A stretch of DNA of 64,000 nucleotides from Candidatus Methanoperedens sp. Lineage in GTDB: Archaea > Halobacteriota > Methanosarcinia > Methanosarcinales > Methanoperedenaceae. The notes under the pieces were generated by a model. That model did not search any database, was not told the origin of the DNA, and saw only the letters and a list, made by a program, of their open reading frames with translations. The stretch covers positions 1 to 64,000 of the forward strand of contig JAHFDG010000014.1 of NCBI GenBank assembly GCA_023249105.1, in the 5' to 3' direction. Shown here one piece after another: positions 1 through 64,000 of the stretch. The first letter of the stretch is position 1. Each line of letters starts with the position of its first letter. The position numbers and the translations under genes are program-made.

Positions 1-48
1 GGTTAATCCACGGGAACGGATCCCAAACAGAATTTTCGTTACCCTCTC

Positions 49-150
49 GACCTACTTTTATGTAGGTGCAAGAATGCTAAATTATTCTCGCAAGGATGTT
101 GTATATACGAACAGGATTGAAAGGATAAGATATTAAAATCCTGTTCATCC
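49..150. repeat. Intergenic inverted repeats upstream end of window
   Basis: The first 185 bases hold no gene. Two structures are visible: a short hairpin at about 49-68 (arms ACCTAC and GTAGGT) and a perfect 10-bp inverted repeat, GAACAGGATT at 109-118 and AATCCTGTTC at 137-146, followed by CATCCTGTAATCCCGTC. Motifs of this ACAGGAT/ATCCTGT kind recur between genes in many environmental genomes, so this is probably a small dispersed intergenic repeat. It lies 3' of the small membrane-protein gene and could also act in transcript ending, although no clear T-run follows on the minus strand. Confidence 0.4.
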
Positions 151-185
151 TGTAATCCCGTCTGGAAATCTATAATTTTCATACT

Positions 186-410
186 TTATTTCTTCGTAAG
201 TCGTTTCTCAATAATCCCCGGCCAAATCGATGCCGATACAATCATCGACAGTATGAAAACATACACCATCCCTGCATACGCATCCACTGATTTATAATCC
301 ACCGGGTTTGTGCTTACTTTCTGCATGGCAAGAACATAGAACAGGAGCATTATAACAATAGAAGTCACAAGGCTTGCAATAACACTGTAAACCCCGAGTT
401 TCTTTTCCAT
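186..410 (-). CDS. Small two-TM membrane protein downstream of copper ATPase
   Basis: A 74-residue protein with two hydrophobic segments (about residues 10-28 and 45-65) and a basic C-terminus, so an integral membrane protein with short polar ends. I chose the ATG at 410 because GGGTGAT lies just upstream. A GTG three codons earlier is also open but has no ribosome-binding site. The gene follows the copA stop codon directly (copA ends at 412), so the two are almost certainly co-transcribed and the Shine-Dalgarno sequence lies inside the end of copA. A role beside the copper pump, for example in cofactor supply or membrane assembly, is inference from position only; the family is not recognised. 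Confidence 0.7.
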   Translation of the reverse strand: MEKKLGVYSVIASLVTSIVIMLLFYVLAMQKVSTNPVDYKSVDAYAGMVYVFILSMIVSASIWPGIIEKRLTKK

Positions 411-411
411 A

Positions 412-3165
412 TTAATCACCCTTTAATTTAATGCGCTTCATAAGCAATGTGTTCATGGTCACGGTGACAGAGCTTGCAGCCATTGCAGCCGCTGCAAGCG
501 CAGGATTAAGCAGGAACGGCGGGCTCGTGAAAGGATAAAGAATACCCGCGGCTATCGGGATACCCACTGTGTTGTAGAAGAAAGCCCAGAAAAGGTTCTG
601 CTTTATTTTATTGAGGGTAAGCCTGCTCAGTCGTATTGCTTTTGCCACATCGCGCACATCGTTCTTAATAAGCACTATCTGGGCAGATTCGATAGCCACA
701 TCAGTACCGCTTCCTATGGCTATGCCGACATCAGACTGCATGAGAGCCGGGGCATCGTTTATACCGTCGCCCACCATCGCCACTTTTTTGCCTTCAGCCT
801 GGAGTTTCTTGATTTCCGCAGCCTTATCTTCGGGAAGAACCTCTGACAAAACCCTGTCGATACCTGCCTGTTTTGCGATTGCATCGGCAGTTCTCCTGTT
901 ATCGCCTGTTATCATGGCAACAGAGAAACCCATGTTATGCAGTTCGCGTACAGCCTCGGCTGAATTCTCCTTAAGGGTATCAGCTACAGCGATTATCCCG
1001 GCTATCTCATTATCAACTGCCACGAGCATGGCAGTCTTCCCCTCATGTTCAAGTTCCAGAAGTCTGCCCGAATGAGGCGCGATGTCCATTCCGTACTCTA
1101 TCATCAGCTTGCGCGTCCCGATAAGTACTTTTTTCCCGCCGTATTTTACTTCCACGCCTCGTCCCGGTATGGCATTGAACTCCTCTGCATCAGGCACGTC
1201 TATGCCGCGTTCCTTTGCACCTTTAAGGATTGCTTCACCAAGAGGATGCTCAGAGCCCTTCTCCGCAATAGCAGCAAATCTCAGCACCTCGTTCTCCGCC
1301 CCTTTTACGGCTATCACATCGGTGAGCGCAGGCTCGCCTTTCGTAAGCGTGCCTGTCTTATCGAACACGATAGTATCCAGTTTTTGCGCCTTCTCAAGCA
1401 CCTCGCCGCCCTTGATAAGAATACCGTTCTCCGCGCCTTTGCCTGTTCCCACCATGATAGCGATGGGAGTGGCGAGCCCCACGGCGCAAGGGCAGGAAAT
1501 GATGAGCACCGTTATGGAAATCAGGAGTGAGAAAAGGAAAGGAGATGCCATCCCCATCCCGAAGGTCGCAGGCACACTGAATTTTTCAAACCCTATGAAG
1601 AACCAGAAGAAAAACGTAAGCAGCGCAAGTATATGCACCGCGAGGATGAAATGCCCCGCCACTATGTCGGCAAGTTTCTGTATCGGAGCCTTCCGGGTCT
1701 GGGCATCCTCCACTAATTTGATAATCTGGGCAAGTGCAGTGTCTGTGCCTACCTTTGTCGCTTTGAACTTTATCATCCCGGTCTTATTCATGGTGGCGCC
1801 GATTACCTCAGAACCTGCCGTCTTCTCCACGGGTATGCTCTCTCCCGTGAGCATGGATTCATCGACTGCGGTGAGACCATCGACTACCATACCATCGACA
1901 GGTATTTTTTCACCCGGTCTCACAACCACAATATCATCGACCTTTACATCCTCAACAGGTATTTCTTTCTCCTCCCCACCAACAATGATGCGCGCGGTCT
2001 TTGCAGCAAGTCCCATGAGCTTCCTTATCGCTTCTGATGTCTTTCCTTTTGTGAGCGCCTCAAGATATCGTCCGAGCACGATGAACATGATAAGCAGCGC
2101 GGCGGTGTCATAATAAGTATGCTTGTATGCCTCGCCAAGGTCAAGGAATGTAGCTGCAACGCTGATGGTATAAGCAGCCCCGGTTCCTGTGGCTATCAGG
2201 AGGTTCATGTCCGTCATGCCGTGTTTTAACCCTTTATATGTGCCCTCGAAAAACTGCCGCCCCGGGAAGAGCATCACTATTGTTGCGAGAATAAAAAGCA
2301 AGTAATCGTTTTTCAGGATATCGGGTACGAATGTCCAGCCAAGGTTGCGTCCCATGTCGCCTAAGGATATCGGGACAGCAAGGATAAGTGCAATGATGAA
2401 ATTGGTCTTCTGCCGTTTAATCTCTTCTTCGCGTGCCCTTTGCTCCCTGTCAGCTTCAGATTTTTCTAATTTTTCAGTGGCAGAATAACCAACGCTTTCG
2501 ATTATTTTTTTCATCTCAGATATTGTGATGAGGTCTGCGTCATATGAAATTTTAGCTCTCTCAAGCGGGAAACTCACGTTTACAGAGGATATACCCCTCG
2601 TTTTCTTGAGCGCCGTTTCTATGTTCAGCGCGCATGAAGCGCAGTGCATTCCGCCCACCTTGAGAGTAATATCACTCTTAACCACGCCGTATCCAAGTGA
2701 AATGACCACATTTTCTAATGCTTTAGGGGTCACCCTGGCAGAGTCGTATTCGACGCTTGCTTTTTCAAATGATAAGTTGACTGAGGCATTTTTCACGCCG
2801 TCTGTTTTTATAAGCGCCTTCTCAATATTCTGGGCGCACGAGGCGCAGGTCATCCCTGTTATCTTTAATGAGATTTTTCTTAACCCGCTTTCTTTAATCT
2901 CACCTTTTGTTTCAGGTATAACCGCCTGCTTTACCGGAACCGGGCAGGCTTCCCCATCGTCTATTACTCCGTAACCTGAAGCTGCAATAGCCGCTTTTAT
3001 TGTCTCAAGGTCTGTGACATTTGTGTCAAATGAAACCTTTACCTCGCCCTTCTTAAAATCAGACGAGGCCTTTGTCACTCCTTTAACACTCATTGCGGCT
3101 TCAGTCACTGTTTTCTCGCAATGGTCGCACATCATGCCTTTGATTTTAATGACAACGTCTTCCAA
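412..3165 (-). CDS. copA: Cu+-exporting P1B-type ATPase with three HMA domains
   Basis: ATP-driven copper(I) exporter of the cytoplasmic membrane. Three N-terminal heavy-metal-associated domains carry CDHC (about residue 13), CASC (about 107) and CASC (about 175). A membrane region, the actuator TGES loop, the CPC metal-binding motif in membrane helix 6 (C558-P-C560), the phosphorylation site DKTGT (D602) and the hinge GDGINDAP follow in the usual P1B order. CPC with these HMA domains indicates Cu+ rather than Zn2+ transport. The first HMA domain is set apart by a linker rich in Pro and charge, so it may act as a built-in chaperone. The start is TTG at 3165, supported by GGAG seven bases upstream; no in-frame ATG lies before the first HMA domain. 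It shares a transcript with the small membrane protein at 186-410. No CopY/CsoR-like regulator is seen beside it. Confidence 0.95.
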
Positions 3166-3291
3166 TGATATTCTCCAGACTTATTGTGGATATTGTGATA
3201 ATATAATACTTATCATTTATGTTTGTTCTGGTTTAAAAATAAGAAAAATCTTGAAATAAATTTTAATTTTTCAAATAAAAAAAATACCGTT

Positions 3292-4095
3292 TTAAGCGAT
3301 ATCCTTTGTAGTATCTATCTGGACACCGTCTCCGACCTTGAACCGAATCATCTCTATCGACGGGACTCTTCCCCTTATCTTCGGTATTGAAAGCCGGTTA
3401 GAAATCTTATCTGCATTCTTATCAAAATCGATATCAAAAATCACGTCACAGGCTTTTAAGATTTCATTTTCAAGGGTCTTTTCGTGCGTATCCTTGAGGC
3501 CGTATAAAAAAGTCAGGCAATTGATGGATTTTGTTGCCTCGTATATCAAATTGATGAGACGTTTGATTAATCCGGGGTTAACATTCAGGTTCAGATAGAA
3601 AGAGAAAGAGTCAAAAATTATGTTTATATCCTGTTCTTCTTCAGCCATTATTTTTTTCAGGTTATATTCTGTGAATTCCACTATCTTGGCATCGACGAAT
3701 TCATTCCCGATATTATCAACCATCTCGCCATGGGGCGAAATATAATATTCACTGTATATGTCCACAAATGTAATATCATCAGTTTTAAAACCAAAATTCC
3801 GGATATCGTGCATGACATATACCGGGCGCCTTTCATTTGAGAAATAATAGCTTTTGCGGGCCTGCGTGAACTGGAATAAGAAAACTTCAGCCATAGAGGT
3901 GGCATCGGCATGTATATAGGCAACAGAACCCGATGGCAATCCCCCTCCGAGGGTACGGTCAAGAATAGATATCCCGGTGGTTCGATTTTGTTTTTGGGGA
4001 ACCTCATTCAAGATTGAAACTGCCAGTGGATCATTACTTTGGGATGGTTTTTTAGTGATAGTTCCTGCTAAAGACACTCTTTTTCCGTTTGGCAT
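3292..4095 (-). CDS. HTR-like RecA-superfamily protein with degenerate P-loop
   Basis: A 267-residue soluble protein with the layout of the archaeal KaiC/RAD55-related proteins often called HTR-like. The segment TTGISILDRTLGGGLPSGS matches the start of a RecA-type domain, but the expected Walker A lysine-threonine is absent (it reads GGGLPSGSVAYIHAD), so ATP binding is doubtful. A Walker-B-like strand, NIIFDSFSF, follows in the middle. Start taken at the ATG at 4095, preceded by AAAGGA; a TTG 15 codons earlier is open but lies in the AT-rich promoter-like region (ATATATTTAAA) and has no ribosome-binding site. In methanogens such proteins are linked to signalling, but no partner kinase is visible here, so the role is unknown. 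Confidence 0.7.
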   Translation of the reverse strand: MPNGKRVSLAGTITKKPSQSNDPLAVSILNEVPQKQNRTTGISILDRTLGGGLPSGSVAYIHADATSMAEVFLFQFTQARKSYYFSNERRPVYVMHDIRNFGFKTDDITFVDIYSEYYISPHGEMVDNIGNEFVDAKIVEFTEYNLKKIMAEEEQDINIIFDSFSFYLNLNVNPGLIKRLINLIYEATKSINCLTFLYGLKDTHEKTLENEILKACDVIFDIDFDKNADKISNRLSIPKIRGRVPSIEMIRFKVGDGVQIDTTKDIA

Positions 4096-4192
4096 TCTTT
4101 TCCTTTTTAAATATATAGTTATTATATAGTTATTTTTCAAACTTAATATAGTTTACTAAAAATGTATGATTATAATGATGATTAATAATGAT

Positions 4193-5809
4193 TTAAAATA
4201 AAATTTTAGGTTTCTGTGCCTTCTTCTTTAAATTGCTGGATTTTTTTAAGGAGACAAAACACATTTCCATGCCTTTGATTGCTGCAGAACTTTCAGGATT
4301 TAACTCAAATGCCATTTGATAATTTCTCAGGGCATCTTTAATATTCCTTTTTTTATAAAGCGCATTCCCTTTATTATTTAAAAATACATAGTCGTCCGGG
4401 TCAATCTCCAGGGCTTTATCATAGCAAATTATTGCCTCATCGATTTTTCCTGATTTCGCAAGGGTAAGACCTTTATTGTTCCAGGCGATGGTATTTTTGG
4501 GGTCTATCGTAAGCGATTTATCGAATGAATCGAGTGCATCTTTATACTTCCCCATGGAATACAGCGTATTTCCGGTAACAAGGTGATCTAAAGCCTTTTT
4601 AGCTATTTCATGGCCTATCGCGGGCTTTTTCTGCTGAGCCTTTGGTGCCGGTTTTTCTATCTTAATAATTGATCTTTTAGGGAGCTGGGGTATGAAAAAC
4701 TCCTCTTCAATACTTTTTGCAGGAGTAAACGCCTCCCTTTTTACTGCTGCTCCTGCTTTTTTTACCGGTTGAAATGGTTCGATAAATTCCATTTCTTTGA
4801 TGCTTTCAACAGCAGGTTCAGGTTGCGGTGGCTTAATGACGGGCTGTTCAATGGGTATGGGTTCTATGAATGCCTGTTCTTTGATTGTTTCAGGAGGAGC
4901 AGGCTTTTCAACTACTGTCTCTTGCACAGGCTCAGGTTGTGAAGGTGTAATGACCTGCTGTTCAATAGGTATGGGTTCTATGAATGCCTGTTCTTTGATT
5001 CTTTCGGGAGGGACGGGCTTTTCAGCTACTGCCTCTTGCACCGGTTCAGCCGTAATTACAGGTTGCTCAATAAACCGCGGCTCGATAGCAGAAACGGCTT
5101 TTTCCTCTTGCGGTATTGATGAAGCAATCTTTTGTAAATCGACCGTTTCACTGGTTTGTTTCATTTTTGCAAGAGCGAGCCCTTTATTACTCCATATCCT
5201 CTCAACTTTCGGATTTATTTCAAGAGCCTTATCATAGGATTCTATAGCCTGGGCGAATCTGTTGAGTTTTACAAGAGTCAAACCCCTGTTATTCCATACT
5301 GTCTCATCCCCGGGGTTGATTTCGATTGATTTGTCGTATGCACGAAGCGCCTCTTCAAAATTACCGCTCTCAAAATACACATCGCCCTTGCTGCACCATG
5401 CAGCAGCGTCAGTGGGATTTATTTCAAGCAATTTATCATAACAGGCAATGGCCTCAGGCAGCCGCCCGAGCTGGGCAAGAGCAATGCCTTTATTATACAT
5501 CACTTCTTCATCATCCGGCTTAAGTTCAATGGCTTTATCATAGCACTGTATCGCTTCTGCATATCTTCCGGTTCTTGCAAATGCAAGCCCTTTATTATTC
5601 CAGATTTCGGTTAATTTTGGGTTTATCTCAAGGGCTTTTTCATAATACTTAATAGCCTCTGCATACATGCCGCTCTCAATGAGAGCATTTCCCTTATTGG
5701 CCCATGCACTCGCATCCGCGCCCCCTTTATCAATATCTTTCATAGAGCCCCCCGCAATTTCATTTTCGGAAATGGTTTTCTTTTTCCTGAAAATCGTCTC
5801 AAATCCCAT
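4193..5809 (-). CDS. TPR-repeat protein with Pro/Glu-rich repeated linker
   Basis: A 538-residue protein made of two tetratricopeptide blocks. Residues about 34-220 hold five full and one partial 34-residue TPR units (pattern W-x-N-K-G-x-x-L ... Y-A-E-A-I-x-C-Y-D-K-A-L-E-I-N-P). Residues about 430-530 hold three more. Between them is a disordered linker of about 200 residues, rich in Pro, Glu and Val, containing at least two near-copies of a 35-residue unit (EPVQE..VEKP.PPE.IKEQAFIEPIPIEQ). No signal peptide or membrane segment, so it is likely a cytoplasmic scaffold for protein-protein contacts. It is transcribed alone from the gap at 5810-6115. ATG at 5809 chosen; an ATG at codon 22 is possible. 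The partner is unknown. Confidence 0.85.
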   Translation of the reverse strand: MGFETIFRKKKTISENEIAGGSMKDIDKGGADASAWANKGNALIESGMYAEAIKYYEKALEINPKLTEIWNNKGLAFARTGRYAEAIQCYDKAIELKPDDEEVMYNKGIALAQLGRLPEAIACYDKLLEINPTDAAAWCSKGDVYFESGNFEEALRAYDKSIEINPGDETVWNNRGLTLVKLNRFAQAIESYDKALEINPKVERIWSNKGLALAKMKQTSETVDLQKIASSIPQEEKAVSAIEPRFIEQPVITAEPVQEAVAEKPVPPERIKEQAFIEPIPIEQQVITPSQPEPVQETVVEKPAPPETIKEQAFIEPIPIEQPVIKPPQPEPAVESIKEMEFIEPFQPVKKAGAAVKREAFTPAKSIEEEFFIPQLPKRSIIKIEKPAPKAQQKKPAIGHEIAKKALDHLVTGNTLYSMGKYKDALDSFDKSLTIDPKNTIAWNNKGLTLAKSGKIDEAIICYDKALEIDPDDYVFLNNKGNALYKKRNIKDALRNYQMAFELNPESSAAIKGMEMCFVSLKKSSNLKKKAQKPKILF

Positions 5810-5911
5810 GTCTTTAGTTCCTTAAATATAATGAGATAATTAATATTGCTTATCCTATTTAATGTTTATTTATAGTTGAGAACCTAATTTTTCAAACATA
5901 TTCTTGGAACA

Positions 5912-5990
5912 CTTTGCGCACTTTTCGCCTTTGCGGTGTGCGATTTTATTCACCAGAGAGCGCGAAGGCCGCAAAGATAGTTTTAATTGT
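5912..5990. repeat. Dispersed GC-rich intergenic repeat, inverted pair
   Basis: The gap 5810-6115 has no gene. It contains two related units head to head. Read on the minus strand, 5912-5938 gives ACCGCAAAGGCG followed by a GCGCAAAG end; on the plus strand 5951-5990 gives CACCAGAGAGCGCGAAGG, then CCGCAAAG. The arms can pair into a long imperfect hairpin. A third unit of the same kind (ACCGCAAAGGCGCAGAG, then TTCGCAAAG) lies at 55930-55970. It is therefore a small dispersed intergenic repeat family. The rest of the gap is plain AT-rich spacer between divergent genes. Confidence 0.55.
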
Positions 5991-6115
5991 TTAGTTTTTG
6001 ACTATAAATACAAGAGTTGATAAACGAAAATTGCCCATCATATAGGAATAATTTTTATCCCGGAAAATAAATATGGATAAGAATCAAACATTGAAAAAAA
6101 CATAAGGAAATAACA

Positions 6116-6637
6116 ATGACTATCCAGATAGATGACCAGGGATGGGGTACGCCAGTTGGAGGTGTGGGTATCATAGTGGTGAGAAAAGAGACCGGGGAAT
6201 TGCATTATGATATAGTCCCGATAGAGCATTTTGGAAAAGAAATGTTCAAAAAGAAGACCTATAATGCGGGAGCGCAGAACATAGTGGAGAAGGGTTTCCT
6301 TAAACTGAAAGTCCGGCATGATGAGGATATCGAGATATGCTCCGGCTGTATTCACGACAAGACAATCGAGTGGCTGAAAAACGAGGGCTATAAATTCACG
6401 GTCATGAAGATTGACGGCATTGCCCAGCAGAAAGGGGAATCGATGTTCATCGAATATCTTCGCGGCCTTGGAATCCCGAATCCGCCAGCTATCATCGAGG
6501 AAACGGTTGATGAATACAAAGCGCAATTTTTCTATATCATGGACTGGGTAAGAGAGGACCCGCTGGGAAGGGAGCATCTGTGCAAGAGCGGGTGGAAGTA
6601 TTTCAAGAAATTCTTTAAAGATACGAATAAAGATTAG
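6116..6637 (+). CDS. Conserved hypothetical protein upstream of YjjX-type NTPase
   Basis: A 173-residue soluble protein that I do not recognise. It begins with an Asp/Gly-rich strand region (IDDQGWGTPVGGVGIIVV) that could be the start of a ribonuclease-H-like fold, has a single ICSGCIH motif near residue 75, and a Lys-rich C-terminus. The ATG at 6116 is preceded by AAGGAAATAAC. It is followed after three bases by the inosine/xanthosine triphosphatase gene, so the two form an operon and a role in nucleotide or nucleic-acid housekeeping is plausible. That is inference from position only. Confidence 0.75.
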   Translation: MTIQIDDQGWGTPVGGVGIIVVRKETGELHYDIVPIEHFGKEMFKKKTYNAGAQNIVEKGFLKLKVRHDEDIEICSGCIHDKTIEWLKNEGYKFTVMKIDGIAQQKGESMFIEYLRGLGIPNPPAIIEETVDEYKAQFFYIMDWVREDPLGREHLCKSGWKYFKKFFKDTNKD

Positions 6638-6640
6638 GCT

Positions 6641-7168
6641 ATGGCTGAAAAATATATTTATGTGGCTTCCCTGAACAAAAATAAGATAAATGCAGTTTGC
6701 GAGGTCTTTCCCTCCTATCGGGTGAAGGGGATGGAATGCAGGTCAGGCGTCAGGGAACAGCCTCTTTCTCTTGATGAGATAATCGAAGGCGCGATATACA
6801 GGGCAAAATCGGTTTTTGGTGATTGCGAATATTCGGTGGGAATAGAAGACGGGATAGCTCCCGTACCCTCCACACATAGCGGATATATGAACTTTTGCTG
6901 CTGCGCCGTGTACGATGGGGGGCGGGTTTTTCTGGGTCTTGGGCCTGCTTTTGAGTACCCGCCCCGGTGTACCAGAAGGGTAATTGATGAGGGGATTACA
7001 ATCTCGGAGGCATTTTTGCCAGTCTCAAACAAGCCTGAAATCGGGTATGAGGAAGGCATTATCGGCTGGCTTACCCGCGGAAAAATAAGCAGGAAAGATT
7101 ATACAAAACATGCAGTAGAAATGGCAAGGATACAGATGGATAATGCCGCGCTTTATGAAACATTGTGA
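6641..7168 (+). CDS. Inosine/xanthosine triphosphatase, YjjX/DUF84 family
   Basis: A 175-residue enzyme of the non-canonical purine NTP phosphatase family, which hydrolyses (deoxy)inosine and xanthosine triphosphates and keeps deaminated purines out of nucleic acids. Visible family features are the N-terminal substrate loop ASLNKNKINAV, the acidic metal-site region VGIEDG (about residue 68) and the length near 175. Phosphatase action on oxidised or deaminated purines is family knowledge. It starts three bases after the preceding gene and ends ten bases before the convergent ribonucleotide reductase gene. Confidence 0.85.
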   Translation: MAEKYIYVASLNKNKINAVCEVFPSYRVKGMECRSGVREQPLSLDEIIEGAIYRAKSVFGDCEYSVGIEDGIAPVPSTHSGYMNFCCCAVYDGGRVFLGLGPAFEYPPRCTRRVIDEGITISEAFLPVSNKPEIGYEEGIIGWLTRGKISRKDYTKHAVEMARIQMDNAALYETL

Positions 7169-7177
7169 GTGTTAAAC

Positions 7178-9220
7178 TCACACGGGGCACACAGGCGCAG
7201 GGCATCCGCCTGAATATTCATCGTCAGCAGATACAAATTTATCAATCCTGTCACCCAGGTACAGCACCTGCTGCGACTTGCTCCCGTACCTGTAAACCGT
7301 AATTCCCTTGCATTTTAATTCATAGGCGAGCATATATGCTTTTTCAACTTCCTTGATATCCACATCGTTTGGAAAATTGATGGTCTTGGAGACTGCGTTA
7401 TCCGTATATTTCTGGAAAGCTGCCTGCATCCTGACATGCCAGACCGGCGCAATGTCAAAAGCGGTCACAAACACGCGCTTGACATCATCGGGAACTTCAT
7501 CGATGCCTGCGAGAGTTCCCTGCTTTGCGATTCGCATCATCAATTCCTCGCTGTAGAAACCCCGCTCTTTAGCAACCGCCTCAAAATACGGGTTTATTTC
7601 AAGGAGTTTAGTACCCTCCATGACATTACGCACGAAAGAAACCGCAAACAACGGCTCGATACCGCTTGAACAGCCTGCGATAATGCTGATAGTCCCTGTG
7701 GGAGCGACTGTTGTCACCGTTGAATTGCGGATTGGCTTTTTAAAAATGCTTCCCGGGAAATTCGGGAAAGCGCCCCGCTCAATCGCAAGTCTTTCTGAAG
7801 CTGCATGAGATTTTTCCCGGATGAATCTCATTATCTCTTCGCCTGTTTTGAGGCCCTCTTCAGAATCATACGGGATACCAAGCTGCACGAGCATATCTGC
7901 AAAACCCATTATCCCAAGACCGATTTTCCTGTTAGCCTTTGTGATTGATTCTATCTCAACGAGCGGGTATCTATTCACGTTTATTATATTGTCAAGGAAC
8001 CTGACTGCATTATTTATGATTTTTTCAATTTTTTCCCAGTCTATCGAGCCATTCTTTACCATTCTGGCAAGGGTTATCGAACCCAGGTTGCAGGATTCGT
8101 AGGGCAAGAGCGGCAACTCGCCGCAAGGATTTGTGCTTTCCATCTCCCCTATCTGCGGCGTAGGGTTATGCTTGTTAATCTCATCTATGAACACAACCCC
8201 GGGGTCGCCTGTCCTCCATGCCATTGTTATTATAAGGTTCCAGATATCCCTGGCCCTGACCTTCTTTACCATTTCCCCGTTCCGCGGGTTTATTAACCCG
8301 TATTCGCCGTCTTCCCTGACGGCTTTCATGAACTTATCATCCGCTGCTACCGATATATTGAAATTCGTGAGGTATCCTTCCTTTGTTTTTGCTGTGATGA
8401 ATTCAATGATATCAGGATGGTCAGCCCGCAGAATTCCCATATTGGCGCCCCGCCGCTTTCCTCCCTGCTTTATCACGTCAGTTGTGGTATCGAATACCCG
8501 CATGAAAGAAACGGGCCCGGATGCAACCCCTTTTGTGGATTTTACAATATCTCCCGAAGGCCGCAGGTGCGAAAATGAAAAACCCGTTCCACCGCCTGAC
8601 TGCTGGATGAGCGCCATGTCTTTTACAGCATCGAAAATGCTCACAAGCGAATCCTCAACAGGAATGACAAAACAGGCTGAAAGCTGTCCCAGGTCTGTAC
8701 CCGCGTTCATGAGCGTGGGGGTATTGGGCAAGAAATCAAGGTTAGCCATCATTTCCAGGAATTCGTCCTCGGATTCTGGGTCAAGCGCCACGGCTTTTGC
8801 AATGCGCCGAAAAAGCTGAAGCGGTGTCTCAATCACGTTCCCATCCTCGTCTTTTAACAGGTAGCGCCTCTTGAGAACCCTTGCTGCATTAACGCTTAAC
8901 TTCATTTCATCCTTTACGCCGAGAAATTCCTTGGCTTTCCTTATCTGGGCGCGCTTTTCCCTGTATAGGATGTACGCCTTGGCAACACCGGTATAGCCGT
9001 CTTTAATCAAAACCTCTTCTACTGTATCCTGGACATCCTCGACTCCGGGGATTCCTGAGATTCTTTTTTCAAGAAGCTCAACCACCTGCTTTGCGATATC
9101 CTCTGCCCTTTTTCCATCTTTACTTTTTGTGGCGATAAAAGCCTTGAAAACAGCCTTGGCTATCTTTGAGTTGTCAAAATCTACTATTCTTCCGTCCCTT
9201 TTTTTGATTTTCTCAATCAT
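7178..9220 (-). CDS. nrdJ: Adenosylcobalamin-dependent (class II) ribonucleotide reductase
   Basis: A 680-residue enzyme making deoxyribonucleotides with a coenzyme-B12 radical. Residues 1-90 are an ATP-cone (KKRDGRIVDFDNSKI), the allosteric site. The catalytic barrel follows with NTPTLMNAG, the active-site strand NPCGELPLLPYESCNLGS (catalytic Cys, Asn and Glu region) and a phosphate-binding ATVAPTGTIS-like segment. The last residues, GGCPAPVCPV, hold the C-terminal cysteine pair that is re-reduced by thioredoxin-like donors. No separate radical subunit gene is present, as expected for class II. Its ATG overlaps the stop of the FTR-like gene (ATGA), so flavodoxin, FTR catalytic subunit and NrdJ form one operon. 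This suggests the electron path to the reductase is co-expressed with it. Confidence 0.93.
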   Translation of the reverse strand: MIEKIKKRDGRIVDFDNSKIAKAVFKAFIATKSKDGKRAEDIAKQVVELLEKRISGIPGVEDVQDTVEEVLIKDGYTGVAKAYILYREKRAQIRKAKEFLGVKDEMKLSVNAARVLKRRYLLKDEDGNVIETPLQLFRRIAKAVALDPESEDEFLEMMANLDFLPNTPTLMNAGTDLGQLSACFVIPVEDSLVSIFDAVKDMALIQQSGGGTGFSFSHLRPSGDIVKSTKGVASGPVSFMRVFDTTTDVIKQGGKRRGANMGILRADHPDIIEFITAKTKEGYLTNFNISVAADDKFMKAVREDGEYGLINPRNGEMVKKVRARDIWNLIITMAWRTGDPGVVFIDEINKHNPTPQIGEMESTNPCGELPLLPYESCNLGSITLARMVKNGSIDWEKIEKIINNAVRFLDNIINVNRYPLVEIESITKANRKIGLGIMGFADMLVQLGIPYDSEEGLKTGEEIMRFIREKSHAASERLAIERGAFPNFPGSIFKKPIRNSTVTTVAPTGTISIIAGCSSGIEPLFAVSFVRNVMEGTKLLEINPYFEAVAKERGFYSEELMMRIAKQGTLAGIDEVPDDVKRVFVTAFDIAPVWHVRMQAAFQKYTDNAVSKTINFPNDVDIKEVEKAYMLAYELKCKGITVYRYGSKSQQVLYLGDRIDKFVSADDEYSGGCPAPVCPV

Positions 9221-9483
9221 TTAACGAAAAGCCCGCATTTGCATGAACCTTTTTTTCGTATGTCAAGAGTCCTGTGGATACAGGGACAAATTAGCTCCCT
9301 GTCTTTTTCAGGGTTGCCCGTAACCTGACGGCAGCCGCAATACTGAATCCCGTATTCCCTCTTATTCTGCGCAAGACCTTTTATTGCCTGAACGACAATA
9401 TCATAATCAGAATTCAATTTCAACCCGTTCTTTTCTGCGTAGTCCTTTGCCCATTCATAAATCTGGCTCTCAATATCATCCAT
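9217..9483 (-). CDS. Ferredoxin:thioredoxin reductase catalytic subunit
   Basis: An 88-residue protein of the FTR catalytic (beta) family. These proteins hold a [4Fe-4S] cluster next to a redox-active disulfide and pass single electrons from ferredoxin to thioredoxins. The sequence shows the three cysteine pairs in order: CGCRQ, CPCIHR and CKCGLF. The ATG at 9483 is chosen because GGGTGG lies seven bases upstream within the end of the flavodoxin gene; a GTG three codons earlier is less likely. There is one base between the flavodoxin stop and this start, and a 4-bp overlap with nrdJ. No variable (alpha) FTR subunit is seen, as usual outside photosynthetic organisms. Confidence 0.88.
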   Translation of the reverse strand: MDDIESQIYEWAKDYAEKNGLKLNSDYDIVVQAIKGLAQNKREYGIQYCGCRQVTGNPEKDRELICPCIHRTLDIRKKGSCKCGLFVK

Positions 9484-9484
9484 T

Positions 9485-9916
9485 TTAACCACCCTTTACT
9501 TTCTTTGCGATATTTTTACCAAACTCCCTGCACTTTTCCAATCCAGCCTCATCAGGCTTTTCGTGAATAAGAAGACCTTCTAACGTCTCCATCCCAAAGC
9601 CTTTCAACCTGTTCGTGATAAGGTCCACAACTTCGGGGGACCAGCCGTAAGAACAAAAAGCAGCCCCCACTTTACCTTTCAGGTCTACGTCCTTTGCCCT
9701 CTCAATGAAAACCTCAAGGGCGGGCATTATTTCGTGATGGTACGTCCCCGAGCCCAGAATCAGGCCGTCAATATTTTTAATCTCCCCAATATCAGCTTCA
9801 TGGACATGGAAGAGTTTGACCTCTACTTTTTCTGACTTTATTCCCTCTGCTATGGCTTTTGCCATCATCTCGGTATTATGTGTTGCAGAATCATATATTA
9901 TTGCCACTTTTGCCAT
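9485..9916 (-). CDS. Flavodoxin-like FMN protein
   Basis: A 143-residue flavodoxin domain resembling the C-terminal FMN domain of FprA/rubredoxin:oxygen oxidoreductases. The phosphate loop (YDSATHNTEMMAKAI, about residues 8-22) and the isoalloxazine loops GSGTYHHEIMPA (about 75-86) and FCSYGWSPE (about 108-116) are clear. It is a stand-alone flavodoxin, with no diiron domain. GGGGAATAAT precedes the ATG. As first gene of the operon with FTR and NrdJ it may supply low-potential electrons, replacing or supplementing ferredoxin. A second, similar protein is encoded at 51863-52378. Confidence 0.85.
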   Translation of the reverse strand: MAKVAIIYDSATHNTEMMAKAIAEGIKSEKVEVKLFHVHEADIGEIKNIDGLILGSGTYHHEIMPALEVFIERAKDVDLKGKVGAAFCSYGWSPEVVDLITNRLKGFGMETLEGLLIHEKPDEAGLEKCREFGKNIAKKVKGG

Positions 9917-10360
9917 ATTATTCCCCGGTTTGTCTTATCCCTATTATTTTCAGAAAGAGGCGCTAAGTTCATGAATTATTAATTTTCCTCATTTTTGTTT
10001 CTATTAGGTATTTCTTTGTTCCTTATTGCCGATAAGATTATCGTAAATGAATCCTGATATTTGTTTATAAATTAAACCTTGAGGCTTTTGGATGCACGAA
10101 AAACTTTGGGAAAGTTTTATCAAAAATTGAGCACGTCTGGCATAATTTGTTAAACTTGTACATCAGTTAATTCCGTCCCACAGCCGCTGCACCGCAGACT
10201 ATTTATCGTATAATGTCAATTACTAAATATTCCAAAAAATGTGCGAGTGGGCTGGGAATAAAAATCAGAAAAACCATTCGTTCCTGCAATTGGCTGATTA
10301 AAATCCGGCTGTGAGGAACAAAAACGATGTTGATATTGGATAGGGAGAGGCATCGACAGG
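9917..10360. other. Intergenic region between divergent redox genes
   Basis: 444 bases without a gene, lying between the flavodoxin operon (minus) and the cytochrome gene (plus), so it should hold both promoters. I see AT-rich patches but no clear operator. The one notable element is a copy of the first hairpin of the large structured repeat described at 49565 and 60611 (see 10097-10129). Confidence 0.5.
10097..10129 (+). repeat. Fragment of the structured intercistronic repeat
   Basis: The bases here read GAAAAACTTT-GGG-AAAGTTTT followed by ATCAAAAAT. This matches the first module of the elements at 49565-49759 and 60611-60793, differing mainly in the loop (GGG against AAG), and keeps a perfect 8-bp stem AAAACTTT/AAAGTTTT. 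The similarity stops after this module, so it is either a truncated copy or an independently moving hairpin. Confidence 0.5.
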
Positions 10361-11173
10361 ATGGACAGCAAAATAGTATTATTATCGATTGCAGTAGTTG
10401 CAGTAGGTTTCTTCGCTATGCCAAGCACGGTATCGCTTTTCGCGGGACAGCATACTTTTAAGAATGCCTCAGAGGTTGCAGTCGATAATGGTTGCAGGAA
10501 ATGCCACGAGGACGTTTATGAGGAGACGCACAGCCCGATCAATAAACTCCACTGGCACTTATCTGGAACAAAAGGCAGCCAGGATGTATTCAGTTGCCAG
10601 GAATGTCATAATGTAACCAACGTAAGCACTTACTTTCAAAGCGGTATTGTAAATACATCAGGAGCACATGCAGCGACTACAATCGCCTGCCTTTCATGTC
10701 ATTCCAGCCTTAAGGGTCTGCGGTCTGGTGGGGGTTATTGCATGTCCTGTCACGGGATGACTTTGACCCCAGGACGTGACCAATTCCCGATGCATGCACT
10801 GGCATGGAAGTACGGCGTGGGTCATGTAAGTAACCACCCTGATGGAAAGCATTGTGGACAGTGCCACCGGGATGCAAAGAACCCGACAAAGTACAATGTG
10901 TTCATAAAACTCATAAATGCCACGATTACAGGTGCGGATGAAGCGCACAGCCTGTATTATTATAAATCAAAATATCCGGACAATCAAACAACCATCAAGC
11001 TAAAAGACGCCAATGCCGCATGTTTAGGATGCCATTCACATGCAGGTGTCAACATAACGTGGAAACGGAGCATTGGATACGACCTGTCTGTGAATGCAAC
11101 CGATGATGGAATGCTGGTGAACTTCACGGGTGTCAGCACTGCAACGAACACGACAACCACAAGCGGCTCTTAA
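10361..11173 (+). CDS. Secreted hexaheme c-type cytochrome
   Basis: A 270-residue exported multiheme cytochrome. Residues 1-30 form a signal peptide with a basic start and a hydrophobic core. Six CxxCH haem-binding motifs lie at residues 45-49, 79-83, 110-114, 127-131, 165-169 and 221-225, with many other His residues available as distal ligands. No C-terminal membrane anchor or S-layer domain is seen; the tail is Thr/Ser-rich and likely glycosylated. Multihaem cytochromes of this kind move electrons across or outside the envelope in ANME archaea and in some methanogens, so a part in extracellular electron transfer or a membrane oxidoreductase complex is likely but inferred. It is monocistronic, with a weak ribosome-binding site (GACAGG) close to the ATG. 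No cytochrome c maturation gene lies nearby. Confidence 0.9.
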   Translation: MDSKIVLLSIAVVAVGFFAMPSTVSLFAGQHTFKNASEVAVDNGCRKCHEDVYEETHSPINKLHWHLSGTKGSQDVFSCQECHNVTNVSTYFQSGIVNTSGAHAATTIACLSCHSSLKGLRSGGGYCMSCHGMTLTPGRDQFPMHALAWKYGVGHVSNHPDGKHCGQCHRDAKNPTKYNVFIKLINATITGADEAHSLYYYKSKYPDNQTTIKLKDANAACLGCHSHAGVNITWKRSIGYDLSVNATDDGMLVNFTGVSTATNTTTTSGS

Positions 11174-11319
11174 TTTGAAAATACAAGGGATTATTAAATC
11201 TCTTATTTTTTTTATATTTTATATAACTTTATTTAAAAAAAAAACTTTATTATCAGGCATAGTTAAAAACTAAATCTTTATCGCTTGACTGGTATAAATC
11301 TATATTTGTTTATTTTATC

Positions 11320-11428
11320 GGAATACCCCGCAGCTCTGCTGCGGTTGGGTACAGCCTCCCAGAAATGCAACAACAAAACGAGGAACCAGGAGATGCCCCA
11401 CAGCTCTGCTGTGGGGAGCTTCACTTCG
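11320..11428 (+). ncRNA. Orphan TnpB-type omega-RNA / IS200-IS605 right-end remnant
   Basis: Two strong hairpins share the same TCT loop: CCGCAGC/GCTGCGG at 11328-11344 and the perfect 9-bp stem CCCCACAGC/GCTGTGGGG at 11396-11416. Between them lie GCCTCCCAGAAATGCAAC and GAGGAACCAGGAGATG, and the element closes with GGGGAGCTTCAC. This order (hairpin, GCCTCC...AATGC, GGAACCAG, final hairpin, AGCTTCAC) is the one found at the 3' ends of archaeal tnpB genes, where the transcript serves as guide RNA of the TnpB nuclease. No tnpB coding sequence precedes it (upstream is the cytochrome gene plus AT-rich spacer), so it is an orphan right end. The other bases of 11174-11478 are spacer. Confidence 0.6.
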
Positions 11429-11478
11429 GATTCAAGTCCCATTGTCACATAAAGTCAGCCCGCCTCTTCCGCATCACC

Positions 11479-12813
11479 TCATCTCCAGTAAGGTTTCCTT
11501 AATTCAATATACGCATTGTGCGCCACGGTTGCCCCATGCGCCACCGCGACTACGACCAGTTGGAGGTCAGAGGCTATGTCGCCCACCGCGTAAATCCCGT
11601 CAATGTTGGTCTTCTGGGTTTTATCAGTCTTGAGGTACCCTTTCTCATCCATCTCAAGCCCGAGTTTCTTGAAAATCTCGGTGTTCGGAGTCAAACCGAC
11701 AGCCAGCACAACCGAATCCACCACCTGCTGGATGGTTTCATCTTCCTTTAAGTCTTTCATAATGGCTTTCTCGACTTTTTCAGTTCCGGATATTTCGAGG
11801 ACTTCGGTATTATACAGCACCTTGATTTTATCTATCCCTTTCAGGCGCTCAATCTTTTGCGGCACAACCCTTAACTCATCCTTCCTGTGCGCTATGGTGA
11901 TGAGGTCGGCAGTATCGGCAAGGGAAAGCGCGGCATCAACTGCGGAATTGCCGCCCCCGACTATGAGAACGCGTTTTCCAACGAAATTCTGGGGGTCCCT
12001 GACATAATAATATACGCCTCGTTCATTCTTGCTGAATTTATCTTCACCTTTAATGCCGCCTGTGGACGGTGAACTTCCGGTTGCAAGAACGATAATCTTT
12101 CCTTTGTAAGCGCCGTTTTCAGCGATGATTTTCTTATCCTGGGTGATTTCATTCACGCGTTCATTTTTTAAGACCACGTTCAATTTCTTCGCCTCGTCCA
12201 GCCACTGGTTGACAAGGTCTTTGCATGTAGCTTTTTCACACAGACCCGGGAAATTCTCAATCATCTTGTTCGGGCATAACCATGAAAGTATCCCGCCCCA
12301 GCCTGCAGCTTCAAATATCGCAGTTTTAAGCCCCCTGTAGGCGCATAATATCCCGGTCGTCAGCCCGCCAGGACCTCCGCCTACGATAATCACGTCAAAA
12401 TCGTATTTCTCTGCCTCAATCTTGGCTTTCTCCTCTTTTTTGGTCATGTAATCCTTGATTGCTGCATGAAGCGCATCGGCTGCAAGATTTGAGCAGTGCA
12501 TCTTGATTGGAGGCAGGCCGTCAAGTTCAGCCGCTACATCGCCGCGGGTGATTTTAAGAGCCTCCTCAAGCGTTTTACCGATGGCCATTTCTGTTATCAT
12601 GCTGCTTGTTGCGATTGCGGAGCCGCAGCCGAAGGTCTTGAACTTCACGTCCTTCAGGATATTGTTCTCGACCTTGATTTGTATCTCCATCAAATCCCCG
12701 CAGACCGGGTTCCCGACCCTTCCTATCCCGTCTGCGTCCTTGACCTCTCCAACATTGCGCGGGTTCCTGAAATGCTCCATCACTTTTTCTGAATATTCGA
12801 ATTGTTCTGCCAT
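11479..12813 (-). CDS. IscU scaffold fused to ferredoxin-NADP-reductase-like flavoprotein
   Basis: A 444-residue two-domain protein. Residues 1-125 are an IscU/NifU-N iron-sulfur scaffold with the ligands C38 (NPVCGD, with D40), C63 (TFGCGSA) and C107 (MHCSNL). Residues about 138-444 are a thioredoxin-reductase-fold flavoprotein with FAD motif GGGPGG (145-150), NADPH motif GGGNSA (286-291) and a C-terminal AVGDIASD FAD segment. The thioredoxin reductase CxxC site is missing: the position before the NADPH motif reads GVYYYVRDP. This and GGILSWL point to the ferredoxin-NADP reductase branch. So a cluster scaffold carries its own flavin reductase, perhaps to reduce persulfide or iron during assembly. 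It starts four bases after the IscS gene. The fusion is continuous, with no stop or frame change between the domains. Confidence 0.9.
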   Translation of the reverse strand: MAEQFEYSEKVMEHFRNPRNVGEVKDADGIGRVGNPVCGDLMEIQIKVENNILKDVKFKTFGCGSAIATSSMITEMAIGKTLEEALKITRGDVAAELDGLPPIKMHCSNLAADALHAAIKDYMTKKEEKAKIEAEKYDFDVIIVGGGPGGLTTGILCAYRGLKTAIFEAAGWGGILSWLCPNKMIENFPGLCEKATCKDLVNQWLDEAKKLNVVLKNERVNEITQDKKIIAENGAYKGKIIVLATGSSPSTGGIKGEDKFSKNERGVYYYVRDPQNFVGKRVLIVGGGNSAVDAALSLADTADLITIAHRKDELRVVPQKIERLKGIDKIKVLYNTEVLEISGTEKVEKAIMKDLKEDETIQQVVDSVVLAVGLTPNTEIFKKLGLEMDEKGYLKTDKTQKTNIDGIYAVGDIASDLQLVVVAVAHGATVAHNAYIELRKPYWR

Positions 12814-12817
12814 ATTT

Positions 12818-13993
12818 TCACCCTTTTCTCGGATACAGCGGCGATAAAGCCCTGAGTTTTGCCACTATTTTAGGCACGGATTCAATGACATAATCAACAT
12901 CTTCTTCGGTATTTGATTTGCCAAGCGTGAGCAGGAGCGAACCGTGCGCTTCCTCATGCCTTAATCCCATTGCAATAAGAACGTGTGAGGGTTCAAGCGT
13001 TTTCGTGGAACACGCCGAGCCTGTGCTTGCATTTATCCCCAGGTCGTTGAGCTGGAGTATGATGCTCTCGCCTTCAATGAAACTGAACCTGAAACTTGCG
13101 TTATTCGGGAGCCGCTTTGTCCTGTGACCGGTGAGGTATGTGTACTCCATTTTCAGTATATTGTCCATCAGCCGGTCGCGCATTTTGATAAGCCGTGCGC
13201 CATTATCAGCCATTTCCGCCAGGGCAAGCTCAGCGGCTTTTCCCATACCAACTATTCCAGGGATATTCTCAGAGCCGCTTCTCATGCCGAATTCCTGCCC
13301 TCCTCCCAGCATGAAAGGCAGTATCCTCACTCCCTGTTTGATATACAGGGCTCCTGCGCCTTTTGGGCCATACATATCATTTGAAGAAATGGAAAGAAGG
13401 TCGATATGCTCTTTTTCTACATCAACCGGGACTTTACCGCATGCTGCTGTCCCGTCGACATGGAACAGGATTTTCTTATCCGATGCAATTTCTCCTATTT
13501 CACAAATCGGCTGCACGGTTCCCATCTCCCCGTTGGCGTACATCACAGAGATAATAATGGTTTTATCTGTTATTGCGTTCTTTATTTTCTCAGCATCCAC
13601 AAGCCCGTCTTTATCAACAGGAATATAAGTCACCTCAAACCCACTTCTTTGCAGGTCTTTTAAGGTATTCATCACCGACATGTGCTCAACCGATGTGGTG
13701 ATTATGTGGTTCCCCTTATCCTTATACCGAAGTGCAGCGCCGCGTAATGCCAGGTTATTTGACTCAGTGGCGCATGATGTGAATATTATGCTCTTGGGAT
13801 TGGGTGCGGCGACCAGGTGTGCAACTTTTGAGCGCGCTGCTTCAAGCTCGCGCTTGGCTTTCCTCCCCGGTGAATGAAGGGAAGAAGGGTTCCCGGTATC
13901 TTTATCAAAATACGGCATCATGGCTTCAAGCACCCGCGCATCGACGGGCGACGCCGAACCATAATCCATGTAAACCTGTCTCATTTTTTCCAT
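12818..13993 (-). CDS. iscS: IscS/NifS-like cysteine desulfurase homologue lacking PLP lysine
   Basis: A 391-residue aminotransferase class V protein with clear IscS features: TSCATESNNLA (about 72-82), SVEHMSV (101-107), ANGEMGTVQP (153-162), FHVDG (177-181) and the mobile catalytic loop TGSACST with C328. The Schiff-base lysine is absent: where IscS has S-A-H-K-x-Y-G-P-K-G this protein has S-S-N-D-M-Y-G-P-K-G, putting Asp206 at the lysine site and Asn205 at its histidine neighbour. The Archaeoglobus fulgidus IscS is known to carry Asp at this place and to lack normal desulfurase activity while still binding IscU and lending its loop cysteine to the cluster. This gene likely behaves the same way, acting as a partner of the adjacent IscU fusion and not as a sulfur source. 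Confidence 0.88.
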   Translation of the reverse strand: MEKMRQVYMDYGSASPVDARVLEAMMPYFDKDTGNPSSLHSPGRKAKRELEAARSKVAHLVAAPNPKSIIFTSCATESNNLALRGAALRYKDKGNHIITTSVEHMSVMNTLKDLQRSGFEVTYIPVDKDGLVDAEKIKNAITDKTIIISVMYANGEMGTVQPICEIGEIASDKKILFHVDGTAACGKVPVDVEKEHIDLLSISSNDMYGPKGAGALYIKQGVRILPFMLGGGQEFGMRSGSENIPGIVGMGKAAELALAEMADNGARLIKMRDRLMDNILKMEYTYLTGHRTKRLPNNASFRFSFIEGESIILQLNDLGINASTGSACSTKTLEPSHVLIAMGLRHEEAHGSLLLTLGKSNTEEDVDYVIESVPKIVAKLRALSPLYPRKG

Positions 13994-14005
13994 CTTTAGC
14001 TCTTG

Positions 14006-14320
14006 TTACTTGATTTTAACAGCCGTCCCATAAACGAGAAGTTCTGCTGCCCCCTGCGTTATTTGTGAGGTCATGAATCTGATATTAACAACAGCATCAG
14101 CACCGAGAGCTTCGGCATCCTTGACCAGCCTGCTTAGAGCCTCCTCCCTCGCCTCGGTGAGCATTTCGGTGTATTCTATCAGTTCACCGCCCACGAGGTT
14201 CCTGAGTCCTGCCATTATATCTTTTCCGAACCACTTTGCTCTAACGGTATTTCCTTTTGCAAGACCAAGGATTTCTACAATCTCCTTTCCAGGAATGGTG
14301 TCTGTATTTGTGATTAGCAT
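14006..14320 (-). CDS. YbjQ/UPF0145 family protein
   Basis: A 104-residue protein of the YbjQ (UPF0145, putative heavy-metal-binding) family: N-terminal TNTDTIPGKEIVEILGLAKGNTV, central GGELIEYTEML, and C-terminal GADAVVNIRF, all hallmarks of the fold, which forms pentamers or larger rings in known members. The biochemical role is unknown. The ATG at 14320 is preferred over that at 14326 because GAGGT is then eight bases upstream. It lies 12 bases before iscS and 25 bases after the rubredoxin-like gene on the same strand, so it belongs to the sulfur/Fe-S operon. Confidence 0.85.
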   Translation of the reverse strand: MLITNTDTIPGKEIVEILGLAKGNTVRAKWFGKDIMAGLRNLVGGELIEYTEMLTEAREEALSRLVKDAEALGADAVVNIRFMTSQITQGAAELLVYGTAVKIK

Positions 14321-14345
14321 ATTCATTACCTCTACGGTTCTTTAT

Positions 14346-14507
14346 TTATATTCGCCTGTCCCTGCCTTCAGGCCCCTGGCATTCAGGGATATAGCAGGTC
14401 GCATCAATGAATGCGCATGCTTCTTTGCATGAAGGGCACCGCTGCGGCGGCGAATGGCTGCCTTCGAACTGGTAGCCGCACAAGGAACATTTCCACTGGA
14501 TTTTCAT
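14346..14507 (-). CDS. Small rubredoxin-like zinc/iron protein
   Basis: A 53-residue protein. It starts MKIQWKCSLCGYQFEGS and continues with RCPSCKEACAF, giving the knuckle pair CxxCGYxFEG ... CPSC of the rubredoxin-like domain found at the end of rubrerythrins. Three more cysteines (ACAF, ATCY, PECQ) follow, so it may hold a second metal or a disulfide. The ribosome-binding site AGGAGG overlaps the stop codon of the DsrE-like gene, and the ATG is at 14507. A small electron carrier or metal-binding partner in the sulfur/Fe-S operon is the natural reading; the exact metal cannot be told from sequence. Confidence 0.85.
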   Translation of the reverse strand: MKIQWKCSLCGYQFEGSHSPPQRCPSCKEACAFIDATCYIPECQGPEGRDRRI

Positions 14508-14515
14508 AATTCCTC

Positions 14516-14875
14516 CTAGAACCACATCGTTCCGTCAGCTTCAAGCACAAGGTCATTTAATGTGGCAGCGCCAACGATTTCTGCCCCTGGAATAAAATCT
14601 CCACGTGCAAGATTAATAAGCTGCGTGCTCTGCTCGCAGACCATGAGTTTTACACCGGCTTTTATGGTCTGGTCCATTATCTCTTTGAGAGATGGGAATT
14701 TCCCTATTTTTATCTTTTCCGCATTTCCTTTTTTAACGACTGTTATTCCTGTACCGAGAAAATAAATAGTCGCATCGATTCCCATTGCTTTTGCAGTCTG
14801 GGCAAGGATGAAAGGGGAATACAGGCGTTCAGGCGTATCGATTCCGCTTGTCTGGACGTATAGAATGTTTGGCAT
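14516..14875 (-). CDS. DsrE/DsrF-like sulfur-transfer family protein
   Basis: A 119-residue DsrE-like protein: MPNILYVQTSGIDTPERLYSP at the start with the family's early alpha/beta layout, then KLMVCEQSTQL with one conserved-type cysteine, and a C-terminal GAATLNDLVLEAD helix. DsrE-like proteins form small oligomers and in several systems carry sulfur as persulfide; others are of unknown use. The ATG at 14875 is chosen because GGGAGATTT precedes it; the frame is open 14 codons further upstream without a ribosome-binding site. It is the first gene of the run DsrE, rubredoxin-like, YbjQ, IscS, IscU-FNR, supporting a joint role in sulfur handling. Confidence 0.85.
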   Translation of the reverse strand: MPNILYVQTSGIDTPERLYSPFILAQTAKAMGIDATIYFLGTGITVVKKGNAEKIKIGKFPSLKEIMDQTIKAGVKLMVCEQSTQLINLARGDFIPGAEIVGAATLNDLVLEADGTMWF

Positions 14876-14942
14876 GATAAATCTCCCATGATATATTATG
14901 ATTAATGATAGATACACTTTTCCATTTCAGGACCCTACAATT

Positions 14943-16199
14943 TCAGGAAATCCTTACCCTGCTGTCAATAACCGATACGCTCTGCTGCAATTCCTGTCTT
15001 TTTGATTCAATATCGCGCTTCAGGGATTCAAAGCGGTTTTTTGATAATTCAAGTTCCTTTTCAAGAGCAGTAATCTTATACTTCAAATCAGCAATTCCCT
15101 TCTCCAGTTCTGCCTCTTCACCAGCCGATTTCAGCCCCGATATTTCAGCTTTTTTCTTTTCAATATCCTGTGTAAGAGCCTGATATTCTTCTTTTAACGA
15201 ATCCAGTGATGCAAGTACAAGTTTTATTTGCTCAAGGATTTTATTGGTTTTTTCCGTTGTGAGGTTCAGGACTCCGCTTTCAACGATTTTCTGGCATTCG
15301 GTAAAGAATTCAGGATTTACATTTGTCTGTCCGGATAAGCACGAATTCAGCGCGTCCCTGGTTTCAGGAGCCAATGTATTTCTACCGCTATCGCTTAATT
15401 GCTTTAGCCTTCCCAGTGCTTTATTCAAAGGAAGGATAAGACCCCTGATGTCAGACTCCTTTTTCCCGGCATCAGCCTCAAGTGAAATAAGTTCTTCCCT
15501 GCCCTTAATATACTGCTTCCAGGATTCGCTTTCCTTTAAAACGGTCAGAGCTTTCTCCTTCTCCAGGAGTTCCTGTTTTAAAAGGGCGGTTTTTCCTTCG
15601 CTCTCTTTTATTGTTTTTTCATTGAACCCGATATCCTGACTTATATTCTTGATATTTTGTATCGTGGTTCTGGCACTATTCAGGGCATCAAGCACGTTTC
15701 TTTTGTTATCTATGGGTTCTATAAGTTCGTTCAAAAGCCTTCCGAGCGCATTTACTTTTGCGATCAATTCTTTTGATTCCTCAGAATAAACCAGTTTGGT
15801 GTACTGGTAGCTTTTCATCATATTTTCAAGGCAGACTGTCAATGTCTGGATTGCATTTTCATGAAAAGCCATGATAGTACTGATATCAGAGTCTTTCGGG
15901 ATTGTAATATTCTCAAGAAGCATCCTCACCTGCTTGCTCATGTTGTCCCTGTTGCTTGTTGCGACCTTCACCATTTTAAGATGGAACCTCCCTTCTGGCG
16001 TTGCCTCTTCAAGTATAGTCGTGCTTTCCTTTATTGCAGATAGCGCTTTTTTGATCTCAGGATAGAGGGAAGAAGCTTCGCTGCCGGTTCCTTCTGATAT
16101 TTTCCGCGACCAGGATTCAAGCCATTCAGGCAGCTCATCGAACGTTATCTCCGATAGCGTGGTTTGCCTTTTCCCAAATAACCTGTCAATCCATTTCAA
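14943..16199 (-). CDS. Coiled-coil protein of unknown function
   Basis: A 418-residue, highly charged, mostly helical protein with long heptad-type stretches (about residues 190-260 and 325-405, with runs such as LEKGIADLKYKITALEKEL). The N-terminal 110 residues are less regular and begin MKWIDRLFGKR. No P-loop, membrane segment or signal peptide is visible. The start is TTG at 16199, with AAGGAT upstream; there is no nearby in-frame ATG. It lies 27 bases after trpB2 on the same strand and may share its transcript. Similar coiled-coil proteins occur in methanogens; its function is unknown. Confidence 0.75.
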   Translation of the reverse strand: MKWIDRLFGKRQTTLSEITFDELPEWLESWSRKISEGTGSEASSLYPEIKKALSAIKESTTILEEATPEGRFHLKMVKVATSNRDNMSKQVRMLLENITIPKDSDISTIMAFHENAIQTLTVCLENMMKSYQYTKLVYSEESKELIAKVNALGRLLNELIEPIDNKRNVLDALNSARTTIQNIKNISQDIGFNEKTIKESEGKTALLKQELLEKEKALTVLKESESWKQYIKGREELISLEADAGKKESDIRGLILPLNKALGRLKQLSDSGRNTLAPETRDALNSCLSGQTNVNPEFFTECQKIVESGVLNLTTEKTNKILEQIKLVLASLDSLKEEYQALTQDIEKKKAEISGLKSAGEEAELEKGIADLKYKITALEKELELSKNRFESLKRDIESKRQELQQSVSVIDSRVRIS

Positions 16200-16226
16200 A
16201 TCGAATCCTTCTTGCGAACCGGATGC

Positions 16227-17537
16227 TTATTCGGCTTCATCTGACATTTTCCCGCTGAAATAACTATCATATGCTCCCATGTCAAAATGCCCGTGCCCGC
16301 TCAGGTTAAAAAGGATGGTCTTTTTCTCTCCTTTCTTCTTGCATTCCAGGGCTTTATCGATTGCGCATTTTATAGCATGTGATGATTCAGGAGCCGGCAC
16401 TATGCCTTCGCTTCTTGCAAATGTCACAGCGGCCTCAAATACCTCGGTCTGGTGATACGCCACTGCGTCTATCACTTTATCAGCATACAACTGGCTCACG
16501 ATTGGAGAATCACCGTGGTACCGGAGCCCCCCGGCGTGGATTGCAGGCGGGATATATTCGTGTCCCATTGTGTACATCTTTAAAAGCGGCGTCATGCCCG
16601 CAGTATCGCCAAAATCATACCTGAATTCCCCGCCCGTAAGGCTGGGGCATGCAGTGGGTTCAACACCTATCACTTTTACGTCATTTTTTCCTGCAAGCTT
16701 ATCCATCAGGAACGGAAAACTTATCCCTGCGAAATTGCTTCCCCCACCAACGCATCCTATGATGTAGTCAGGATATTCCTCAACCTGCGCAAGCTGTTCC
16801 TTCGCTTCCTGGCCTATGACTGTCTGGTGAAGCATTACATGATTTAAAACGCTCCCGAGAGAATAATGTGTGTCATCATGGGTTGCAGCGTCCTCTATGG
16901 CTTCACTTATGGCAATTCCAAGACTGCCCGGGGTGTCGGGGTCTTTTTCAAGTATCTTTTTTCCAGAATTGGTGAGGTTGCTGGGGGACGGGATAACATC
17001 AGCACCCCAGAGCTGCATCAATGACCTGCGATATGGTTTCTGCTGGTAGCTTATTTTTACCATATAGACCGTGCACTCAAGGCCAAAATAAGTAGTGGCA
17101 AGCGCCAAGGCGCAGCCCCATTGCCCTGCCCCCGTTTCCGTTGCCAGCCGTTTTGTTCCTTCTTTCATATTATAGTATGCTTGGGCAATCGCGGTATTGG
17201 GTTTGTGGCTGCCTGCCGGGCTTACGCCTTCATATTTATAATATATCTTAGCAGGTGTTTTAAGGGCAGTTTCAAGACGATGCGCCCTGTAAAGAGGGCT
17301 GGGGCGCCACAGCCTGTAAATATCCCGAACCTCATCGGGTATCGGTATGAATCTTTCCTGGCTGACTTCCTGCTTTATCAATTCCATGGGGAAAATTGCC
17401 AAGAGGTCTTTGGGGCCGATAGGCTCTTTCGTGGCAGGATTAAGCGGCGGAGAAAGGGGGGTGGGCATATCGGGAAGTATGTTGTACCATTTCTTCGGGA
17501 TGTCATTTTCATCTAAAAGTATCTTTGTATTTTGCAT
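16227..17537 (-). CDS. trpB2: Tryptophan synthase beta chain-like protein TrpB2
   Basis: A 436-residue PLP enzyme of the TrpB2 subgroup, which condenses indole with serine to tryptophan without a stable TrpA partner. Evidence: the long N-terminal extension, the PLP lysine in GSHKPNTA (K112), ETGAGQWG, a glycine-rich phosphate loop [10 protein letters not shown], and C-terminal SGHGHFDMG. TrpB2 lacks the usual TrpA contact surface, and no other trp gene is near, so indole salvage or a secondary role is likely. The gene is first of its transcript; its ATG at 17537 is separated by 135 bases from the upstream small membrane-protein gene and its terminator. Confidence 0.93.
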
Positions 17538-17639
17538 AAGAAACTCCTGAGATAATATTTGCCTGCGGGTATATCAAACTTGATGCACAGATTTCCATAA
17601 TTCAAACGGGAATCACGGTATTATGAAAAATGGAAAAAA

Positions 17640-17674
17640 AGAAAAAATATAAAAAACAGTGGTACAAAACCACT
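17640..17674 (-). terminator. Hairpin plus T-rich terminator after 17673-17894 gene
   Basis: Read on the minus strand, the stem AGTGGT and ACCACT encloses a 5-base loop, then GTTTTTTATATTTTTTC follows. The stem starts within the stop codon of the small membrane-protein gene. A stem followed by T-runs fits transcript ending both in bacteria and in archaea, where T-tracts do most of the work. Confidence 0.65.
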
Positions 17675-17894
17675 ATTTTTTAAGCAATCTTTCTTTTATG
17701 AAATATATGCTGATAGCAAGCACTGATACGGCAAAGAAAGCATCAAATATGGGTTTATACCTGGGTTCGATAAAAGTTCCTATAAGCGTATTGATTGCAT
17801 AGTAAATATTAAATACGGAAATCAATGCAAACAACATGGCTATCAGGAAAATTCCAAAGTAAAAATAATCCTCAAGCTTTTCTCGGTTGACCAT
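17673..17894 (-). CDS. Small two-TM membrane protein
   Basis: A 73-residue protein with two hydrophobic helices (about residues 10-35 and 48-67) and basic C-terminus KERLLKK. Its ribosome-binding site AGGAGG overlaps the 3' end of the PGF-CTERM protein gene two bases upstream, so the two are translated together. The family is not recognised. A function linked to envelope assembly of its upstream neighbour is possible but only inferred. Confidence 0.7.
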   Translation of the reverse strand: MVNREKLEDYFYFGIFLIAMLFALISVFNIYYAINTLIGTFIEPRYKPIFDAFFAVSVLAISIYFIKERLLKK

Positions 17895-17896
17895 TG

Positions 17897-18925
17897 TTAT
17901 AACCTCCTTCTTAATGTAAATACAACTAAGAGCGCAGTTATTCCTGCAAATATTTCAAATCCCGGTTCCTTGGGCGTTCCTCTGGCACCGATACCGATGG
18001 ATGCCGTTGCCGCAGCATAGCCGCCATACTCGGCTTTTCCCATTACACCTGGTGCTGCGCCGCCTTCACGCACGAACTTTGAAACTTCGATATTCACCTT
18101 TTTCTCAACACTTTCCTTTGGAACGGTCTTTGTGGGTGCAAGAAGCACAGGCTTCTCCCAGCTATTTATCAGGGTATCCCCTCTCCAGAGTTCCACTACC
18201 ACCATATAATTATATCCTTCAGGCACGGCAAGCACAACACTTTTTACCGCAGTTGTCTCGTTTGCGATTACGCCGGTTTCCGTGCCTGTCTTGTCAGCCA
18301 GCAGGTTGGAAGTGGCTTCCCTTGCCTTGACCGTCACTTTCAGGTTTTCGGAAGCCTGCGGACCTTTATTTTCAAGGTATATGTCGGATTTAATGGAAAC
18401 CTTCCCGGTTGAAACGTTGCTGACTGTAAAATCGATATTGTTCAGAATCACTCCGCTTCGCTTTGACATGGGCGTCAGGGCGTTCAATCCGCTTATGCTC
18501 ACCGAGCCGCTGTCCCTGATGCTGCCGTTGTCAAAAAGAAGGATATTAAGTTCATAGCCCCCGTTTCTTTCAAGATTCAAACTTGTTGAAATGGCAAGCG
18601 TTTTTTCCAGTTCTGAATCAATTTCCGGTATCGGGGCTGAAACCTGGGTCTCAAGCAGTTTCGTATCACTGCTTATGGCTCTTATGAGCATGGTGGCGTT
18701 TTGGGTTTTAGCGCCCGCATGGTTTATATAAGCCGTAACATTCACTTCTATCTGCGAGCTGGTTACAACTACTGGTTTTACATCCACATCGCGAATGTTC
18801 AGGTTAGACGGAGGAACAAATGTTTCAGGCGGCTTTTGCAGAACGTCGCTTTTTATTAGAACAATTGCAAAAGATAAAATCAACAACGATGCCAATATAA
18901 TTGTAAGTAGATGACCCGGTTTCAT
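17897..18925 (-). CDS. PGF-CTERM-anchored surface protein
   Basis: A 342-residue exported protein. An N-terminal hydrophobic signal/anchor (residues about 7-25) is followed by beta-rich repeats resembling CARDB/Ig-like adhesion modules with many N-glycosylation sequons, then a short linker and a C-terminal tripartite signal: PGFEIF, a hydrophobic stretch, and the arginine cluster RRRL. This is the PGF-CTERM sorting signal cut and lipid-linked by archaeosortase A, so the mature protein is expected on the outer face of the membrane. Sortase is not encoded in this window. It is followed after two bases by the small two-TM protein. The ligand or structural role is unknown. Confidence 0.85.
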   Translation of the reverse strand: MKPGHLLTIILASLLILSFAIVLIKSDVLQKPPETFVPPSNLNIRDVDVKPVVVTSSQIEVNVTAYINHAGAKTQNATMLIRAISSDTKLLETQVSAPIPEIDSELEKTLAISTSLNLERNGGYELNILLFDNGSIRDSGSVSISGLNALTPMSKRSGVILNNIDFTVSNVSTGKVSIKSDIYLENKGPQASENLKVTVKAREATSNLLADKTGTETGVIANETTAVKSVVLAVPEGYNYMVVVELWRGDTLINSWEKPVLLAPTKTVPKESVEKKVNIEVSKFVREGGAAPGVMGKAEYGGYAAATASIGIGARGTPKEPGFEIFAGITALLVVFTLRRRL

Positions 18926-19011
18926 AATCCCAACTCCTTTAGAATTGCAATACTTATAAACTTTACTAATGTTTTTGTGAATTCAAAAAAAAAATTGAAT
19001 TTATCAGAAAA

Positions 19012-20757
19012 TCAGCTTCTTTTAAACAGTTTATCGAGTTCCTGCCTGTTAAAAGAAACCATTGTCGGTCTTCCGTGCGGGCACGTATATGGATTTTCAG
19101 TCATGAAAAGCTGGCGGACAAGGCTTTGCATCTGTGAAGTGGAGCAATCCGCACCTGCCTTGATAGCGCTTCGGCAGGCAATGCTTTTAGTCACCCGCTC
19201 AAATACCCCGGTTTCATCTTTTATCCTTCCTTCAGAAAGTATGTCTGCAATTATATCATGTATCAATTGCGGGTCTTCAAGCCTGCCAAGCACAAGAGGG
19301 ACTGCGGTTACGGCAAATGTGTCGGGCCCGAATTCGGATATCCTGAAGCAAAACTCCTCAAGGTATGGGATGCACTCTTTTATTAAAACCTTCTCCCTGG
19401 AGTCAAGTTCAAGATTGACAGGCGCAATAAGTTCCTGGGAATCCTCGCGTTTTGATTCACGCACTTTTTCAAAAAAGACCCGCTCATGCGCAGCATGCTG
19501 GTCAATTATTACCAGGCCGTCGTTTGTTTCTGCAATAATGTATAGGTTGTCTATCTGCCCGAGTATCTTGATTTGAGGCATTTCAATATTTTGTTTCCCA
19601 TGCTTCACCCCGAATTTTTCAGATTGCCTGAGCCTTCTCTCCGTGTCTTTAAGAGGGGCCCTGAATCCTGTGCCTGTTTCGCGGACCAGATGTGGATTTT
19701 GAAGAGGGTTTTGCGGAATATTTTCATACACCAGAGACTGTTGTTCAGGTATTTTCACATCAGGGATAAGGGTCTCACCAGCAAGAGACATTTTCACAGC
19801 CCGCGCCACCACATCGCATATTTCCCTTTCATGGCTTAAGCGGACCTGGTTCTTTGTAGGATGCACATTGACATCCACTTCCAAAACATTAACATATATT
19901 TTTAAAACAGCAATCGGAAAACGCCCTTTCGGGATAAGCGTCCCGTAGCCATCGCGCAAGGCAAAGCTTAGAGCCCTTGAACTTACGTTCCTGTCGTTTA
20001 TGAAAAATGACTGGAAGTCAAGGCTTCCGCGCACCATCTCCGGTTTTGACACGAATCCTGTTACCCTGGCAGGACCGGATTCAAAATTGACAGGAACCAT
20101 CGCCCGTGCCACTTCCTGGCCATAGATGTGGATTATCGTATCCCGCAGCTCCGAGGCCGGGGCGCGAAGAATCTCCTTTCCGTTATTGGATAAAGTAAAC
20201 GATACGCTGTTATGCCCGAGTGAATTCCTTGTTACGATGTCAATGATATGCGCCAGTTCGGTGCTGTCTGATTTAAGGTATTTTTTTCTCGCAGGAGTAT
20301 TATAAAACAGCTCTTCGGCAAGCACAGAAGTCCCATCGGCAGCTCCCGTTTCCTCGATACGTATCAGCCTGCCTCCATGAATAATAACTTTTGTGCCTGA
20401 TAATTCGTCTTTTGTCTTGGTGGTAATCTCCACATTGGCGACAGCGGAAATAGAAGAGAGCGCTTCGCCCCTGAATCCCATAGTCCTGACGGTTTCGATA
20501 TCCTCGATGGCGCTGATTTTGCTTGTGGCGTGCTTCACGAAAGAGAGCGCAGCGTCCTCTTTACTCATCCCGCATCCGTTATCGGTCACGCGTATCGAGT
20601 TCTTCCCGCTTTTTGTGACCTCGATTCGGATATCGGTTGCGCCGGCGTCGATTGAGTTCTCGATAAGTTCCTTGACCACGGAGGAGGGGCGTTCTATCAC
20701 TTCCCCGGCTGCTATCTTGTTTATTGTTGCTTCATCAAGTACGCGGATTTTTCCCAT
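19012..20757 (-). CDS. mutL: DNA mismatch repair protein MutL, endonuclease type
   Basis: A 581-residue MutL. The N-terminal GHKL ATPase shows ELIENSIDAGA, TDNGCGM and GFRGEALSSI. The C-terminal domain carries the nicking endonuclease motif DQHAAHERVFFE (D419 onward), plus ACRSAIKAG and the zinc-linked CPHGRP. It is therefore an endonuclease-competent MutL as in organisms without MutH. MutL is of bacterial origin and patchy in Archaea, being present in Methanosarcinales and haloarchaea. No mutS is in the window. ATG at 20757 precedes the conserved start GKIRVLDEATINKIAAGEVI. Confidence 0.95.
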   Translation of the reverse strand: MGKIRVLDEATINKIAAGEVIERPSSVVKELIENSIDAGATDIRIEVTKSGKNSIRVTDNGCGMSKEDAALSFVKHATSKISAIEDIETVRTMGFRGEALSSISAVANVEITTKTKDELSGTKVIIHGGRLIRIEETGAADGTSVLAEELFYNTPARKKYLKSDSTELAHIIDIVTRNSLGHNSVSFTLSNNGKEILRAPASELRDTIIHIYGQEVARAMVPVNFESGPARVTGFVSKPEMVRGSLDFQSFFINDRNVSSRALSFALRDGYGTLIPKGRFPIAVLKIYVNVLEVDVNVHPTKNQVRLSHEREICDVVARAVKMSLAGETLIPDVKIPEQQSLVYENIPQNPLQNPHLVRETGTGFRAPLKDTERRLRQSEKFGVKHGKQNIEMPQIKILGQIDNLYIIAETNDGLVIIDQHAAHERVFFEKVRESKREDSQELIAPVNLELDSREKVLIKECIPYLEEFCFRISEFGPDTFAVTAVPLVLGRLEDPQLIHDIIADILSEGRIKDETGVFERVTKSIACRSAIKAGADCSTSQMQSLVRQLFMTENPYTCPHGRPTMVSFNRQELDKLFKRS

Positions 20758-20871
20758 ATTCCTGGTTGTATTAGATGCCTGTCCTTGTTATTCACTTTTT
20801 CGTGTGGGATGGGGTTTGATGAGGGATTCCATATGTCTGCAAATCGTGAGACAAGTGATTATCTGCTATTA

Positions 20872-20895
20872 AAGTTATACAATATAGTATAACTT
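20872..20895. promoter_or_regulatory. Palindromic operator/promoter of VapBC module
   Basis: A perfect inverted repeat AAGTTATAC-AATATA-GTATAACTT lies about 30 bases before the antitoxin start, overlapping AT-rich TATA-like sequence. AbrB-type antitoxins usually bind such palindromes to repress their own operon, so this is the likely operator. The second VapBC locus has a shorter repeat with the same GTATAA/TTATAC halves at 46681-46699. Confidence 0.6.
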
Positions 20896-20923
20896 ATATA
20901 GGTATAATTACATTGTTGTATTT

Positions 20924-21130
20924 ATGTGCCATGCCACTGTAGAAGTAAAAAAATGGGGCAACTCTCTCGGCGTGCTCATCCCGAAAGATAAGGTCGCTGA
21001 GTTAGGATTATCCGAAAAGGATATAATCGATATCGATATCTTAAAAAAAGAAAAAGTAAGCGGGTTTGGGATTGCAAAGGGAAAAATATCGTTTGAAAGA
21101 GAAGAACCTGAGCACGAAGACCTATGGTGA
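20924..21130 (+). CDS. vapB: AbrB-family antitoxin (VapB type)
   Basis: A 68-residue protein with the swapped-hairpin AbrB/MazE DNA-binding fold at the start (ATVEVKKWGNSLGVLIPKDKVAELGLSEKD) and an acidic toxin-binding tail (FEREEPEHEDLW). The stop lies four bases before the PIN toxin start, the usual antitoxin-first order. The palindrome at 20872-20895 is its probable autoregulatory site. Confidence 0.85.
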   Translation: MCHATVEVKKWGNSLGVLIPKDKVAELGLSEKDIIDIDILKKEKVSGFGIAKGKISFEREEPEHEDLW

Positions 21131-21134
21131 TACT

Positions 21135-21515
21135 GTGTACCTGATAGATACTTATGCCTGGGTTGAATATTTCATAGGTTCAAAAAGAGGGGAAAAGGTT
21201 AAAAAAATAATAGAGGATGAAAATAATATAATCCTCACTCCTGAATGCTGCCTGGCTGAAATAAAAGGTTGGGCTCTCAGGGAAAATATGGATTTTGAGG
21301 AACTATATTTCATTCTGAGGAAAGTTTCAGATATACAGTGTATTTTAACCCAGGATTGGCTGGAAGCTGCAACGATTAGAAGTGAACTCAGGAAAACGAA
21401 AAAGGGCTTTGGTATGATGGATGCGCTTATCATGGCCCAGCAGAAGAGAATGGGCGGCAAAGTGGTCAGCGGGGATCAACATTTTGAACATTTGAAAGAT
21501 GTAATTTTTATATGA
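21135..21515 (+). CDS. vapC: PIN-domain toxin (VapC type)
   Basis: A 126-residue PIN ribonuclease. Acidic metal ligands are visible in LIDTYAWVEYF, CLAEIKGW, GMMDALIMA and VSGDQHFEHL. PIN toxins cut tRNA or rRNA when the antitoxin is lost. The start is the GTG at 21135, with GGTGAT upstream inside the end of the antitoxin gene; the same frame is open further 5' but that part overlaps vapB and does not align with the family. Confidence 0.87.
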   Translation: MYLIDTYAWVEYFIGSKRGEKVKKIIEDENNIILTPECCLAEIKGWALRENMDFEELYFILRKVSDIQCILTQDWLEAATIRSELRKTKKGFGMMDALIMAQQKRMGGKVVSGDQHFEHLKDVIFI

Positions 21516-21624
21516 TGACTAATTTACGAATTTAGCCGATTTTTAGGATTGCGATTGCAGAGTATAGGCGCAGATATGGAATAAAAGATTGCAGAAATTG
21601 CAAAGTTGGCAGATTGCAACGATT

Positions 21625-23712
21625 TTAGCGTTTTAGCATACCAGATATTCCAGCAACTCCTATTGGGACCAGAATCCACCCAGCCAGTTTTAGCAGTGTG
21701 GCAAATGATGTAAAATTTATGCCCAACATCCATATAATATGTGAGGACGGTTTCCAGTCTGCTCCAGATGGAATTTCGACAGGAAGAAAAGTGTTCAAAC
21801 TGACCCAAAATGCCCCCTTATATGAGAGACTATCTTGATATCCCCACACATGAGGCTGTGTTATATCAGGTTTTGGCACAACGGCTCCCTCAAGGTGAAA
21901 TATGAGTGTTCCAACCAAAAGGATGAGAACAATGGTATATAAGAGGCGACTGAGCCGAACTCCGTATCCTGTCAGCAAGTAATGAATTTGATCCTTCAGC
22001 CATGGAAAAGGTTTTAGTATTGTTTTTTGAGCAGACTCTCGCCTCTTCCGCTCATAAAAAACGTCGTTTGCAAGCTCATCCTTTCCAGCCCGGCGGAATG
22101 TCTCTTCAAGCTGGCTAAATGGTTGCCGATCATATGGATCGAGGCGTTCCATCAGTTCTTCCCATATGGAGATGGGCTGGATGCTATCATAGATGCAGCC
22201 TCGTAAATCAATTTTCGTTTTTTCGTGAAATTGAACCTCAGTTTTTTCAAAAATGACCGTTCTGAAAGAGGCGTTTTTAAACACGATATTATTGGCAAAA
22301 ACTGTCCCCTTAAAACTCGTATTTTCCCCGATCATAGCAGTGTTGAGGCTAACATCTTGTTGAAACTTGGATCCGTCAAATTGAGCGGAACTCCCAATTT
22401 GCGCTTGTCCAAAATCTGCTTTCCCATTAAAGGTAACTGAGTTAAAAAGAGCATTCCCCTCAATCTGAGAATCGATGAAGTTAGCTACTTGCTTGAACTC
22501 GGCTCCATTAAAGACTGCGCCTGCACCCCCAATTCGAGCGCCGGTAAAGTCTGCTTCACCCTCAAAAGTTGCTGATTCGAATCGAGCATGTCCTTCGATA
22601 TGGGCAGTATTGAAACTAGCTTGTTGCTTAAACTTGACTTTATCGAACTGAGCAAAATTTCTAATCTGCACCTGGCCGAAGTCTGCATCACCTTCAAAGA
22701 TAGCTGAGTTAAAAAAAACAGTTCCTTCAAAGTAAGAACTATTGAAAATAGCCTCTCGTTTGAAATTGGCTCCATCAAAGACGGTGAAACTCCCAATCCT
22801 TATGTGTCTAAAATCTGCTTTCCCCTCAAAGGTAACTGAGTTAAAGAGAGCACCCCCCTCAATATGAGAACCAGCGAAGTTGACCTGTTGCTTGAACACT
22901 GTTCCATTGAACTCAGCTCCAGTACCCCTTATTCGAGCACCTTTAAAGTCTGCCTCCCCCTCAAAAGTTGCTGATCTGAAGATAGCTTGTCTTTCGATAT
23001 GAGCAGTATTGAAGTTGACCTGTTGCTTGAATCTGGTGTTTTCGAACTGAGCAAAACCTCCAATCCATGCCTGTCCAAAGTCCGCCTTCTCCTCAAAGAT
23101 TGCTGAGTTAAAAAAAGCAGCCCCCATCATTTGGGAATTGACAAATCTAGCTTGTCGTTTGAACTCGACCCCGGTAAATACAGCATCACCGCCTATTCGA
23201 GTGCTTTTAAAGTTGGCATCTCCAACAAAAATGCTCTTGGCAAATTCGATTCTTTTTTTGAATGTACAACCAACAAATATGGTATCCTTCAGGAATATAG
23301 CAGATCTACTGTAAAAAACTCCTGCAATTGTAAGATCAGGAAATACTACTTTTCCATGAAAGGTCGCATTGTCTAGAAAGATATCCTTCTCTACCGCTGC
23401 CTCAATGAAGGTAACATCCCCTTCAAATATCGAGTTTTCGAGGCTCACGACTTGTTTGAAAATTGCATACGATAAATCCACATATCCTTTTATCTTTGTC
23501 TGCTGAATGATTATCTCACTTTCAACAATAGCAGACCTGAGTATGAGGGGCCCCTCAATCACTGCATTGATAATTTCAACTTTTTTACCACATTTAATGG
23601 CGTCTACAACCTTTTCTGCAGCAATTGGATTTGCCTCTTTTTCTGCCTCGGTACAGTCAAATAGATTATACCTCAAGGAGAGGGGTGTATTTTCAATCAC
23701 CTTTTTAATCAT
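21625..23712 (-). CDS. Large pentapeptide-repeat membrane protein
   Basis: A 695-residue protein. Residues about 50-490 form a right-handed quadrilateral beta-helix of pentapeptide-type repeats centred on F (A-x-F, A/N-D-F patterns such as FEGEADFTGARI). Residues about 595-620 and 660-690 are hydrophobic helices, so the helix is tethered to the membrane by its C-terminus. The repeat region shows a super-period of about 133 residues: FFNSAIFEEKADFGQ recurs as FFNSAIFEGDADFGQ with the following units in the same order, a sign of recent internal duplication. ATG at 23712 has GAGGTG upstream; a TTG five codons earlier is less likely. Function unknown; some pentapeptide proteins mimic DNA, others are membrane scaffolds. 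Confidence 0.85.
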   Translation of the reverse strand: MIKKVIENTPLSLRYNLFDCTEAEKEANPIAAEKVVDAIKCGKKVEIINAVIEGPLILRSAIVESEIIIQQTKIKGYVDLSYAIFKQVVSLENSIFEGDVTFIEAAVEKDIFLDNATFHGKVVFPDLTIAGVFYSRSAIFLKDTIFVGCTFKKRIEFAKSIFVGDANFKSTRIGGDAVFTGVEFKRQARFVNSQMMGAAFFNSAIFEEKADFGQAWIGGFAQFENTRFKQQVNFNTAHIERQAIFRSATFEGEADFKGARIRGTGAEFNGTVFKQQVNFAGSHIEGGALFNSVTFEGKADFRHIRIGSFTVFDGANFKREAIFNSSYFEGTVFFNSAIFEGDADFGQVQIRNFAQFDKVKFKQQASFNTAHIEGHARFESATFEGEADFTGARIGGAGAVFNGAEFKQVANFIDSQIEGNALFNSVTFNGKADFGQAQIGSSAQFDGSKFQQDVSLNTAMIGENTSFKGTVFANNIVFKNASFRTVIFEKTEVQFHEKTKIDLRGCIYDSIQPISIWEELMERLDPYDRQPFSQLEETFRRAGKDELANDVFYERKRRESAQKTILKPFPWLKDQIHYLLTGYGVRLSRLLYTIVLILLVGTLIFHLEGAVVPKPDITQPHVWGYQDSLSYKGAFWVSLNTFLPVEIPSGADWKPSSHIIWMLGINFTSFATLLKLAGWILVPIGVAGISGMLKR

Positions 23713-23814
23713 TACCACCTCAATCAATTACGATGGAAAAACCTTCCCCCTTGGCATTAATCTTTTCCAAGGGTTATCATTTATATCTAATATACGCACC
23801 TATTTTTCATTCCT

Positions 23815-24213
23815 CTAAAGCTTATGCTTGGCCAGATTAAGCAAAACCATGCTCAGGATTATGCATATCGAAAGAGCATAAATCGTAGTGTCCGCACTAA
23901 GCCCCGCCCATCCTTTCACCCAGATATATCTTATCCCGCCGACGGATGCAGTGATTATGAACGCCAGACACGCTGATGCGATTGCGCCGCCCACAAGCGA
24001 CCAGGGAAAGACGGCGCCCCTTTTTTCAAAGAACACCGAAGCGATAACGAAGCCTATTGAGAATATGAACAGGATAAGATATGGCGGAAGCGGAAAAGAA
24101 TCAATCTCCATAATATACGTTATTCCATAAGCCACGGAAATCATGACAATAGCCATTCCCGCTACAATCCCGAGTATTTTTGTGAAATCGTTAGATTCGA
24201 ATTTAATATCCAT
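23815..24213 (-). CDS. Four-TM membrane protein
   Basis: A 132-residue protein with four hydrophobic segments (about residues 13-33, 42-62, 70-92 and 108-128) and short loops, the second loop holding FFEKRGA. No catalytic motif or transport signature is visible. It is a single-gene transcript between the pentapeptide gene and the divergent mptA. The family is not recognised. Confidence 0.7.
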   Translation of the reverse strand: MDIKFESNDFTKILGIVAGMAIVMISVAYGITYIMEIDSFPLPPYLILFIFSIGFVIASVFFEKRGAVFPWSLVGGAIASACLAFIITASVGGIRYIWVKGWAGLSADTTIYALSICIILSMVLLNLAKHKL

Positions 24214-24358
24214 CCCTTCAAATCAAAATATAATTAAAAGTATTTAAACAATTTGATAGCCCACACAATCAAATAGCAATAATTTAATAATAAAACGTAT
24301 CAATATGTCCCTCAAGACTGTAAAAAATTACAGCAATACATCCGGGAGAAAAAAAATA

Positions 24359-25309
24359 ATGGAACTTCCTGTTATACACCTGCCTGATATCCAGGCAAAC
24401 CAGCCCGATATTCCGATTACATTAACACGCGTGGGAGTGACCGACGTCAAGAAACTTGTTGAAGTAGCAAGAAAAGACAAACGTCCTATCGTGCTCGTTT
24501 CCATATTTGATATTTTCGTGGATTTGCCCTCAAACCGCAAAGGTGCAAATCTCTCAAGGAATTTTGAAGCAATAGATGAAGTGCTTGAAGAAATGATTGC
24601 ATCTCCTGTTTATGAGATAGAGGATTTATGCGGCGAGGTTGCAAAGCGTCTCATCGACAGGCATGAGTATGCTTTGAATGCAGAAGTAAGAATGAGAAGT
24701 GAATATGTGCTAAAAAGGGAAACCCCCTCAACAAAAATCAAATGCCAGGAAGTCGTGAATATTTTCGCAGAAGCGAAGGCAATTCGCGGCAAAACCCTGA
24801 CCATAAGAAAACTTGTCGGGGCGGAAGTCCTCGGTATCACTGCATGTCCATGCGCCCAGGAAATCATGAGGGATAAGGCAAAAAAGGAATTAAAAACCCT
24901 TGGCGTGGAAAGCGAAATAATAAGAAAATTCCTTGGCAAAGTACCCATGCCCACCCATAACCAGAGAGGGCGCGGCATTATTTCGATTGAAGTTCATGAC
25001 AGTCATTTTGTCTCACTTGAGAAAATCATCGAAATTATTGAGAATTCCATGAGTTCACAGATGTTTGAACTGTTAAAGAGGTCGGATGAGGCTGCAATCG
25101 TGGAAAGGGCGCATAAGAATCCCAAATTCGTAGAAGATTGCGTGCGGGCAATGGCACAGAAAATAGTAAATGAATTTCCCGAGCTGCCTGATGATTCGGT
25201 CATTATTATCAAACAGATAAATGAGGAGAGTATCCATCGCCACAATGCGTTTGCGGAACGAAAATCCACGCTTGGGGAACTGAGGAAGGAGATTAATAGT
25301 ATCCTTTAA
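24359..25309 (+). CDS. mptA: GTP cyclohydrolase MptA (FolE2 family)
   Basis: A 316-residue Fe(II)-dependent GTP cyclohydrolase that opens the tetrahydromethanopterin pathway by making 7,8-dihydro-D-neopterin 2',3'-cyclic phosphate. Family signs: [19 protein letters not shown] near the start, the ACPCAQE metal/active-site segment, [10 protein letters not shown] and [11 protein letters not shown]. The ATG at 24359 is chosen since CGGGAG precedes it and homologues begin close to the PDI(P/K) segment; an upstream ATG at 24305 is in frame but codes for a Lys/Asn-rich stretch unlike the family. Presence of this gene supports a C1-metabolising archaeon using methanopterin. Its 3' end overlaps the convergent gene by 17 bases. 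Confidence 0.92.
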
Positions 25310-25607
25310 CCCGCAATATGACTTTTATAAACAGCATCAACATAAAGATAAAAACAATTACAATAATAAGGATCAATGCATAAATCCATGATTCTTTAAG
25401 GCTTAAAACCTCATACCATGTGATTCTTTTTATCCCATCCCAATCCCTTTCGTGCCAGAGAACCTCATTGCCAGGCTGGTACTTTTTGAACTTATCTATA
25501 TAACATGAGGGATATTGCACGTATTGCGGGCACCTCACGACTCCGCAGGTAAAACGGTGGCTGCACTCAAGATTATGATCCGGGTCTGAATAAATATTCT
25601 GTTCCAT
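25293..25607 (-). CDS. Cys-containing single-TM membrane protein
   Basis: A 104-residue protein. The first 60 residues are polar with four cysteines ([20 protein letters not shown]) that could bind metal or form disulfides. Residues about 73-98 are a strongly hydrophobic helix, then a basic end ([10 protein letters not shown]). It overlaps the 3' end of mptA tail to tail by 17 bases. No ribosome-binding site is evident in front of the ATG at 25607. Function unknown. Confidence 0.6.
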
Positions 25608-25858
25608 GAATGCGAAAATTAAGAATTTATTATTTTGCCATTTATACGATTTGTTTAAAACCGTTTCATACTTTCCTCTGCAGTACCGGGTTTCAGTATG
25701 ATTTTTTTAAGCCTTACACCACTCCATGACAAAAAGGACTATAGACATAAGGTACCATTATGCGCCAGAAACATGAAATATAGAGCACGTTCCAAACGCA
25801 TCGCCCTCACGTCCATAGGCTTAAGAGAATTGTTTATATATTTATGCAATTAACTTCT

Positions 25859-25996
25859 TTATTTCGGCACAGGCGCCTTGCGAGCCCTCAGTTTTGCATT
25901 AAACGCATCCAGTCTCTTTTTCTCTGCGGGATCTTCTTTTGCCTTGACTTTTTTCGCAGCTGTTGCATTATCCATTGAGCTTTCGAGTCCAACCAT
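25859..25996 (-). CDS. Small highly charged protein
   Basis: A 45-residue, Lys/Ala-rich protein (MVGLESSMDNATAAKKVKA...LRARKAPVPK). It is supported by a strong ribosome-binding site, AGGAGGTG, six bases before the ATG at 25996. The longer open frame upstream runs into the divergent promoter region and does not look coding. It may bind nucleic acid because of its basic tail, but nothing specific can be said. Confidence 0.6.
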   Translation of the reverse strand: MVGLESSMDNATAAKKVKAKEDPAEKKRLDAFNAKLRARKAPVPK

Positions 25997-26103
25997 TATT
26001 TCACCTCCTGTTGAATCTATTCCTTCATATATTTTAAATCTTTCGGCTGTTATAAAGTTATTCTGTACAAAAAAGATAAATTGTCCCTGAACATAGAACG
26101 CAT

Positions 26104-27036
26104 GTGTCAAAAATCGCAATTACTGCTCTTGTGCCCCCAGAATTGATATTCGCCTGCGGGGGAGAGCCGTTTGACGTCAATAATATCATACCCGAATCAA
26201 AAAAAACACCCAGGAACAAGCTTTGCGCCTGGACTGCAATATGGCAGGAGATGCTGGTAAAAAGAGAACAAAAAATTGACTCATTAATCGTGGTTGCAGG
26301 CGGCGACTGCCATAATGCTCTTGTTGACGGGCAAAAAGTTGCAATGAGCGGGATTCCCACCCACTTTTTCTTTTATCCTTTCGATGGGGATGCGGAATAC
26401 CTTGAATCACAATTATACAAGCTATGTGACTTTCTCGGGAACATCGAATATCCGGAAAAATTCAGGGAAATCAAGAAACTCAAAAAAATCGGGCAGCAAA
26501 TCGATAAGAAAAGGCTCAACGGGAAAATCTCTTCTGTGGACGCTTTTCGCACCATGATTTCTTTTAGTGACCTTCGCGGCGATTTGAATGTTTTTCAAAA
26601 AGCAATTGCCCAGGTAAAGGAAAGTGATATCGAATTGAATAACAGGGTCGCATTGATTGGCGTGCCCCCCATATACCATGATTTTCATGAAGTGGCGCAA
26701 TCACTTGGCCTTCAGATAGTATTTGATGAACTCCCGTATGAATTTATCAGGCACTCGGGGATTAATATAAAGGATGTGGCACGGGATTACTGCGACTATA
26801 CCTTTGCAAGACCACTTGGTTTCAGGACAGATTTCCTCCAGAAGGAACTTGAAAAACGAAAAGTTGACGGAATCATTCATTATACACAGTTCGCCTGCCA
26901 TCATACTCTTGAAGATGAGGTCATGAGGCAGAAACTGGATTACCCGATATTGACCCTCCAGGGAGACATGCCCGGAAAGACCCCGGAGCAGATAAAATTG
27001 CGCCTTGAAGCCTTCAGGGAGATGATTGAGAGGTGA
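26104..27036 (+). CDS. 2-hydroxyacyl-CoA dehydratase-like (HgdB/DCCP family) Fe-S protein
   Basis: A 310-residue protein of the 2-hydroxyglutaryl-CoA dehydratase D-component superfamily. Cysteines in FACGGEP, NKLCAWTAIW and GGDCHNAL are placed like the cluster ligands of this group, with a later FACHHTLEDE. The enzymes use an [4Fe-4S] or double-cubane cluster charged by an ATP-driven activator, and that activator is encoded next, overlapping by four bases. It is shorter than true dehydratase subunits (about 380-450) and has no second subunit, so it resembles the double-cubane or methanogen-type homologues, whose substrates are mostly unknown. Start is GTG at 26104. Confidence 0.82.
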   Translation: MSKIAITALVPPELIFACGGEPFDVNNIIPESKKTPRNKLCAWTAIWQEMLVKREQKIDSLIVVAGGDCHNALVDGQKVAMSGIPTHFFFYPFDGDAEYLESQLYKLCDFLGNIEYPEKFREIKKLKKIGQQIDKKRLNGKISSVDAFRTMISFSDLRGDLNVFQKAIAQVKESDIELNNRVALIGVPPIYHDFHEVAQSLGLQIVFDELPYEFIRHSGINIKDVARDYCDYTFARPLGFRTDFLQKELEKRKVDGIIHYTQFACHHTLEDEVMRQKLDYPILTLQGDMPGKTPEQIKLRLEAFREMIER

Positions 27037-27722
27037 TAGGACTTGATGTGGGCAGCACCACTGCAAAAACGGTCTGGATAGAGGATGGTGAAATTAAATA
27101 CCGGATAACAGCAGCCCATGACTGGAAAGAGCTTGTAAAGGGGTATGAAGAAAAAGATATAATCTCAACAGGATATTTCAGGCACTCGGTGCCCCATCGG
27201 GCATCAGTGACCGAAATAACCGCAGCGCAATTCGGGGTGAAACATTATTATCCGGACGTGGATGTGATTGTGGATATCGGCGGGCAGGATACAAAAGTGA
27301 TTGATGTAAGGAAAAACCAGTTCATAATCAACGATAAGTGCAGCGCAGGCACGGGGGCATTTCTTGAGTTTGTTGCAAATTACTTCAAAATCGACTTGAA
27401 AGACCTGGGTTCACTTCACAGCATGGCAAAGAGAATCCCCCAGATAAACAACACCTGCGGCGTGTTTGCGGTCTCGGAGATGATTTCGCAGCTTGTGGCA
27501 GGTTATTCAAAAGAGGAGGTTATTGCGGGGATGCATTACGCTTTTGCGCGCCGAATCTCGTTTATGATACCCGAGGCAAAGACGATTGTCCTTATTGGCG
27601 GCGCGGTTAAGAATAGTGGGATGGTCTCTGCTCTTCGGGATATCCTGAAAAAGGAAATACTGATACCTGATGAGCCCCAGATAGTGAATGCGCTGGGTGC
27701 GCTTGAGTATTATTCTGAGTAA
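27033..27722 (+). CDS. ATP-dependent activator of HgdB-type enzyme (BadF/BcrA/HgdC family)
   Basis: A 229-residue ASKHA-fold ATPase with the phosphate-1 loop GLDVGSTTAK at its start, phosphate-2 loop DIGGQDTK, DKCSAGTGAF and NNTCGVFAVSEM with the two cysteines that hold a [4Fe-4S] cluster between subunits of the dimer, and C-terminal LIGGAVKN. Such activators use ATP hydrolysis to push an electron into the partner cluster. GTG start at 27033 overlaps the stop of the partner gene (GTGA), so the two are made together. The reaction driven is unknown. Confidence 0.9.
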   Translation: MIGLDVGSTTAKTVWIEDGEIKYRITAAHDWKELVKGYEEKDIISTGYFRHSVPHRASVTEITAAQFGVKHYYPDVDVIVDIGGQDTKVIDVRKNQFIINDKCSAGTGAFLEFVANYFKIDLKDLGSLHSMAKRIPQINNTCGVFAVSEMISQLVAGYSKEEVIAGMHYAFARRISFMIPEAKTIVLIGGAVKNSGMVSALRDILKKEILIPDEPQIVNALGALEYYSE

Positions 27723-27755
27723 TGGCTTTTCAGCAATGGCACCGGTCGGGAGGCA

Positions 27756-28016
27756 TTAGTCATATACATGCTTTCTGTTACGTACGGATATAGCAAAAAT
27801 AAGTAGTTTTTCTTCCTGTATCTGATATAATATTCGATATTTCCCTACACGCCATGACCATAAATCCTTAAGTTTCCCCTTCAACTGCTTTCCTGCATGT
27901 GGATTCTCATTTAATTCCCTGAGACCTTCAACAACTCTATCCTGCAACACCTTTTCAAGTCGGGAGAAATCCCTATCGAATTTATGCGACAGAAGAAGGT
28001 TATATTTCATACCCAT
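27756..28016 (-). CDS. relE: RelE/ParE-family toxin
   Basis: An 86-residue RelE-superfamily protein: YNLLLSHKFDRDFSRLEKVLQ, then LKGKLKDLWSWRVGKYRILYQIQEEKLLIFAISVRNRKHVYD, which is the typical basic beta-sheet core ending in the H-x-x-Y/Y region. RelE proteins cleave mRNA on the ribosome. Its start overlaps the end of the antitoxin gene by 17 bases, the usual operon form. Confidence 0.88.
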   Translation of the reverse strand: MGMKYNLLLSHKFDRDFSRLEKVLQDRVVEGLRELNENPHAGKQLKGKLKDLWSWRVGKYRILYQIQEEKLLIFAISVRNRKHVYD

Positions 28017-28212
28017 GTTTCTTTAAAAAATCTTCGAACCTGACGACTCTACCAGCTTTGATATCCTGCAATCCCTCTTCTATTGCTTTCAAAGTCTCAC
28101 TATCGCTTAAGATTTCAAGTGTCTCTATCGCGGACTCTATTTCACCATCCACTCTTCTCAGGGTTTCAATAAAAACATCACTTGCAGATTCTGTTTCAGC
28201 CATAGTGTTCAT
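28000..28212 (-). CDS. Antitoxin of RelE-type module
   Basis: A 70-residue acidic helical protein ending in AGRVVRFEDFLKKHGYEI, a form common in antitoxins paired with RelE-like toxins. The ATG at 28212 is preferred: GGAG lies seven bases upstream, overlapping a TTG that would give four more residues. It is first in the two-gene operon with the toxin. Confidence 0.8.
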   Translation of the reverse strand: MNTMAETESASDVFIETLRRVDGEIESAIETLEILSDSETLKAIEEGLQDIKAGRVVRFEDFLKKHGYEI

Positions 28213-28238
28213 ATTTAACTCCAATATATTTTATTAGT

Positions 28239-28409
28239 CTATAATTTTGTATCTTCTTTAGTATTTAAATCCTTATTGCCTGAAATACTTTCCTCAACTA
28301 TTCTTATCTCATCCTCAGTCAGCCCATACAACCTGTAAACAATCGCATCAATCAGCCCATCGGTCGCCTCAATCCTCCTCAGAAGCGGCGCAAGCTTGTC
28401 TGCTGAGTT
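28239..28409 (-). pseudogene. C-terminal remnant of a Type IIG/Eco57I-like restriction-modification gene
   Basis: Directly after the aldolase stop codon, in the same frame, the minus strand encodes about 56 residues beginning NSADKLAPLLRRIEATDGLID and containing DAIVYRLYGLTEDEIRIVEES. This is the typical C-terminal end of large N6-adenine methylase/restriction enzymes (I-D-x-x-V-Y-x-L-Y-G-L-T-x-x-E-I-x-x-V-E). The rest of the gene is missing and there is no start codon. It sits beside the RelBE module, suggesting a former defence cluster now lost. Confidence 0.6.
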
Positions 28410-29546
28410 TTACCTCTTAATTACTTTTCTGACCAGACTCGCCGACCCCTTCGAACTGAACGCCCTGAAGAATATCAGGCTCTCAGCATACACAAGAGCC
28501 TCAATCGCTCTCTCCGTATCCTCATCCACGCTGTAAATCCTGTCAAAGAACTGTTTGATTGCGAACTTGCAATTGCTCATGAAGATTTGATTGTCTTTCT
28601 TCCCCGGGTTCTTCGGGCGGTGAGTCTCAACAGTCCAGTTCCACATATCCTTGTAAAGCTCTGGTTCATACACTTTCAGCACATTGAACACAATGTCCTG
28701 CCAGAAAGTAGCCACATTCCCCTTAATAATATCACCCTTGGGGAACTCAAGGTTAATGAGCTCTCTTGGCGTTCCTGTGATGCCGTGCTGCGCAATGCCC
28801 ACCTTTAAATTATTATCCCTCAAAGCCTTGGCTACCGCCTTTGTCTGCGGTATATTGATGGAGACCTGCTCAACCACGTTCCCGTGCTCGTCGTACACAT
28901 TCCCGTGCACGCTCCCGTTCGCGATGGCAATGACCTGAGGATAAACGCCATTCTCGTTCAGGGCTTTTATGAACACGACCGCTTCTTCCGGCTTTGTGAG
29001 CACAAGACCGTGCTCGTCCTTCCTTCCTATCTCGCCCACCTCGACCTCAAGCCCGAACTCCTTTCCTTTTATTCTTTTTTCGATGTATTTCGCCAATTCG
29101 GTGGTTACCCTGATATTCTTATCAAGCTCTTCCCGCAGGTTCTTTCCCTGAAAATTGAAAAGATGAGAGGCATCGATGGCAAACGATGTATAGCCTGCTT
29201 CTATCTGCGCATCGATCAGTTTTTTCGTGTCATCTATCTCCTTGGCATCGCCTGTCTTGATGGTGATATGGTCTGCATGGAGCGCCCAGATATCGCATTC
29301 CGTATCCTGTGCAGCCTTCTTTATCCTTTCAGAAAAAGTCTCTGGCGTAAGCCCGGTGTATCCGCCTTTTAAATCGCATTCTGAGCGCGCAAGTTCCATG
29401 AACACGGCGGAATCAGTATCCTTTGCAGCCCTGAAAATCCCGCGCGCCACTGTGGTAACCCGCGTATTTGTCGCCATGACAATCATTTTCCTGCCTGTGA
29501 TACTATTCAGAATGGTAGAACCCGGAATTGGTGCGAATTTGCTCAT
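28410..29546 (-). CDS. fba: Class II fructose-bisphosphate aldolase
   Basis: A 378-residue zinc-dependent aldolase of gluconeogenesis/glycolysis that joins dihydroxyacetone phosphate with glyceraldehyde 3-phosphate. Metal and phosphate sites are visible in WALHADHITIK, LEVEVGEIGRKDE, ANGSVHGNVYDE and AQHGITGTPRELI. The ATG at 29546 has GGAGG six bases upstream and gives the family start; the longer frame would overlap the preceding gene. It follows the fructose-1,6-bisphosphatase stop by 22 bases, so the two successive steps of gluconeogenesis are in one operon. Many archaea use a bifunctional aldolase/phosphatase; here two separate bacterial-type enzymes are used. Confidence 0.9.
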   Translation of the reverse strand: MSKFAPIPGSTILNSITGRKMIVMATNTRVTTVARGIFRAAKDTDSAVFMELARSECDLKGGYTGLTPETFSERIKKAAQDTECDIWALHADHITIKTGDAKEIDDTKKLIDAQIEAGYTSFAIDASHLFNFQGKNLREELDKNIRVTTELAKYIEKRIKGKEFGLEVEVGEIGRKDEHGLVLTKPEEAVVFIKALNENGVYPQVIAIANGSVHGNVYDEHGNVVEQVSINIPQTKAVAKALRDNNLKVGIAQHGITGTPRELINLEFPKGDIIKGNVATFWQDIVFNVLKVYEPELYKDMWNWTVETHRPKNPGKKDNQIFMSNCKFAIKQFFDRIYSVDEDTERAIEALVYAESLIFFRAFSSKGSASLVRKVIKR

Positions 29547-29568
29547 AATCCTCCTTCCCTGATTGTCA

Positions 29569-30459
29569 TCATTGTGCCATAAACTTTTCAGCCATTTCGA
29601 TTTCCTTTTTTCCTCCTGCATATATGGGTGTGAGGTCATCGATGGCTTTCGGCTTGACGGACAGGATATTTATTTTCCCATTGCTGATTGCCCCGCCTGC
29701 ATCGGTTATTATTTTTCCCATCGGGTTTGCCTCAAACAGTAACCGCAGCTTTCCTTTTTCTTTTCCCCGGAATCCCGGATAGGTGAACACACCGCCTTTG
29801 TGGAGAATCTGGTGCATATCAGCCACGAAAGAGCCGGAAAAGCGCAGTTTGTAACCTTCCGCCTCAAGATTATCGATAAACTTTGCATGCATGGGCAGGT
29901 AATCTTTCCTGAGGGCGCCGGGTGCGTACAGCTTGCCATCCGGGATTTTGATATCTCTCTGTGTAAGAGTGAACACGCCCTTTTCATCCATAACAAAATC
30001 ATGCACCCCGTTTCCGGTCGTCAGCGTCAGCGTGGTAAGAGGTCCGTAAAGGATGTACATTGCGGCAATCATGGTATTGCCGGGCGCGAGCACGTTGCCC
30101 GGATAAATTCCGATAATCGTCCCGACTGCAAGATTCACGTCAATCAAAGAAGAGCCGTCAAGCGGGTCGATGACAACACCAAAATTGTTTTTAGGATTTT
30201 CAATCTCGATAATACCGGGCTGTTCCTCAGTTGCTATATACCGCACCAGCCTCGTTTTTTTAAGACCGTTAATTAAAACATCATCCGCCCATTTATCAAG
30301 AGCCATCTGCTCTTCGCCGTAAATGTTTTTTGTCCCGGCTTTATCCTGGCTTCGCAGGAAGCCGTTCTTTATTGTTTTTCCCTGCTCGCTGAAGAACAGT
30401 ATCAATTCTGATAATCCGGCATCGGTCTTGCTCTGTAAAAGGAAATCTTTCAGGTTAAT
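29569..30459 (-). CDS. fbp: Class I fructose-1,6-bisphosphatase, probable non-ATG start
   Basis: Hydrolyses fructose 1,6-bisphosphate to fructose 6-phosphate. Clear motifs: [29 protein letters not shown] (metal site), [13 protein letters not shown] and [13 protein letters not shown]. The first possible standard start, TTG at 30405, would remove the N-terminal helix that homologues need; the frame continues upstream as [19 protein letters not shown], which aligns with the normal N-terminus, back to a stop at 30487-30489. No ATG, GTG or TTG lies in that stretch. An ATT at 30457-30459, preceded by GAGGATGA, is the best candidate start, giving 296 residues; CTG at 30451-30453 or a base error are alternatives. 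First gene of the operon with fba. Confidence 0.85.
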
Positions 30460-30554
30460 GCTCTCATCCTCTTGTTTTTGTTGATTTCAATTTAAGCAAT
30501 CAGGCTCTAAATAGTTATCGTTTTATGCCCCGCGTTTGTTTCAATCAAGAAAAA

Positions 30555-30588
30555 TTTATATACCGTTGATTTTAATAAAGAAACAGGT
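30555..30588 (+). promoter_or_regulatory. TATA-type promoter and ribosome-binding site
   Basis: TTTATATA at 30555-30562 is a good archaeal TATA box, and AGGTG at 30585-30589 is a ribosome-binding site 11 bases before the ATG at 30600. The gap 30460-30599 is shared with the divergent fbp operon. Confidence 0.5.
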
Positions 30589-30599
30589 GTTAAAATATT

Positions 30600-30956
30600 A
30601 TGGGCATATTTGAAAGAATGAACCTAAAGGATTACAAAACAGTCGGGTACGTTTTGCTTATTGCAGGCCTGATTATGATAATCTATTCTGTCTTATCCAT
30701 GTATAGTGTTTATACGGGAGGCTCACCCGCGCCGCCGGTAATCACGATGAACAGCGTCAGCATCTCGCTTCCGACAGGCCCCGGCATTCCGCCTGTGCAG
30801 ACCGAGCTTATTTCAGGCATTCAATCAAGCAAGCTTGTGAACATGGGGATATGGTTTGCACTTATGACATTTGTTGCCTCAGCGGGCGGCAGGATCGGAG
30901 GGCTGGGCACCAAGCTGATACGTGAGATAAAGGTCGAAGTAAAGCACGAAGATTAA
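30600..30956 (+). CDS. Two-TM membrane protein
   Basis: A 118-residue protein. Hydrophobic helices lie at about residues 15-38 and 78-98, separated by a Pro/Ser-rich external loop (GGSPAPPVITMNSVSISLPTG), and a basic amphipathic C-terminus follows (GTKLIREIKVEVKHED). No family function is recognised. It is followed after 27 bases by another small membrane protein on the same strand. Confidence 0.7.
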   Translation: MGIFERMNLKDYKTVGYVLLIAGLIMIIYSVLSMYSVYTGGSPAPPVITMNSVSISLPTGPGIPPVQTELISGIQSSKLVNMGIWFALMTFVASAGGRIGGLGTKLIREIKVEVKHED

Positions 30957-30983
30957 ATATCAGTTCGATAGCAAAGACATCTG

Positions 30984-31310
30984 ATGAATAACCGGAAAAT
31001 AGCGATATTGGCGGCGCTTGGGGCAGTTTTTTTTGCTGCGGGATTGTATTTTGGCAACAACTCCTATGAATATCTCGGTATCGGAACCTGGTTTTCGGGT
31101 ATCATATACTACACGCTTTTCCGGGATTATAAGGAAGTAACCTCGCTGATTCTGGGCCTGATAATACTGCATACTGGTGTCATTTTGCTTCTTGTTGAAA
31201 AGCTCACGCATCCAAAATTGCTTGGATTTTTGGTCTTCACCGCGGGGATTATTGTTGTTTTAAATTCAGGTTTTTCGGATTACCTGAAAAGAAGAAAATC
31301 GAAAATATAA
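30984..31310 (+). CDS. Four-TM membrane protein
   Basis: A 108-residue, very hydrophobic protein with four helices (about residues 6-24, 30-47, 52-72 and 79-97) and a basic C-terminal tail LKRRKSKI that should face the cytoplasm. It probably shares a transcript with the preceding two-TM protein. Function unknown. It is the last gene before the AT-rich region. Confidence 0.7.
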   Translation: MNNRKIAILAALGAVFFAAGLYFGNNSYEYLGIGTWFSGIIYYTLFRDYKEVTSLILGLIILHTGVILLLVEKLTHPKLLGFLVFTAGIIVVLNSGFSDYLKRRKSKI

Positions 31311-31346
31311 AAAATTTTTAATATTCTCATATAATATAAAAAAATA

Positions 31347-32000
31347 AAAAATTCGGCACAATCCTAAAATCTAGTGATTTTGTAATTTTTCGCGAGGAAA
31401 TGTAAACCAATCTGGTAATAAATCAATCTCCATAAATCTCATTCACATAAAAACAGATCATTTTTCAGGTAAAAAGGCAAAATCAAACCGTATAATCGAC
31501 AGAAATCGATAGGCACTGCTACCACAACATGAAAATTACAAAAATACATTTCAATAATTTATAAAAGGTATAAAAACCATAAATCGTTCAAGGAGTGTTG
31601 GTTTTAGTTCATTGAACATTCCAGCCCTCTTCATCGAAGAAAGTTGTATCTGGTTAATAATGCCCATATCAGTCCTGAATTGTTTTTTCCTGTGAGTCTT
31701 AAGACTTGTAGAATAATAGTTTTCAATTGAATTATTAGTAGCAGGAGCCCCCTCAACAAAGTGGAACATTATAAAATTCTTCCAATTCTCCTTTATGCCG
31801 GTTGCAGTGTATTCAAAGTCGTTGCCAAACATCCCAAATGTGTTGGTTAAATTTGGGATATCAGATAGATTTTTAAATGTCGGAGATATAGTAACCATGT
31901 TGCTCAAGTAGTATCATTGCATTAAAGAATAAATAATTATTTATTGTGATGATATTACTTTATTGGTCATAACTGGAATATAGGACTGTGCCAAAAATTC
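31347..32000. mobile_element. Decayed insertion sequence with terminal repeats and 8-bp target duplication
   Basis: Imperfect 21-bp terminal inverted repeats lie at 31355-31375 (begins GGCACAATCCTA) and 31972-31992 (complement begins GGCACAGTCCTA), matching at about 17 positions. Directly outside them is the same octamer, AAAAATTC, at 31347-31354 and 31993-32000: a perfect 8-bp target-site duplication. The element is only 638 bp and contains the C-terminal part of a transposase at 31551-31907. GGCAC-type ends with an 8-bp duplication fit the IS6 family, though the family call is tentative. The internal parts outside the transposase fragment carry no gene. Confidence 0.75.
31551..31907 (-). 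pseudogene. Truncated transposase (C-terminal part)
   Basis: About 118 residues remain. The segment APATNNSIENYYSTSLKTHRK holds the N-x-x-E helix typical of the last acidic residue of a DDE transposase, followed by basic QFRTDMGIINQIQLSSMKRAG and a short tail. The parts with the two catalytic aspartates are missing, and the N-terminus begins in unrelated-looking sequence, so it cannot be active. It lies inside the inverted repeats at 31355 and 31992. Confidence 0.75.
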
Positions 32001-32048
32001 GGTGGATATGATGACATACTTTTAATTTAAATGCAAAACTTCATTTGA

Positions 32049-32879
32049 ATGAAGCATATAACGGTTAACAGAAAAATGTGTAAATATTGCATACTACATG
32101 GGAAAGGAAAAAAATGGTTCATAGAGGTAGAAAACTTTTCAAGGAATATGCTTGATGATTATCAACGAATGGAACTAATAGATGTGGCACTTCGATATGC
32201 GGCAGGCAAAAAACCCAAAATCACTCCGTTTTCATTAAAACTATATGCAAGCGAAGCAGTTTTACTAACTGCAATGCATGTTCCATTTATGAAAAATGCA
32301 GCACTATCGGAAGCAAACTCACTTCTTGAGAAATATCATTTTGGGCAGGTGCTGACCCTTGAAGAAACTTGCCAACTAGTTGAATGTGCTGGTCATATTG
32401 TCTTGTTTGATTGTCGTTGCCAGCGCATGGAGGCTAACAAGAAAATTGCCTGTTGTTTAGGAGTTGGTGCTTTTGGTGATCTGGCCGAAGATATGCCAGA
32501 GGTCGGTGCAAAGCGTCTGACTATTGATGAGGCAAAAGAGATTATAAAGCTTCACGATGCGTCGGGATGCTTCCACAGCCTATGGACTTTTAAAGTACCT
32601 TTTATAGGAACTATTTGTAACTGTGATTCTAAAGTCTGCCATGGTATCCGAGATATAAAAAGAGGAGCGACTCAAACATTGGTCAAGGGCCATTTCTATT
32701 CCTACTCTAATCAGAGTAAATGCATCATGTGCGGAAATTGTGTTAAAGCATGCATATTTAGTGTGAGAAAATACAGTAGAGAAGGGAGGCCAGAAGTAGA
32801 TCCAAGGGATTGTTTTGGATGTGGATTATGCAGAAATGTATGCGAATCGGGTGCAATAATTTTAAAAGATAAGGAATAA
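32049..32879 (+). CDS. Fe-S protein with C-terminal 2[4Fe-4S] ferredoxin domain
   Basis: A 276-residue soluble protein. The C-terminal 60 residues hold two classic ferredoxin motifs, CIMCGNCVKAC and CFGCGLCRNVC. The middle holds further cysteine groups, DCRCQRM, ACCLGVG and CNCDSKVCHG, which may bind another cluster or metal. The N-terminal part is helical. It could be an electron-transfer or reductase component; the partner is not clear. It begins 49 bases after the IS right end, in AT-rich sequence, and stands alone on its strand beside the divergent MFS gene. ATG at 32049 chosen; ATG at codon 10 is an alternative. Confidence 0.8.
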   Translation: MKHITVNRKMCKYCILHGKGKKWFIEVENFSRNMLDDYQRMELIDVALRYAAGKKPKITPFSLKLYASEAVLLTAMHVPFMKNAALSEANSLLEKYHFGQVLTLEETCQLVECAGHIVLFDCRCQRMEANKKIACCLGVGAFGDLAEDMPEVGAKRLTIDEAKEIIKLHDASGCFHSLWTFKVPFIGTICNCDSKVCHGIRDIKRGATQTLVKGHFYSYSNQSKCIMCGNCVKACIFSVRKYSREGRPEVDPRDCFGCGLCRNVCESGAIILKDKE

Positions 32880-32922
32880 AATATCGCCAGTCAAAATTAA
32901 ATATATAAATATATATTATTTT

Positions 32923-34059
32923 TTAATCAATTATTAAAAATAAAATTATTAATGTGTATATACTAAAAACAATTCCTAATATTGAAAGTAATGAGTAATT
33001 GCCCATATAACTCATTGTAATGCCTGTTATTATAGGTCCTGTAATTGAACCAAATCCAAATAATGATGTGAAAGTAGCATTGGACAGCCCTTGGTCTTTC
33101 TCAGATACCAAGTCACCTATCATAGAAAGAGAGACTGGATATATGGCGCTCATAAAAAATCCAGTAAACAAAGCAGATGCTTCTAAACCCAGATGCTCTC
33201 CTATACTCTGAAAAAAACTTAAAAGTATGAATGACACAAAACCAGTAAATAATAATATAGGTTTCTTACCTACAGAATCAGCAAGCATGCCGAAGGGAAC
33301 TTGTGCGAGAAGACCACCTATCATAAACAGTGAAATTAGAATCCCCATCGATAATCCTTCAATATCCATAGATTGCAGATATATTGGAAATAGAGCAACC
33401 AGCGAAGCTTCTGCGAATCCATATGTGAAAGATGAGGCAAGGGGTATTCTTAGTATAGATAATTGCTTGGAGAAATGTAATTTTAGAGGGTTGCTTGAAC
33501 TAATATGATTATTTAATGTTATATGCACAACCATAGCAGAAATGAGGCATGCAATCATTACGAATAAGAATGGAATAAATAAATGTTGTTGTGAAAAAGA
33601 CATTCCAACCATGGGGCCCCCAAATAATCCTAACCCTACAGACATCCCATAATAACCCATGTTTTTAGATCGCTCATTTTTATTACTTATTAAATTAATA
33701 TAGGTTTCAACGCCTATCCAAATAGCGGCACTTCCAATACCTTCAATAACCCTCAAGATAAAAAACGATTTCAAATCCGTGAGCATTGGTAATACGAGCA
33801 TAGTAGACCCGTATAAGATTAATCCAAGTGTGATTATTAACCTAGAACCTATTTTATCAATAGCTCTTCCGATTGGAATTGATGAGAACGTAAATGAAAC
33901 TGCCATTGTAGTAGCAATTAGGCCAATATCAAAAGAATTGGCTCCTGTTTTCTCAACTAAAAGTGGAATCAGAGGAATTACAATTCCAAATCCCAAACTA
34001 GAAATGAATAATGCGACATATATACTTAATAAATCTCTTTGCAATTTTATTTTATACAT
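32923..34059 (-). CDS. Major facilitator superfamily transporter
   Basis: A 378-residue, 12-helix MFS protein. The loop 2-3 signature is visible as GRAIDKIGSRLII, and its copy in the second half as GMLADSVGKKPILL. The overall layout resembles drug:proton antiporters of about 380-400 residues. It is encoded divergently from the radical-SAM/UbiA cluster across a 333-base regulatory region, so it may export the cluster's product; this is inference. Base composition is very AT-rich like its neighbours. Confidence 0.88.
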   Translation of the reverse strand: MYKIKLQRDLLSIYVALFISSLGFGIVIPLIPLLVEKTGANSFDIGLIATTMAVSFTFSSIPIGRAIDKIGSRLIITLGLILYGSTMLVLPMLTDLKSFFILRVIEGIGSAAIWIGVETYINLISNKNERSKNMGYYGMSVGLGLFGGPMVGMSFSQQHLFIPFLFVMIACLISAMVVHITLNNHISSSNPLKLHFSKQLSILRIPLASSFTYGFAEASLVALFPIYLQSMDIEGLSMGILISLFMIGGLLAQVPFGMLADSVGKKPILLFTGFVSFILLSFFQSIGEHLGLEASALFTGFFMSAIYPVSLSMIGDLVSEKDQGLSNATFTSLFGFGSITGPIITGITMSYMGNYSLLSILGIVFSIYTLIILFLIID

Positions 34060-34392
34060 ATTGCAAGACCTAATTGTTGTCTATATAAGATTTCCTATGA
34101 ATATAGTAGATAGACAAGTGATTAACAAGCGGTTAGTGCTTGCTGAAGGAAAAATCAGAAATAATCTTTAGCATAATAAGTCATAGTGACGTGGAAACTT
34201 CAATGATTTTAATAGATTTTAATGCCATTGCAATTTTTTAGCAACATTGCAATTTTGTAATTTTTTAGCAATATTATATACAGTTTAAGATATATACTCC
34301 TTCTATTATGTAGGGGAAGAAAATTAATTAAATCTAAGAAAGTGGAATTGTAATACGTGGGACGTATTAAATAAATTTTGTATGTGGTATTA
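34060..34392. promoter_or_regulatory. Divergent regulatory region with direct and inverted repeats
   Basis: A gene-free AT-rich stretch between the MFS gene and the radical SAM gene. It holds two direct copies of AATTTTTTAGCAA about 28 bases apart near 34234-34275, each next to a GCAATTTTG/TTGCAATTTT variant, and a perfect inverted repeat at 34351-34369. These look like operator or attenuator elements shared by the two transcripts. No regulator gene is adjacent. Confidence 0.45.
34351..34369. promoter_or_regulatory. Perfect inverted repeat TAATACGT-GGG-ACGTATTA
   Basis: Eight-base arms with a GGG centre, lying 24 bases before the ATG of the radical SAM gene. As RNA it would form a hairpin in the leader; as DNA it could be a dimer operator. 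Its place in the only GC-containing patch of the leader argues that it is functional. Confidence 0.5.
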
Positions 34393-35658
34393 ATGAAAAT
34401 AGAATTAGTCAATCCAGCCCAAAAGTTATTGAATAAATTTGGGCAATATAGTCCACCATATGGACTGGCATATATTGGAACCCTTCTTAAAGAGAGGAGC
34501 ATTGAGGTAGAGATAATAGATGAGGCGGTAGGGGACAAACCAAAATATAAGTGTAACTTTGCGATAATAACCAGTACAACATCAACTATCAAAAGAGCTT
34601 ATAGCATCTCAATGAGTTATTTGAATAAGGGAATTCCAACAATTATTGGGGGTGTTCATGTATCTTCTATAGTAAACACGCATTTTAAAGACGAATTGAA
34701 AGGAGTATCGACCAGTATTATAATCGGACCGATCGAAAATATTATCGATCAGTTAATTAATGATATGAATTCTTTCAGTTTAAAGAAGTGTTATGTAGGG
34801 ACTCCTGTATGCGAATTAAAGTCACCTGACCCTATTTGGAATGAAAATAAATATTTTACCTATCCAATTCAATCTTCTGTGGGGTGTCCATTTAATTGTG
34901 ATTTTTGTGCTGTAAATATGGTATATGGCGGACTCAGGATGAAAAATAACGATTTGGTCTTATCAGAAATCCAAAAGGCCTCTAAAACAATAATATTTTT
35001 AGATGACAATCTATATGCCAGCCCTAATACTTCTAAAATTTTATTTGGACGAGTTAAAGAGGAAATCGGATATAAGCCATGGGGTGGTTTGTGTAGTTTG
35101 AACGTTTACAAAGATGAAAAATTACTAAAACTCTTCTCTGAAACAGGTTGTACTTGTATTAATATTGGTTTTGAGACATTGGATCCAAAAAAATTAGATT
35201 CAGTAAAAAAACGAAACCGAGCCGAAGAATATGCCAACTGCGTAAAAACTTTACATGACCATGGAATTTTAGTATATACTGGATTTATATCATTTCCAGA
35301 TGATGACGAAGCGACTTTAAAAAATTTATCAGAATTTTTGAATTATACAGAGGCAGATCTGTTCCACTATGATGTTCTTACTCCATTTCCTGGCACTCCC
35401 CTTTTTGAAAAGCTTGAGAAAAATATGGAAATATTAGATTATGATTGGTCAAATTATGATTTTAATCATGCTGTTATTAAACATAAAATCTGGACAACTG
35501 AAGAGTGGGAGCAGAATGTAGAAAATTTTTACAAAGAAAATATTCCATCTCAAGATTCAATACCATTGAAACTATCTCAAAATATGTCTTTTACTAATCC
35601 TAGTTTAAGTTTAGAAATATGGCAAAAATTAGCTAGCTATCTGATGGGTACCTTTTAG
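34393..35658 (+). CDS. B12-binding-type radical SAM enzyme
   Basis: A 421-residue protein of the class B / BchE-HpnP-like radical SAM group. Residues 1-140 form a Rossmann-type cobalamin-binding domain (PPYGLAYIGTLLKERSIEVEIID), without the DxHxxG base-off motif, as is common. The radical SAM core begins at C165-P-F-N-C169-D-F-C172 and continues with IIFLDDN, INIGFET and YTGFISFPDDD segments. Such enzymes methylate, cyclise or rearrange unreactive carbons, often in lipids, tetrapyrroles or natural products. ATG at 34393 is taken as start; an in-frame TTG lies 15 bases upstream. It is first of a run of four same-strand genes with tight spacing. Confidence 0.88.
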   Translation: MKIELVNPAQKLLNKFGQYSPPYGLAYIGTLLKERSIEVEIIDEAVGDKPKYKCNFAIITSTTSTIKRAYSISMSYLNKGIPTIIGGVHVSSIVNTHFKDELKGVSTSIIIGPIENIIDQLINDMNSFSLKKCYVGTPVCELKSPDPIWNENKYFTYPIQSSVGCPFNCDFCAVNMVYGGLRMKNNDLVLSEIQKASKTIIFLDDNLYASPNTSKILFGRVKEEIGYKPWGGLCSLNVYKDEKLLKLFSETGCTCINIGFETLDPKKLDSVKKRNRAEEYANCVKTLHDHGILVYTGFISFPDDDEATLKNLSEFLNYTEADLFHYDVLTPFPGTPLFEKLEKNMEILDYDWSNYDFNHAVIKHKIWTTEEWEQNVENFYKENIPSQDSIPLKLSQNMSFTNPSLSLEIWQKLASYLMGTF

Positions 35659-35670
35659 CTAGGAGGATCA

Positions 35671-36582
35671 ATGGAAAAAATTTTATCTGGGTTTTATAAA
35701 AGATATCATAGAAAATATGATTCTGATAAGAAACTTAGAGAACATATCGGTACGATCCAAATACCAAAATTTAGTGTACTAATCCAAGATATTTTAGAAA
35801 ATGCGTATATTGATAACTTAATTGTTGAAAGTATAACAAACAAAGAGGTTGTAATACGCGAATTTCCAAAAAAAATCGCCAAACTAGTAAATTCGATATC
35901 CTCTGTCGATAGCGTTCTGGATAACGGGGAAAAACATAAACGTGAATTTGTTTTGATTCCTCATATACGCAGATTTATGGAAAATTTCCAAAATACACTT
36001 GAGTATATCGAAAATTTAGGAGTGAGAGTTGATACTTCTCTGTTGCTTCTGGATGTTAATAATTTATTTAATTTGCTTGAAAAAGAGCTAATATTGAAAA
36101 AGGGCAACAGGAGATTTTATGATAAGGGTGAGATACTTGATTTCTTAAAATTGACAAATAGTGATTTCTTTTTGTATATAGACTTGACTCTGCAATTAAT
36201 AAAACAAGAAAAAAGAGCGTACATAGCATCTTTTTTTGAATATTACTCTATGATGGATATTTTGCTCGATGATATGGCTGATATAGAAGATGACCTAGAA
36301 TCAAATTCTTATAATCCCCTTCATATTTTATTAGATAAAGAAGTGTATTACATGAATTCCTTTTGCGATATCGCAACTGATTACGGTAAGAATGCAGTGG
36401 AAATAGCTAATAAGCAGCTTGGTCATCTATCAGGGTATTTGGCATACTTAGCTGAAGCAGAGCTAGAAGCATTAAATATTTTTAAATATAATATTAATGA
36501 TATATGTATGAATACAAAATTAAAAAAATTAGTTTTAAAACCATATCCATGGGAAATATATGAATATGATATTCAAAATTGA
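35671..36582 (+). CDS. Helical Asp-rich protein, possibly isoprenoid-synthase-like
   Basis: A 303-residue protein without close recognition. It is mostly helical. Around residue 200 the sequence EYYSMMDILLDDMADIEDDLESNSYN resembles the Asp-rich metal-diphosphate motif and its surroundings in class I isoprenoid synthases (prenyl transferases, squalene/phytoene synthases), but a second Asp-rich or NSE motif is not evident. It has a strong ribosome-binding site (AGGAGGATCA) 12 bases after the radical SAM stop, and its end overlaps the UbiA prenyltransferase gene, which supports an isoprenoid link. The call remains tentative. Confidence 0.65.
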   Translation: MEKILSGFYKRYHRKYDSDKKLREHIGTIQIPKFSVLIQDILENAYIDNLIVESITNKEVVIREFPKKIAKLVNSISSVDSVLDNGEKHKREFVLIPHIRRFMENFQNTLEYIENLGVRVDTSLLLLDVNNLFNLLEKELILKKGNRRFYDKGEILDFLKLTNSDFFLYIDLTLQLIKQEKRAYIASFFEYYSMMDILLDDMADIEDDLESNSYNPLHILLDKEVYYMNSFCDIATDYGKNAVEIANKQLGHLSGYLAYLAEAELEALNIFKYNINDICMNTKLKKLVLKPYPWEIYEYDIQN

Positions 36583-37441
36583 ACTCATGAAACTAAAATA
36601 TCTATTGAAATCACGGCTTATGTTAATAATTTATGCGGTTCTTCACGTCTGGTTAGGGGTATTGTTTATAGATTATTCTATATTCTCAACTAAATCTCTG
36701 CTTTCTTTTTCCGTAGCAGGTTTAATTACGGCATCAATATATTCATATAATTATATTACAGATGTTGACGAAGACAAAATAAACCCTATGAAATCACCTC
36801 TTATTAGAGGGGAACTAACTGTTCGTGAATTGACAGTTTTCAGCTTTTTACTTTTCATTATTTCGATCATAGTGTCAGTTATGACCAGTTTCAGAGTGTT
36901 TATTTTTATTATATTTATAATTATAATATCATTTATTTATTCTTACCCGTTACTTCAAGGTTTAAAGTATCGGCGGTTTAAAGATGTTCCTTTTTTAAAA
37001 ACAGTTACTATCTCAACTATCTGGGGAATGGTATTTCTTATTCCATTTTTTGCAACAAATACAAAAGTAACTTTTGGAGCTATTTTGTTTGTTATTTTTT
37101 TAATAATTCAGACTTTTATTGATTCTACAATTAGTGATATTAGAGACATTTCTGAAGACTCAAAGCAACAAATTAAAACAATCCCTATATTGCTAAAAGA
37201 TAAGACTAATGGATTCTTATTTAGCCTTAATACAATATCGATTTTACCTATTTTATATGGGATTTATCATGATATTATTCCAATTTATTTTTCAGTTTTT
37301 CTAATTCAAATTTTGATACAATATTATACTATATATTATATAAAATATACAAAATCAGTTAACCATGTATACACAAAAATAAGACCTTTTGGCTTAATTT
37401 TATTATTAACTTCATTAGTTTATTTAAGATATTTTAGCTAA
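36560..37441 (+). CDS. UbiA-family prenyltransferase
   Basis: A 293-residue integral membrane protein with about eight helices. Both Asp-rich motifs of the UbiA superfamily are present: NYITDVDEDKINPMKSPLIRG (N64, D68, D72) and TISDIRDISEDSKQQIKTIP (about 190-210). UbiA enzymes attach prenyl chains to aromatic, sugar or glycerol acceptors in quinone, haem, chlorophyll and archaeal ether lipid synthesis. The ATG at 36560 overlaps the preceding gene by 23 bases; ATG at 36587 is an alternative start. The acceptor is unknown. Confidence 0.88.
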   Translation: MNMIFKIELMKLKYLLKSRLMLIIYAVLHVWLGVLFIDYSIFSTKSLLSFSVAGLITASIYSYNYITDVDEDKINPMKSPLIRGELTVRELTVFSFLLFIISIIVSVMTSFRVFIFIIFIIIISFIYSYPLLQGLKYRRFKDVPFLKTVTISTIWGMVFLIPFFATNTKVTFGAILFVIFLIIQTFIDSTISDIRDISEDSKQQIKTIPILLKDKTNGFLFSLNTISILPILYGIYHDIIPIYFSVFLIQILIQYYTIYYIKYTKSVNHVYTKIRPFGLILLLTSLVYLRYFS

Positions 37442-37553
37442 ATAACTATTTTAAATTAAATTTTTTAACTATAAAAATATCCGACCTGATATGAAGTAGA
37501 AAAATCTAATACTCATATTATTGTTTAAGACATTAAATTGAGAGGTTACTAAA

Positions 37554-38945
37554 ATGAATAAATATGATTCGATTGTGGTAGGAGGAGGCATCAGCGGATT
37601 ACTATCCGCTCTGGTATTATCAAAATCTGGGAAAAAAGTTCTTGTTCTTGAGAGAAACAAGACTATAGGTAACAATTGTAATAGCTATGTTGTTGATGGT
37701 TATCAGGTAGATACTGGGCCCCATGCTATAACACAGTTGCGCAAGGGTGGGCCATTAACTTATTTAATGGATAATTATTTCGAGTATATTCCGGTTTTTG
37801 TTGATTATGGAGATTATTTCATACGTACAGAGAATGGTTTAAAGAATGTACCTACCACCCTCAGTGGTTATCTGACAATGGATATACTGCCAAGAAAGGA
37901 TCGTCTTATAATTGCACAGGCATTGACAAAAATGCTTGTTTTATGGCAGTTTGGCACTGACTTATCCAAGGCATCTGTTTATCAATGCCTTCCATGGGAC
38001 AATCTCTCATCTGACACGGCTGAATTTGTAGATACGTTTTGTTATTTCTTATCAGGGAGATCGATGAAAGAGACCTCGGTTCAGAGGATGTTTGTTGGAA
38101 GTGGATTTGTTGAAGAGAGCATTCAAAAAGACATGGCTCATAAAAAGAATCAATATTATAATCTGTATGAGGAAGCTAAGAAAGTATCGTATGTTAGTAA
38201 GTTATTAAACAATAAGAAAGTAAGCTATAACCAGTTTTATCCACGGGACGGTTTGAAAGCCATAATAAATGCTATATTATATTCACTGCCAAAGACTGTG
38301 GAGATTAAAACCAATACTGCTGTGAAAGAAATCATCACAGAAGACAATACTGCAAAAGGAGTTTCAACAAAAGAAGATTCATATTATGCTGACTTGATTG
38401 TTTATTCAGCTTTTGTTAAGGATCTTCCGCAATACATTAAGGATTTACCAGCGCACTATGTTTCAGAGCTGAATAATGTCAAACAATCAAAGACTTTAAC
38501 GATATGGCTTGGACTGGGTGAAGAATTCGAAGAATTCAACTATGTAGGGGGAGAAGTATGGTTCAAGAAGAAGGCCTTCTGGGCAATGCCTATAAGCAAT
38601 TACAATAAGAACTTTGCACCTAAGGGTAAAAAACTTGTAGGCTTCATGTTTTCCATAGATGAAAACAATGATTTGGAATCTGAAAAACGCAATGCATATG
38701 ATACTATTTTACATGTGTATCCCAATATAGATAAATTTATAGATATGGTTCATTATCAGATAACCACACCAGAAAAAGCTGCTATATCAATAGATGGATT
38801 TATCGCAGATACAGAGACTCCAATCAAAAATCTCTATATAGTCGGGACAGATGCAGACGATAGAAGTATGGGAGTGACCAGGGCTTCCTATTCTGTAGTG
38901 AAACTAATAAAGGTTTTGAAAAGAGAGGGATATATAGTTATATAA
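37554..38945 (+). CDS. CrtI/phytoene-desaturase-like FAD oxidoreductase
   Basis: A 463-residue flavoprotein of the carotenoid desaturase / prenyl-chain reductase superfamily. The dinucleotide fold VVGGGISGLLSALVLSKSG lies at residues 8-26 with the acidic end VLERN, and the C-terminal FAD loop IKNLYIVGTDADDRSMGV near 420-440. Such enzymes desaturate or saturate prenyl chains or oxidise lipid-like substrates. GAGGTT precedes the ATG. It is 112 bases after UbiA and completes the cluster. A second, less AT-rich homologue is at 49914-51149. Confidence 0.85.
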   Translation: MNKYDSIVVGGGISGLLSALVLSKSGKKVLVLERNKTIGNNCNSYVVDGYQVDTGPHAITQLRKGGPLTYLMDNYFEYIPVFVDYGDYFIRTENGLKNVPTTLSGYLTMDILPRKDRLIIAQALTKMLVLWQFGTDLSKASVYQCLPWDNLSSDTAEFVDTFCYFLSGRSMKETSVQRMFVGSGFVEESIQKDMAHKKNQYYNLYEEAKKVSYVSKLLNNKKVSYNQFYPRDGLKAIINAILYSLPKTVEIKTNTAVKEIITEDNTAKGVSTKEDSYYADLIVYSAFVKDLPQYIKDLPAHYVSELNNVKQSKTLTIWLGLGEEFEEFNYVGGEVWFKKKAFWAMPISNYNKNFAPKGKKLVGFMFSIDENNDLESEKRNAYDTILHVYPNIDKFIDMVHYQITTPEKAAISIDGFIADTETPIKNLYIVGTDADDRSMGVTRASYSVVKLIKVLKREGYIVI

Positions 38946-39027
38946 AAAAGAAAAAACGTTTAAGAAGGGGGTATGAAAGCCATTACATTGTAACTGTTGC
39001 ATTATTCAGGCATTTTACCTCGCCCTG

Positions 39028-39720
39028 CTACATTGATTCATTCTTATAAAAAATCTTGCTGTGGAATTCTTTTCCGAACCTGTTAAGCCTCCGAAAGAAC
39101 CCGCGAATCACCTGGATAAAGACGACATGCAGTGGAGCGGTCTGTCCGCCGGGGTGGGTTCTGCCCTCCCGGATTGCAGACAACACAGAGCCCGCGTTCG
39201 GCCCGGCATCGATTTCCGTATAGCCAAGACCGATTGTTGAAAGCATATGGGAGTCACTTCCCCCAACTTCCGGTTTTACAAGAGCCTGCGCCATCTCTTT
39301 TGCTCTCTTATTCTCACCGAATATGCATCTGGAATTGAAGGTCTCGATTGCGTCCACATCCAGCTTTTCCACATTGCCGATGCTTCTTATCTTGAAAGGA
39401 TGCGCTGCTATTACAATACCTCCTTTTTTGTGGGCAATCCTGATAGTCTCCTCCGGCGTGAGGTTTGGCTGGATATTATCCCTTATCCCGAGTACGATAA
39501 GATGCCCGTCGGTCGTCGAGACTTCTAAACCGGGAAGAACAATTAAAGGCAGGCTCAATTCCTTTGCGCGTTTCATGCCGATAAGGCTTCCATAGATTGT
39601 GTTATGGTCGCATATGGCAATCCCGTCAAGCCCCTTCTTTACCGCTTGATTCAGGATGTCATCGACCGAAAGGTTGCTGTCTGAAGAGAAGTTTGAATGG
39701 ATGTGCAGGTCAAAACGCAT
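39028..39720 (-). CDS. PHP-domain metal-dependent phosphoesterase
   Basis: A 230-residue PHP protein. Metal ligands appear in FDLHIHSNFS, ICDHNT, PGLEVST, AAHPF and GGSDSHM, the standard order of the PHP active site. Members of this stand-alone branch act as RNA/nucleotide or sugar-phosphate phosphatases (for example 3',5'-nucleotide bisphosphate phosphatases); the exact substrate cannot be fixed. The C-terminal 45 residues are basic and outside the domain. It returns to the ordinary base composition after the AT-rich region and stands alone. Confidence 0.85.
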   Translation of the reverse strand: MRFDLHIHSNFSSDSNLSVDDILNQAVKKGLDGIAICDHNTIYGSLIGMKRAKELSLPLIVLPGLEVSTTDGHLIVLGIRDNIQPNLTPEETIRIAHKKGGIVIAAHPFKIRSIGNVEKLDVDAIETFNSRCIFGENKRAKEMAQALVKPEVGGSDSHMLSTIGLGYTEIDAGPNAGSVLSAIREGRTHPGGQTAPLHVVFIQVIRGFFRRLNRFGKEFHSKIFYKNESM

Positions 39721-39838
39721 ATGTTTATATTTCCCAAGATATTAAAAAAGTTAACTCATGGACAGTCCTGAGTACGCAGAGGAATAGGTAATTTATTTAA
39801 AGACCTTGAATCAACATCAAAAGGCAGATGACAAGTAT

Positions 39839-40555
39839 ATGAGCCCAATAACCCGGACTGCCCCCAGATATGAAATGCTATTCAGCAACGTCGAGTTTAA
39901 CGGCACCCTCCTTATCGGACCTGACCCACTCGGGGCAGATTTTGACTACAGGGTATTCCTGGAGGCGAGGCGAATACTGAGAATGATAGGCTTTCGTATG
40001 ATTGGCGGCAAACGGGGGTTTGAGGAATACCAGAAAGATTTCACTTATGATAACAAAAACATCAAAGCGCGCATACGGCTTGTCCTTGGCCGCAATTATG
40101 TTGGGAATTTGCAGGAATTCTGGCGGGAAACCCTGGCACATGAAGATTTCATTTATCTAAAAACCCATGCAGGATACGGCAGGCATCTCAGCCTGAGCGA
40201 CGATGTACGGTACTTCACCGATGCCATGAAGGAAGGATTTGTTCTTCCTGACAGAAAACCGTACCAGTTGTACTATCTTGATTGCTGCAAGAGCGAGATG
40301 TATTATAAGGATGCGTTCCGAAGCTTTGTAGGGAGTGATGGAGTAGACCTTATTTTGCATAAATGGTTCTGTGATTACAAGATAATAGGGCCGGTGATGG
40401 TGCTTATCCGGGAACTGATGGAAGGTTCGGATTTTGAGACAATTGTTTCGAAAATGAACGACGAATATGGAATCCCGCATTTTGATGTGGAAGATGATCC
40501 TGAGGATATGAGATTGGATAGAAAAATGGTCACTTATTCTTTAAGTGATTCTTAA
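39839..40555 (+). CDS. Unknown protein with possible caspase-like His/Cys dyad
   Basis: A 238-residue protein. I do not recognise the family. Two segments are suggestive of the caspase/clan CD fold: a hydrophobic strand ending in THAGYG (compare the S-G-H-G site) and, 40 residues later, LYYLDCCKSE (compare L-D-A-C-R-S). A strand TLLIGPDPLGADFDY at the start could be the first strand of the fold. The C-terminal 80 residues look like a separate helical part. ATG at 39839 is taken; a TTG at 39806 is also open. It stands alone between the PHP gene and a methyltransferase. Confidence 0.6.
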   Translation: MSPITRTAPRYEMLFSNVEFNGTLLIGPDPLGADFDYRVFLEARRILRMIGFRMIGGKRGFEEYQKDFTYDNKNIKARIRLVLGRNYVGNLQEFWRETLAHEDFIYLKTHAGYGRHLSLSDDVRYFTDAMKEGFVLPDRKPYQLYYLDCCKSEMYYKDAFRSFVGSDGVDLILHKWFCDYKIIGPVMVLIRELMEGSDFETIVSKMNDEYGIPHFDVEDDPEDMRLDRKMVTYSLSDS

Positions 40556-40704
40556 AAGAATTTTTAACCATGACCAAAATACACGATACTCTCGGTAGAG
40601 AAAATATTTGATAATGCTGTGTAGGTTTAAGATATCAGCAGTAAATATTTAAGTCGTATACCAAGTTAGGCGAAATTCGACTTGACTTTAAGAAGGTGGA
40701 AAAG

Positions 40705-41409
40705 ATGAAATCAAATGCGAAATGGCTCTATAATGAAACTGTTCAAGTTGGTACAGACTATCAGGATATTTCAAATGTTCAAGCATATGATATGGAGATG
40801 GCAAAATTTAGAGATGTTACAAAAGAAGCAACTGATATAATTGAAGCTATAAGCTTAGGGAGAGAACATTCATTACTTGAAATTGGTACGGGAACAGGTA
40901 ATTTTGCAATTGAAGCAGCAAAGCATTGTAATAACGTATATGCTATCGATGTTTCATCTACAATGATAGCTTATGCAAAACAAAAAGCACAAAAAATGGG
41001 AATTAGTAATATTTCATTTTTTCAGGCAGGTTTTTTAAGCTATGAGCATAACGGATATCCTTTGGATATGATTGTTTCAAATGTTGCATTGCATCATTTG
41101 CCGGACTTCTGGAAAATGATTGCTCTAAAAAGAATTTATAAATTGCTTAAGAATGACGGGACTTTTTATTTAGGTGATGTCGTTTTTTCATTTCCAAATG
41201 AAGAATATGACTATAAAATCGACAATTGGATTGATACTATGAAAGAAAAAGTGGGAAAAAATTTTGCAGAGGAAGCGCAAATGCATATTAAGGAAGAATA
41301 TTCAACCTTCGATTGGATTATAGAGGAAATGCTCCATAAATCAGGATTTAAATTTGATATTCGTCATAAGGATGATTTTTTTGCAGTATATTACTGCAAG
41401 AAGAAATAA
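40705..41409 (+). CDS. SAM-dependent class I methyltransferase
   Basis: A 234-residue methyltransferase with motif I LLEIGTGTGNFAIEAA, motif II VYAIDVS and motif IV MIVSNVALHHLPD. The layout fits small-molecule methyltransferases of the UbiE/ArsM-like type, but no substrate-specific cysteines are seen. The ATG at 40705 has AAGGTGG eight bases upstream; the earlier GTG overlaps that site. Its base composition is AT-rich like the island at 32-39 kb, suggesting separate acquisition. Substrate unknown. Confidence 0.85.
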   Translation: MKSNAKWLYNETVQVGTDYQDISNVQAYDMEMAKFRDVTKEATDIIEAISLGREHSLLEIGTGTGNFAIEAAKHCNNVYAIDVSSTMIAYAKQKAQKMGISNISFFQAGFLSYEHNGYPLDMIVSNVALHHLPDFWKMIALKRIYKLLKNDGTFYLGDVVFSFPNEEYDYKIDNWIDTMKEKVGKNFAEEAQMHIKEEYSTFDWIIEEMLHKSGFKFDIRHKDDFFAVYYCKKK

Positions 41410-41686
41410 TTCATAAATATATGGAAAAATATATGGAAAAATCAGAAGGTCGAAAATCGCTCAACTTTAGCATATCAGGTTTTGTTACCGTTTCTGGCTA
41501 CACCCAAATTGTTCCCTTCGGTCGCAACTTTGAGTAGCTGCACACGTTGGGACGAAAGACTATGTGCGCTATTAAAAGAAGAATTTGAATTGTTTTGCAA
41601 TATCCTAAAATATGATGACGTATTAGGGAACAGCTAAATTGCAATAGCGAAGAAAAATAAAATCAGCCTTTTAAAAATGTGAAGAT

Positions 41687-42436
41687 ATGGAGTTAAGATT
41701 TCATAATAAACCGGAAATGGATAAACCCCGCATGTTAGTGGGTCTTCCAGGCATGGGAATGGTCGCAAGGAGTACTGTTAACTATTTTATAGAAATCTTA
41801 AAACCGGAATTGTTTGCTGATATTCCAGTGCCATATCTTTCGCCTTCGATTGCCTTTTTTGAGAAAGGTCTTGTAGTGCCTGTGGACAGGGATAAAAGCC
41901 CTTTCAGGTTCTACTATTCGCAGGAAAAAAATATCATATTGTTCTCGGGTGATATGCAAATTGGCTATACCACAAAAGATAATGAACTCGCCGAGAAAAT
42001 CATCGAAGCCGCGAAGCTTTGCGGGGTTGATACTGTTTATACCGTAATAGCAACGCATGTAAAAAAATATGTTGAGGAGCCGGAGGTGTTCGGAGTCGCA
42101 ACCTCGCCTGAAATCCTGGATTTTTTAAAAAGCAAGGGTGTGGAGATAGCGGATGGCAGCCTGCAAATAAGCGGGGTTAACGGGCTTGTGATAGAATATG
42201 CAAAGCGCAGTGGGATTAATGGAATATCCTTGCTCACCGAGACGGTTTTTCCTGATGCGCTGGATATAAAAGCATGTTATGCAGGGATAAAGAAGGTTTC
42301 CGAGCTTCTGGAAATTGAGATTGATATGAGCAGGATTGAGAGCGAGGCGAAGAAGTTTGATGAGGGGTTTAAGAGGTATTTGAGAGAGATGCAGGAGAAG
42401 AAGAGGAAAGAGGAGGATTTGGGGTATATTGGGTGA
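41687..42436 (+). CDS. PAC2-family protein (proteasome assembly chaperone-like)
   Basis: A 249-residue protein with the PAC2 layout: MLVGLPGMGMVARSTVNYF near the start, IILFSGDMQIG, VDTVYTVIATHV, and GISLLTETVFPDALDIKACYAGIKKV toward the end, then a charged coiled tail. Archaeal PAC2 proteins (PbaA/PbaB group) act as chaperones or proteasome-linked factors; the exact role here is inferred from family. It stands alone. The 277 bases before it contain only AT-rich spacer with a short tandem repeat of ATATATGGAAAA near 41420. Confidence 0.85.
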   Translation: MELRFHNKPEMDKPRMLVGLPGMGMVARSTVNYFIEILKPELFADIPVPYLSPSIAFFEKGLVVPVDRDKSPFRFYYSQEKNIILFSGDMQIGYTTKDNELAEKIIEAAKLCGVDTVYTVIATHVKKYVEEPEVFGVATSPEILDFLKSKGVEIADGSLQISGVNGLVIEYAKRSGINGISLLTETVFPDALDIKACYAGIKKVSELLEIEIDMSRIESEAKKFDEGFKRYLREMQEKKRKEEDLGYIG

Positions 42437-42452
42437 GGGGGATAATCGAACG

Positions 42453-42520
42453 TATCGTTTGCAGTCACCGCCCCCGACTCAAGTCTGGGGCATCAACGGT
42501 TGGAGCATGAGGGTTTTAAA
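42453..42520 (+). mobile_element. Possible IS200/IS605 left-end remnant, copy 1
   Basis: Contains GCAGTCAC, a near-palindrome CCCCGACTCAAGTCTGGGG, and then an ATG followed by codons for M-R-V-L-K-F, which is like a tnpB start. A similar order (GCAGTCAC, CCCCGGACTTAA, GCATGAAAGTTT) occurs at 44280-44340. The coding part is lost within a few codons. The evidence is weak and depends on the likeness of these two sites and on the TnpB-type right end at 11320-11428. Confidence 0.3.
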
Positions 42521-42589
42521 GTTCATTCGTTGCTCTGATTGTAACAAAATAAAAGGGGGCGTGGAAATATGGCATATTGTAAAAGCTTA

Positions 42590-43210
42590 CTATGTTGGAG
42601 CTGTTGTTAATGTACCTTCAGAAGTTGTTCGTTCTTTAAATGTAGGTAAACCAATCCTGCTTAAATAATTTGAAAACCGTTGTGATAAACATTCTCGAAA
42701 AAGTTGATTGATAGTGACAAGATAGTGCTCTGCACCATACATTTTAAATAGAGTGTCTCTTGGAATAGCGTAGTAATGCTTAAAATCAACCACTAAATCT
42801 GGTACTTGCAGTGCTTGGTCTTTTTCTAAAAAATGGAATCTTGCATTGTTTTGTTGTTTTATAAGTTTATATTTATCTGTACTCCAGTTCTCCATCTTTA
42901 GTCCAATGGATTCTAAGTGCTTCCCTACTTTGAAGTCTTCTGCAATGTAAGCAGGGCATATCAATATAGTTCGCAAGTATTTGTCATGTTTTACAGTGGC
43001 AGCTTCTTCCCGGTTCTTGAAATCCCATTCAAGATCGCAATCTTGACTCATTACTATAGCATATGGCAAATTTAATTCATCAATTTCTATTTCGCCTGGA
43101 GAGGCTTTTGCATAGCTATCAATAACATCTATGTTTCGAAGTATGTCCCCTTGACAGATTCTTTTAAATGTGCGTTTAACATACATCGAATCAATCTTGC
43201 TTGGAAACAT
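42590..43210 (-). CDS. Hypothetical protein, third gene of TIGR04255 operon
   Basis: A 206-residue protein with the recognisable phrase AIVMSQDCDLEWD, an S-Q-D-C-D-L motif seen in poorly studied proteins of scattered distribution, and LICPAYIAEDF, then a basic helical C-terminus (LFRECLSQRFSNYLSRIGLP). The conserved-looking Cys/Asp suggest a catalytic or metal site, but the function is unknown. Its start overlaps the end of the preceding small gene by 20 bases; the ATG at 43186 is an alternative start. The operon is AT-rich relative to its neighbours. Confidence 0.75.
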   Translation of the reverse strand: MFPSKIDSMYVKRTFKRICQGDILRNIDVIDSYAKASPGEIEIDELNLPYAIVMSQDCDLEWDFKNREEAATVKHDKYLRTILICPAYIAEDFKVGKHLESIGLKMENWSTDKYKLIKQQNNARFHFLEKDQALQVPDLVVDFKHYYAIPRDTLFKMYGAEHYLVTINQLFRECLSQRFSNYLSRIGLPTFKERTTSEGTLTTAPT

Positions 43211-43388
43211 AACGTAAAATTTTTCTTTTTATTTTTGTCTTTTTGTACTTTTCGATGTAATTTTCGACATCGATATTGATATCAAAAGGATAGTCCTTAT
43301 CTTCCGTTTTCTTGGGTTTTAGCAAAGTGGGTACAACAGTTTGCGACTCGCCAAAATAAAGGTCATCACAAGTCACATTCTCAGGCAT
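43191..43388 (-). CDS. Small hypothetical protein, second gene of TIGR04255 operon
   Basis: A 65-residue protein with an acidic first half (CDDLYFGES, EDKDYPFDINIDVENYIEKY) and a basic end (KKTKIKRKILRYVSK). The ATG at 43388 is preceded by AAGGTGA and follows the stop of the TIGR04255 gene by four bases. It may act as an adaptor or inhibitor of one of its neighbours, as small proteins between two larger operon members often do, but that is a guess. Confidence 0.7.
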   Translation of the reverse strand: MPENVTCDDLYFGESQTVVPTLLKPKKTEDKDYPFDINIDVENYIEKYKKTKIKRKILRYVSKQD

Positions 43389-43392
43389 TTTT

Positions 43393-44115
43393 TCACCTTC
43401 CATAGTTTCTTAAGCCATCTAAAATGCTGTGTTCATATAACTCTTTAATTGCAGTATGATATATGTCTACTTGGCCAAGGATAGAAGAAAGCTCTGTTTC
43501 ATTTTTTGAATAACAATCATAATCAAGTGAAAATTCCTTCTTTGCAATTGGGTTTGGATATTCGCTATTGAACCAGCCGTACTGGAATCGGAGAAAATAA
43601 TCAGATCTATTTAATTCTAAGACCCCCATTAATCTTGATAGTTCACTCCGCCTTTCGATGAAATCAAGACTAGAAGTAAGGGGTTCTTTAATAAATTCTG
43701 TCCACTCAAATGGATCACCTTCATTAATAATTATTTGATTTATATAACGAAGTCCTATCCTAGATGTTTTTGCAGAGGAATTCTCTGTTCCCAAATTTTG
43801 AATCACTTTCTGAACAAGATTTCTGAACTCTTCATAAGTATTATAATTTTTAATCCCAATTATAATTGCATTAGGCTCTAATGTTATCGAACTATTTGCA
43901 TTATTATGAAAATAATAGGCTTTAGCTCGTTTCTCTTTTGTAGTTTTCTGAACGTTGTCGATAGTCATTTCAATAGATACTTGTTCTCGTGGTTCGAACT
44001 CAGGAAAACTATCTGAAACCATTCTCTTGATATTATCCACTACCTGCGGAGAAAATTTGATTTCATCCTTAAAATTCAATCTTAATATGACGTCTTTTAA
44101 AAAATTGCTTGGCAT
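43393..44115 (-). CDS. TIGR04255-family protein
   Basis: A 240-residue protein with the marks of the TIGR04255 group of sporadically distributed proteins: N-terminal LKDVILRLNF, central SSAKTSRIGLRYINQIII, and C-terminal FSLDYDCYS ... LYEHSILDGLRNYG. The family's function is not established; it often appears in accessory regions. The ATG at 44115 has GGGATG just upstream. It is first of three tightly spaced AT-rich genes, bounded by possible IS-end remnants at 42453 and 44270. Confidence 0.8.
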   Translation of the reverse strand: MPSNFLKDVILRLNFKDEIKFSPQVVDNIKRMVSDSFPEFEPREQVSIEMTIDNVQKTTKEKRAKAYYFHNNANSSITLEPNAIIIGIKNYNTYEEFRNLVQKVIQNLGTENSSAKTSRIGLRYINQIIINEGDPFEWTEFIKEPLTSSLDFIERRSELSRLMGVLELNRSDYFLRFQYGWFNSEYPNPIAKKEFSLDYDCYSKNETELSSILGQVDIYHTAIKELYEHSILDGLRNYGR

Positions 44116-44269
44116 TATCATCCCTTTATGGTGAATAACATATATTATAACATTAGGTATATACCTATCTATCCAATCTCAGTAATCAGCCACTAATCCC
44201 CTCCGCCCCTTATCTTTATACACATAATTGTTGTTGTGGTTCAAGATATTCCAGCGGATGCGCGAAAAC

Positions 44270-44345
44270 GAGTGCGGATGCAGTCACAAACCCCGGACTT
44301 AAAACTACGACCTGCATATAGCGATTTTAGCATGAAAGTTTAACT
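44270..44345 (+). mobile_element. Possible IS200/IS605 left-end remnant, copy 2
   Basis: GCAGTCACAAACCCCGGACTTAA at about 44280 and GCATGAAAGTTTAA at 44330 repeat the order seen at 42461-42515 in the same orientation. The frame after the ATG stops after three codons. Together with copy 1 it brackets the three-gene TIGR04255 operon. The rest of 44116-44377 is AT-rich spacer. Confidence 0.3.
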
Positions 44346-44377
44346 TGATTTTGGACACTTCAACACTCCCATGGCTT

Positions 44378-44520
44378 TGACACCCCCCTCACTCCTCCCT
44401 CCCACTCGGACACATCTCCCCAATCATACACACCCCGCATTTCGGCACCACATGTCTGCACATCTCCTGCCCTAACCTCACAAGCAGCTCATTGATATAG
44501 CGCTTCGGCATGACTTCGCG
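44378..44520 (-). pseudogene. Duplicated 3' fragment of the endonuclease III gene
   Basis: About 143 bases closely match the 3' end of the nth gene at 45960-46112. Read on the minus strand it encodes RYINELLVRLGQEMCRH then VVPKCGVCMIGEMC, that is the last part of endonuclease III with its iron-sulfur cysteines, ending in the same C-rich 3' flank. It has no 5' part and cannot be functional. The two copies flank the fic gene as direct repeats. Confidence 0.85.
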
Positions 44521-44601
44521 GTTAACTTGAGAGGAATAAGTTTAATTACCAATAATTACTAATATTAACAAAATTAGTAATTAAAAGTAAGTAGAATAAT
44601 T

Positions 44602-45939
44602 ATGAAAATTCCGGAAAGCCCGCCAAAGATATTGTATAATAAGATAGCAGATGGACTAAAATATTTAAAAAACGACTCCTATAATCAATTAATCAAAGAA
44701 GCTATTAACAAATATTTGTACTGGTCTGAATTCAAATATAAACCCGGCTCTGGTCAGATAGAACCTGAAGTATTATGGACAATTGTTAAATTAAATAGAA
44801 ATTTAAGCGCTGAAAAGATTAAAATAAGTGATATAACAGGATTTGAATTCAAATATAACCTGACTCCTGATATTCAACAAAAATTACATGAATTCGACCT
44901 TAATCTGGGGGGAAGACTCGGCGGGGAAGAGATTATTCCCAGCAGCGATAAAAACAGGTATTTAATCAGTTCAATCATGGAAGAAGCGATTGCCTCAAGC
45001 CAATTAGAGGGCGCTGCTACAACAAGAAAAGAAGCAAAGAAGATGTTAAGGCAGGAAAGGAAGCCGAAAAACAAGTCTGAACAAATGATCCTGAATAATT
45101 ACAATACAATAAGAAAACTAAAAGAATCAAAAGGCGAAAAGCTTACAACAGAATTAATTCTGGAAATCCACTCTTCTATTACGAAAGACACTTTAAGCGA
45201 TTCAAACCAGGAAGGACAATTCAGGAAATCAAATGATATTGCGGTTGTCAGTTCAAGCGGGGAAGTTGTTTATATCCCGCCGGATTTTGAACATCTTGAA
45301 AAAATAATGAGGGATTTTTGTATTTTTGCTAATGAATCAAACGAAAAAAGATTTATTCATCCGGTTATTCGGGCTACGATTTTACACTTCTTAATTGGTT
45401 ATATACATCCCTTTACTGATGGAAATGGAAGAACTGCAAGGGCGATTTTTTATTGGTATTTGCTTAAAGAGGGTTACTGGCTGATAGAATATATGTCCAT
45501 TTCCAGGATGATAATAAAATCCCCGGCACAGTATGCAAGGGCTTATTTATATTCGGAACTTGATGAAAACGATTTAACTTATTTTATAAATTACCAGTTA
45601 AAAACAATGGGTTTAGCCTTTGACAGCTTGAAAGAATATATAAGTAGAAAAATCCAGGAAAAACGAGAACTATATAATTTCAAAAAAATTAAAAATATTA
45701 ATGACAGGCAAATTATCATATTAAAATTATTATCCGATGAACCAAAATTTACATTCACAATAAAAGAGATCCAGAACAGGTTTAACACCGCTTATCAAAC
45801 AGCAAGGACAGATGTAATGGGCATGGAAAAGTATGGGCTTATCCAAAAAAATATTATTGGAAAAAAGAAATTAATATATTATAGGTCTGAAAATTTTGAT
45901 GAAATCCTCTCAAGATTAATTACGGAAGGACAAAAATGA
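44602..45939 (+). CDS. Fic-domain protein with inhibitory motif and C-terminal winged helix
   Basis: A 445-residue Fic protein. The catalytic motif HPFTDGNGRTAR is complete (residues 269-280), so it should transfer AMP or another nucleotide part to a hydroxyl group on a target protein. An inhibitory helix SSQLEG (132-137) N-terminal to the core identifies a self-restrained class II Fic enzyme. The C-terminal 70 residues look like a winged helix (FTIKEIQNRFNTAYQTARTDVMGMEKYGLI), suggesting DNA binding and self-regulation. The gene is AT-rich and is flanked by direct repeats of the nth 3' end, so it was inserted next to nth. It is monocistronic. Confidence 0.9.
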   Translation: MKIPESPPKILYNKIADGLKYLKNDSYNQLIKEAINKYLYWSEFKYKPGSGQIEPEVLWTIVKLNRNLSAEKIKISDITGFEFKYNLTPDIQQKLHEFDLNLGGRLGGEEIIPSSDKNRYLISSIMEEAIASSQLEGAATTRKEAKKMLRQERKPKNKSEQMILNNYNTIRKLKESKGEKLTTELILEIHSSITKDTLSDSNQEGQFRKSNDIAVVSSSGEVVYIPPDFEHLEKIMRDFCIFANESNEKRFIHPVIRATILHFLIGYIHPFTDGNGRTARAIFYWYLLKEGYWLIEYMSISRMIIKSPAQYARAYLYSELDENDLTYFINYQLKTMGLAFDSLKEYISRKIQEKRELYNFKKIKNINDRQIIILKLLSDEPKFTFTIKEIQNRFNTAYQTARTDVMGMEKYGLIQKNIIGKKKLIYYRSENFDEILSRLITEGQK

Positions 45940-45959
45940 AACATCCACCTTTTGTCATA

Positions 45960-46112
45960 TTGACACCCCCCCTCACTCCCCCCTCCTGCTCGGACACATC
46001 TCCCCAATCATACACACCCCGCATTTCGGCCCGACAGGTCTGCATATATCCTGCCCGAACCTCACAAGCAGCTCATTGATATAGCGCCAATACCTCTTCG
46101 GGAGTACTTCGC
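45960..46112. repeat. Direct repeat partner: 3' end of nth and flank
   Basis: This is the intact-gene copy of the sequence duplicated at 44378-44520. Both begin with TTGACACCCC on the plus strand and continue through the nth stop codon and iron-sulfur region. The copies are about 85-90 percent alike by eye, with a short deletion in the distal copy near 44509. Confidence 0.8.
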
Positions 46113-46587
46113 GAAGTTTCAGTTCTGTCTCCTCAGGCGTCTTTGTGCTCACAAGCCCGAGCCTGTTCGATATCCGGTGGACGTGGGTATCCACTGCAAT
46201 CGCATCCTTGCCAAAGCCGTAAACGAGGACACAATTTGCGGTCTTTCTTCCCACGCCCGGAAGCGAGAGCAACGTATCCACATCGTCAGGAACTTTGCCC
46301 TTAAAATCATTGCTGATTATCCTGGCTATTTCCTTCACGCGCGGCGCTTTTATGCGGTAGAACCCGACTTCGCGAATCAATTCCTCGATGTCCGAAACAT
46401 CGGCACCTGCAAGCGCTGTTGCGGTTCCGTATTTTGAAAATAGTTTCCCTGATGCCCTGTCCGTGACCTCGTCGCGGGTGCGCTGGGAGAGGACTGTGGC
46501 TATTAGCTGGCGAAAAGGGTCACGGGAATTGAATTTGCCAGGAGGGTAGCGGTTTTTCAGGCGGGAGATGATGAGGTCGATGGTCAT
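45973..46587 (-). CDS. nth: Endonuclease III, [4Fe-4S] DNA glycosylase/lyase
   Basis: A 204-residue base-excision repair enzyme that removes oxidised pyrimidines and cuts the abasic strand. The helix-hairpin-helix LPGVGRKTANCV carries the catalytic lysine, VDTHVHRISNRLG carries the catalytic aspartate, and the C-terminus binds a [4Fe-4S] cluster through CRPVGPKCGVCMIGEMC. The ATG at 46587 gives the family's normal start (MTIDLIISRLKNRYPP); the open frame extends 67 codons upstream into the divergent promoter but that part is not like the family. Its 3' end is duplicated beyond the fic gene. Confidence 0.93.
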   Translation of the reverse strand: MTIDLIISRLKNRYPPGKFNSRDPFRQLIATVLSQRTRDEVTDRASGKLFSKYGTATALAGADVSDIEELIREVGFYRIKAPRVKEIARIISNDFKGKVPDDVDTLLSLPGVGRKTANCVLVYGFGKDAIAVDTHVHRISNRLGLVSTKTPEETELKLREVLPKRYWRYINELLVRFGQDICRPVGPKCGVCMIGEMCPSRRGE

Positions 46588-46680
46588 GAGGGCTACTTCG
46601 GCACGGAGGGTAATAAAGCATAACGATTTGGAGGAGAAAAGATTAAAGTCTGCGATAAAGTTAAAATAGCCTCTGAGTAA

Positions 46681-46699
46681 GTATAAATACGAGTTATAC
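46681..46699. promoter_or_regulatory. Inverted repeat before second VapBC module
   Basis: GTATAA-ATACGAG-TTATAC, 27 bases before the antitoxin start, with a TATA-like core. The half-sites match the inner part of the palindrome at 20872-20895, suggesting that related AbrB antitoxins read similar operators. Confidence 0.45.
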
Positions 46700-46725
46700 C
46701 AAACACAGGTATGGAGAATATCGAA

Positions 46726-46968
46726 ATGGAAGCTATAATGAAAGTCGGTCCAAAAGGGCAGGTAGTAATTCCACAGGAATTCAGGCATGCTCTGAACATA
46801 TATCCAGGGTCAAAAGTAGTGTTTAAATTAACAGATAAAAAATTAGAGATAGAAAAACCCCCGCAGGATGCCATTGCAATATTTAGGGAAACTGCAAAAG
46901 GAATGGGTAAACTCAGGTTCCATCCCCACGAAGCATATGAAGAAGAGCTTGAAGAGAGGATAAATTGA
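46726..46968 (+). CDS. vapB: AbrB-family antitoxin (VapB type), second locus
   Basis: An 80-residue AbrB/SpoVT protein: MEAIMKVGPKGQVVIPQEFRHALNIYPG is the DNA-binding swapped hairpin, and the acidic C-terminus (HEAYEEELEERIN) should bind the toxin. ATG at 46726 has GGAG nine bases upstream; an earlier ATG at 46711 is possible. It overlaps the PIN toxin gene by four bases. Confidence 0.87.
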   Translation: MEAIMKVGPKGQVVIPQEFRHALNIYPGSKVVFKLTDKKLEIEKPPQDAIAIFRETAKGMGKLRFHPHEAYEEELEERIN

Positions 46969-47366
46969 ATTATTTAGACTCGAACCTGATCATCTACGCA
47001 ATCCTCGATGAAACTGACATCGGAGATTGGGCAAGAAGCGTGCTGGAAAGAGTACAAAATGAGGAGATGCCTGCCTGCACTTCATTTCTCACTTTTGATG
47101 AGGTTTTTTATAAGGTGAATAAGGTCAAAGGAACCGATACTGCTGTAAAAAATCTTGAGGCTTTCTTAACAATGCCGAATATGAGATTTTTCGATGTTAA
47201 TGATGCTGTGATATGGAAATCCCTTGAATTGATTAGAGAATATAAAATTCTCCCGAGGGATGCCATTCACGCTGCAACTGCTTTTATTGCAGGCGCAGAG
47301 ATGATATATTCAGAGGATGGGGATTTTGATAAGATAAGGGGGTTGAAGAGGAAGTGGAAGGATTGA
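46965..47366 (+). CDS. vapC: PIN-domain toxin (VapC type), second locus
   Basis: A 133-residue PIN ribonuclease. Acidic residues at MNYLDSNLIIYA (D5), TFDEVFYK, PRDAIHAATA and SEDGDFDKI follow the PIN order. The start is TTG at 46965, overlapping the antitoxin stop, with GAGAGGA upstream. It is only distantly like the PIN toxin at 21135, so the two modules are not a recent duplication. Confidence 0.9.
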   Translation: MNYLDSNLIIYAILDETDIGDWARSVLERVQNEEMPACTSFLTFDEVFYKVNKVKGTDTAVKNLEAFLTMPNMRFFDVNDAVIWKSLELIREYKILPRDAIHAATAFIAGAEMIYSEDGDFDKIRGLKRKWKD

Positions 47367-47456
47367 AAGGTTATATAATAGTTTGAGTGAATTTTCATGT
47401 TCTGAATCCCCTCGCGTAACTTATTTTACCCCGCACCGCATCTAACACTCAACTCT

Positions 47457-49568
47457 ATGACAACAGAATGCACCGCCTGCAAAGGAACAGGCACTATCAT
47501 CCTAAGCGAAAAGGAATGCCCGGACTGCAAGGGCTCAGGCAAGCCAAAAGCCATAAGCCTTGATCAACTCTCAGAAAAAGACCTTGGAAAACTCATGGGA
47601 GGGGGCATAAAATGCCCAAAGTGCCAGGGCACAGGCAAGATATCGGTCACCGAACCCTGCAAGACCTGCGCCGGCAGGGGAAAGTTCTTCACATGCACGG
47701 TATGTGGGAAAGAAACCACGAAAGGCGACCTCTGCGAGAACTGCGCCAAAAAACCTCTTGTGCATGTCCTGAGCGCAGAGTGCGACACGCGCGAGCTTGA
47801 GGTCGGGAAGGTTTACGAAGGAAAAGTGCAGGGGCATGCCAACTTCGGCGTGTTCGTTGACCTGAACCCGCAGCTCCGGGGGCTCATACATTCAACTAAC
47901 ATCAGTTTCCTCCCTGAAATAGGGGATAAGATATTCGTTGAAGTGAAAAACATAGCATCGAACGGCAACATCGAACTGCTCCCGAAGAGCCTTAAGGAAT
48001 TCCAGCTAATCGAAGTTGAAAAACAGCTTCCCCGCCGCAAAACAACAGAACTCTCAAAGTACCTGGGCAAGCTCGTGCATCTATCAGGCGAGGTAATACA
48101 GATAAAACAAACCGGGGGCCCCACGATATTCACGATTTCGGATGAAGACGGGACAGTGCAGTGCGCAGCCTTTGAGAAGGCGGGGGAGCGCGCATATCCT
48201 GAAATAAAATCCGAGACCATCGTGAAGGTAATCGGTGAGCCCTCAATGAGGAATGGCGCCATGCAGGTAGAGATACGCGCCATGAAGCAGTTATGGGGAG
48301 GGGATGCTACAGGCATCAAGGAGCAGATAGAATCAGCGATAGACAGGCGCGCAGAACCCCATGATATCCAGTTCCTTGTAAAAAGCGAAGTACTGGAAAA
48401 GCTAAGACCAAAGATGCGAAACGCAGCCAAGCTCATAAGGAAAGCGGTTTTCAAGTCCCGCCCGATAATCATAAGGCACCACGCGGATGCAGACGGCATT
48501 ACTTCAGCGATTGCCATAGAGCGTGCGCTCCTGCCGCTGCTGCGTGAAGTCGGTGGCTCTGATGCCGACCGCCACTTCTACAGGCGCTCCCCTTCAAAGG
48601 CGCCGTTCTACGAACTTGAAGACGTAACAAAAGACCTCACATTCGCGCTTGAGGACCAGGAGAGGTTTGCCCAGAAGATGCCGCTTGTGGTATTGATGGA
48701 TAACGGCGCGACTGAAGAGGATATGCCTGCCATGAAACAGGCGATAATTTACGGTGTGGATATCATGGTCATCGACCACCACCATCCCGACGGTACAATA
48801 GATTCCATGGTGCTCGAACATGTGAACCCTGCCTACGCAGGCGGGGATTTTGGCATAACCACAGGGATGATTGGAACTGAGATTGCCCGCATGATAAACC
48901 CGGAGGTCACGGAAGATATAAAGCACCTTCCTGCCGTTTCAGCAGTCGGGGACAGGTCTGCTGCTCCTGAAGCAGAGCTTTACAAGGCGCTGGTGGCGGA
49001 GAAATATAAACCCGAAGACCTGAAGAACATGGCGCTTGCAATTGATTACGAGGCTTTCTGGCAGCGATTCAATGACGGGCGCGGGATAATGAACGATATT
49101 CTCAATCTTGGTTCAAATGTCAGGCATCAGCAGATAGTAAAACTATTATGTGAGCAGGCAAACGCCGCAATTGCGGAACAACTTGAGGCATCGATGCCTA
49201 ATGTGAAAACCCAAAAACTGGCTAACGGCGCTATAATGAATGTAATAGATGTTGAAAATTTCGCCCACAAGTTCACGTTTCCACCACCCGGCAAAACAAG
49301 CGGGGAGATTCATGACCGCCTGTGCTCCCAGTACAGCGGGCAGCCTGTAGTCACCATCGGATACGGTCCTGATTTTGCAGTATTGCGCTCAAAAGGGGTT
49401 AAAATGAACATCCCGCAGATTGTGAAAGAATTGCACAGCGAAATCAAAGGCGCAGGCGTAAGCGGCGGAGGGCATCTTGTGGTGGGCAGCATAAAGTTCG
49501 TGGAAGGAATGAGAAAAGAAGTGCTTGCAAAACTTGCTGAGAAAATAGGGGCGGCTGGGACTCAATGA
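47457..49568 (+). CDS. DHH phosphoesterase with DnaJ-type zinc fingers, S1 and OB domains
   Basis: A 703-residue archaeal RecJ-like protein. Residues 1-100 hold DnaJ-type zinc motifs (CTACKGTG, CPDCKGSG, CPKCQGTG, CKTCAGRG) and two more CxxC pairs. Residues about 112-180 are an S1 RNA-binding domain (GKVYEGKVQGHANFGVFVDL). Residues about 200-285 are an OB fold (LVHLSGEVIQIKQTGGPTIFTISDEDG). The DHH catalytic core follows with RHHADADGITSA (about 340) and VIDHHHPDG, and a DHHA1-type end GAGVSGGGHLVVGSIKF. It is probably a nuclease for single-stranded DNA or RNA in replication, repair or RNA turnover. The stop codon overlaps the start of the structured repeat element. Confidence 0.9.
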   Translation: MTTECTACKGTGTIILSEKECPDCKGSGKPKAISLDQLSEKDLGKLMGGGIKCPKCQGTGKISVTEPCKTCAGRGKFFTCTVCGKETTKGDLCENCAKKPLVHVLSAECDTRELEVGKVYEGKVQGHANFGVFVDLNPQLRGLIHSTNISFLPEIGDKIFVEVKNIASNGNIELLPKSLKEFQLIEVEKQLPRRKTTELSKYLGKLVHLSGEVIQIKQTGGPTIFTISDEDGTVQCAAFEKAGERAYPEIKSETIVKVIGEPSMRNGAMQVEIRAMKQLWGGDATGIKEQIESAIDRRAEPHDIQFLVKSEVLEKLRPKMRNAAKLIRKAVFKSRPIIIRHHADADGITSAIAIERALLPLLREVGGSDADRHFYRRSPSKAPFYELEDVTKDLTFALEDQERFAQKMPLVVLMDNGATEEDMPAMKQAIIYGVDIMVIDHHHPDGTIDSMVLEHVNPAYAGGDFGITTGMIGTEIARMINPEVTEDIKHLPAVSAVGDRSAAPEAELYKALVAEKYKPEDLKNMALAIDYEAFWQRFNDGRGIMNDILNLGSNVRHQQIVKLLCEQANAAIAEQLEASMPNVKTQKLANGAIMNVIDVENFAHKFTFPPPGKTSGEIHDRLCSQYSGQPVVTIGYGPDFAVLRSKGVKMNIPQIVKELHSEIKGAGVSGGGHLVVGSIKFVEGMRKEVLAKLAEKIGAAGTQ

Positions 49569-49759
49569 AAAACTTTAAGAAAGTTTTATCAAAAACCGTT
49601 GCGCCGCTTTACTTCGCAGACACGTATGCCCACAGGCATACGTGGATACCGCATAAAGCGAGGTGTCGCTTTTCAAACGACGGGTATGGTGCGCCATACC
49701 CGGACACGTCCTCCCGAGACGTGATTCTGGACGTCATAAAGGGGCGTAACCCTTTATGA
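49565..49759 (+). repeat. Structured intercistronic repeat element, copy 1 (with open reading frame)
   Basis: A 195-base element filling the whole gap between the DHH gene and the ferredoxin gene. It is a string of hairpins: AAAACTTT/AAAGTTTT, CACGTATGCC/GGCATACGTG, AAAGCGA/TCGCTTT, GGGTATGG/CCATACCC, CACGTC/GACGTG and CATAAAGGG/CCCTTTATG, almost all perfect. An open frame of 64 codons runs through it (starts MKNFKKVLSKTVAPLYFAD); its ATG overlaps the DHH stop and its TGA overlaps the ferredoxin ATG. The last hairpin pairs the ferredoxin start codon. Copy 2 is at 60611-60793 on the other strand; a fragment lies at 10097-10129. Confidence 0.85.
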
Positions 49760-49914
49760 AGGTCAATAATACCTGCGTTGGCTGCGGCCAGTGCGCCGCT
49801 TATTGCCCCTATGATGCGATAATAGTATTCGGGCGTGCCGGGATGAACGAAAAGTGTATTGAATGCGGAACATGCGTCAGGTATTGCCCTGTCAGCGCTA
49901 TCGCGGAGGAGTGA
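49756..49914 (+). CDS. Small 2[4Fe-4S] ferredoxin
   Basis: A 52-residue bacterial-type ferredoxin with the two motifs CVGCGQCAAYCP and CIECGTCVRYCP. No other domain. Its start codon at 49756 lies in the last hairpin of the structured repeat, and its stop overlaps the ATG of the flavoprotein gene, so the pair is translationally coupled. Ferredoxin-linked prenyl-lipid reductases are known in Methanosarcina, so this is the probable electron donor of its neighbour. Confidence 0.9.
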   Translation: MKVNNTCVGCGQCAAYCPYDAIIVFGRAGMNEKCIECGTCVRYCPVSAIAEE

Positions 49915-51149
49915 TGAAGGCAGTAATCATCGGCGCAGGTCTTGGCGGCTTACTTTCCGGCGCAAAGCTCTCAAAAGCAGGATACGAAGTTGAGATTTTC
50001 GAGCGCTTACCATTCATCGGCGGGCGGTTTGCCAACCTTGATTACAGGGGATTCAAACTCAGCACTGGCGCGCTTCACATGATACCTCACGGCTCGCGGG
50101 GGCCGCTTGCACAGATGCTGCGAGAGGTGGGCGCAGGTGTGACCATTGTTGATTCAAAACCCGCGGCAGTCATCAAGATGAATGACGATACTGAAATAGC
50201 TTTCAAGGATTTTCAAAAGCAGCTCTCGCTCACAAAAAACATAAAACTAGGAACTATACTTCTTTATTCTCGCAAATTCAAGCCAAAAAACGATCTCTCT
50301 TTTAAAGACTGGATTTTAAAATATTTCGATGATGATTTCCTGCTTAAACTTGCAGATTCTTTCTGCGGCTGGGCATTGAGCCTCAGGGCAAAAGATGTCC
50401 CTGCGCAGGAAATGCTTGAAATAATCGATAATATGTACCTGTACAAGGGTTCCGGCATCCCGAAAGGCGGATGCGGCGCTGTGACCGGTGCCCTTGCCGA
50501 TGTCATAAAGTCAAACGGCGGGAAAATACATACTGGTGAATGCGTGGATAAAATAATCATTGATAAGGAAAAAGCATGCGGTGTCAGTGCCAGCGAAAGA
50601 ACAATCGATGCTGACATTATTATCAGCGATATCGGGCACCTTGAAACAGTCAGGATGTATGATTGCAGGGATGAAGCATATTCAGGGAGGATAAATAAAG
50701 CCAGGCCATCAAAAGGAATCAAGATATGTCTTTCATCGGATGAACCTCTAATAGGTCACAGCGGCGTCTTTTTCACGCCTTATGCAGAGAGGATAAACGG
50801 CATAAATGAAGTGACCAATGCAGACCCGAACCTTGCGCCGCCTGGAAAGCATCTTGTAATGTCTCACCAGACTGTGATATCCGATGACTTGAACCAGGAA
50901 ATCAATCTCGGGCTTCTTGACCTGAAAAAACTATTCTCCGGCAAAAAGTACGAGGTTCTGTTGGTCCAGTCATATTCAGATGGCTGGCCAGTGAATCGGG
51001 CATCATCGGGAAGCGATATCGGGAACTGGACACCGGTTCAAAATCTATATGTTGTGGGTGACGGCGCGAAAGGGAAAGGCGGGATTGAGGTTGAGGGCGT
51101 GGCGCTGGGGGTTATGAACGTGATGAAGGAAATCGGTATAATTGTATAG
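49914..51149 (+). CDS. CrtI/geranylgeranyl-reductase-like FAD oxidoreductase
   Basis: A 411-residue flavoprotein of the phytoene desaturase/prenyl reductase superfamily: dinucleotide fold VIIGAGLGGLLSGAKLSKAGYEVEIFER at the start, GGCGAVTGALADVI in the middle, and C-terminal FAD loop NLYVVGDGAKGKGGIEVEGVA. It is coupled to the ferredoxin gene by an ATGA overlap, implying reduction of a lipid or pigment with ferredoxin electrons, for example saturation of archaeal prenyl chains. Desaturase activity cannot be excluded. It differs from the AT-rich homologue at 37554. Confidence 0.87.
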   Translation: MKAVIIGAGLGGLLSGAKLSKAGYEVEIFERLPFIGGRFANLDYRGFKLSTGALHMIPHGSRGPLAQMLREVGAGVTIVDSKPAAVIKMNDDTEIAFKDFQKQLSLTKNIKLGTILLYSRKFKPKNDLSFKDWILKYFDDDFLLKLADSFCGWALSLRAKDVPAQEMLEIIDNMYLYKGSGIPKGGCGAVTGALADVIKSNGGKIHTGECVDKIIIDKEKACGVSASERTIDADIIISDIGHLETVRMYDCRDEAYSGRINKARPSKGIKICLSSDEPLIGHSGVFFTPYAERINGINEVTNADPNLAPPGKHLVMSHQTVISDDLNQEINLGLLDLKKLFSGKKYEVLLVQSYSDGWPVNRASSGSDIGNWTPVQNLYVVGDGAKGKGGIEVEGVALGVMNVMKEIGIIV

Positions 51150-51208
51150 AAGTATACAAATATAGAGGAGAATACGTTTAAAAAACTTTGAAAAAAAAGC
51201 AAGCTGAA

Positions 51209-51712
51209 TCAGTAAACTGTAACGCTTTTTACTCCTTTTATCCCTGTGAGGGTATTCACAAGTTCCCCGCTCACTTTGCCCTCTGTGATTATCGTGAGTT
51301 TTGGCTCCTCAGTTAAATACGGGTCATCCGAGACCGCCTGCCTGATGGTTATGCCGTGCTCTGCCACAGCAGTCGCCACAGCGCCAAGTAGCCCTTTGCG
51401 GGCTGCGTTATCAGGCGCTATCACTATTACTCCCAGACCGAGCAACGGCGCGACTTCCCTAAGGAATGGCATTGTGCGGACGTTCCTGAATATCTGCAAA
51501 AGCGTCTTCTCCTTTCGTATAGTCTCACACGTAGAATCCACAACACGCCTATCCACAGCAATCTCATTTGCTATCTGGGTGTGCGGTATCTCGATACTCC
51601 CGGAGACAACCCTCCCCTCCTCATTTACCTGGAACCCTCTTTCCAACAGCAGCCGGATGACTTTTTCCTGTGCCGGGTGGTTTTTGAATTTTTCCTGGAT
51701 TATACTCCACAT
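51209..51712 (-). CDS. ACT-domain amino-acid-binding regulator (COG2150-like)
   Basis: A 167-residue protein. The N-terminal 80 residues look like a winged helix (HPAQEKVIRLLLERGFQVNEEG ... IPHTQIANEIAVDRRVVDSTCETI), and the C-terminal 80 residues form an ACT domain (GVIVIAPDNAARKGLLGAVATAVAEHGITIRQAV). Proteins of this kind in methanogens are thought to sense amino acids and control metabolism, by DNA binding or contact with enzymes; the ligand is unknown. Single gene, ATG at 51712. Confidence 0.85.
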   Translation of the reverse strand: MWSIIQEKFKNHPAQEKVIRLLLERGFQVNEEGRVVSGSIEIPHTQIANEIAVDRRVVDSTCETIRKEKTLLQIFRNVRTMPFLREVAPLLGLGVIVIAPDNAARKGLLGAVATAVAEHGITIRQAVSDDPYLTEEPKLTIITEGKVSGELVNTLTGIKGVKSVTVY

Positions 51713-51862
51713 TATTTCTTAATATAGTTGTATTAGATACAAATGTTTTTGTATCAAAAAATAAAAAAGAGTTGAGGCGAAAATCCTTCTCAACCTGCGC
51801 TTTTCTTCACCTTTTGGCATTTGCGTCGGCTTCGGGGTGCATCCACGCCATGCTTCTTTCTC

Positions 51863-52378
51863 TCAGTGACCACCTTCGCCCATTTTGACTTCCTGCATGC
51901 TGGCAGGTGCATCTTTACGCTTCGGTTCGCTTCCTGGCTTGGTATCTTTCTTCTTCACTTTATTAGCGATATCTTTTCCAAGCCTTTTACATTCTTCAAG
52001 ATCCTTTTCAACAGGTTGATATTGAATACGTAATACCGGATCTATAACATCCATGCCAAGCTCACGCATTTTTTCTGCAATCATTATAGGTGCCTCACCG
52101 CTCCATCCATAAGAGCCGAAAGCCGCCCCGATTTTACCCCTGGTGTTCGCTTTTGAGAGGCTGTCAATAAATTTTTCCATAGGGGGCAGCATCTTGTAAT
52201 AGAAAGTCGAGGAGCCAAGCGCAATTGCATCCGCGGATTTTAAGTCTTCTATTTTTGCTTCATGGAAATTTATGGCAACCGCGTCAATATTTCTTGAAAT
52301 GGCACCGTCAACGATTGCATCTGCCATCGCTTTTGTGTTACCCGATGTACTGAGATATACGACTACTAATTTTGGCAT
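51863..52378 (-). CDS. Flavodoxin-like FMN protein with charged tail
   Basis: A 171-residue protein. Residues 1-140 are a flavodoxin domain like the one at 9485 (phosphate loop STSGNTKAMADAIV, then GSSTFYYKMLPPME and GSYGWSGEAP). A Lys/Glu/Pro-rich tail of about 30 residues (KKKDTKPGSEPKRKD) is added at the C-terminus. The ATG at 52378 follows GGGTGTGA; the GTG at 52387 is an alternative. It stands alone, divergent from ruvC, and its partner is unknown. Confidence 0.85.
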   Translation of the reverse strand: MPKLVVVYLSTSGNTKAMADAIVDGAISRNIDAVAINFHEAKIEDLKSADAIALGSSTFYYKMLPPMEKFIDSLSKANTRGKIGAAFGSYGWSGEAPIMIAEKMRELGMDVIDPVLRIQYQPVEKDLEECKRLGKDIANKVKKKDTKPGSEPKRKDAPASMQEVKMGEGGH

Positions 52379-52517
52379 ATTTTTCACACCCGTGTCTATT
52401 TTTATCGAGATTGGAACTTATTTCACACTATCCCTTTCTCATGATAATGTTATAAGTGGTTTCAGATAAAGGTTTCGCAGTCATGTAAAATATAATAATA
52501 TGTTGACAGTATGGAAA

Positions 52518-52540
52518 AAGCACTTAAATGTTAAGCACTT
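52518..52540 (+). promoter_or_regulatory. Direct repeat AAGCACTT before ruvC
   Basis: AAGCACTT occurs at 52518-52525 and 52533-52540, spaced by 15 bases start to start, just before the ruvC ATG at 52551. It may be a binding site in the promoter of the ruv operon. No SOS-type box is recognisable. Confidence 0.3.
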
Positions 52541-52550
52541 TTAAAACAGC

Positions 52551-53021
52551 ATGATTGTTATCGGAATCGACCCCGGGCTTGCGACAGTTGGCTTTGGCGT
52601 CATACGAACCGAGAAAAACAATATAACTCCTGTAAGCTATGGCGTCATAAGGACATCGGCTGAAAAACAATCTCCCCAACGCCTGCTGGAAATCTACACA
52701 GAAGTCAACACGCTTTTTGGAAAATATGTACCTTCAGCTGTGGCTGTAGAAAAACTTTTTTTCAATAAGAATGTCACAAACGCCATGAGTGTCAGCGAAG
52801 CAAGAGGCGTTATAGTCCTGGCTGCAGAGCAAAATCATATACCTGTGTTTGAATATACCCCAAACGAAGTAAAACAGGCAATAACGGGTTCCGGGCGGGC
52901 GGATAAAAAACAGATGCAGGAGATGATTAAGAGGCTGTTGAACTTAGACGAGATACCAAGACCGGATGATGCGGCGGACGGGCTTTCGATTGCTTTATGT
53001 CATATAAATATAATGAGATAA
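52551..53021 (+). CDS. ruvC: Holliday junction resolvase RuvC
   Basis: A 156-residue RuvC: IGIDPGLATVGFGVI at the start with D7, VAVEKLFFNKN with E67, and RPDDAADGLSIALCH with D140 and D143, so the full set of four metal-binding acidic residues is present. It cuts Holliday junctions as a dimer, together with RuvAB. Archaea normally use the unrelated Hjc, so this is a bacterial-type gene. ruvA follows after three bases. Base composition is like the host's, so it is not a recent arrival. Confidence 0.94.
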   Translation: MIVIGIDPGLATVGFGVIRTEKNNITPVSYGVIRTSAEKQSPQRLLEIYTEVNTLFGKYVPSAVAVEKLFFNKNVTNAMSVSEARGVIVLAAEQNHIPVFEYTPNEVKQAITGSGRADKKQMQEMIKRLLNLDEIPRPDDAADGLSIALCHINIMR

Positions 53022-53024
53022 TAG

Positions 53025-53612
53025 ATGATTTCGCATATATATGGTGATATAGCGCAGTGCGGTGAAAGTTTTGTGGTAATCGATGTTGGGGGCATTGGCT
53101 ATCAGGTGAATGTTACAAAACCGGAAGCGTTGGAACTTACCAATAAAAAAGAAAAGGTAAAGCTGTACACTCATCTCAATGTCAGGGAGGATGCGCTCAC
53201 TCTTTACGGGTTCACAAGCCAGGGCAAGCTTGCGATGTTCAGGCTCCTTATCAGCGTGACAAGAATAGGTCCTCAAATCGCAATGAACATATTATCCCAG
53301 ATAAAGATTGAAGAGCTTGCGTCCGCGATATTCCGCGAGGATGAAAAAGTCCTGACCAGTATTTCCGGCGTCGGCACAAAAAATGCCAAAAGGCTGATAC
53401 TTGAACTCAGGGACAAAATGAAAAAGAAAATGGAAGGCTTTGTTTTCACGGGAACAAGCAATATTAATTATGACGCTGTCAGCGCTCTTGTTTCTCTCGG
53501 ATTCGGGCAGCGCGAGGCGCAGGAAGCCGTTAATGCCGTATCCGTGGGTATTAAAGATCATACCGTGGAAACGTTGATCAAATCTGCGCTTTTGAAATTG
53601 AAGGAGAAATGA
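53025..53612 (+). CDS. ruvA: Holliday junction-binding protein RuvA
   Basis: A 195-residue RuvA. The N-terminal OB fold (MISHIYGDIAQCGESFVVIDVGGIGYQVNV, then LYTHLNVREDALTLYGF), two helix-hairpin-helix segments (LISVTRIGPQIAMNIL and LTSISGVGTKNAKRLILELRDKM) and the C-terminal RuvB-binding helices (VSALVSLGFGQREAQEAVNAV) are all present. It forms the tetrameric platform on Holliday junctions. It lies three bases after ruvC. Confidence 0.95.
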   Translation: MISHIYGDIAQCGESFVVIDVGGIGYQVNVTKPEALELTNKKEKVKLYTHLNVREDALTLYGFTSQGKLAMFRLLISVTRIGPQIAMNILSQIKIEELASAIFREDEKVLTSISGVGTKNAKRLILELRDKMKKKMEGFVFTGTSNINYDAVSALVSLGFGQREAQEAVNAVSVGIKDHTVETLIKSALLKLKEK

Positions 53613-53727
53613 TATTTTAGTCATTCATTTACTGATAAAAATAAACATCAAGAAATAAACAAAAAGTATTAATAAGAATAATACTCAATGATAGATTGTT
53701 ATAATTAAGCTGTTTATAGGAGTAATT

Positions 53728-53895
53728 ATGGTTTCGGAATGTAAATCCTGCGGGATGCAACTTGGTGAAGAGCATCCCCAATTGAATGATATGTGTATTG
53801 AATGTTTTGCCGATAGTTGGGGAGAATTAGTTGAAATATCCCCGATGATAAGTCCGCAGACCCTATATAAGATAGAAAACAAAAAAGAAGCATAA
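53728..53895 (+). CDS. Small zinc-ribbon-like protein
   Basis: A 55-residue protein with two CxxC knuckles, ECKSCGMQLG and DMCIECFAD, followed by an acidic helix and a basic end (YKIENKKEA). GGAG lies seven bases before the ATG at 53728. It resembles small zinc-ribbon adaptor proteins. It sits in the AT-rich insert inside the ruv operon, directly before the phosphoribosyltransferase-GNAT gene, and may be its partner. Confidence 0.75.
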   Translation: MVSECKSCGMQLGEEHPQLNDMCIECFADSWGELVEISPMISPQTLYKIENKKEA

Positions 53896-53915
53896 TTCTT
53901 TAAGAGAAGATTTTT

Positions 53916-54842
53916 TTGAGGGAAATCTTTTTTGATGAAAATAGTATAGACAATGGTCTGCGTCAAGCGTACAAAAAAATAGTCAAGGAAGGATTCGATT
54001 CTTACATTGTTTTAGCGATTGGTAATGGGGGGGAACATATCGCTAAAAGACTTGAAAAACATTGGAATTACAAAGATAAAGTGTCATGCGTGTTAAAAAA
54101 TGGGGATGTCCAGATTTTAGACGACTCAAAAATCAAGGGTAACAAAATATTTCTCTGTGATGATACAACGATTACAGGAAAAACATTTCTCAATATTTTT
54201 AAAAAATTGTCAGAGCTTGGGGCAGATGACATAAAATTATTATCCCTGTTAATGCGAAGGAATTCATTTATAGTTCCGAATATATTTATTTTTGAGATTG
54301 AAGCGGATACCAAAGTGTATTTTCCATGGAGCGATTATCCAATTCGGACATATTCAAAGGGAATTGTTCGAAAAATATCATGTGAAGATTGTAAAAAGGA
54401 TTTCAAGTGCGGGGATTCAAACATCGACAAAAATTCCCTTTCAGATTTTTTCAAAAACCAGGAGCATTCATTAGCCAAGGTCTATTTAGTTGAAGACAAA
54501 GGTGAGATATGTTCTATTGTTCAATTTTATGAAAAACCTCTCGATGGTTATAAAGGATTGTTTCTTGACATAATTGCAACTGCGGAAGGGAAAAATGGGA
54601 ACAATTATGCAAGCACATTGTTAAAATTGATCAGCTATTACATGTTTTATCATGAATTCAGCTTCATATACGGTTATGCTTTCGATAATGAGGGGCTTAT
54701 TGGTATGTATAAGAAAAGAGGGTTTGAAGTAATCGGCTCGATACAAGACCCTCACTATGGCACTCTACATAAAATCGTCATAGTTAATGGGACAAAAGAT
54801 ATAAAAGAAAATGTAATTGCTACAATCAGACCCCATATTTAA
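53916..54842 (+). CDS. Phosphoribosyltransferase-like domain fused to GNAT acetyltransferase
   Basis: A 308-residue fusion. Residues about 1-140 have a type I phosphoribosyltransferase fold with the PRPP loop IFLCDDTTITGKTF. Residues about 155-300 look like a GNAT acetyltransferase: FKCGDSNIDKNSLSDFF resembles the F-x-C-G-x-x-x-L-D start of TacT/AtaT-like GNATs, and the core gives GLFLDIIATAEGKNGNNYASTLLKLI and GMYKKRGFEVIG. PRTase-like domains sometimes sense nucleotides, so it may be a nucleotide-gated acetyltransferase or toxin-like protein. The start appears to be TTG at 53916; no suitable ATG exists. AT-rich, inserted between ruvA and ruvB. Confidence 0.7.
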   Translation: MREIFFDENSIDNGLRQAYKKIVKEGFDSYIVLAIGNGGEHIAKRLEKHWNYKDKVSCVLKNGDVQILDDSKIKGNKIFLCDDTTITGKTFLNIFKKLSELGADDIKLLSLLMRRNSFIVPNIFIFEIEADTKVYFPWSDYPIRTYSKGIVRKISCEDCKKDFKCGDSNIDKNSLSDFFKNQEHSLAKVYLVEDKGEICSIVQFYEKPLDGYKGLFLDIIATAEGKNGNNYASTLLKLISYYMFYHEFSFIYGYAFDNEGLIGMYKKRGFEVIGSIQDPHYGTLHKIVIVNGTKDIKENVIATIRPHI

Positions 54843-54896
54843 TGAAGCCTGAAGAAACGAGGTAATTGATTATCAATAATTAATATTAAAATAAGC

Positions 54897-55910
54897 ATGG
54901 AAGAAAAAATAATCTCACAAGAAAGGATTATCGCGCCAATCCTGTTGAACGAAGAAAAACAGGATATAGAGGAACTCACTATCCGCCCGACAAGGCTTTC
55001 CGAATTTATCGGGCAGAAGGCGCTCAAGGATTCGCTAAAGATATTTATCGAAGCTTCTAAAAAAAGGGGCGAGCCACTTGACCATGTCCTGTTTTCAGGA
55101 CCTCCGGGTCTTGGGAAGACAACGCTTGCACACATAATTGCGCACGAGATGGGCTCGGATATAAAAAGCACTTCAGGCCCGGTGCTTGAGAAACCGGGAG
55201 ACCTTGCAGCAATACTGACGACGCTCAAGAAAGGGGACATCCTTTTTATCGATGAGATTCACCGCCTGAATTCTGTTATTGAAGAACTCCTGTATCCAGC
55301 GATGGAGGATTTTGAAATAGATGTCATGATAGGCGAGGGGCCAAGCGCGCGCTCAATAAAACTCACTCTTGAACATTTCACTCTCATAGGCGCCACAACA
55401 AGAGTGGGACTTCTGGGCTCGCCATTCAGGGACAGGTTCGGCTTCACGTCACGGCTTAACCTGTATTCAGTCCCTGAACTTGTGGAAGTGGTATCACGAA
55501 GCGCATCCATCCTGCAAATTCCCATGACGCAGGAGGGTTCACTTGAGATTGCAAGGCGAAGCCGCGGCACCCCCCGCATCGCCAACAGGCTGCTGCGACG
55601 TGTATGGGATTTTGCTCTTGTGAGAGCAGAGGGAAAAATCACGCAGGATGTTGCAGATGCCGCGCTTACCATGCTTGGAATCGACAGGCTTGGCTTGGAT
55701 GAGCTTGACAGGCGCATCCTTACTATAATTTCAGGAGATTTTGGCGGAGGTCCTGTGGGGGTCAAGACAATTGCAATATCGGTGGGCGAAGAGGTCAGGA
55801 CGATTGAGGAAGTTTATGAGCCCTACCTTATCCAGATAGGGTTTATCAAAAGGACTCCGCAGGGACGGGAGACAACGCCTGCGGCAAAGGAACATGTGGG
55901 AATTGGATAG
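54897..55910 (+). CDS. ruvB: Holliday junction branch-migration ATPase RuvB
   Basis: A 337-residue RuvB of full length. It has the N-terminal [11 protein letters not shown] segment, Walker [10 protein letters not shown] (68-76), Walker [10 protein letters not shown] (D119, E120), sensor [11 protein letters not shown], arginine finger region SPFRDRFGF and the C-terminal winged helix ending TPQGRETTP. It drives branch migration on RuvA-bound junctions. It is on the same strand as ruvC and ruvA but separated from them by the 1.3-kb AT-rich insert, which probably carries its own promoter. RuvB is very rare in archaea. Confidence 0.95.
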
Positions 55911-55929
55911 AAGAATTGGGAGTAGATAT

Positions 55930-55970
55930 CACCGCAAAGGCGCAGAGTTCGCAAAGATTTAATTTTAATC
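55930..55970 (+). repeat. Dispersed GC-rich intergenic repeat, single unit
   Basis: ACCGCAAAGGCGCAGAG, then TTCGCAAAG, followed by an AATTTTAAT-type tail. This matches the units at 5912-5990. It lies just after ruvB and before the AbrB gene. Confidence 0.55.
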
Positions 55971-55993
55971 CTGCATAGTAAGTGAGGTAAGAT

Positions 55994-56224
55994 ATGCAAT
56001 CTATAACAATGAGCACCAAGGGACGGATGACAATACCAGCCAGCATCAGGAGAAAGTACGGGCTTAAAAAGGGCGTGAAACTGATTATCGAAGATAGTGG
56101 AAGCTATATCAAAATGATACCGAAGACGACCAAACTTACAAAACTTTGTGGTATATTGGAAGGACGCCTTGATTCTAACTCTGTAAGAAAACAAATAGAA
56201 GAGATGCGGAAAGAAGATAGGTAA
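55994..56224 (+). CDS. Orphan AbrB/SpoVT-family DNA-binding protein
   Basis: A 76-residue AbrB-fold protein (SITMSTKGRMTIPASIRRKYGLKKGVKLIIED) with a C-terminal helix (SVRKQIEEMRKEDR) that in VapB proteins binds the toxin. No PIN gene follows: the next gene is on the other strand. So it is either an orphan antitoxin whose partner was lost or a stand-alone transcription regulator. ATG at 55994; GAGGTAAG precedes it. Confidence 0.82.
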   Translation: MQSITMSTKGRMTIPASIRRKYGLKKGVKLIIEDSGSYIKMIPKTTKLTKLCGILEGRLDSNSVRKQIEEMRKEDR

Positions 56225-56253
56225 TCTCCGAGAGTCCGAAATATGTGATGTGT

Positions 56254-57099
56254 TCACGTTTCACCCCGCTTATCGTCTGCTGGTGGCATAATTTTATAAA
56301 CGCTTTGTTTGATGAACCCCATACCTTTATAAAATGGTTTTATCCATTGCGGTTTTTGGCGCAATTTCGAAGAGTATCTTTCGTCTCTATAATGCCGCCA
56401 ATGACCGCGCACTAAAATTCGTGGGGGCAATCGCGGATTTGGCGACTTATTAAATTCGTTGAGGTATTTGATAAAATGAGTCTTGGGTCGAATGTAAACT
56501 TTGGTCGGAAGGATAGATTTGTTTCTTAATCTTCGTTTTTCTTGCTGTTCCTTCGTGGGTTTTATAGTGGTTACATCAATATCGGCATCGTTGTTTTCTA
56601 CTAAATCAACAATATTACAAGCCATTCGACGCATATAAGGCGCGGCTTCTTTTTTTAAATCTATTATCTCTTTAGGTGATTTATCTTGTTCATAATTATC
56701 TATTAAGTGTATTGTGAACCTTATAAAATCTAAAGTGTTCACGTTCAACAATATAGTCTGTATGCCCCACTCTCCTTCTTTCGGGACAATATGAATCAAC
56801 AACCCCTTCATAATATAATCACCGAAACAGCGCAGGTTGGTATTTATCAAAATATTATTAAAAAATAGTGGTCTATAAAATATCTGATTGTCTGTAGATT
56901 CAATTAAACCAACAAGTCTTTCATCTAATTCAACAATTTGTGAATAATCCATTATTTGATTCAGTATTCTTTCACGGTTTGCACTGACCTCCGAATCGGA
57001 TGCTTGTTCAGTAAGATTCAATAACCAAAATTCAAACGGTTTCATTTTACTATATAATTTTTTCTCGTATTCAGTGATTTTTTCAGATTCTTTATTCAT
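56254..57099 (-). CDS. Hypothetical protein with HWRHY-type C-terminal motif
   Basis: A 281-residue protein I cannot assign. The C-terminal third is basic and carries ILVRGHWRHYRDERYSSKLR then WIKPFYKGMG; similar RGHWR...WIxPxxxG ends occur in poorly known proteins of phage and accessory regions. The N-terminal two thirds are mixed helical with no catalytic motif. The ATG at 57099 has GGTGAT upstream. It is somewhat AT-rich and may be an acquired gene. Confidence 0.7.
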   Translation of the reverse strand: MNKESEKITEYEKKLYSKMKPFEFWLLNLTEQASDSEVSANRERILNQIMDYSQIVELDERLVGLIESTDNQIFYRPLFFNNILINTNLRCFGDYIMKGLLIHIVPKEGEWGIQTILLNVNTLDFIRFTIHLIDNYEQDKSPKEIIDLKKEAAPYMRRMACNIVDLVENNDADIDVTTIKPTKEQQEKRRLRNKSILPTKVYIRPKTHFIKYLNEFNKSPNPRLPPRILVRGHWRHYRDERYSSKLRQKPQWIKPFYKGMGFIKQSVYKIMPPADDKRGET

Positions 57100-57194
57100 A
57101 TTCAATCACCCCGTTGCTGTGATGTATTTCCCTGCGTACTCTGCGCCTCATCTTCGGCGCAATCGGTATCTTCACCGAATCCAGCGGGATAATC

Positions 57195-57377
57195 TCACAC
57201 ATCTTCCCGCTTTCGCCGTGCAAACTCCCTGGAAGCCGAATAAGTCGTGTGAAGTCCGCTGATAAAAACCAATCTAACTATAATAGGTAAAAGAAATAAG
57301 ATTAAAGGCAAACAAATCCATATCAAAAATTTTTCATTATCTTTAAAATATTCAGATATTTTTATTAGATTAATCAT
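57195..57377 (-). CDS. Possible small single-TM protein after herA
   Basis: A 60-residue frame with a strong hydrophobic helix at about residues 17-39 and a basic, Arg-rich C-terminus. It begins ten bases after the herA stop codon, so it could be the last gene of that operon. There is no clear ribosome-binding site and no family likeness; the call is uncertain. Confidence 0.4.
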   Translation of the reverse strand: MINLIKISEYFKDNEKFLIWICLPLILFLLPIIVRLVFISGLHTTYSASREFARRKREDV

Positions 57378-57386
57378 AGCTAATGT

Positions 57387-58949
57387 TTACACCCCCACAT
57401 CCATCTCCTCATCCGCCTTCACTTCCGGCGCCTTCTCCTCGTACTTCCTCTGCTCTGCCCACATCGCCGGTGCATCCTTGCTTCTTCCCTTTACATCGCT
57501 CGTCAGCCTCTTCCTTATCCTCACAAGCGTCGGGGTATTTATCGCAACGCCTGAAATTATCGCCTGGCCTTTTGCAAGCGATGGAAGCTCTGCTATCAAA
57601 TCCCTGCTTGCAGACTCAATGCTCTGCGCTATCTGCTGCTGGTCAGTGGGGTTGATTATCCTCATCGTTATCTGCGTCATGCACTGCGATAGGGAATCCG
57701 CATCTAATTTACTCGGGCGCTGGGAAACAAGGCACACGCCAACGCCGAACTTCCTGCCTTCTGAAAGTATGGTCTTGAGGATACCCTTGGATTTAGCCTC
57801 GCCGCTGTGGGGCGCGAACCTGTGCGCCTCCTCGATGACCACGAATACAGGATAGGGAAGAAACTTGTCCACATGGGATTCATTGTAACGGTTGTTCTCA
57901 GTGCCCTCACGCGCATCGAACAGGCGGCGTAGCATGACCGAAGCTATCAACTGCTGGTAGGTGTCCTCGATGCCTGAAACGTCCATGATAGTAAGCTGCC
58001 CGACTTTGAAGTAATCGGCAAGCGGAATGGTCTGGAAATCGTCGAATATGGAGCCGTACAGCTTCCCGAACCGCCACATGATGCCCTCTATCGTGGACTC
58101 ATTCGAGGAATCCCGAAGCGCCTCTATCTCCTGCTTGAGTTCATTGCGGGTGAATTTTTTCTTGCTGTTGTTTTTGAGGTTGTGATATGCAGACCTGAAA
58201 AGCGTCTTCATCTTATCCGACATGGTCCCGTCATCCATTATGCTGATGAAATCGCTTACAAGAAGGTCGCTTATCCTGATTTTTATATTCTCAGGTTTCA
58301 CGGTTTTTACCTTCGGGCGATAAGATGCCGTGATGAACTCCGGGTTGTTCTGGACTTCACCCAGCGTGGAGTATTCGCCGTGCGGGTCGAAAATCAGGAC
58401 TGGAGCCATGTTATAAGGTTTCAGCAATTCCTCGACAAGGACTCCAACGGTGTACGATTTTCCCGCGCCTGTGGAGGCGATAACCGACACATGCTGGCTT
58501 ACAATATCCCGGACAGATAACACAATTTCCGTATCCTCTCCAAAAACATTTCCCATAAAGGCAGAGCCGAGAGCGCCAGCTTTTACTTTGCTTATGTCTT
58601 TAAGGACTTCCACTCCCGCGCGCTCAATTTTAGCGCCGCAGGGGGGATTTGTTCTCGGATTTATGAACTCGCCCATCGCCGCATCAAAATAACCGACAAC
58701 AGCGGCTGAATAAGTGTAGTATTTGAAATCATGCGGGTCAAGACCGTAAAACCCTGAAATCTCATCAGCATCGAGTTCATTATCCAGAAGGAATTCCTGT
58801 GGATATTGGTTCAGTGGCTCGCCATGTTTTACCCTGCAAAGGATTTTTTTACCAGCTTCATGATAGCATGCGAACATACCGGCCGGCAGCCGCTCACTCG
58901 ATATGAAGGTGAACCCTTCATCGTTCGAATAGTTGACAGTTCCGATCAT
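57387..58949 (-). CDS. herA: DNA end-resection helicase/translocase HerA
   Basis: A 520-residue FtsK/HerA-type hexameric ATPase that works with NurA to resect DNA ends after Mre11-Rad50 action. Residues 1-110 are a HAS-barrel-type domain, Walker A ASTGAGKSYT lies at about 158-167, Walker B VFVVIEEAHRF near 375, and the arginine/sensor region QRPSKLDADSLSQC after it. ATG at 58949 overlaps the stop of the preceding gene (ATGA). A longer frame upstream overlaps that gene and is not used. Acidic C-terminus. Confidence 0.93.
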   Translation of the reverse strand: MIGTVNYSNDEGFTFISSERLPAGMFACYHEAGKKILCRVKHGEPLNQYPQEFLLDNELDADEISGFYGLDPHDFKYYTYSAAVVGYFDAAMGEFINPRTNPPCGAKIERAGVEVLKDISKVKAGALGSAFMGNVFGEDTEIVLSVRDIVSQHVSVIASTGAGKSYTVGVLVEELLKPYNMAPVLIFDPHGEYSTLGEVQNNPEFITASYRPKVKTVKPENIKIRISDLLVSDFISIMDDGTMSDKMKTLFRSAYHNLKNNSKKKFTRNELKQEIEALRDSSNESTIEGIMWRFGKLYGSIFDDFQTIPLADYFKVGQLTIMDVSGIEDTYQQLIASVMLRRLFDAREGTENNRYNESHVDKFLPYPVFVVIEEAHRFAPHSGEAKSKGILKTILSEGRKFGVGVCLVSQRPSKLDADSLSQCMTQITMRIINPTDQQQIAQSIESASRDLIAELPSLAKGQAIISGVAINTPTLVRIRKRLTSDVKGRSKDAPAMWAEQRKYEEKAPEVKADEEMDVGV

Positions 58950-59461
58950 GCTTCCCTCTCTATATATTTGCGAACAAGCCTTAACATCGCGCTGCATTCG
59001 GGGAATCCTGCCTCAACCTGGCCAACCATGGAAAGAAGGACGTTTTTTGGAAGTGCATCCCGGCTGGTATGAAAATATGCGACACTTGGCTTGCCGTTCA
59101 TTATGTGGAATTGCTTTAATTCTTCAGTTTTCAAAATATCAATATTATTTTTTACATCAGGCGGTGAGTCGATAGTATATTCCACGCTACCGTTACGTAT
59201 TACCCCAAGCCCGTGAATAATATAATAGCTGCTCCTGAAATCCTCATTAAAAGGAGCGTACTTGGGCTGCATTGCAGGTTCGATATAAGGAATCAGGTCT
59301 TCACGTATCGAATGCGTGATGTTTTTTATGACTCCTACGATTATTCCGTCATCTTTTTTAATTTTAATGAACCTGCCGATGCGTTCTTTTTGGGCATCCG
59401 GCTGTATTTTCACGATATACGTATTCGCATCATCAACCCGGATTATGTCTCCTAATACCAT
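58946..59461 (-). CDS. Conserved protein between nurA and herA, HAS-barrel-like
   Basis: A 171-residue protein starting MVLGDIIRVDDANTYIVKI, with IGRFIKIKKDDGIIVGVIKNI. This beta-rich opening resembles the HAS barrel that begins HerA and F1-ATPase subunits, so it may form a regulatory ring or adaptor in the HerA-NurA complex. It is separated from nurA by four bases and overlaps herA by four, so it is tightly linked in the operon. The function is inferred from these facts; no catalytic motif is seen. Confidence 0.75.
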   Translation of the reverse strand: MVLGDIIRVDDANTYIVKIQPDAQKERIGRFIKIKKDDGIIVGVIKNITHSIREDLIPYIEPAMQPKYAPFNEDFRSSYYIIHGLGVIRNGSVEYTIDSPPDVKNNIDILKTEELKQFHIMNGKPSVAYFHTSRDALPKNVLLSMVGQVEAGFPECSAMLRLVRKYIEREA

Positions 59462-59465
59462 CGTA

Positions 59466-60614
59466 TCACCTGTTTATTGTCTTATGAAAATGCTTGGCGC
59501 TCTTATTAATCTTAATCCCATGTGCTTTGCAGAAATTATCAAACATCCCATAAAAAAGGTCATGCTCGCTCATCCGTATCACTGCTGCGTCATGCGCCCG
59601 CATAAGTATATCTGGATAATTGCCCCGGATAACACACTGGGCGCGAATGATATCCGCGATTTTGTCGATATCTTCCGTTTCATGTACCCATGCAGGGAAT
59701 TCCACACGTGCAGGAAGACCATTACTCAGCCTCATGTAAAAAAACGCAAGGCTGTTCTTAAAAAGCCCGTAGTTATCAAGCACAGAGTTTGAAACCTCGC
59801 CCCGCCTGTCATCCCTGTCGCAAAGAAAAGCCGCTGTTCTTTCTCCCCACAAAAGATGGGAAAAAAGATGTGTATCCGAGAGCTTTGTCTTTTTCAACCC
59901 GAAGAGGAAATGCATCATGAGAGTAATATCGCGCGGCATTGTTGTATCAATAAAACCGATGACGGTATTGCGTGTTTCCCTGGAAGCAGAAAGGAGCCTC
60001 ACGATTGCGTTTATGTATATCTCCCTGATATTCCTGTTCAGGACATTTATATGGGAAAGGATAAGGGCGCCGTCCAGCAGGACATAGAGCTTTTCATGTT
60101 CTTTCATCAGTTGTATGATGGTATCGCATTCCATTGAAAAACGGCGTGCATCGACATATTCACTTCCGAAGGAATATACGCTTGCTGCCTCAAACTCCCC
60201 GGGCGTGATGATGGCTGCTCCTGTTTCCTGTTTATAATCGCTATCCTCAGTATGCCTGTTAAATACGCTTGAGGTCTGGATTACTGCGATAGGAATCTCA
60301 AAATTCTTGTCCGAATATATCTGGCTTCCGTCAACGGCTCCCACTGCAACGCCAGAAAGCACAGAATCCACCCACTGCATCGCCTCATGGCGGTTTTTCC
60401 AGTTATAAGGAAAAGGATGAATGAGTTTTCCGGTTTCAAGAAATTTCGCTCCGCTGTATGGGCGGAGACGCTCATTCATCGAAATATCGATATTCCTGAC
60501 CTTTGTAAGCTCATTCCTGTACTCCTCTGTCAGTTCAGAGCGTTCAATATCATAAGACATTATAGAATCAAGTTTGGCATCAAACTGTAAAGAGATGTTT
60601 TTCAGGTCAATCAT
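59466..60614 (-). CDS. nurA: NurA 5'-3' nuclease
   Basis: A 382-residue NurA nuclease: AVGAVDGSQIY with catalytic-type D95, LYVLLDGALILSHI with the second aspartate, and a late VIRGNYPDILMRAHDAAVI segment, in the order of the NurA domain. With HerA it makes the 3' single strand for recombination. The ATG at 60614 (MIDLKNISLQF) is the real start; it lies in the last hairpin of the structured repeat (CATAAAGG/CCTTTATG), where AGGAG is also located. The open frame upstream of it is repeat sequence. Confidence 0.9.
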   Translation of the reverse strand: MIDLKNISLQFDAKLDSIMSYDIERSELTEEYRNELTKVRNIDISMNERLRPYSGAKFLETGKLIHPFPYNWKNRHEAMQWVDSVLSGVAVGAVDGSQIYSDKNFEIPIAVIQTSSVFNRHTEDSDYKQETGAAIITPGEFEAASVYSFGSEYVDARRFSMECDTIIQLMKEHEKLYVLLDGALILSHINVLNRNIREIYINAIVRLLSASRETRNTVIGFIDTTMPRDITLMMHFLFGLKKTKLSDTHLFSHLLWGERTAAFLCDRDDRRGEVSNSVLDNYGLFKNSLAFFYMRLSNGLPARVEFPAWVHETEDIDKIADIIRAQCVIRGNYPDILMRAHDAAVIRMSEHDLFYGMFDNFCKAHGIKINKSAKHFHKTINR

Positions 60615-60793
60615 AAAGGCTCCTTTATGACGTTCCAAGCCACGTTTCGGGAGGACGTGTCCGGCGCACCATATCCGTCGTTTGAAAAGCGACACCTCGC
60701 TTTATGCGATATCCACATATGCCTGTGGGCATACGTGTCTGCGAAGTAAAGCGGCGCAACGGTTTTTGATAAAACGTTCTTAAAGTTTTTCAT
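60611..60793 (-). repeat. Structured intercistronic repeat element, copy 2 (with open reading frame)
   Basis: A 183-base copy of the element at 49565-49759, in the opposite orientation, filling the gap between rad50 and nurA. It codes in frame for 60 residues (starts MKNFKNVLSKTVAPLYFAD) and the frame ends on the nurA ATG (ATGA). Against copy 1 it lacks two stretches of six bases each, so the frame is kept. Several stems are kept too: CACGTATGCC now pairs with GGCATATGTG through a G-U pair, and the terminal stem is CATAAAGG/CCTTTATG. Its 5' part overlaps the last four codons of rad50 (HEKL). Confidence 0.85.
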
Positions 60794-63098
60794 GAATAAC
60801 CCTGCTTTCGCCATTCGTTTTTTCGATTTTTACCACATGTCCGTATTTTTCATTGAAAGTATCATCATGGGATATTACGAAAATCTGTTTGAAACCTTTA
60901 ATATTCATTATCTGCTCCGAGAGGTTCTCTCTACGTATCTCGTCCATATTCTGCGTGGGCTCGTCAAGGAAAACAAAATCAGAATTGGAAAGCATCTTGA
61001 GGAGCGAAAGCCGAAGAGCCAGAGCAGCCCCCATTTTCTCGCCTCCGCTTAACTGCTGGAAATTTTTCTCCTCGCCGCTCTCGGTTATTATTATCCCGTA
61101 ATCCTCGCTCCACCGCAATTCCTGCGAGAAGTCGTCCATGATAGCGCAGTATAGAGAGTTCGCTTCCTCACTTATCTCGCCTATCAGTTCAAGAACGATA
61201 TGCTGCGCAGAATCCCGAAGTGTCTCGCGGATGAACTTTGCGTATTCCCCGAATCGTTTTTCATTGTCAAGTTTCTCCTCAAGTTCGCTCATCTTTGAAA
61301 GATATTTATCCATTTCTGCGATATCTTTCTCAAGCTTTCTGAGCTGCCCGTCTTTTTCCTTGAACTCAACCTCAAAACCCCGAACTTTTGCTCCGAGTTC
61401 CACGCACGTGTTTTCTGCGCGAGGAAGTGCTTCGACATTGAAATTCGTACCTGCCTCTGCAAATCGTTTCTCTAACCCCTTAAGTCTGATATCTTCCTCG
61501 GCGACAGTTTTTTCATGCATTTCGCACTCTTTCTTAAATTCCATAGCTCTTGAAGCAAGCGGCTGTATCTGCAAGTATTTCTGGTAGGGCGGTTCAAGCC
61601 CCGTGAGCTTTTTCTTCACTTCATTAATATCAATATCAAGTGAACTGTATTTATCAAGGTCTTTCTTAAGCTCACCTGCAACCCCCTCTTTTTCAGGTAT
61701 TTTCTCTATTTCTTTAGCTATTTTTCCAATCTCATCGATTCCTTTTCGTTCAAATGAGCTCAAGGTGTTCACTTTACTGCGCGGGTCTCCGAGAGTATTT
61801 AATTCGGTGTTCAAGGTTTTCAGGGAACCTTCGGCAGACTCAAGGCGGCTTTTCGCCTCTTTAAGCTGCTGGCTGAAATAAGAAGAAAAATCCTTTACAG
61901 AGTTGCACTTTATCCCCTTCATCACAGGACAGACATTCTCCACGCCAACCATATTAATTCTGTTTTTTATATCCTTTATCTCATTAAGTGCGATTGCCTG
62001 TTCCCCTTTTTTGCCCTCGATTTTCCTTTCAAGCTCATCCTGCTTTTCTATCATGGGAAAAAGAGACGCCTTTTCTTTAGCATACTTATCAACGTCTGTT
62101 TTTAATGATTCAAGACGGGAGTGTTTTTCATTCAGTGCCGCAAGCTCATTTTTAATCACGTTTAACTTGTCCTTTATTGCATCACGTTCTTTTCGCATGC
62201 CCTCAAGTTTTTCCTGCTTCTTTCTCTCTTCTTCGTATCTTTCTTTATCCGCCAAAAGGCCGGATACGGTATTTTGTGCTTCTTCGGATTTCTTAAGCTC
62301 GTCTTTTGACTTTTCAAGAAGCTGCTTCAATCCTTCTATTTTTATGCGCCCCTGTTTTATTTCATTTTCAAGTTTATCAAGCGCATCCTTCTGCTTTTTA
62401 AGTTCATCCCGCCTGCTTTTTGCAACCTTCAGGCTATCGTTACACTCTTTCAGGACTTTCTTGATATTTTCAATTGTCCTGCCAAGTTCGTCCCTCTCAA
62501 TCTTTTTTTGCTCATAGTTCTCGGTCCTGATGCGCAGTTTCTCGATGTCATTCTCTATGCTCCTTAAACTTTCATCTATCAGGTTCATCGTGTTCCTGAG
62601 ATTCTCGTAGGCATTCCTGTACTCGTCAACCTTGAGTATCTCATCGAATGTCTTTCTTCTCTTCGTGGGGGTTTCCATGAAAGCTGCTGTCAGCATGCCT
62701 TGCGGCACTCCGATAGTATTTTCAAAAATCCGCGGCAACTCATCTTCAGTGGATACTGTGAATAATTTGCTCGTGAGCCAGGCGAGAGCGTCTTTTTTGC
62801 CTGTGATATGGAGATTCTCTCCCATGACACTGTATTCGCCTCCGAGTTTTCTTGCAAGCGTGTAAGTCGAATTATTTGCGGAGATTTCCACGGAAACCAT
62901 ACCTGATTTTTCCCCGCGGCGCAAGAAGTCTGCATCTTTGTAGGGAAGGTAATCAAACAGGACATATCCGATTGCCTCCAGGATGGTCGTTTTCCCATGG
63001 CCGTTCTGGCCACAAATGCCGTTTATGCCTTCTTTGAACTCGATTGTCTCGTGACGGTAGGATTTGATGTTCTTTAATTCCACGGATTTGATAAGCAT
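60780..63098 (-). CDS. rad50: Rad50 ATPase with atypical zinc-hook
   Basis: A 772-residue SMC-like ATPase of the Mre11-Rad50 complex for double-strand break processing. Walker A GQNGHGKTTI (about 30-39), long coiled coils, signature motif LSGGEKMGAALALRLSL and Walker B FVFLDEPTQNMDE are present. In the middle, where Rad50 usually has the CxxC zinc hook, this protein has C390-P-V-M-K-G-I-K-C398, with seven residues between the cysteines. Length is below the usual 850-900, so the coiled coil is short. Its ATG follows the mre11 stop directly. The last codons lie in the structured repeat. Confidence 0.93.
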   Translation of the reverse strand: MLIKSVELKNIKSYRHETIEFKEGINGICGQNGHGKTTILEAIGYVLFDYLPYKDADFLRRGEKSGMVSVEISANNSTYTLARKLGGEYSVMGENLHITGKKDALAWLTSKLFTVSTEDELPRIFENTIGVPQGMLTAAFMETPTKRRKTFDEILKVDEYRNAYENLRNTMNLIDESLRSIENDIEKLRIRTENYEQKKIERDELGRTIENIKKVLKECNDSLKVAKSRRDELKKQKDALDKLENEIKQGRIKIEGLKQLLEKSKDELKKSEEAQNTVSGLLADKERYEEERKKQEKLEGMRKERDAIKDKLNVIKNELAALNEKHSRLESLKTDVDKYAKEKASLFPMIEKQDELERKIEGKKGEQAIALNEIKDIKNRINMVGVENVCPVMKGIKCNSVKDFSSYFSQQLKEAKSRLESAEGSLKTLNTELNTLGDPRSKVNTLSSFERKGIDEIGKIAKEIEKIPEKEGVAGELKKDLDKYSSLDIDINEVKKKLTGLEPPYQKYLQIQPLASRAMEFKKECEMHEKTVAEEDIRLKGLEKRFAEAGTNFNVEALPRAENTCVELGAKVRGFEVEFKEKDGQLRKLEKDIAEMDKYLSKMSELEEKLDNEKRFGEYAKFIRETLRDSAQHIVLELIGEISEEANSLYCAIMDDFSQELRWSEDYGIIITESGEEKNFQQLSGGEKMGAALALRLSLLKMLSNSDFVFLDEPTQNMDEIRRENLSEQIMNIKGFKQIFVISHDDTFNEKYGHVVKIEKTNGESRVIHEKL

Positions 63099-64000
63099 TT
63101 ATTCCCCCATGCGTGAAAGTAAGGTCTGCCGGGGATTTTCCTTATTGTCTTCCATGGTATTATTTCCAGGTGCCCCGCTTTTTATTTTTTCAAAACCCCA
63201 TCTTAATTCTTTCAGGACTGAGTTAACTTCAACGTTCGCAGCAGCCATCTTTTTCACTTCGACCATTACCTTTACGACTTCATCCACATTGTCCCTGTAC
63301 CTTCCGTCAAGTTTTATCCGGTCTGAGAAAACGCGAAGCTCTATCTGCTCGCGCGTGAGCCCCCGCACGTCCCCCTCTTTGAGGGCGTATGGCGAATTTG
63401 TTCGCTGGAGCCTGACCTCAGACCACAGCGGTTTAAACTGTTCGATGAGCATATCCCTGATGCGCTCAAGGTTCACATCGGATTTCGGAAAGTTCATCTC
63501 TCCATAAAGCATGAGTTCGATAAGCGGTGCCTTGTCTGATTGGACATTGGTCTCTCTCTCTATTTTTGCGTTTATCTTTGAATATAGCTCGTCGGGAGTA
63601 AGAATATCGCTCATGTCAAGCCTGATGCGCCTGACCGGGCGGGTAATGGGGGATATGAGTTTTGCACCAGTATCCCGGACATGATAGAACCCTTTTGCCA
63701 TGTCATATTCGTTCAAGGACATCATTTCAATGCTGCCGGGGTTGAATACCCAGCCGTCCAATTCGTAATGCGTATGGTAATGCCCGAGCGCAAGGTAATT
63801 CACTGCTTCTTTCAGGGGGAGGAGCGAATTGTATGGGAGCTCTCCGCCCGCTTCCTGCTTTACCTGTCCTTCAATGCCAAAGTGCATCATAAGGATCGTA
63901 AATTTTTCTCCTCTTTCCGCATTTATTTTCTTTATTTCGTCAGCGATCTGGGGGATTATGGAAGCTGTACTTGCTCCAAGGTATTTCACCCCGAAAATGC
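63099..64000 (-). CDS. mre11: Mre11 nuclease, N-terminus beyond the window
   Basis: The C-terminal 300 or so residues of Mre11. MMHFGIEGQ and YLALGHYHTHYELDGWVFNPGS are the last two metal-binding motifs of the calcineurin-like nuclease; a capping domain and an acidic tail (MEDNKENPRQTLLSRMGE) follow. The frame is open to the window edge (I-F-G-V-K-Y-L-G), and the missing upstream part should hold the first motifs (D-x-H, G-D-x-x-D, G-N-H-D). First visible gene of the operon mre11, rad50, repeat, nurA, HAS-like, herA. Confidence 0.9.
   Translation of the reverse strand, partial: IFGVKYLGASTASIIPQIADEIKKINAERGEKFTILMMHFGIEGQVKQEAGGELPYNSLLPLKEAVNYLALGHYHTHYELDGWVFNPGSIEMMSLNEYDMAKGFYHVRDTGAKLISPITRPVRRIRLDMSDILTPDELYSKINAKIERETNVQSDKAPLIELMLYGEMNFPKSDVNLERIRDMLIEQFKPLWSEVRLQRTNSPYALKEGDVRGLTREQIELRVFSDRIKLDGRYRDNVDEVVKVMVEVKKMAAANVEVNSVLKELRWGFEKIKSGAPGNNTMEDNKENPRQTLLSRMGE

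Follow-up and report, generated by a model that had tools for sequence, protein, structure and literature searches.

Two copies of a hairpin-rich element in the window (the whole 64,000-nt stretch of DNA that was analyzed) were found to belong to a real family of modular palindromic mobile elements of the Methanoperedenaceae, which has probably been active recently and is apparently undescribed. The family is probably non-autonomous and probably survives in operons as a translational relay, that is, through termination-reinitiation. Its strongest feature, which was absent from the initial annotation of this DNA, is that the copies in operons read without interruption from ATG to TGA and overlap the gene on either side.

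The first window copy (copy A, positions 49565-49759, forward strand) is flanked by a DHH-family gene upstream and a small ferredoxin gene downstream. It forms a mini-cistron of 195 nt and 64 codons, which runs stop-free from the ATG at 49565 to the TGA at 49759 (ATG AAA AAC TTT ... CCT TTA TGA) and is open in frame 0 only. The second (copy B, positions 60611-60793, reverse strand) lies between rad50 and nurA, and its mini-cistron runs from the ATG at 60793 to the TGA at 60611 (183 nt, 60 codons). The initial annotation had located both copies correctly and named the flanking genes as a DHH nuclease, a ferredoxin, rad50, and nurA, all four of which agree with Pfam. The copies were also nearly identical as claimed: one aligned block of 138 nt agrees at 95% and a second, of 46 nt, at 85%. 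Each had been described as spanning the distance from the stop region of one gene to the start codon of the next, which was right as to place, while the actual fit proved tighter. The ATGA at 49565-49568 (forward strand) is shared by the stop of the DHH gene (TGA at 49566-49568) and the start of mini-cistron A, and a single ATGA occupies the empty orthologous site of one relative (L084). Similarly, the ATGA at 49756-49759 (forward strand) is shared by the stop of mini-cistron A and the ferredoxin start (ATG at 49756), and the ATGA at 60611-60614 (reverse strand) by the stop of mini-cistron B and the start of nurA. The rad50 gene ends inside copy B, at a TAA (60780-60782, reverse strand) lying 11 nt into the element; its present end reads VIHEKL-stop, and the site joined from its flanks would read VIHD-stop. 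Compared with copy A, copy B shows two losses of 6 nt, both of which keep the frame. The earlier claim that a 6-base loss re-formed the terminal stem holds for one of these, and the other (CCATAC) breaks the fourth stem. No tRNA was found in the window. Elsewhere in the window, a 121-nt direct repeat (44383-44503 and 45967-46087, 93% identical) flanks a Fic/DOC-family gene (44602-45939) in a cassette-like arrangement.

The host was identified as Candidatus Methanoperedens, as the relatives of its DHH gene, with identities of up to 97%, include genomes of that name. Within the host genome (3.28 Mb, 134 contigs), a search with copy A gave 82 matching stretches, spread over some 40 or more sites. 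The element is hence present in many copies rather than the two first noticed, and a simple recent duplication of just two copies is ruled out. The copies are 75-403 nt long, carry no transposase gene, and occur at many unrelated sites. Copy A is a mosaic in which the left-end hairpin occupies element positions 1-30, a middle block 28-108, another block 106-153, and the right end 153/167-195; these modules are combined variously, and in varying numbers, across the copies. The two ends are different hairpins (AAAACTTT.. and ..CTTTA) without terminal inverted repeats, each end being itself palindromic. Two types of right end were distinguished, namely R1 (CATAAAGCGAGGTGTCGCTTTATGA) and R2 (CATAAAGGGGCGTAACCCTTTATGA). 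In three loci (L021, L024, and L025), the element carries a 78-nt pair of hairpins repeated head to tail, so that arrays within an element lengthen by a multiple of three. A solitary left-end hairpin was also found in the window at 10096-10121 (forward strand), which is intergenic, not at a gene start, and has ACGA in place of ATGA; it is probably a decayed copy.

Matches were found in all 34 Methanoperedenaceae genomes including that of the host, one of them marginal (31 genomes of the genus and three others of the family), while only one match, itself marginal (E 0.006), came from the 26 genomes of the order that lie outside this family. The distribution of left ends, allowing up to two mismatches, was uneven, with approximately 15-24 each in G000, G001, G009, G015, G022, G025, and G026 and none in many others. 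A search of viral contigs with the exact right-end patterns found none, and no copy was found in plasmid records. The copies considered here were gathered by search from the host genome and its relatives and are a sample rather than a complete census.

A comparison of orthologous sites revealed both insertion and loss. At the DHH-ferredoxin junction, the site is empty in L084, where a single ATGA joins the two genes. In L077, whose DHH gene is 97% identical, a 132-nt element of another mosaic composition occupies the exact base at which copy A sits, and L123 has two tandem elements, in the arrangement ATGA-132-ATGA-84-ATGA. Another small insert (ATGGTATACGAATGTAAACATTGCAATGGGATTTG...) follows the DHH gene at this junction in L078, L091, L098, and L113; the junction thus receives more than one kind of element. 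The rad50-nurA junction is empty in L299 and L301, which have CATGATTGACC (ATGA), and filled in G000, G001, and G022, the last with two elements in tandem. In G025 (L300, contig G025:C187), only GGGGCGTAACCCTTTATGA is left, a 19-nt scar of the R2 right end that is apparently the remnant of an element after its deletion. Among 14 other relatives, in which this site reads ATGC, ATGT, or GTGC, it is empty in all 14, and shared ancestry could also account for filling in the ATGA lineages only. The occurrence of empty, filled, doubly filled, and scarred orthologous sites shows that the element inserts at (A)TGA, that insertion recurs or is re-shuffled at one site, and that an element can be lost again. 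On these comparative sequence grounds the family was shown to be mobile, which, together with the many copies in the host genome and across the genus, bears out the earlier suggestion of a new mobile intercistronic repeat.

An ATGA (or TGA) was found on both sides of the element versus one at the empty sites, a pattern in which an element end and a target duplication look alike, and copies outside ATGA show none. The left end sometimes read GTGA or TTGA, and the right end was ATGA in almost every copy, which suggests that the true target may be TGA and that the A preceding the right TGA may be part of the element.

Folding of copy A was compared with dinucleotide shuffles and was strong both as RNA (z -5.6) and as DNA (z -7.7). 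As DNA, it formed six hairpins, all given here on the forward strand. The left-end hairpin (AAAACTTT-aag-AAAGTTTT, 49566-49591) is common to nearly all copies. It is followed by hairpin 2 (CACGTATGCC/GGCATACGTG, 49621-49644), hairpin 3 (AAAGCGA-ggtg-TCGCTTT, 49655-49672), which is an internal version of the R1 right end, hairpin 4 (CGGGTATGG/CCATACCCG, 49681-49702), which is the one broken in copy B by the 6-nt loss, hairpin 5 (ACGTC...GACGT, 49705-49723), and a right-end hairpin of type R2 (TCATAAAGGG-gcgtaa-CCCTTTATGA, 49734-49759). The initial description gave each copy five or six near-perfect stems; the fold of copy B is less striking (z -2.7). The last hairpin pairs the start codon of the next gene with a CAT; in copy A the ferredoxin start codon lies in its 3' arm, and this R2 hairpin contains stops in all three frames. 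In R1, the center of the last hairpin is GAGGTG, a perfect Shine-Dalgarno sequence located seven nt before the ATG and complementary to the 3' end of the host 16S rRNA (ATCACCTCC).

Covariation of the stems was assessed among 18 distinct 84-nt elements. A three-hairpin model left 98.9% of cells paired, and the covariation score was 0.262 versus 0.066 in shuffles. The variation was mostly in the middle stem, where five adjoining pairs each took two to four Watson-Crick forms, with no G-U pair and no broken pair among the 18 elements; the near invariance of the left hairpin is due in part to its use as the search pattern. The structural constraint proposed earlier is hence real. It had been read as selection for RNA or single-strand DNA structure, and whole Watson-Crick swaps without G-U intermediates fit maintenance of the palindromes at the DNA level at least as well as selection on RNA. 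The swaps suggest that the palindromes may be kept as DNA, by hairpin copying, inversion, or module exchange.

The reading frame was examined in 121 copies from the host genome and its relatives that had xTGA at both ends, 101 of which had an ORF of 60 aa or more behind them; some copies had no long ORF downstream. The frame was open exactly from the ATG to a TGA sharing ATGA with the next start in 80 of the 101 copies, which are related, so that these counts are not independent. The distance from the mini-cistron stop to the next start was -4 nt in these 80 copies, -8 in one, +6 in 13, +16 in five, +31 in one, and +59 in one. Hence, in 99 of 101 copies the frame ended overlapping the next start codon or within 16 nt of it, which is the stop/start geometry of gene pairs coupled by termination-reinitiation (TeRe). 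Among the 21 copies that were not exactly open, 19 had their stop inside the terminal hairpin or shortly beyond the start. The body before the last hairpin was stop-free in frame 0 in 99 of 101 copies, in frame 1 in none, and in frame 2 in eight; for the reverse frames, the corresponding counts were 46, 10, and two. On the upstream side, the stop of the preceding gene overlapped the element start as ATGA in 57 of 95 copies, and was within about 12 nt of the element or taken into the first hairpin in 89 of 95.

The two right ends differed in how strictly the frame was kept. Copies ending in R1 were open in 47 of 50 cases, and their 18 distinct open lengths, which span 84-291 nt, are without exception divisible by three. 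Of the copies ending in R2, 33 of 51 were open, and since the R2 hairpin contains stops in all three frames, this end tolerates other frames and a nearby stop is partly automatic. When copies were clustered at 85% similarity (45 clusters), the representative was open in 20 of 23 R1 clusters and 11 of 22 R2 clusters.

Copies located away from ATGA served as a control. These are nested inside two other repeat families, with cores of mostly 78, 84, or 105 nt that would throw the frame off; about three of 18 such copies, which came from few lineages, would be open if placed at a junction, compared with 47 of 50 R1 copies (Fisher p about 1e-9). The dispersed repeats that host nested modules (L006, L020, L038-L040, L045, L255, L258, and L269-L276) have the flanks CGTACGAACT...CGAACTC in one case and ATCCGTGT...TCCGTGCAATCCGTG in the other, and seem to be separate Methanoperedens repeat families. 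As a second control, chimeras were simulated by joining modules at shared 12-mers. Already 72-75% of these were open, indicating that the conserved frame is owed in part to the inherited design of the modules. A stop adjoining the next start was kept in 95 of 98 distinct real copies compared with about 78% of the chimeras. Pure module inheritance was accordingly rejected as the full account of the frame, as the simulation accounted for much of it and not for all; the comparison points to a frame-compatibility that is largely built into the modules and to selection for the remainder.

These controls bear on the strongest alternative, in which the element is a plain palindromic parasite of the MITE or REP type. 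Structure alone would then matter, for single-strand transposition, and the frame would be a by-product of frame-compatible modules descended from one ancestor. Hairpins that covary without sequence conservation, the high proportion of open chimeras, and the presence of copies outside operons are all in line with such a parasite. Against it, the stop is kept next to the start more often than in chimeras, copies outside operons are mostly frame-incompatible, and both indels between copies A and B are multiples of three. This alternative was judged unlikely.

A separate question is how the elements move. An origin from IS200/IS605 elements, with mobilization by a Y1 transposase (TnpA or RAYT) and single-stranded insertion 3' of a short target, would fit the hairpin ends and the short retained target, and Y1 genes are present in 29 of 31 genomes of the genus. 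However, the abundance of these genes is at odds with that of the element. For example, no Y1 match was obtained in G015, where there are 16 or more left ends; in G022, with 24 left ends, the only match is a remnant carrying a stop; and G030 lacks left-end matches while having ten for Y1. In addition, the Y1 loci of the host genome itself lack element ends. A Y1 or RAYT transposase is disfavored as the mobilizer, and a derivation of this kind appears quite unlikely.

The initial annotation had also offered an RNA regulatory element. In its mobile form, the hairpin string would act like an attenuator, responding to a signal by altering how stable the mRNA is or how well the downstream gene is translated. 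The strong RNA folding of copy A, the position of the start codon within the terminal stem, and the orientation of gene-junction copies in the same sense as their genes agree with such a role. In contrast, an Rfam search found no match either by gathering score or at E up to 1, the middle stem changes by whole Watson-Crick swaps and not through G-U pairs, the neighboring genes are diverse, and the number and order of hairpins vary between copies, even at one site. A regulatory role was neither shown nor needed, and is very improbable. Least probable of all, and hardly credible, is a mobile coding element whose product is a small basic peptide with a function of its own: the peptides are open and basic and have common segments such as KTVASVYTAHTYGFAIRG and IKRGVAL, but their lengths range from 24 to 96 codons, nothing is constant beyond the hairpin-encoded N-terminus, and identical DNA modules are read in two or three phases among different open copies, so that no single peptide is conserved and a conserved peptide is ruled out as the cause of the frame.

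The preferred reading remains that of a translational relay. In Haloferax and E. coli, termination-reinitiation is nearly abolished by gaps of about 20 nt, and in Haloferax a 13-nt gap costs about 60% of reinitiation while 22 nt abolishes it (PMC10666635). Gene pairs of the ATGA type were strictly coupled in 13 of 14 tests (PMC6728339). Since ribosomes in these two organisms restart only when the genes overlap or lie a few nucleotides apart, an insert of 80-400 nt at ATGA should cut off the second gene, unless the insert is itself a cistron with ATGA ends, a description that these elements fit. An element enters (A)TGA, most often the stop/start ATGA of an operon, leaving ATGA on both sides. 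A ribosome finishing the upstream gene would reinitiate at the ATG of the element and translate its frame of 24-96 codons, melting the hairpins on the way. Melting of the last hairpin would free the start codon of the next gene, and in R1 also the GAGGTG Shine-Dalgarno sequence, before the ribosome terminates at the second ATGA and reinitiates on that gene. The copy would be kept in the operon as a ready-made mini-cistron, with selection for coupling as the presumed cause of the frame preservation. It is somewhat favored that operon insertion is made harmless, and thus selectable, in just this way, with ATGA being targeted, the overlap rebuilt at both ends, and a hairpin gate on the next start opened only by a translating ribosome. 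Other modes of initiation may lessen the need for coupling; a Shine-Dalgarno-like tetramer was found at only 13 of 34 ORFs in the window.

Insertions into tight operons would be expected to break translational coupling, and the family presents a solution to this problem that is repeated dozens of times per genome. Its natural variants, whether empty, filled, doubly filled, scarred, or in or out of frame, could be used to probe how far archaeal operons depend on termination-reinitiation. The elements also add apparently unannotated mini-cistrons to archaea that are important for methane removal.

Several known systems share some of these features. In the open-access papers searched, there was no account of a mobile element entering an operon as an additional coupled cistron, nor of such an element in Methanoperedens. 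Gene pairs joined by ATGA use the same coupling as the mechanism proposed here (PMC6728339, PMC10666635), while the known pairs are ordinary genes. The Borg tandem repeats associated with Methanoperedens include ORF repeat units divisible by three and are reported to be virtually absent from host chromosomes (PMC9879509); they are direct tandem repeats, whereas the elements described here are dispersed palindromes on host chromosomes. The REP, BIME, and REPIN sequences are intergenic palindromes in mosaic arrays (PMC2817692, PMC3733652, PMC8266576). REPs are 20-40 nt long, most of them bear a GTAG or CGTC tag, and they are linked to RAYT (Y1) proteins. In contrast, no GTAG or CGTC tag is present at the foot of the Methanoperedens palindromes, the ends of which are ATGA/AAAAC and CTTTA/TGA, and Y1 abundance does not track copy number.

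The BOX elements of Streptococcus pneumoniae are modular hairpin repeats (A, repeated B, and C) of variable length, where the large ones hold reading frames and can supply stop or start codons (PMC3049150). In the parts of that account consulted, no rule of ATGA overlap at two ends or of lengths in multiples of three is described, and the host belongs to another domain. The palindromic elements of Rickettsia (RPE) and Wolbachia are likewise short mobile palindromic repeats that are translated in frame, and they are tolerated by the host since expression is unbroken (PMC2229807, PMC10969869). RPEs insert inside genes and extend the protein, whereas the window and gene-junction copies of the Methanoperedens element all lie between genes with a stop of their own, none being an in-frame insertion inside a protein gene. 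The Methanoperedens element, which is archaeal and modular, is a cistron of its own that has start and stop codons in common with both neighbors. The rebuilding of a start/stop overlap at both ends is a combination that distinguishes it from RPE, BOX, and REP elements alike.
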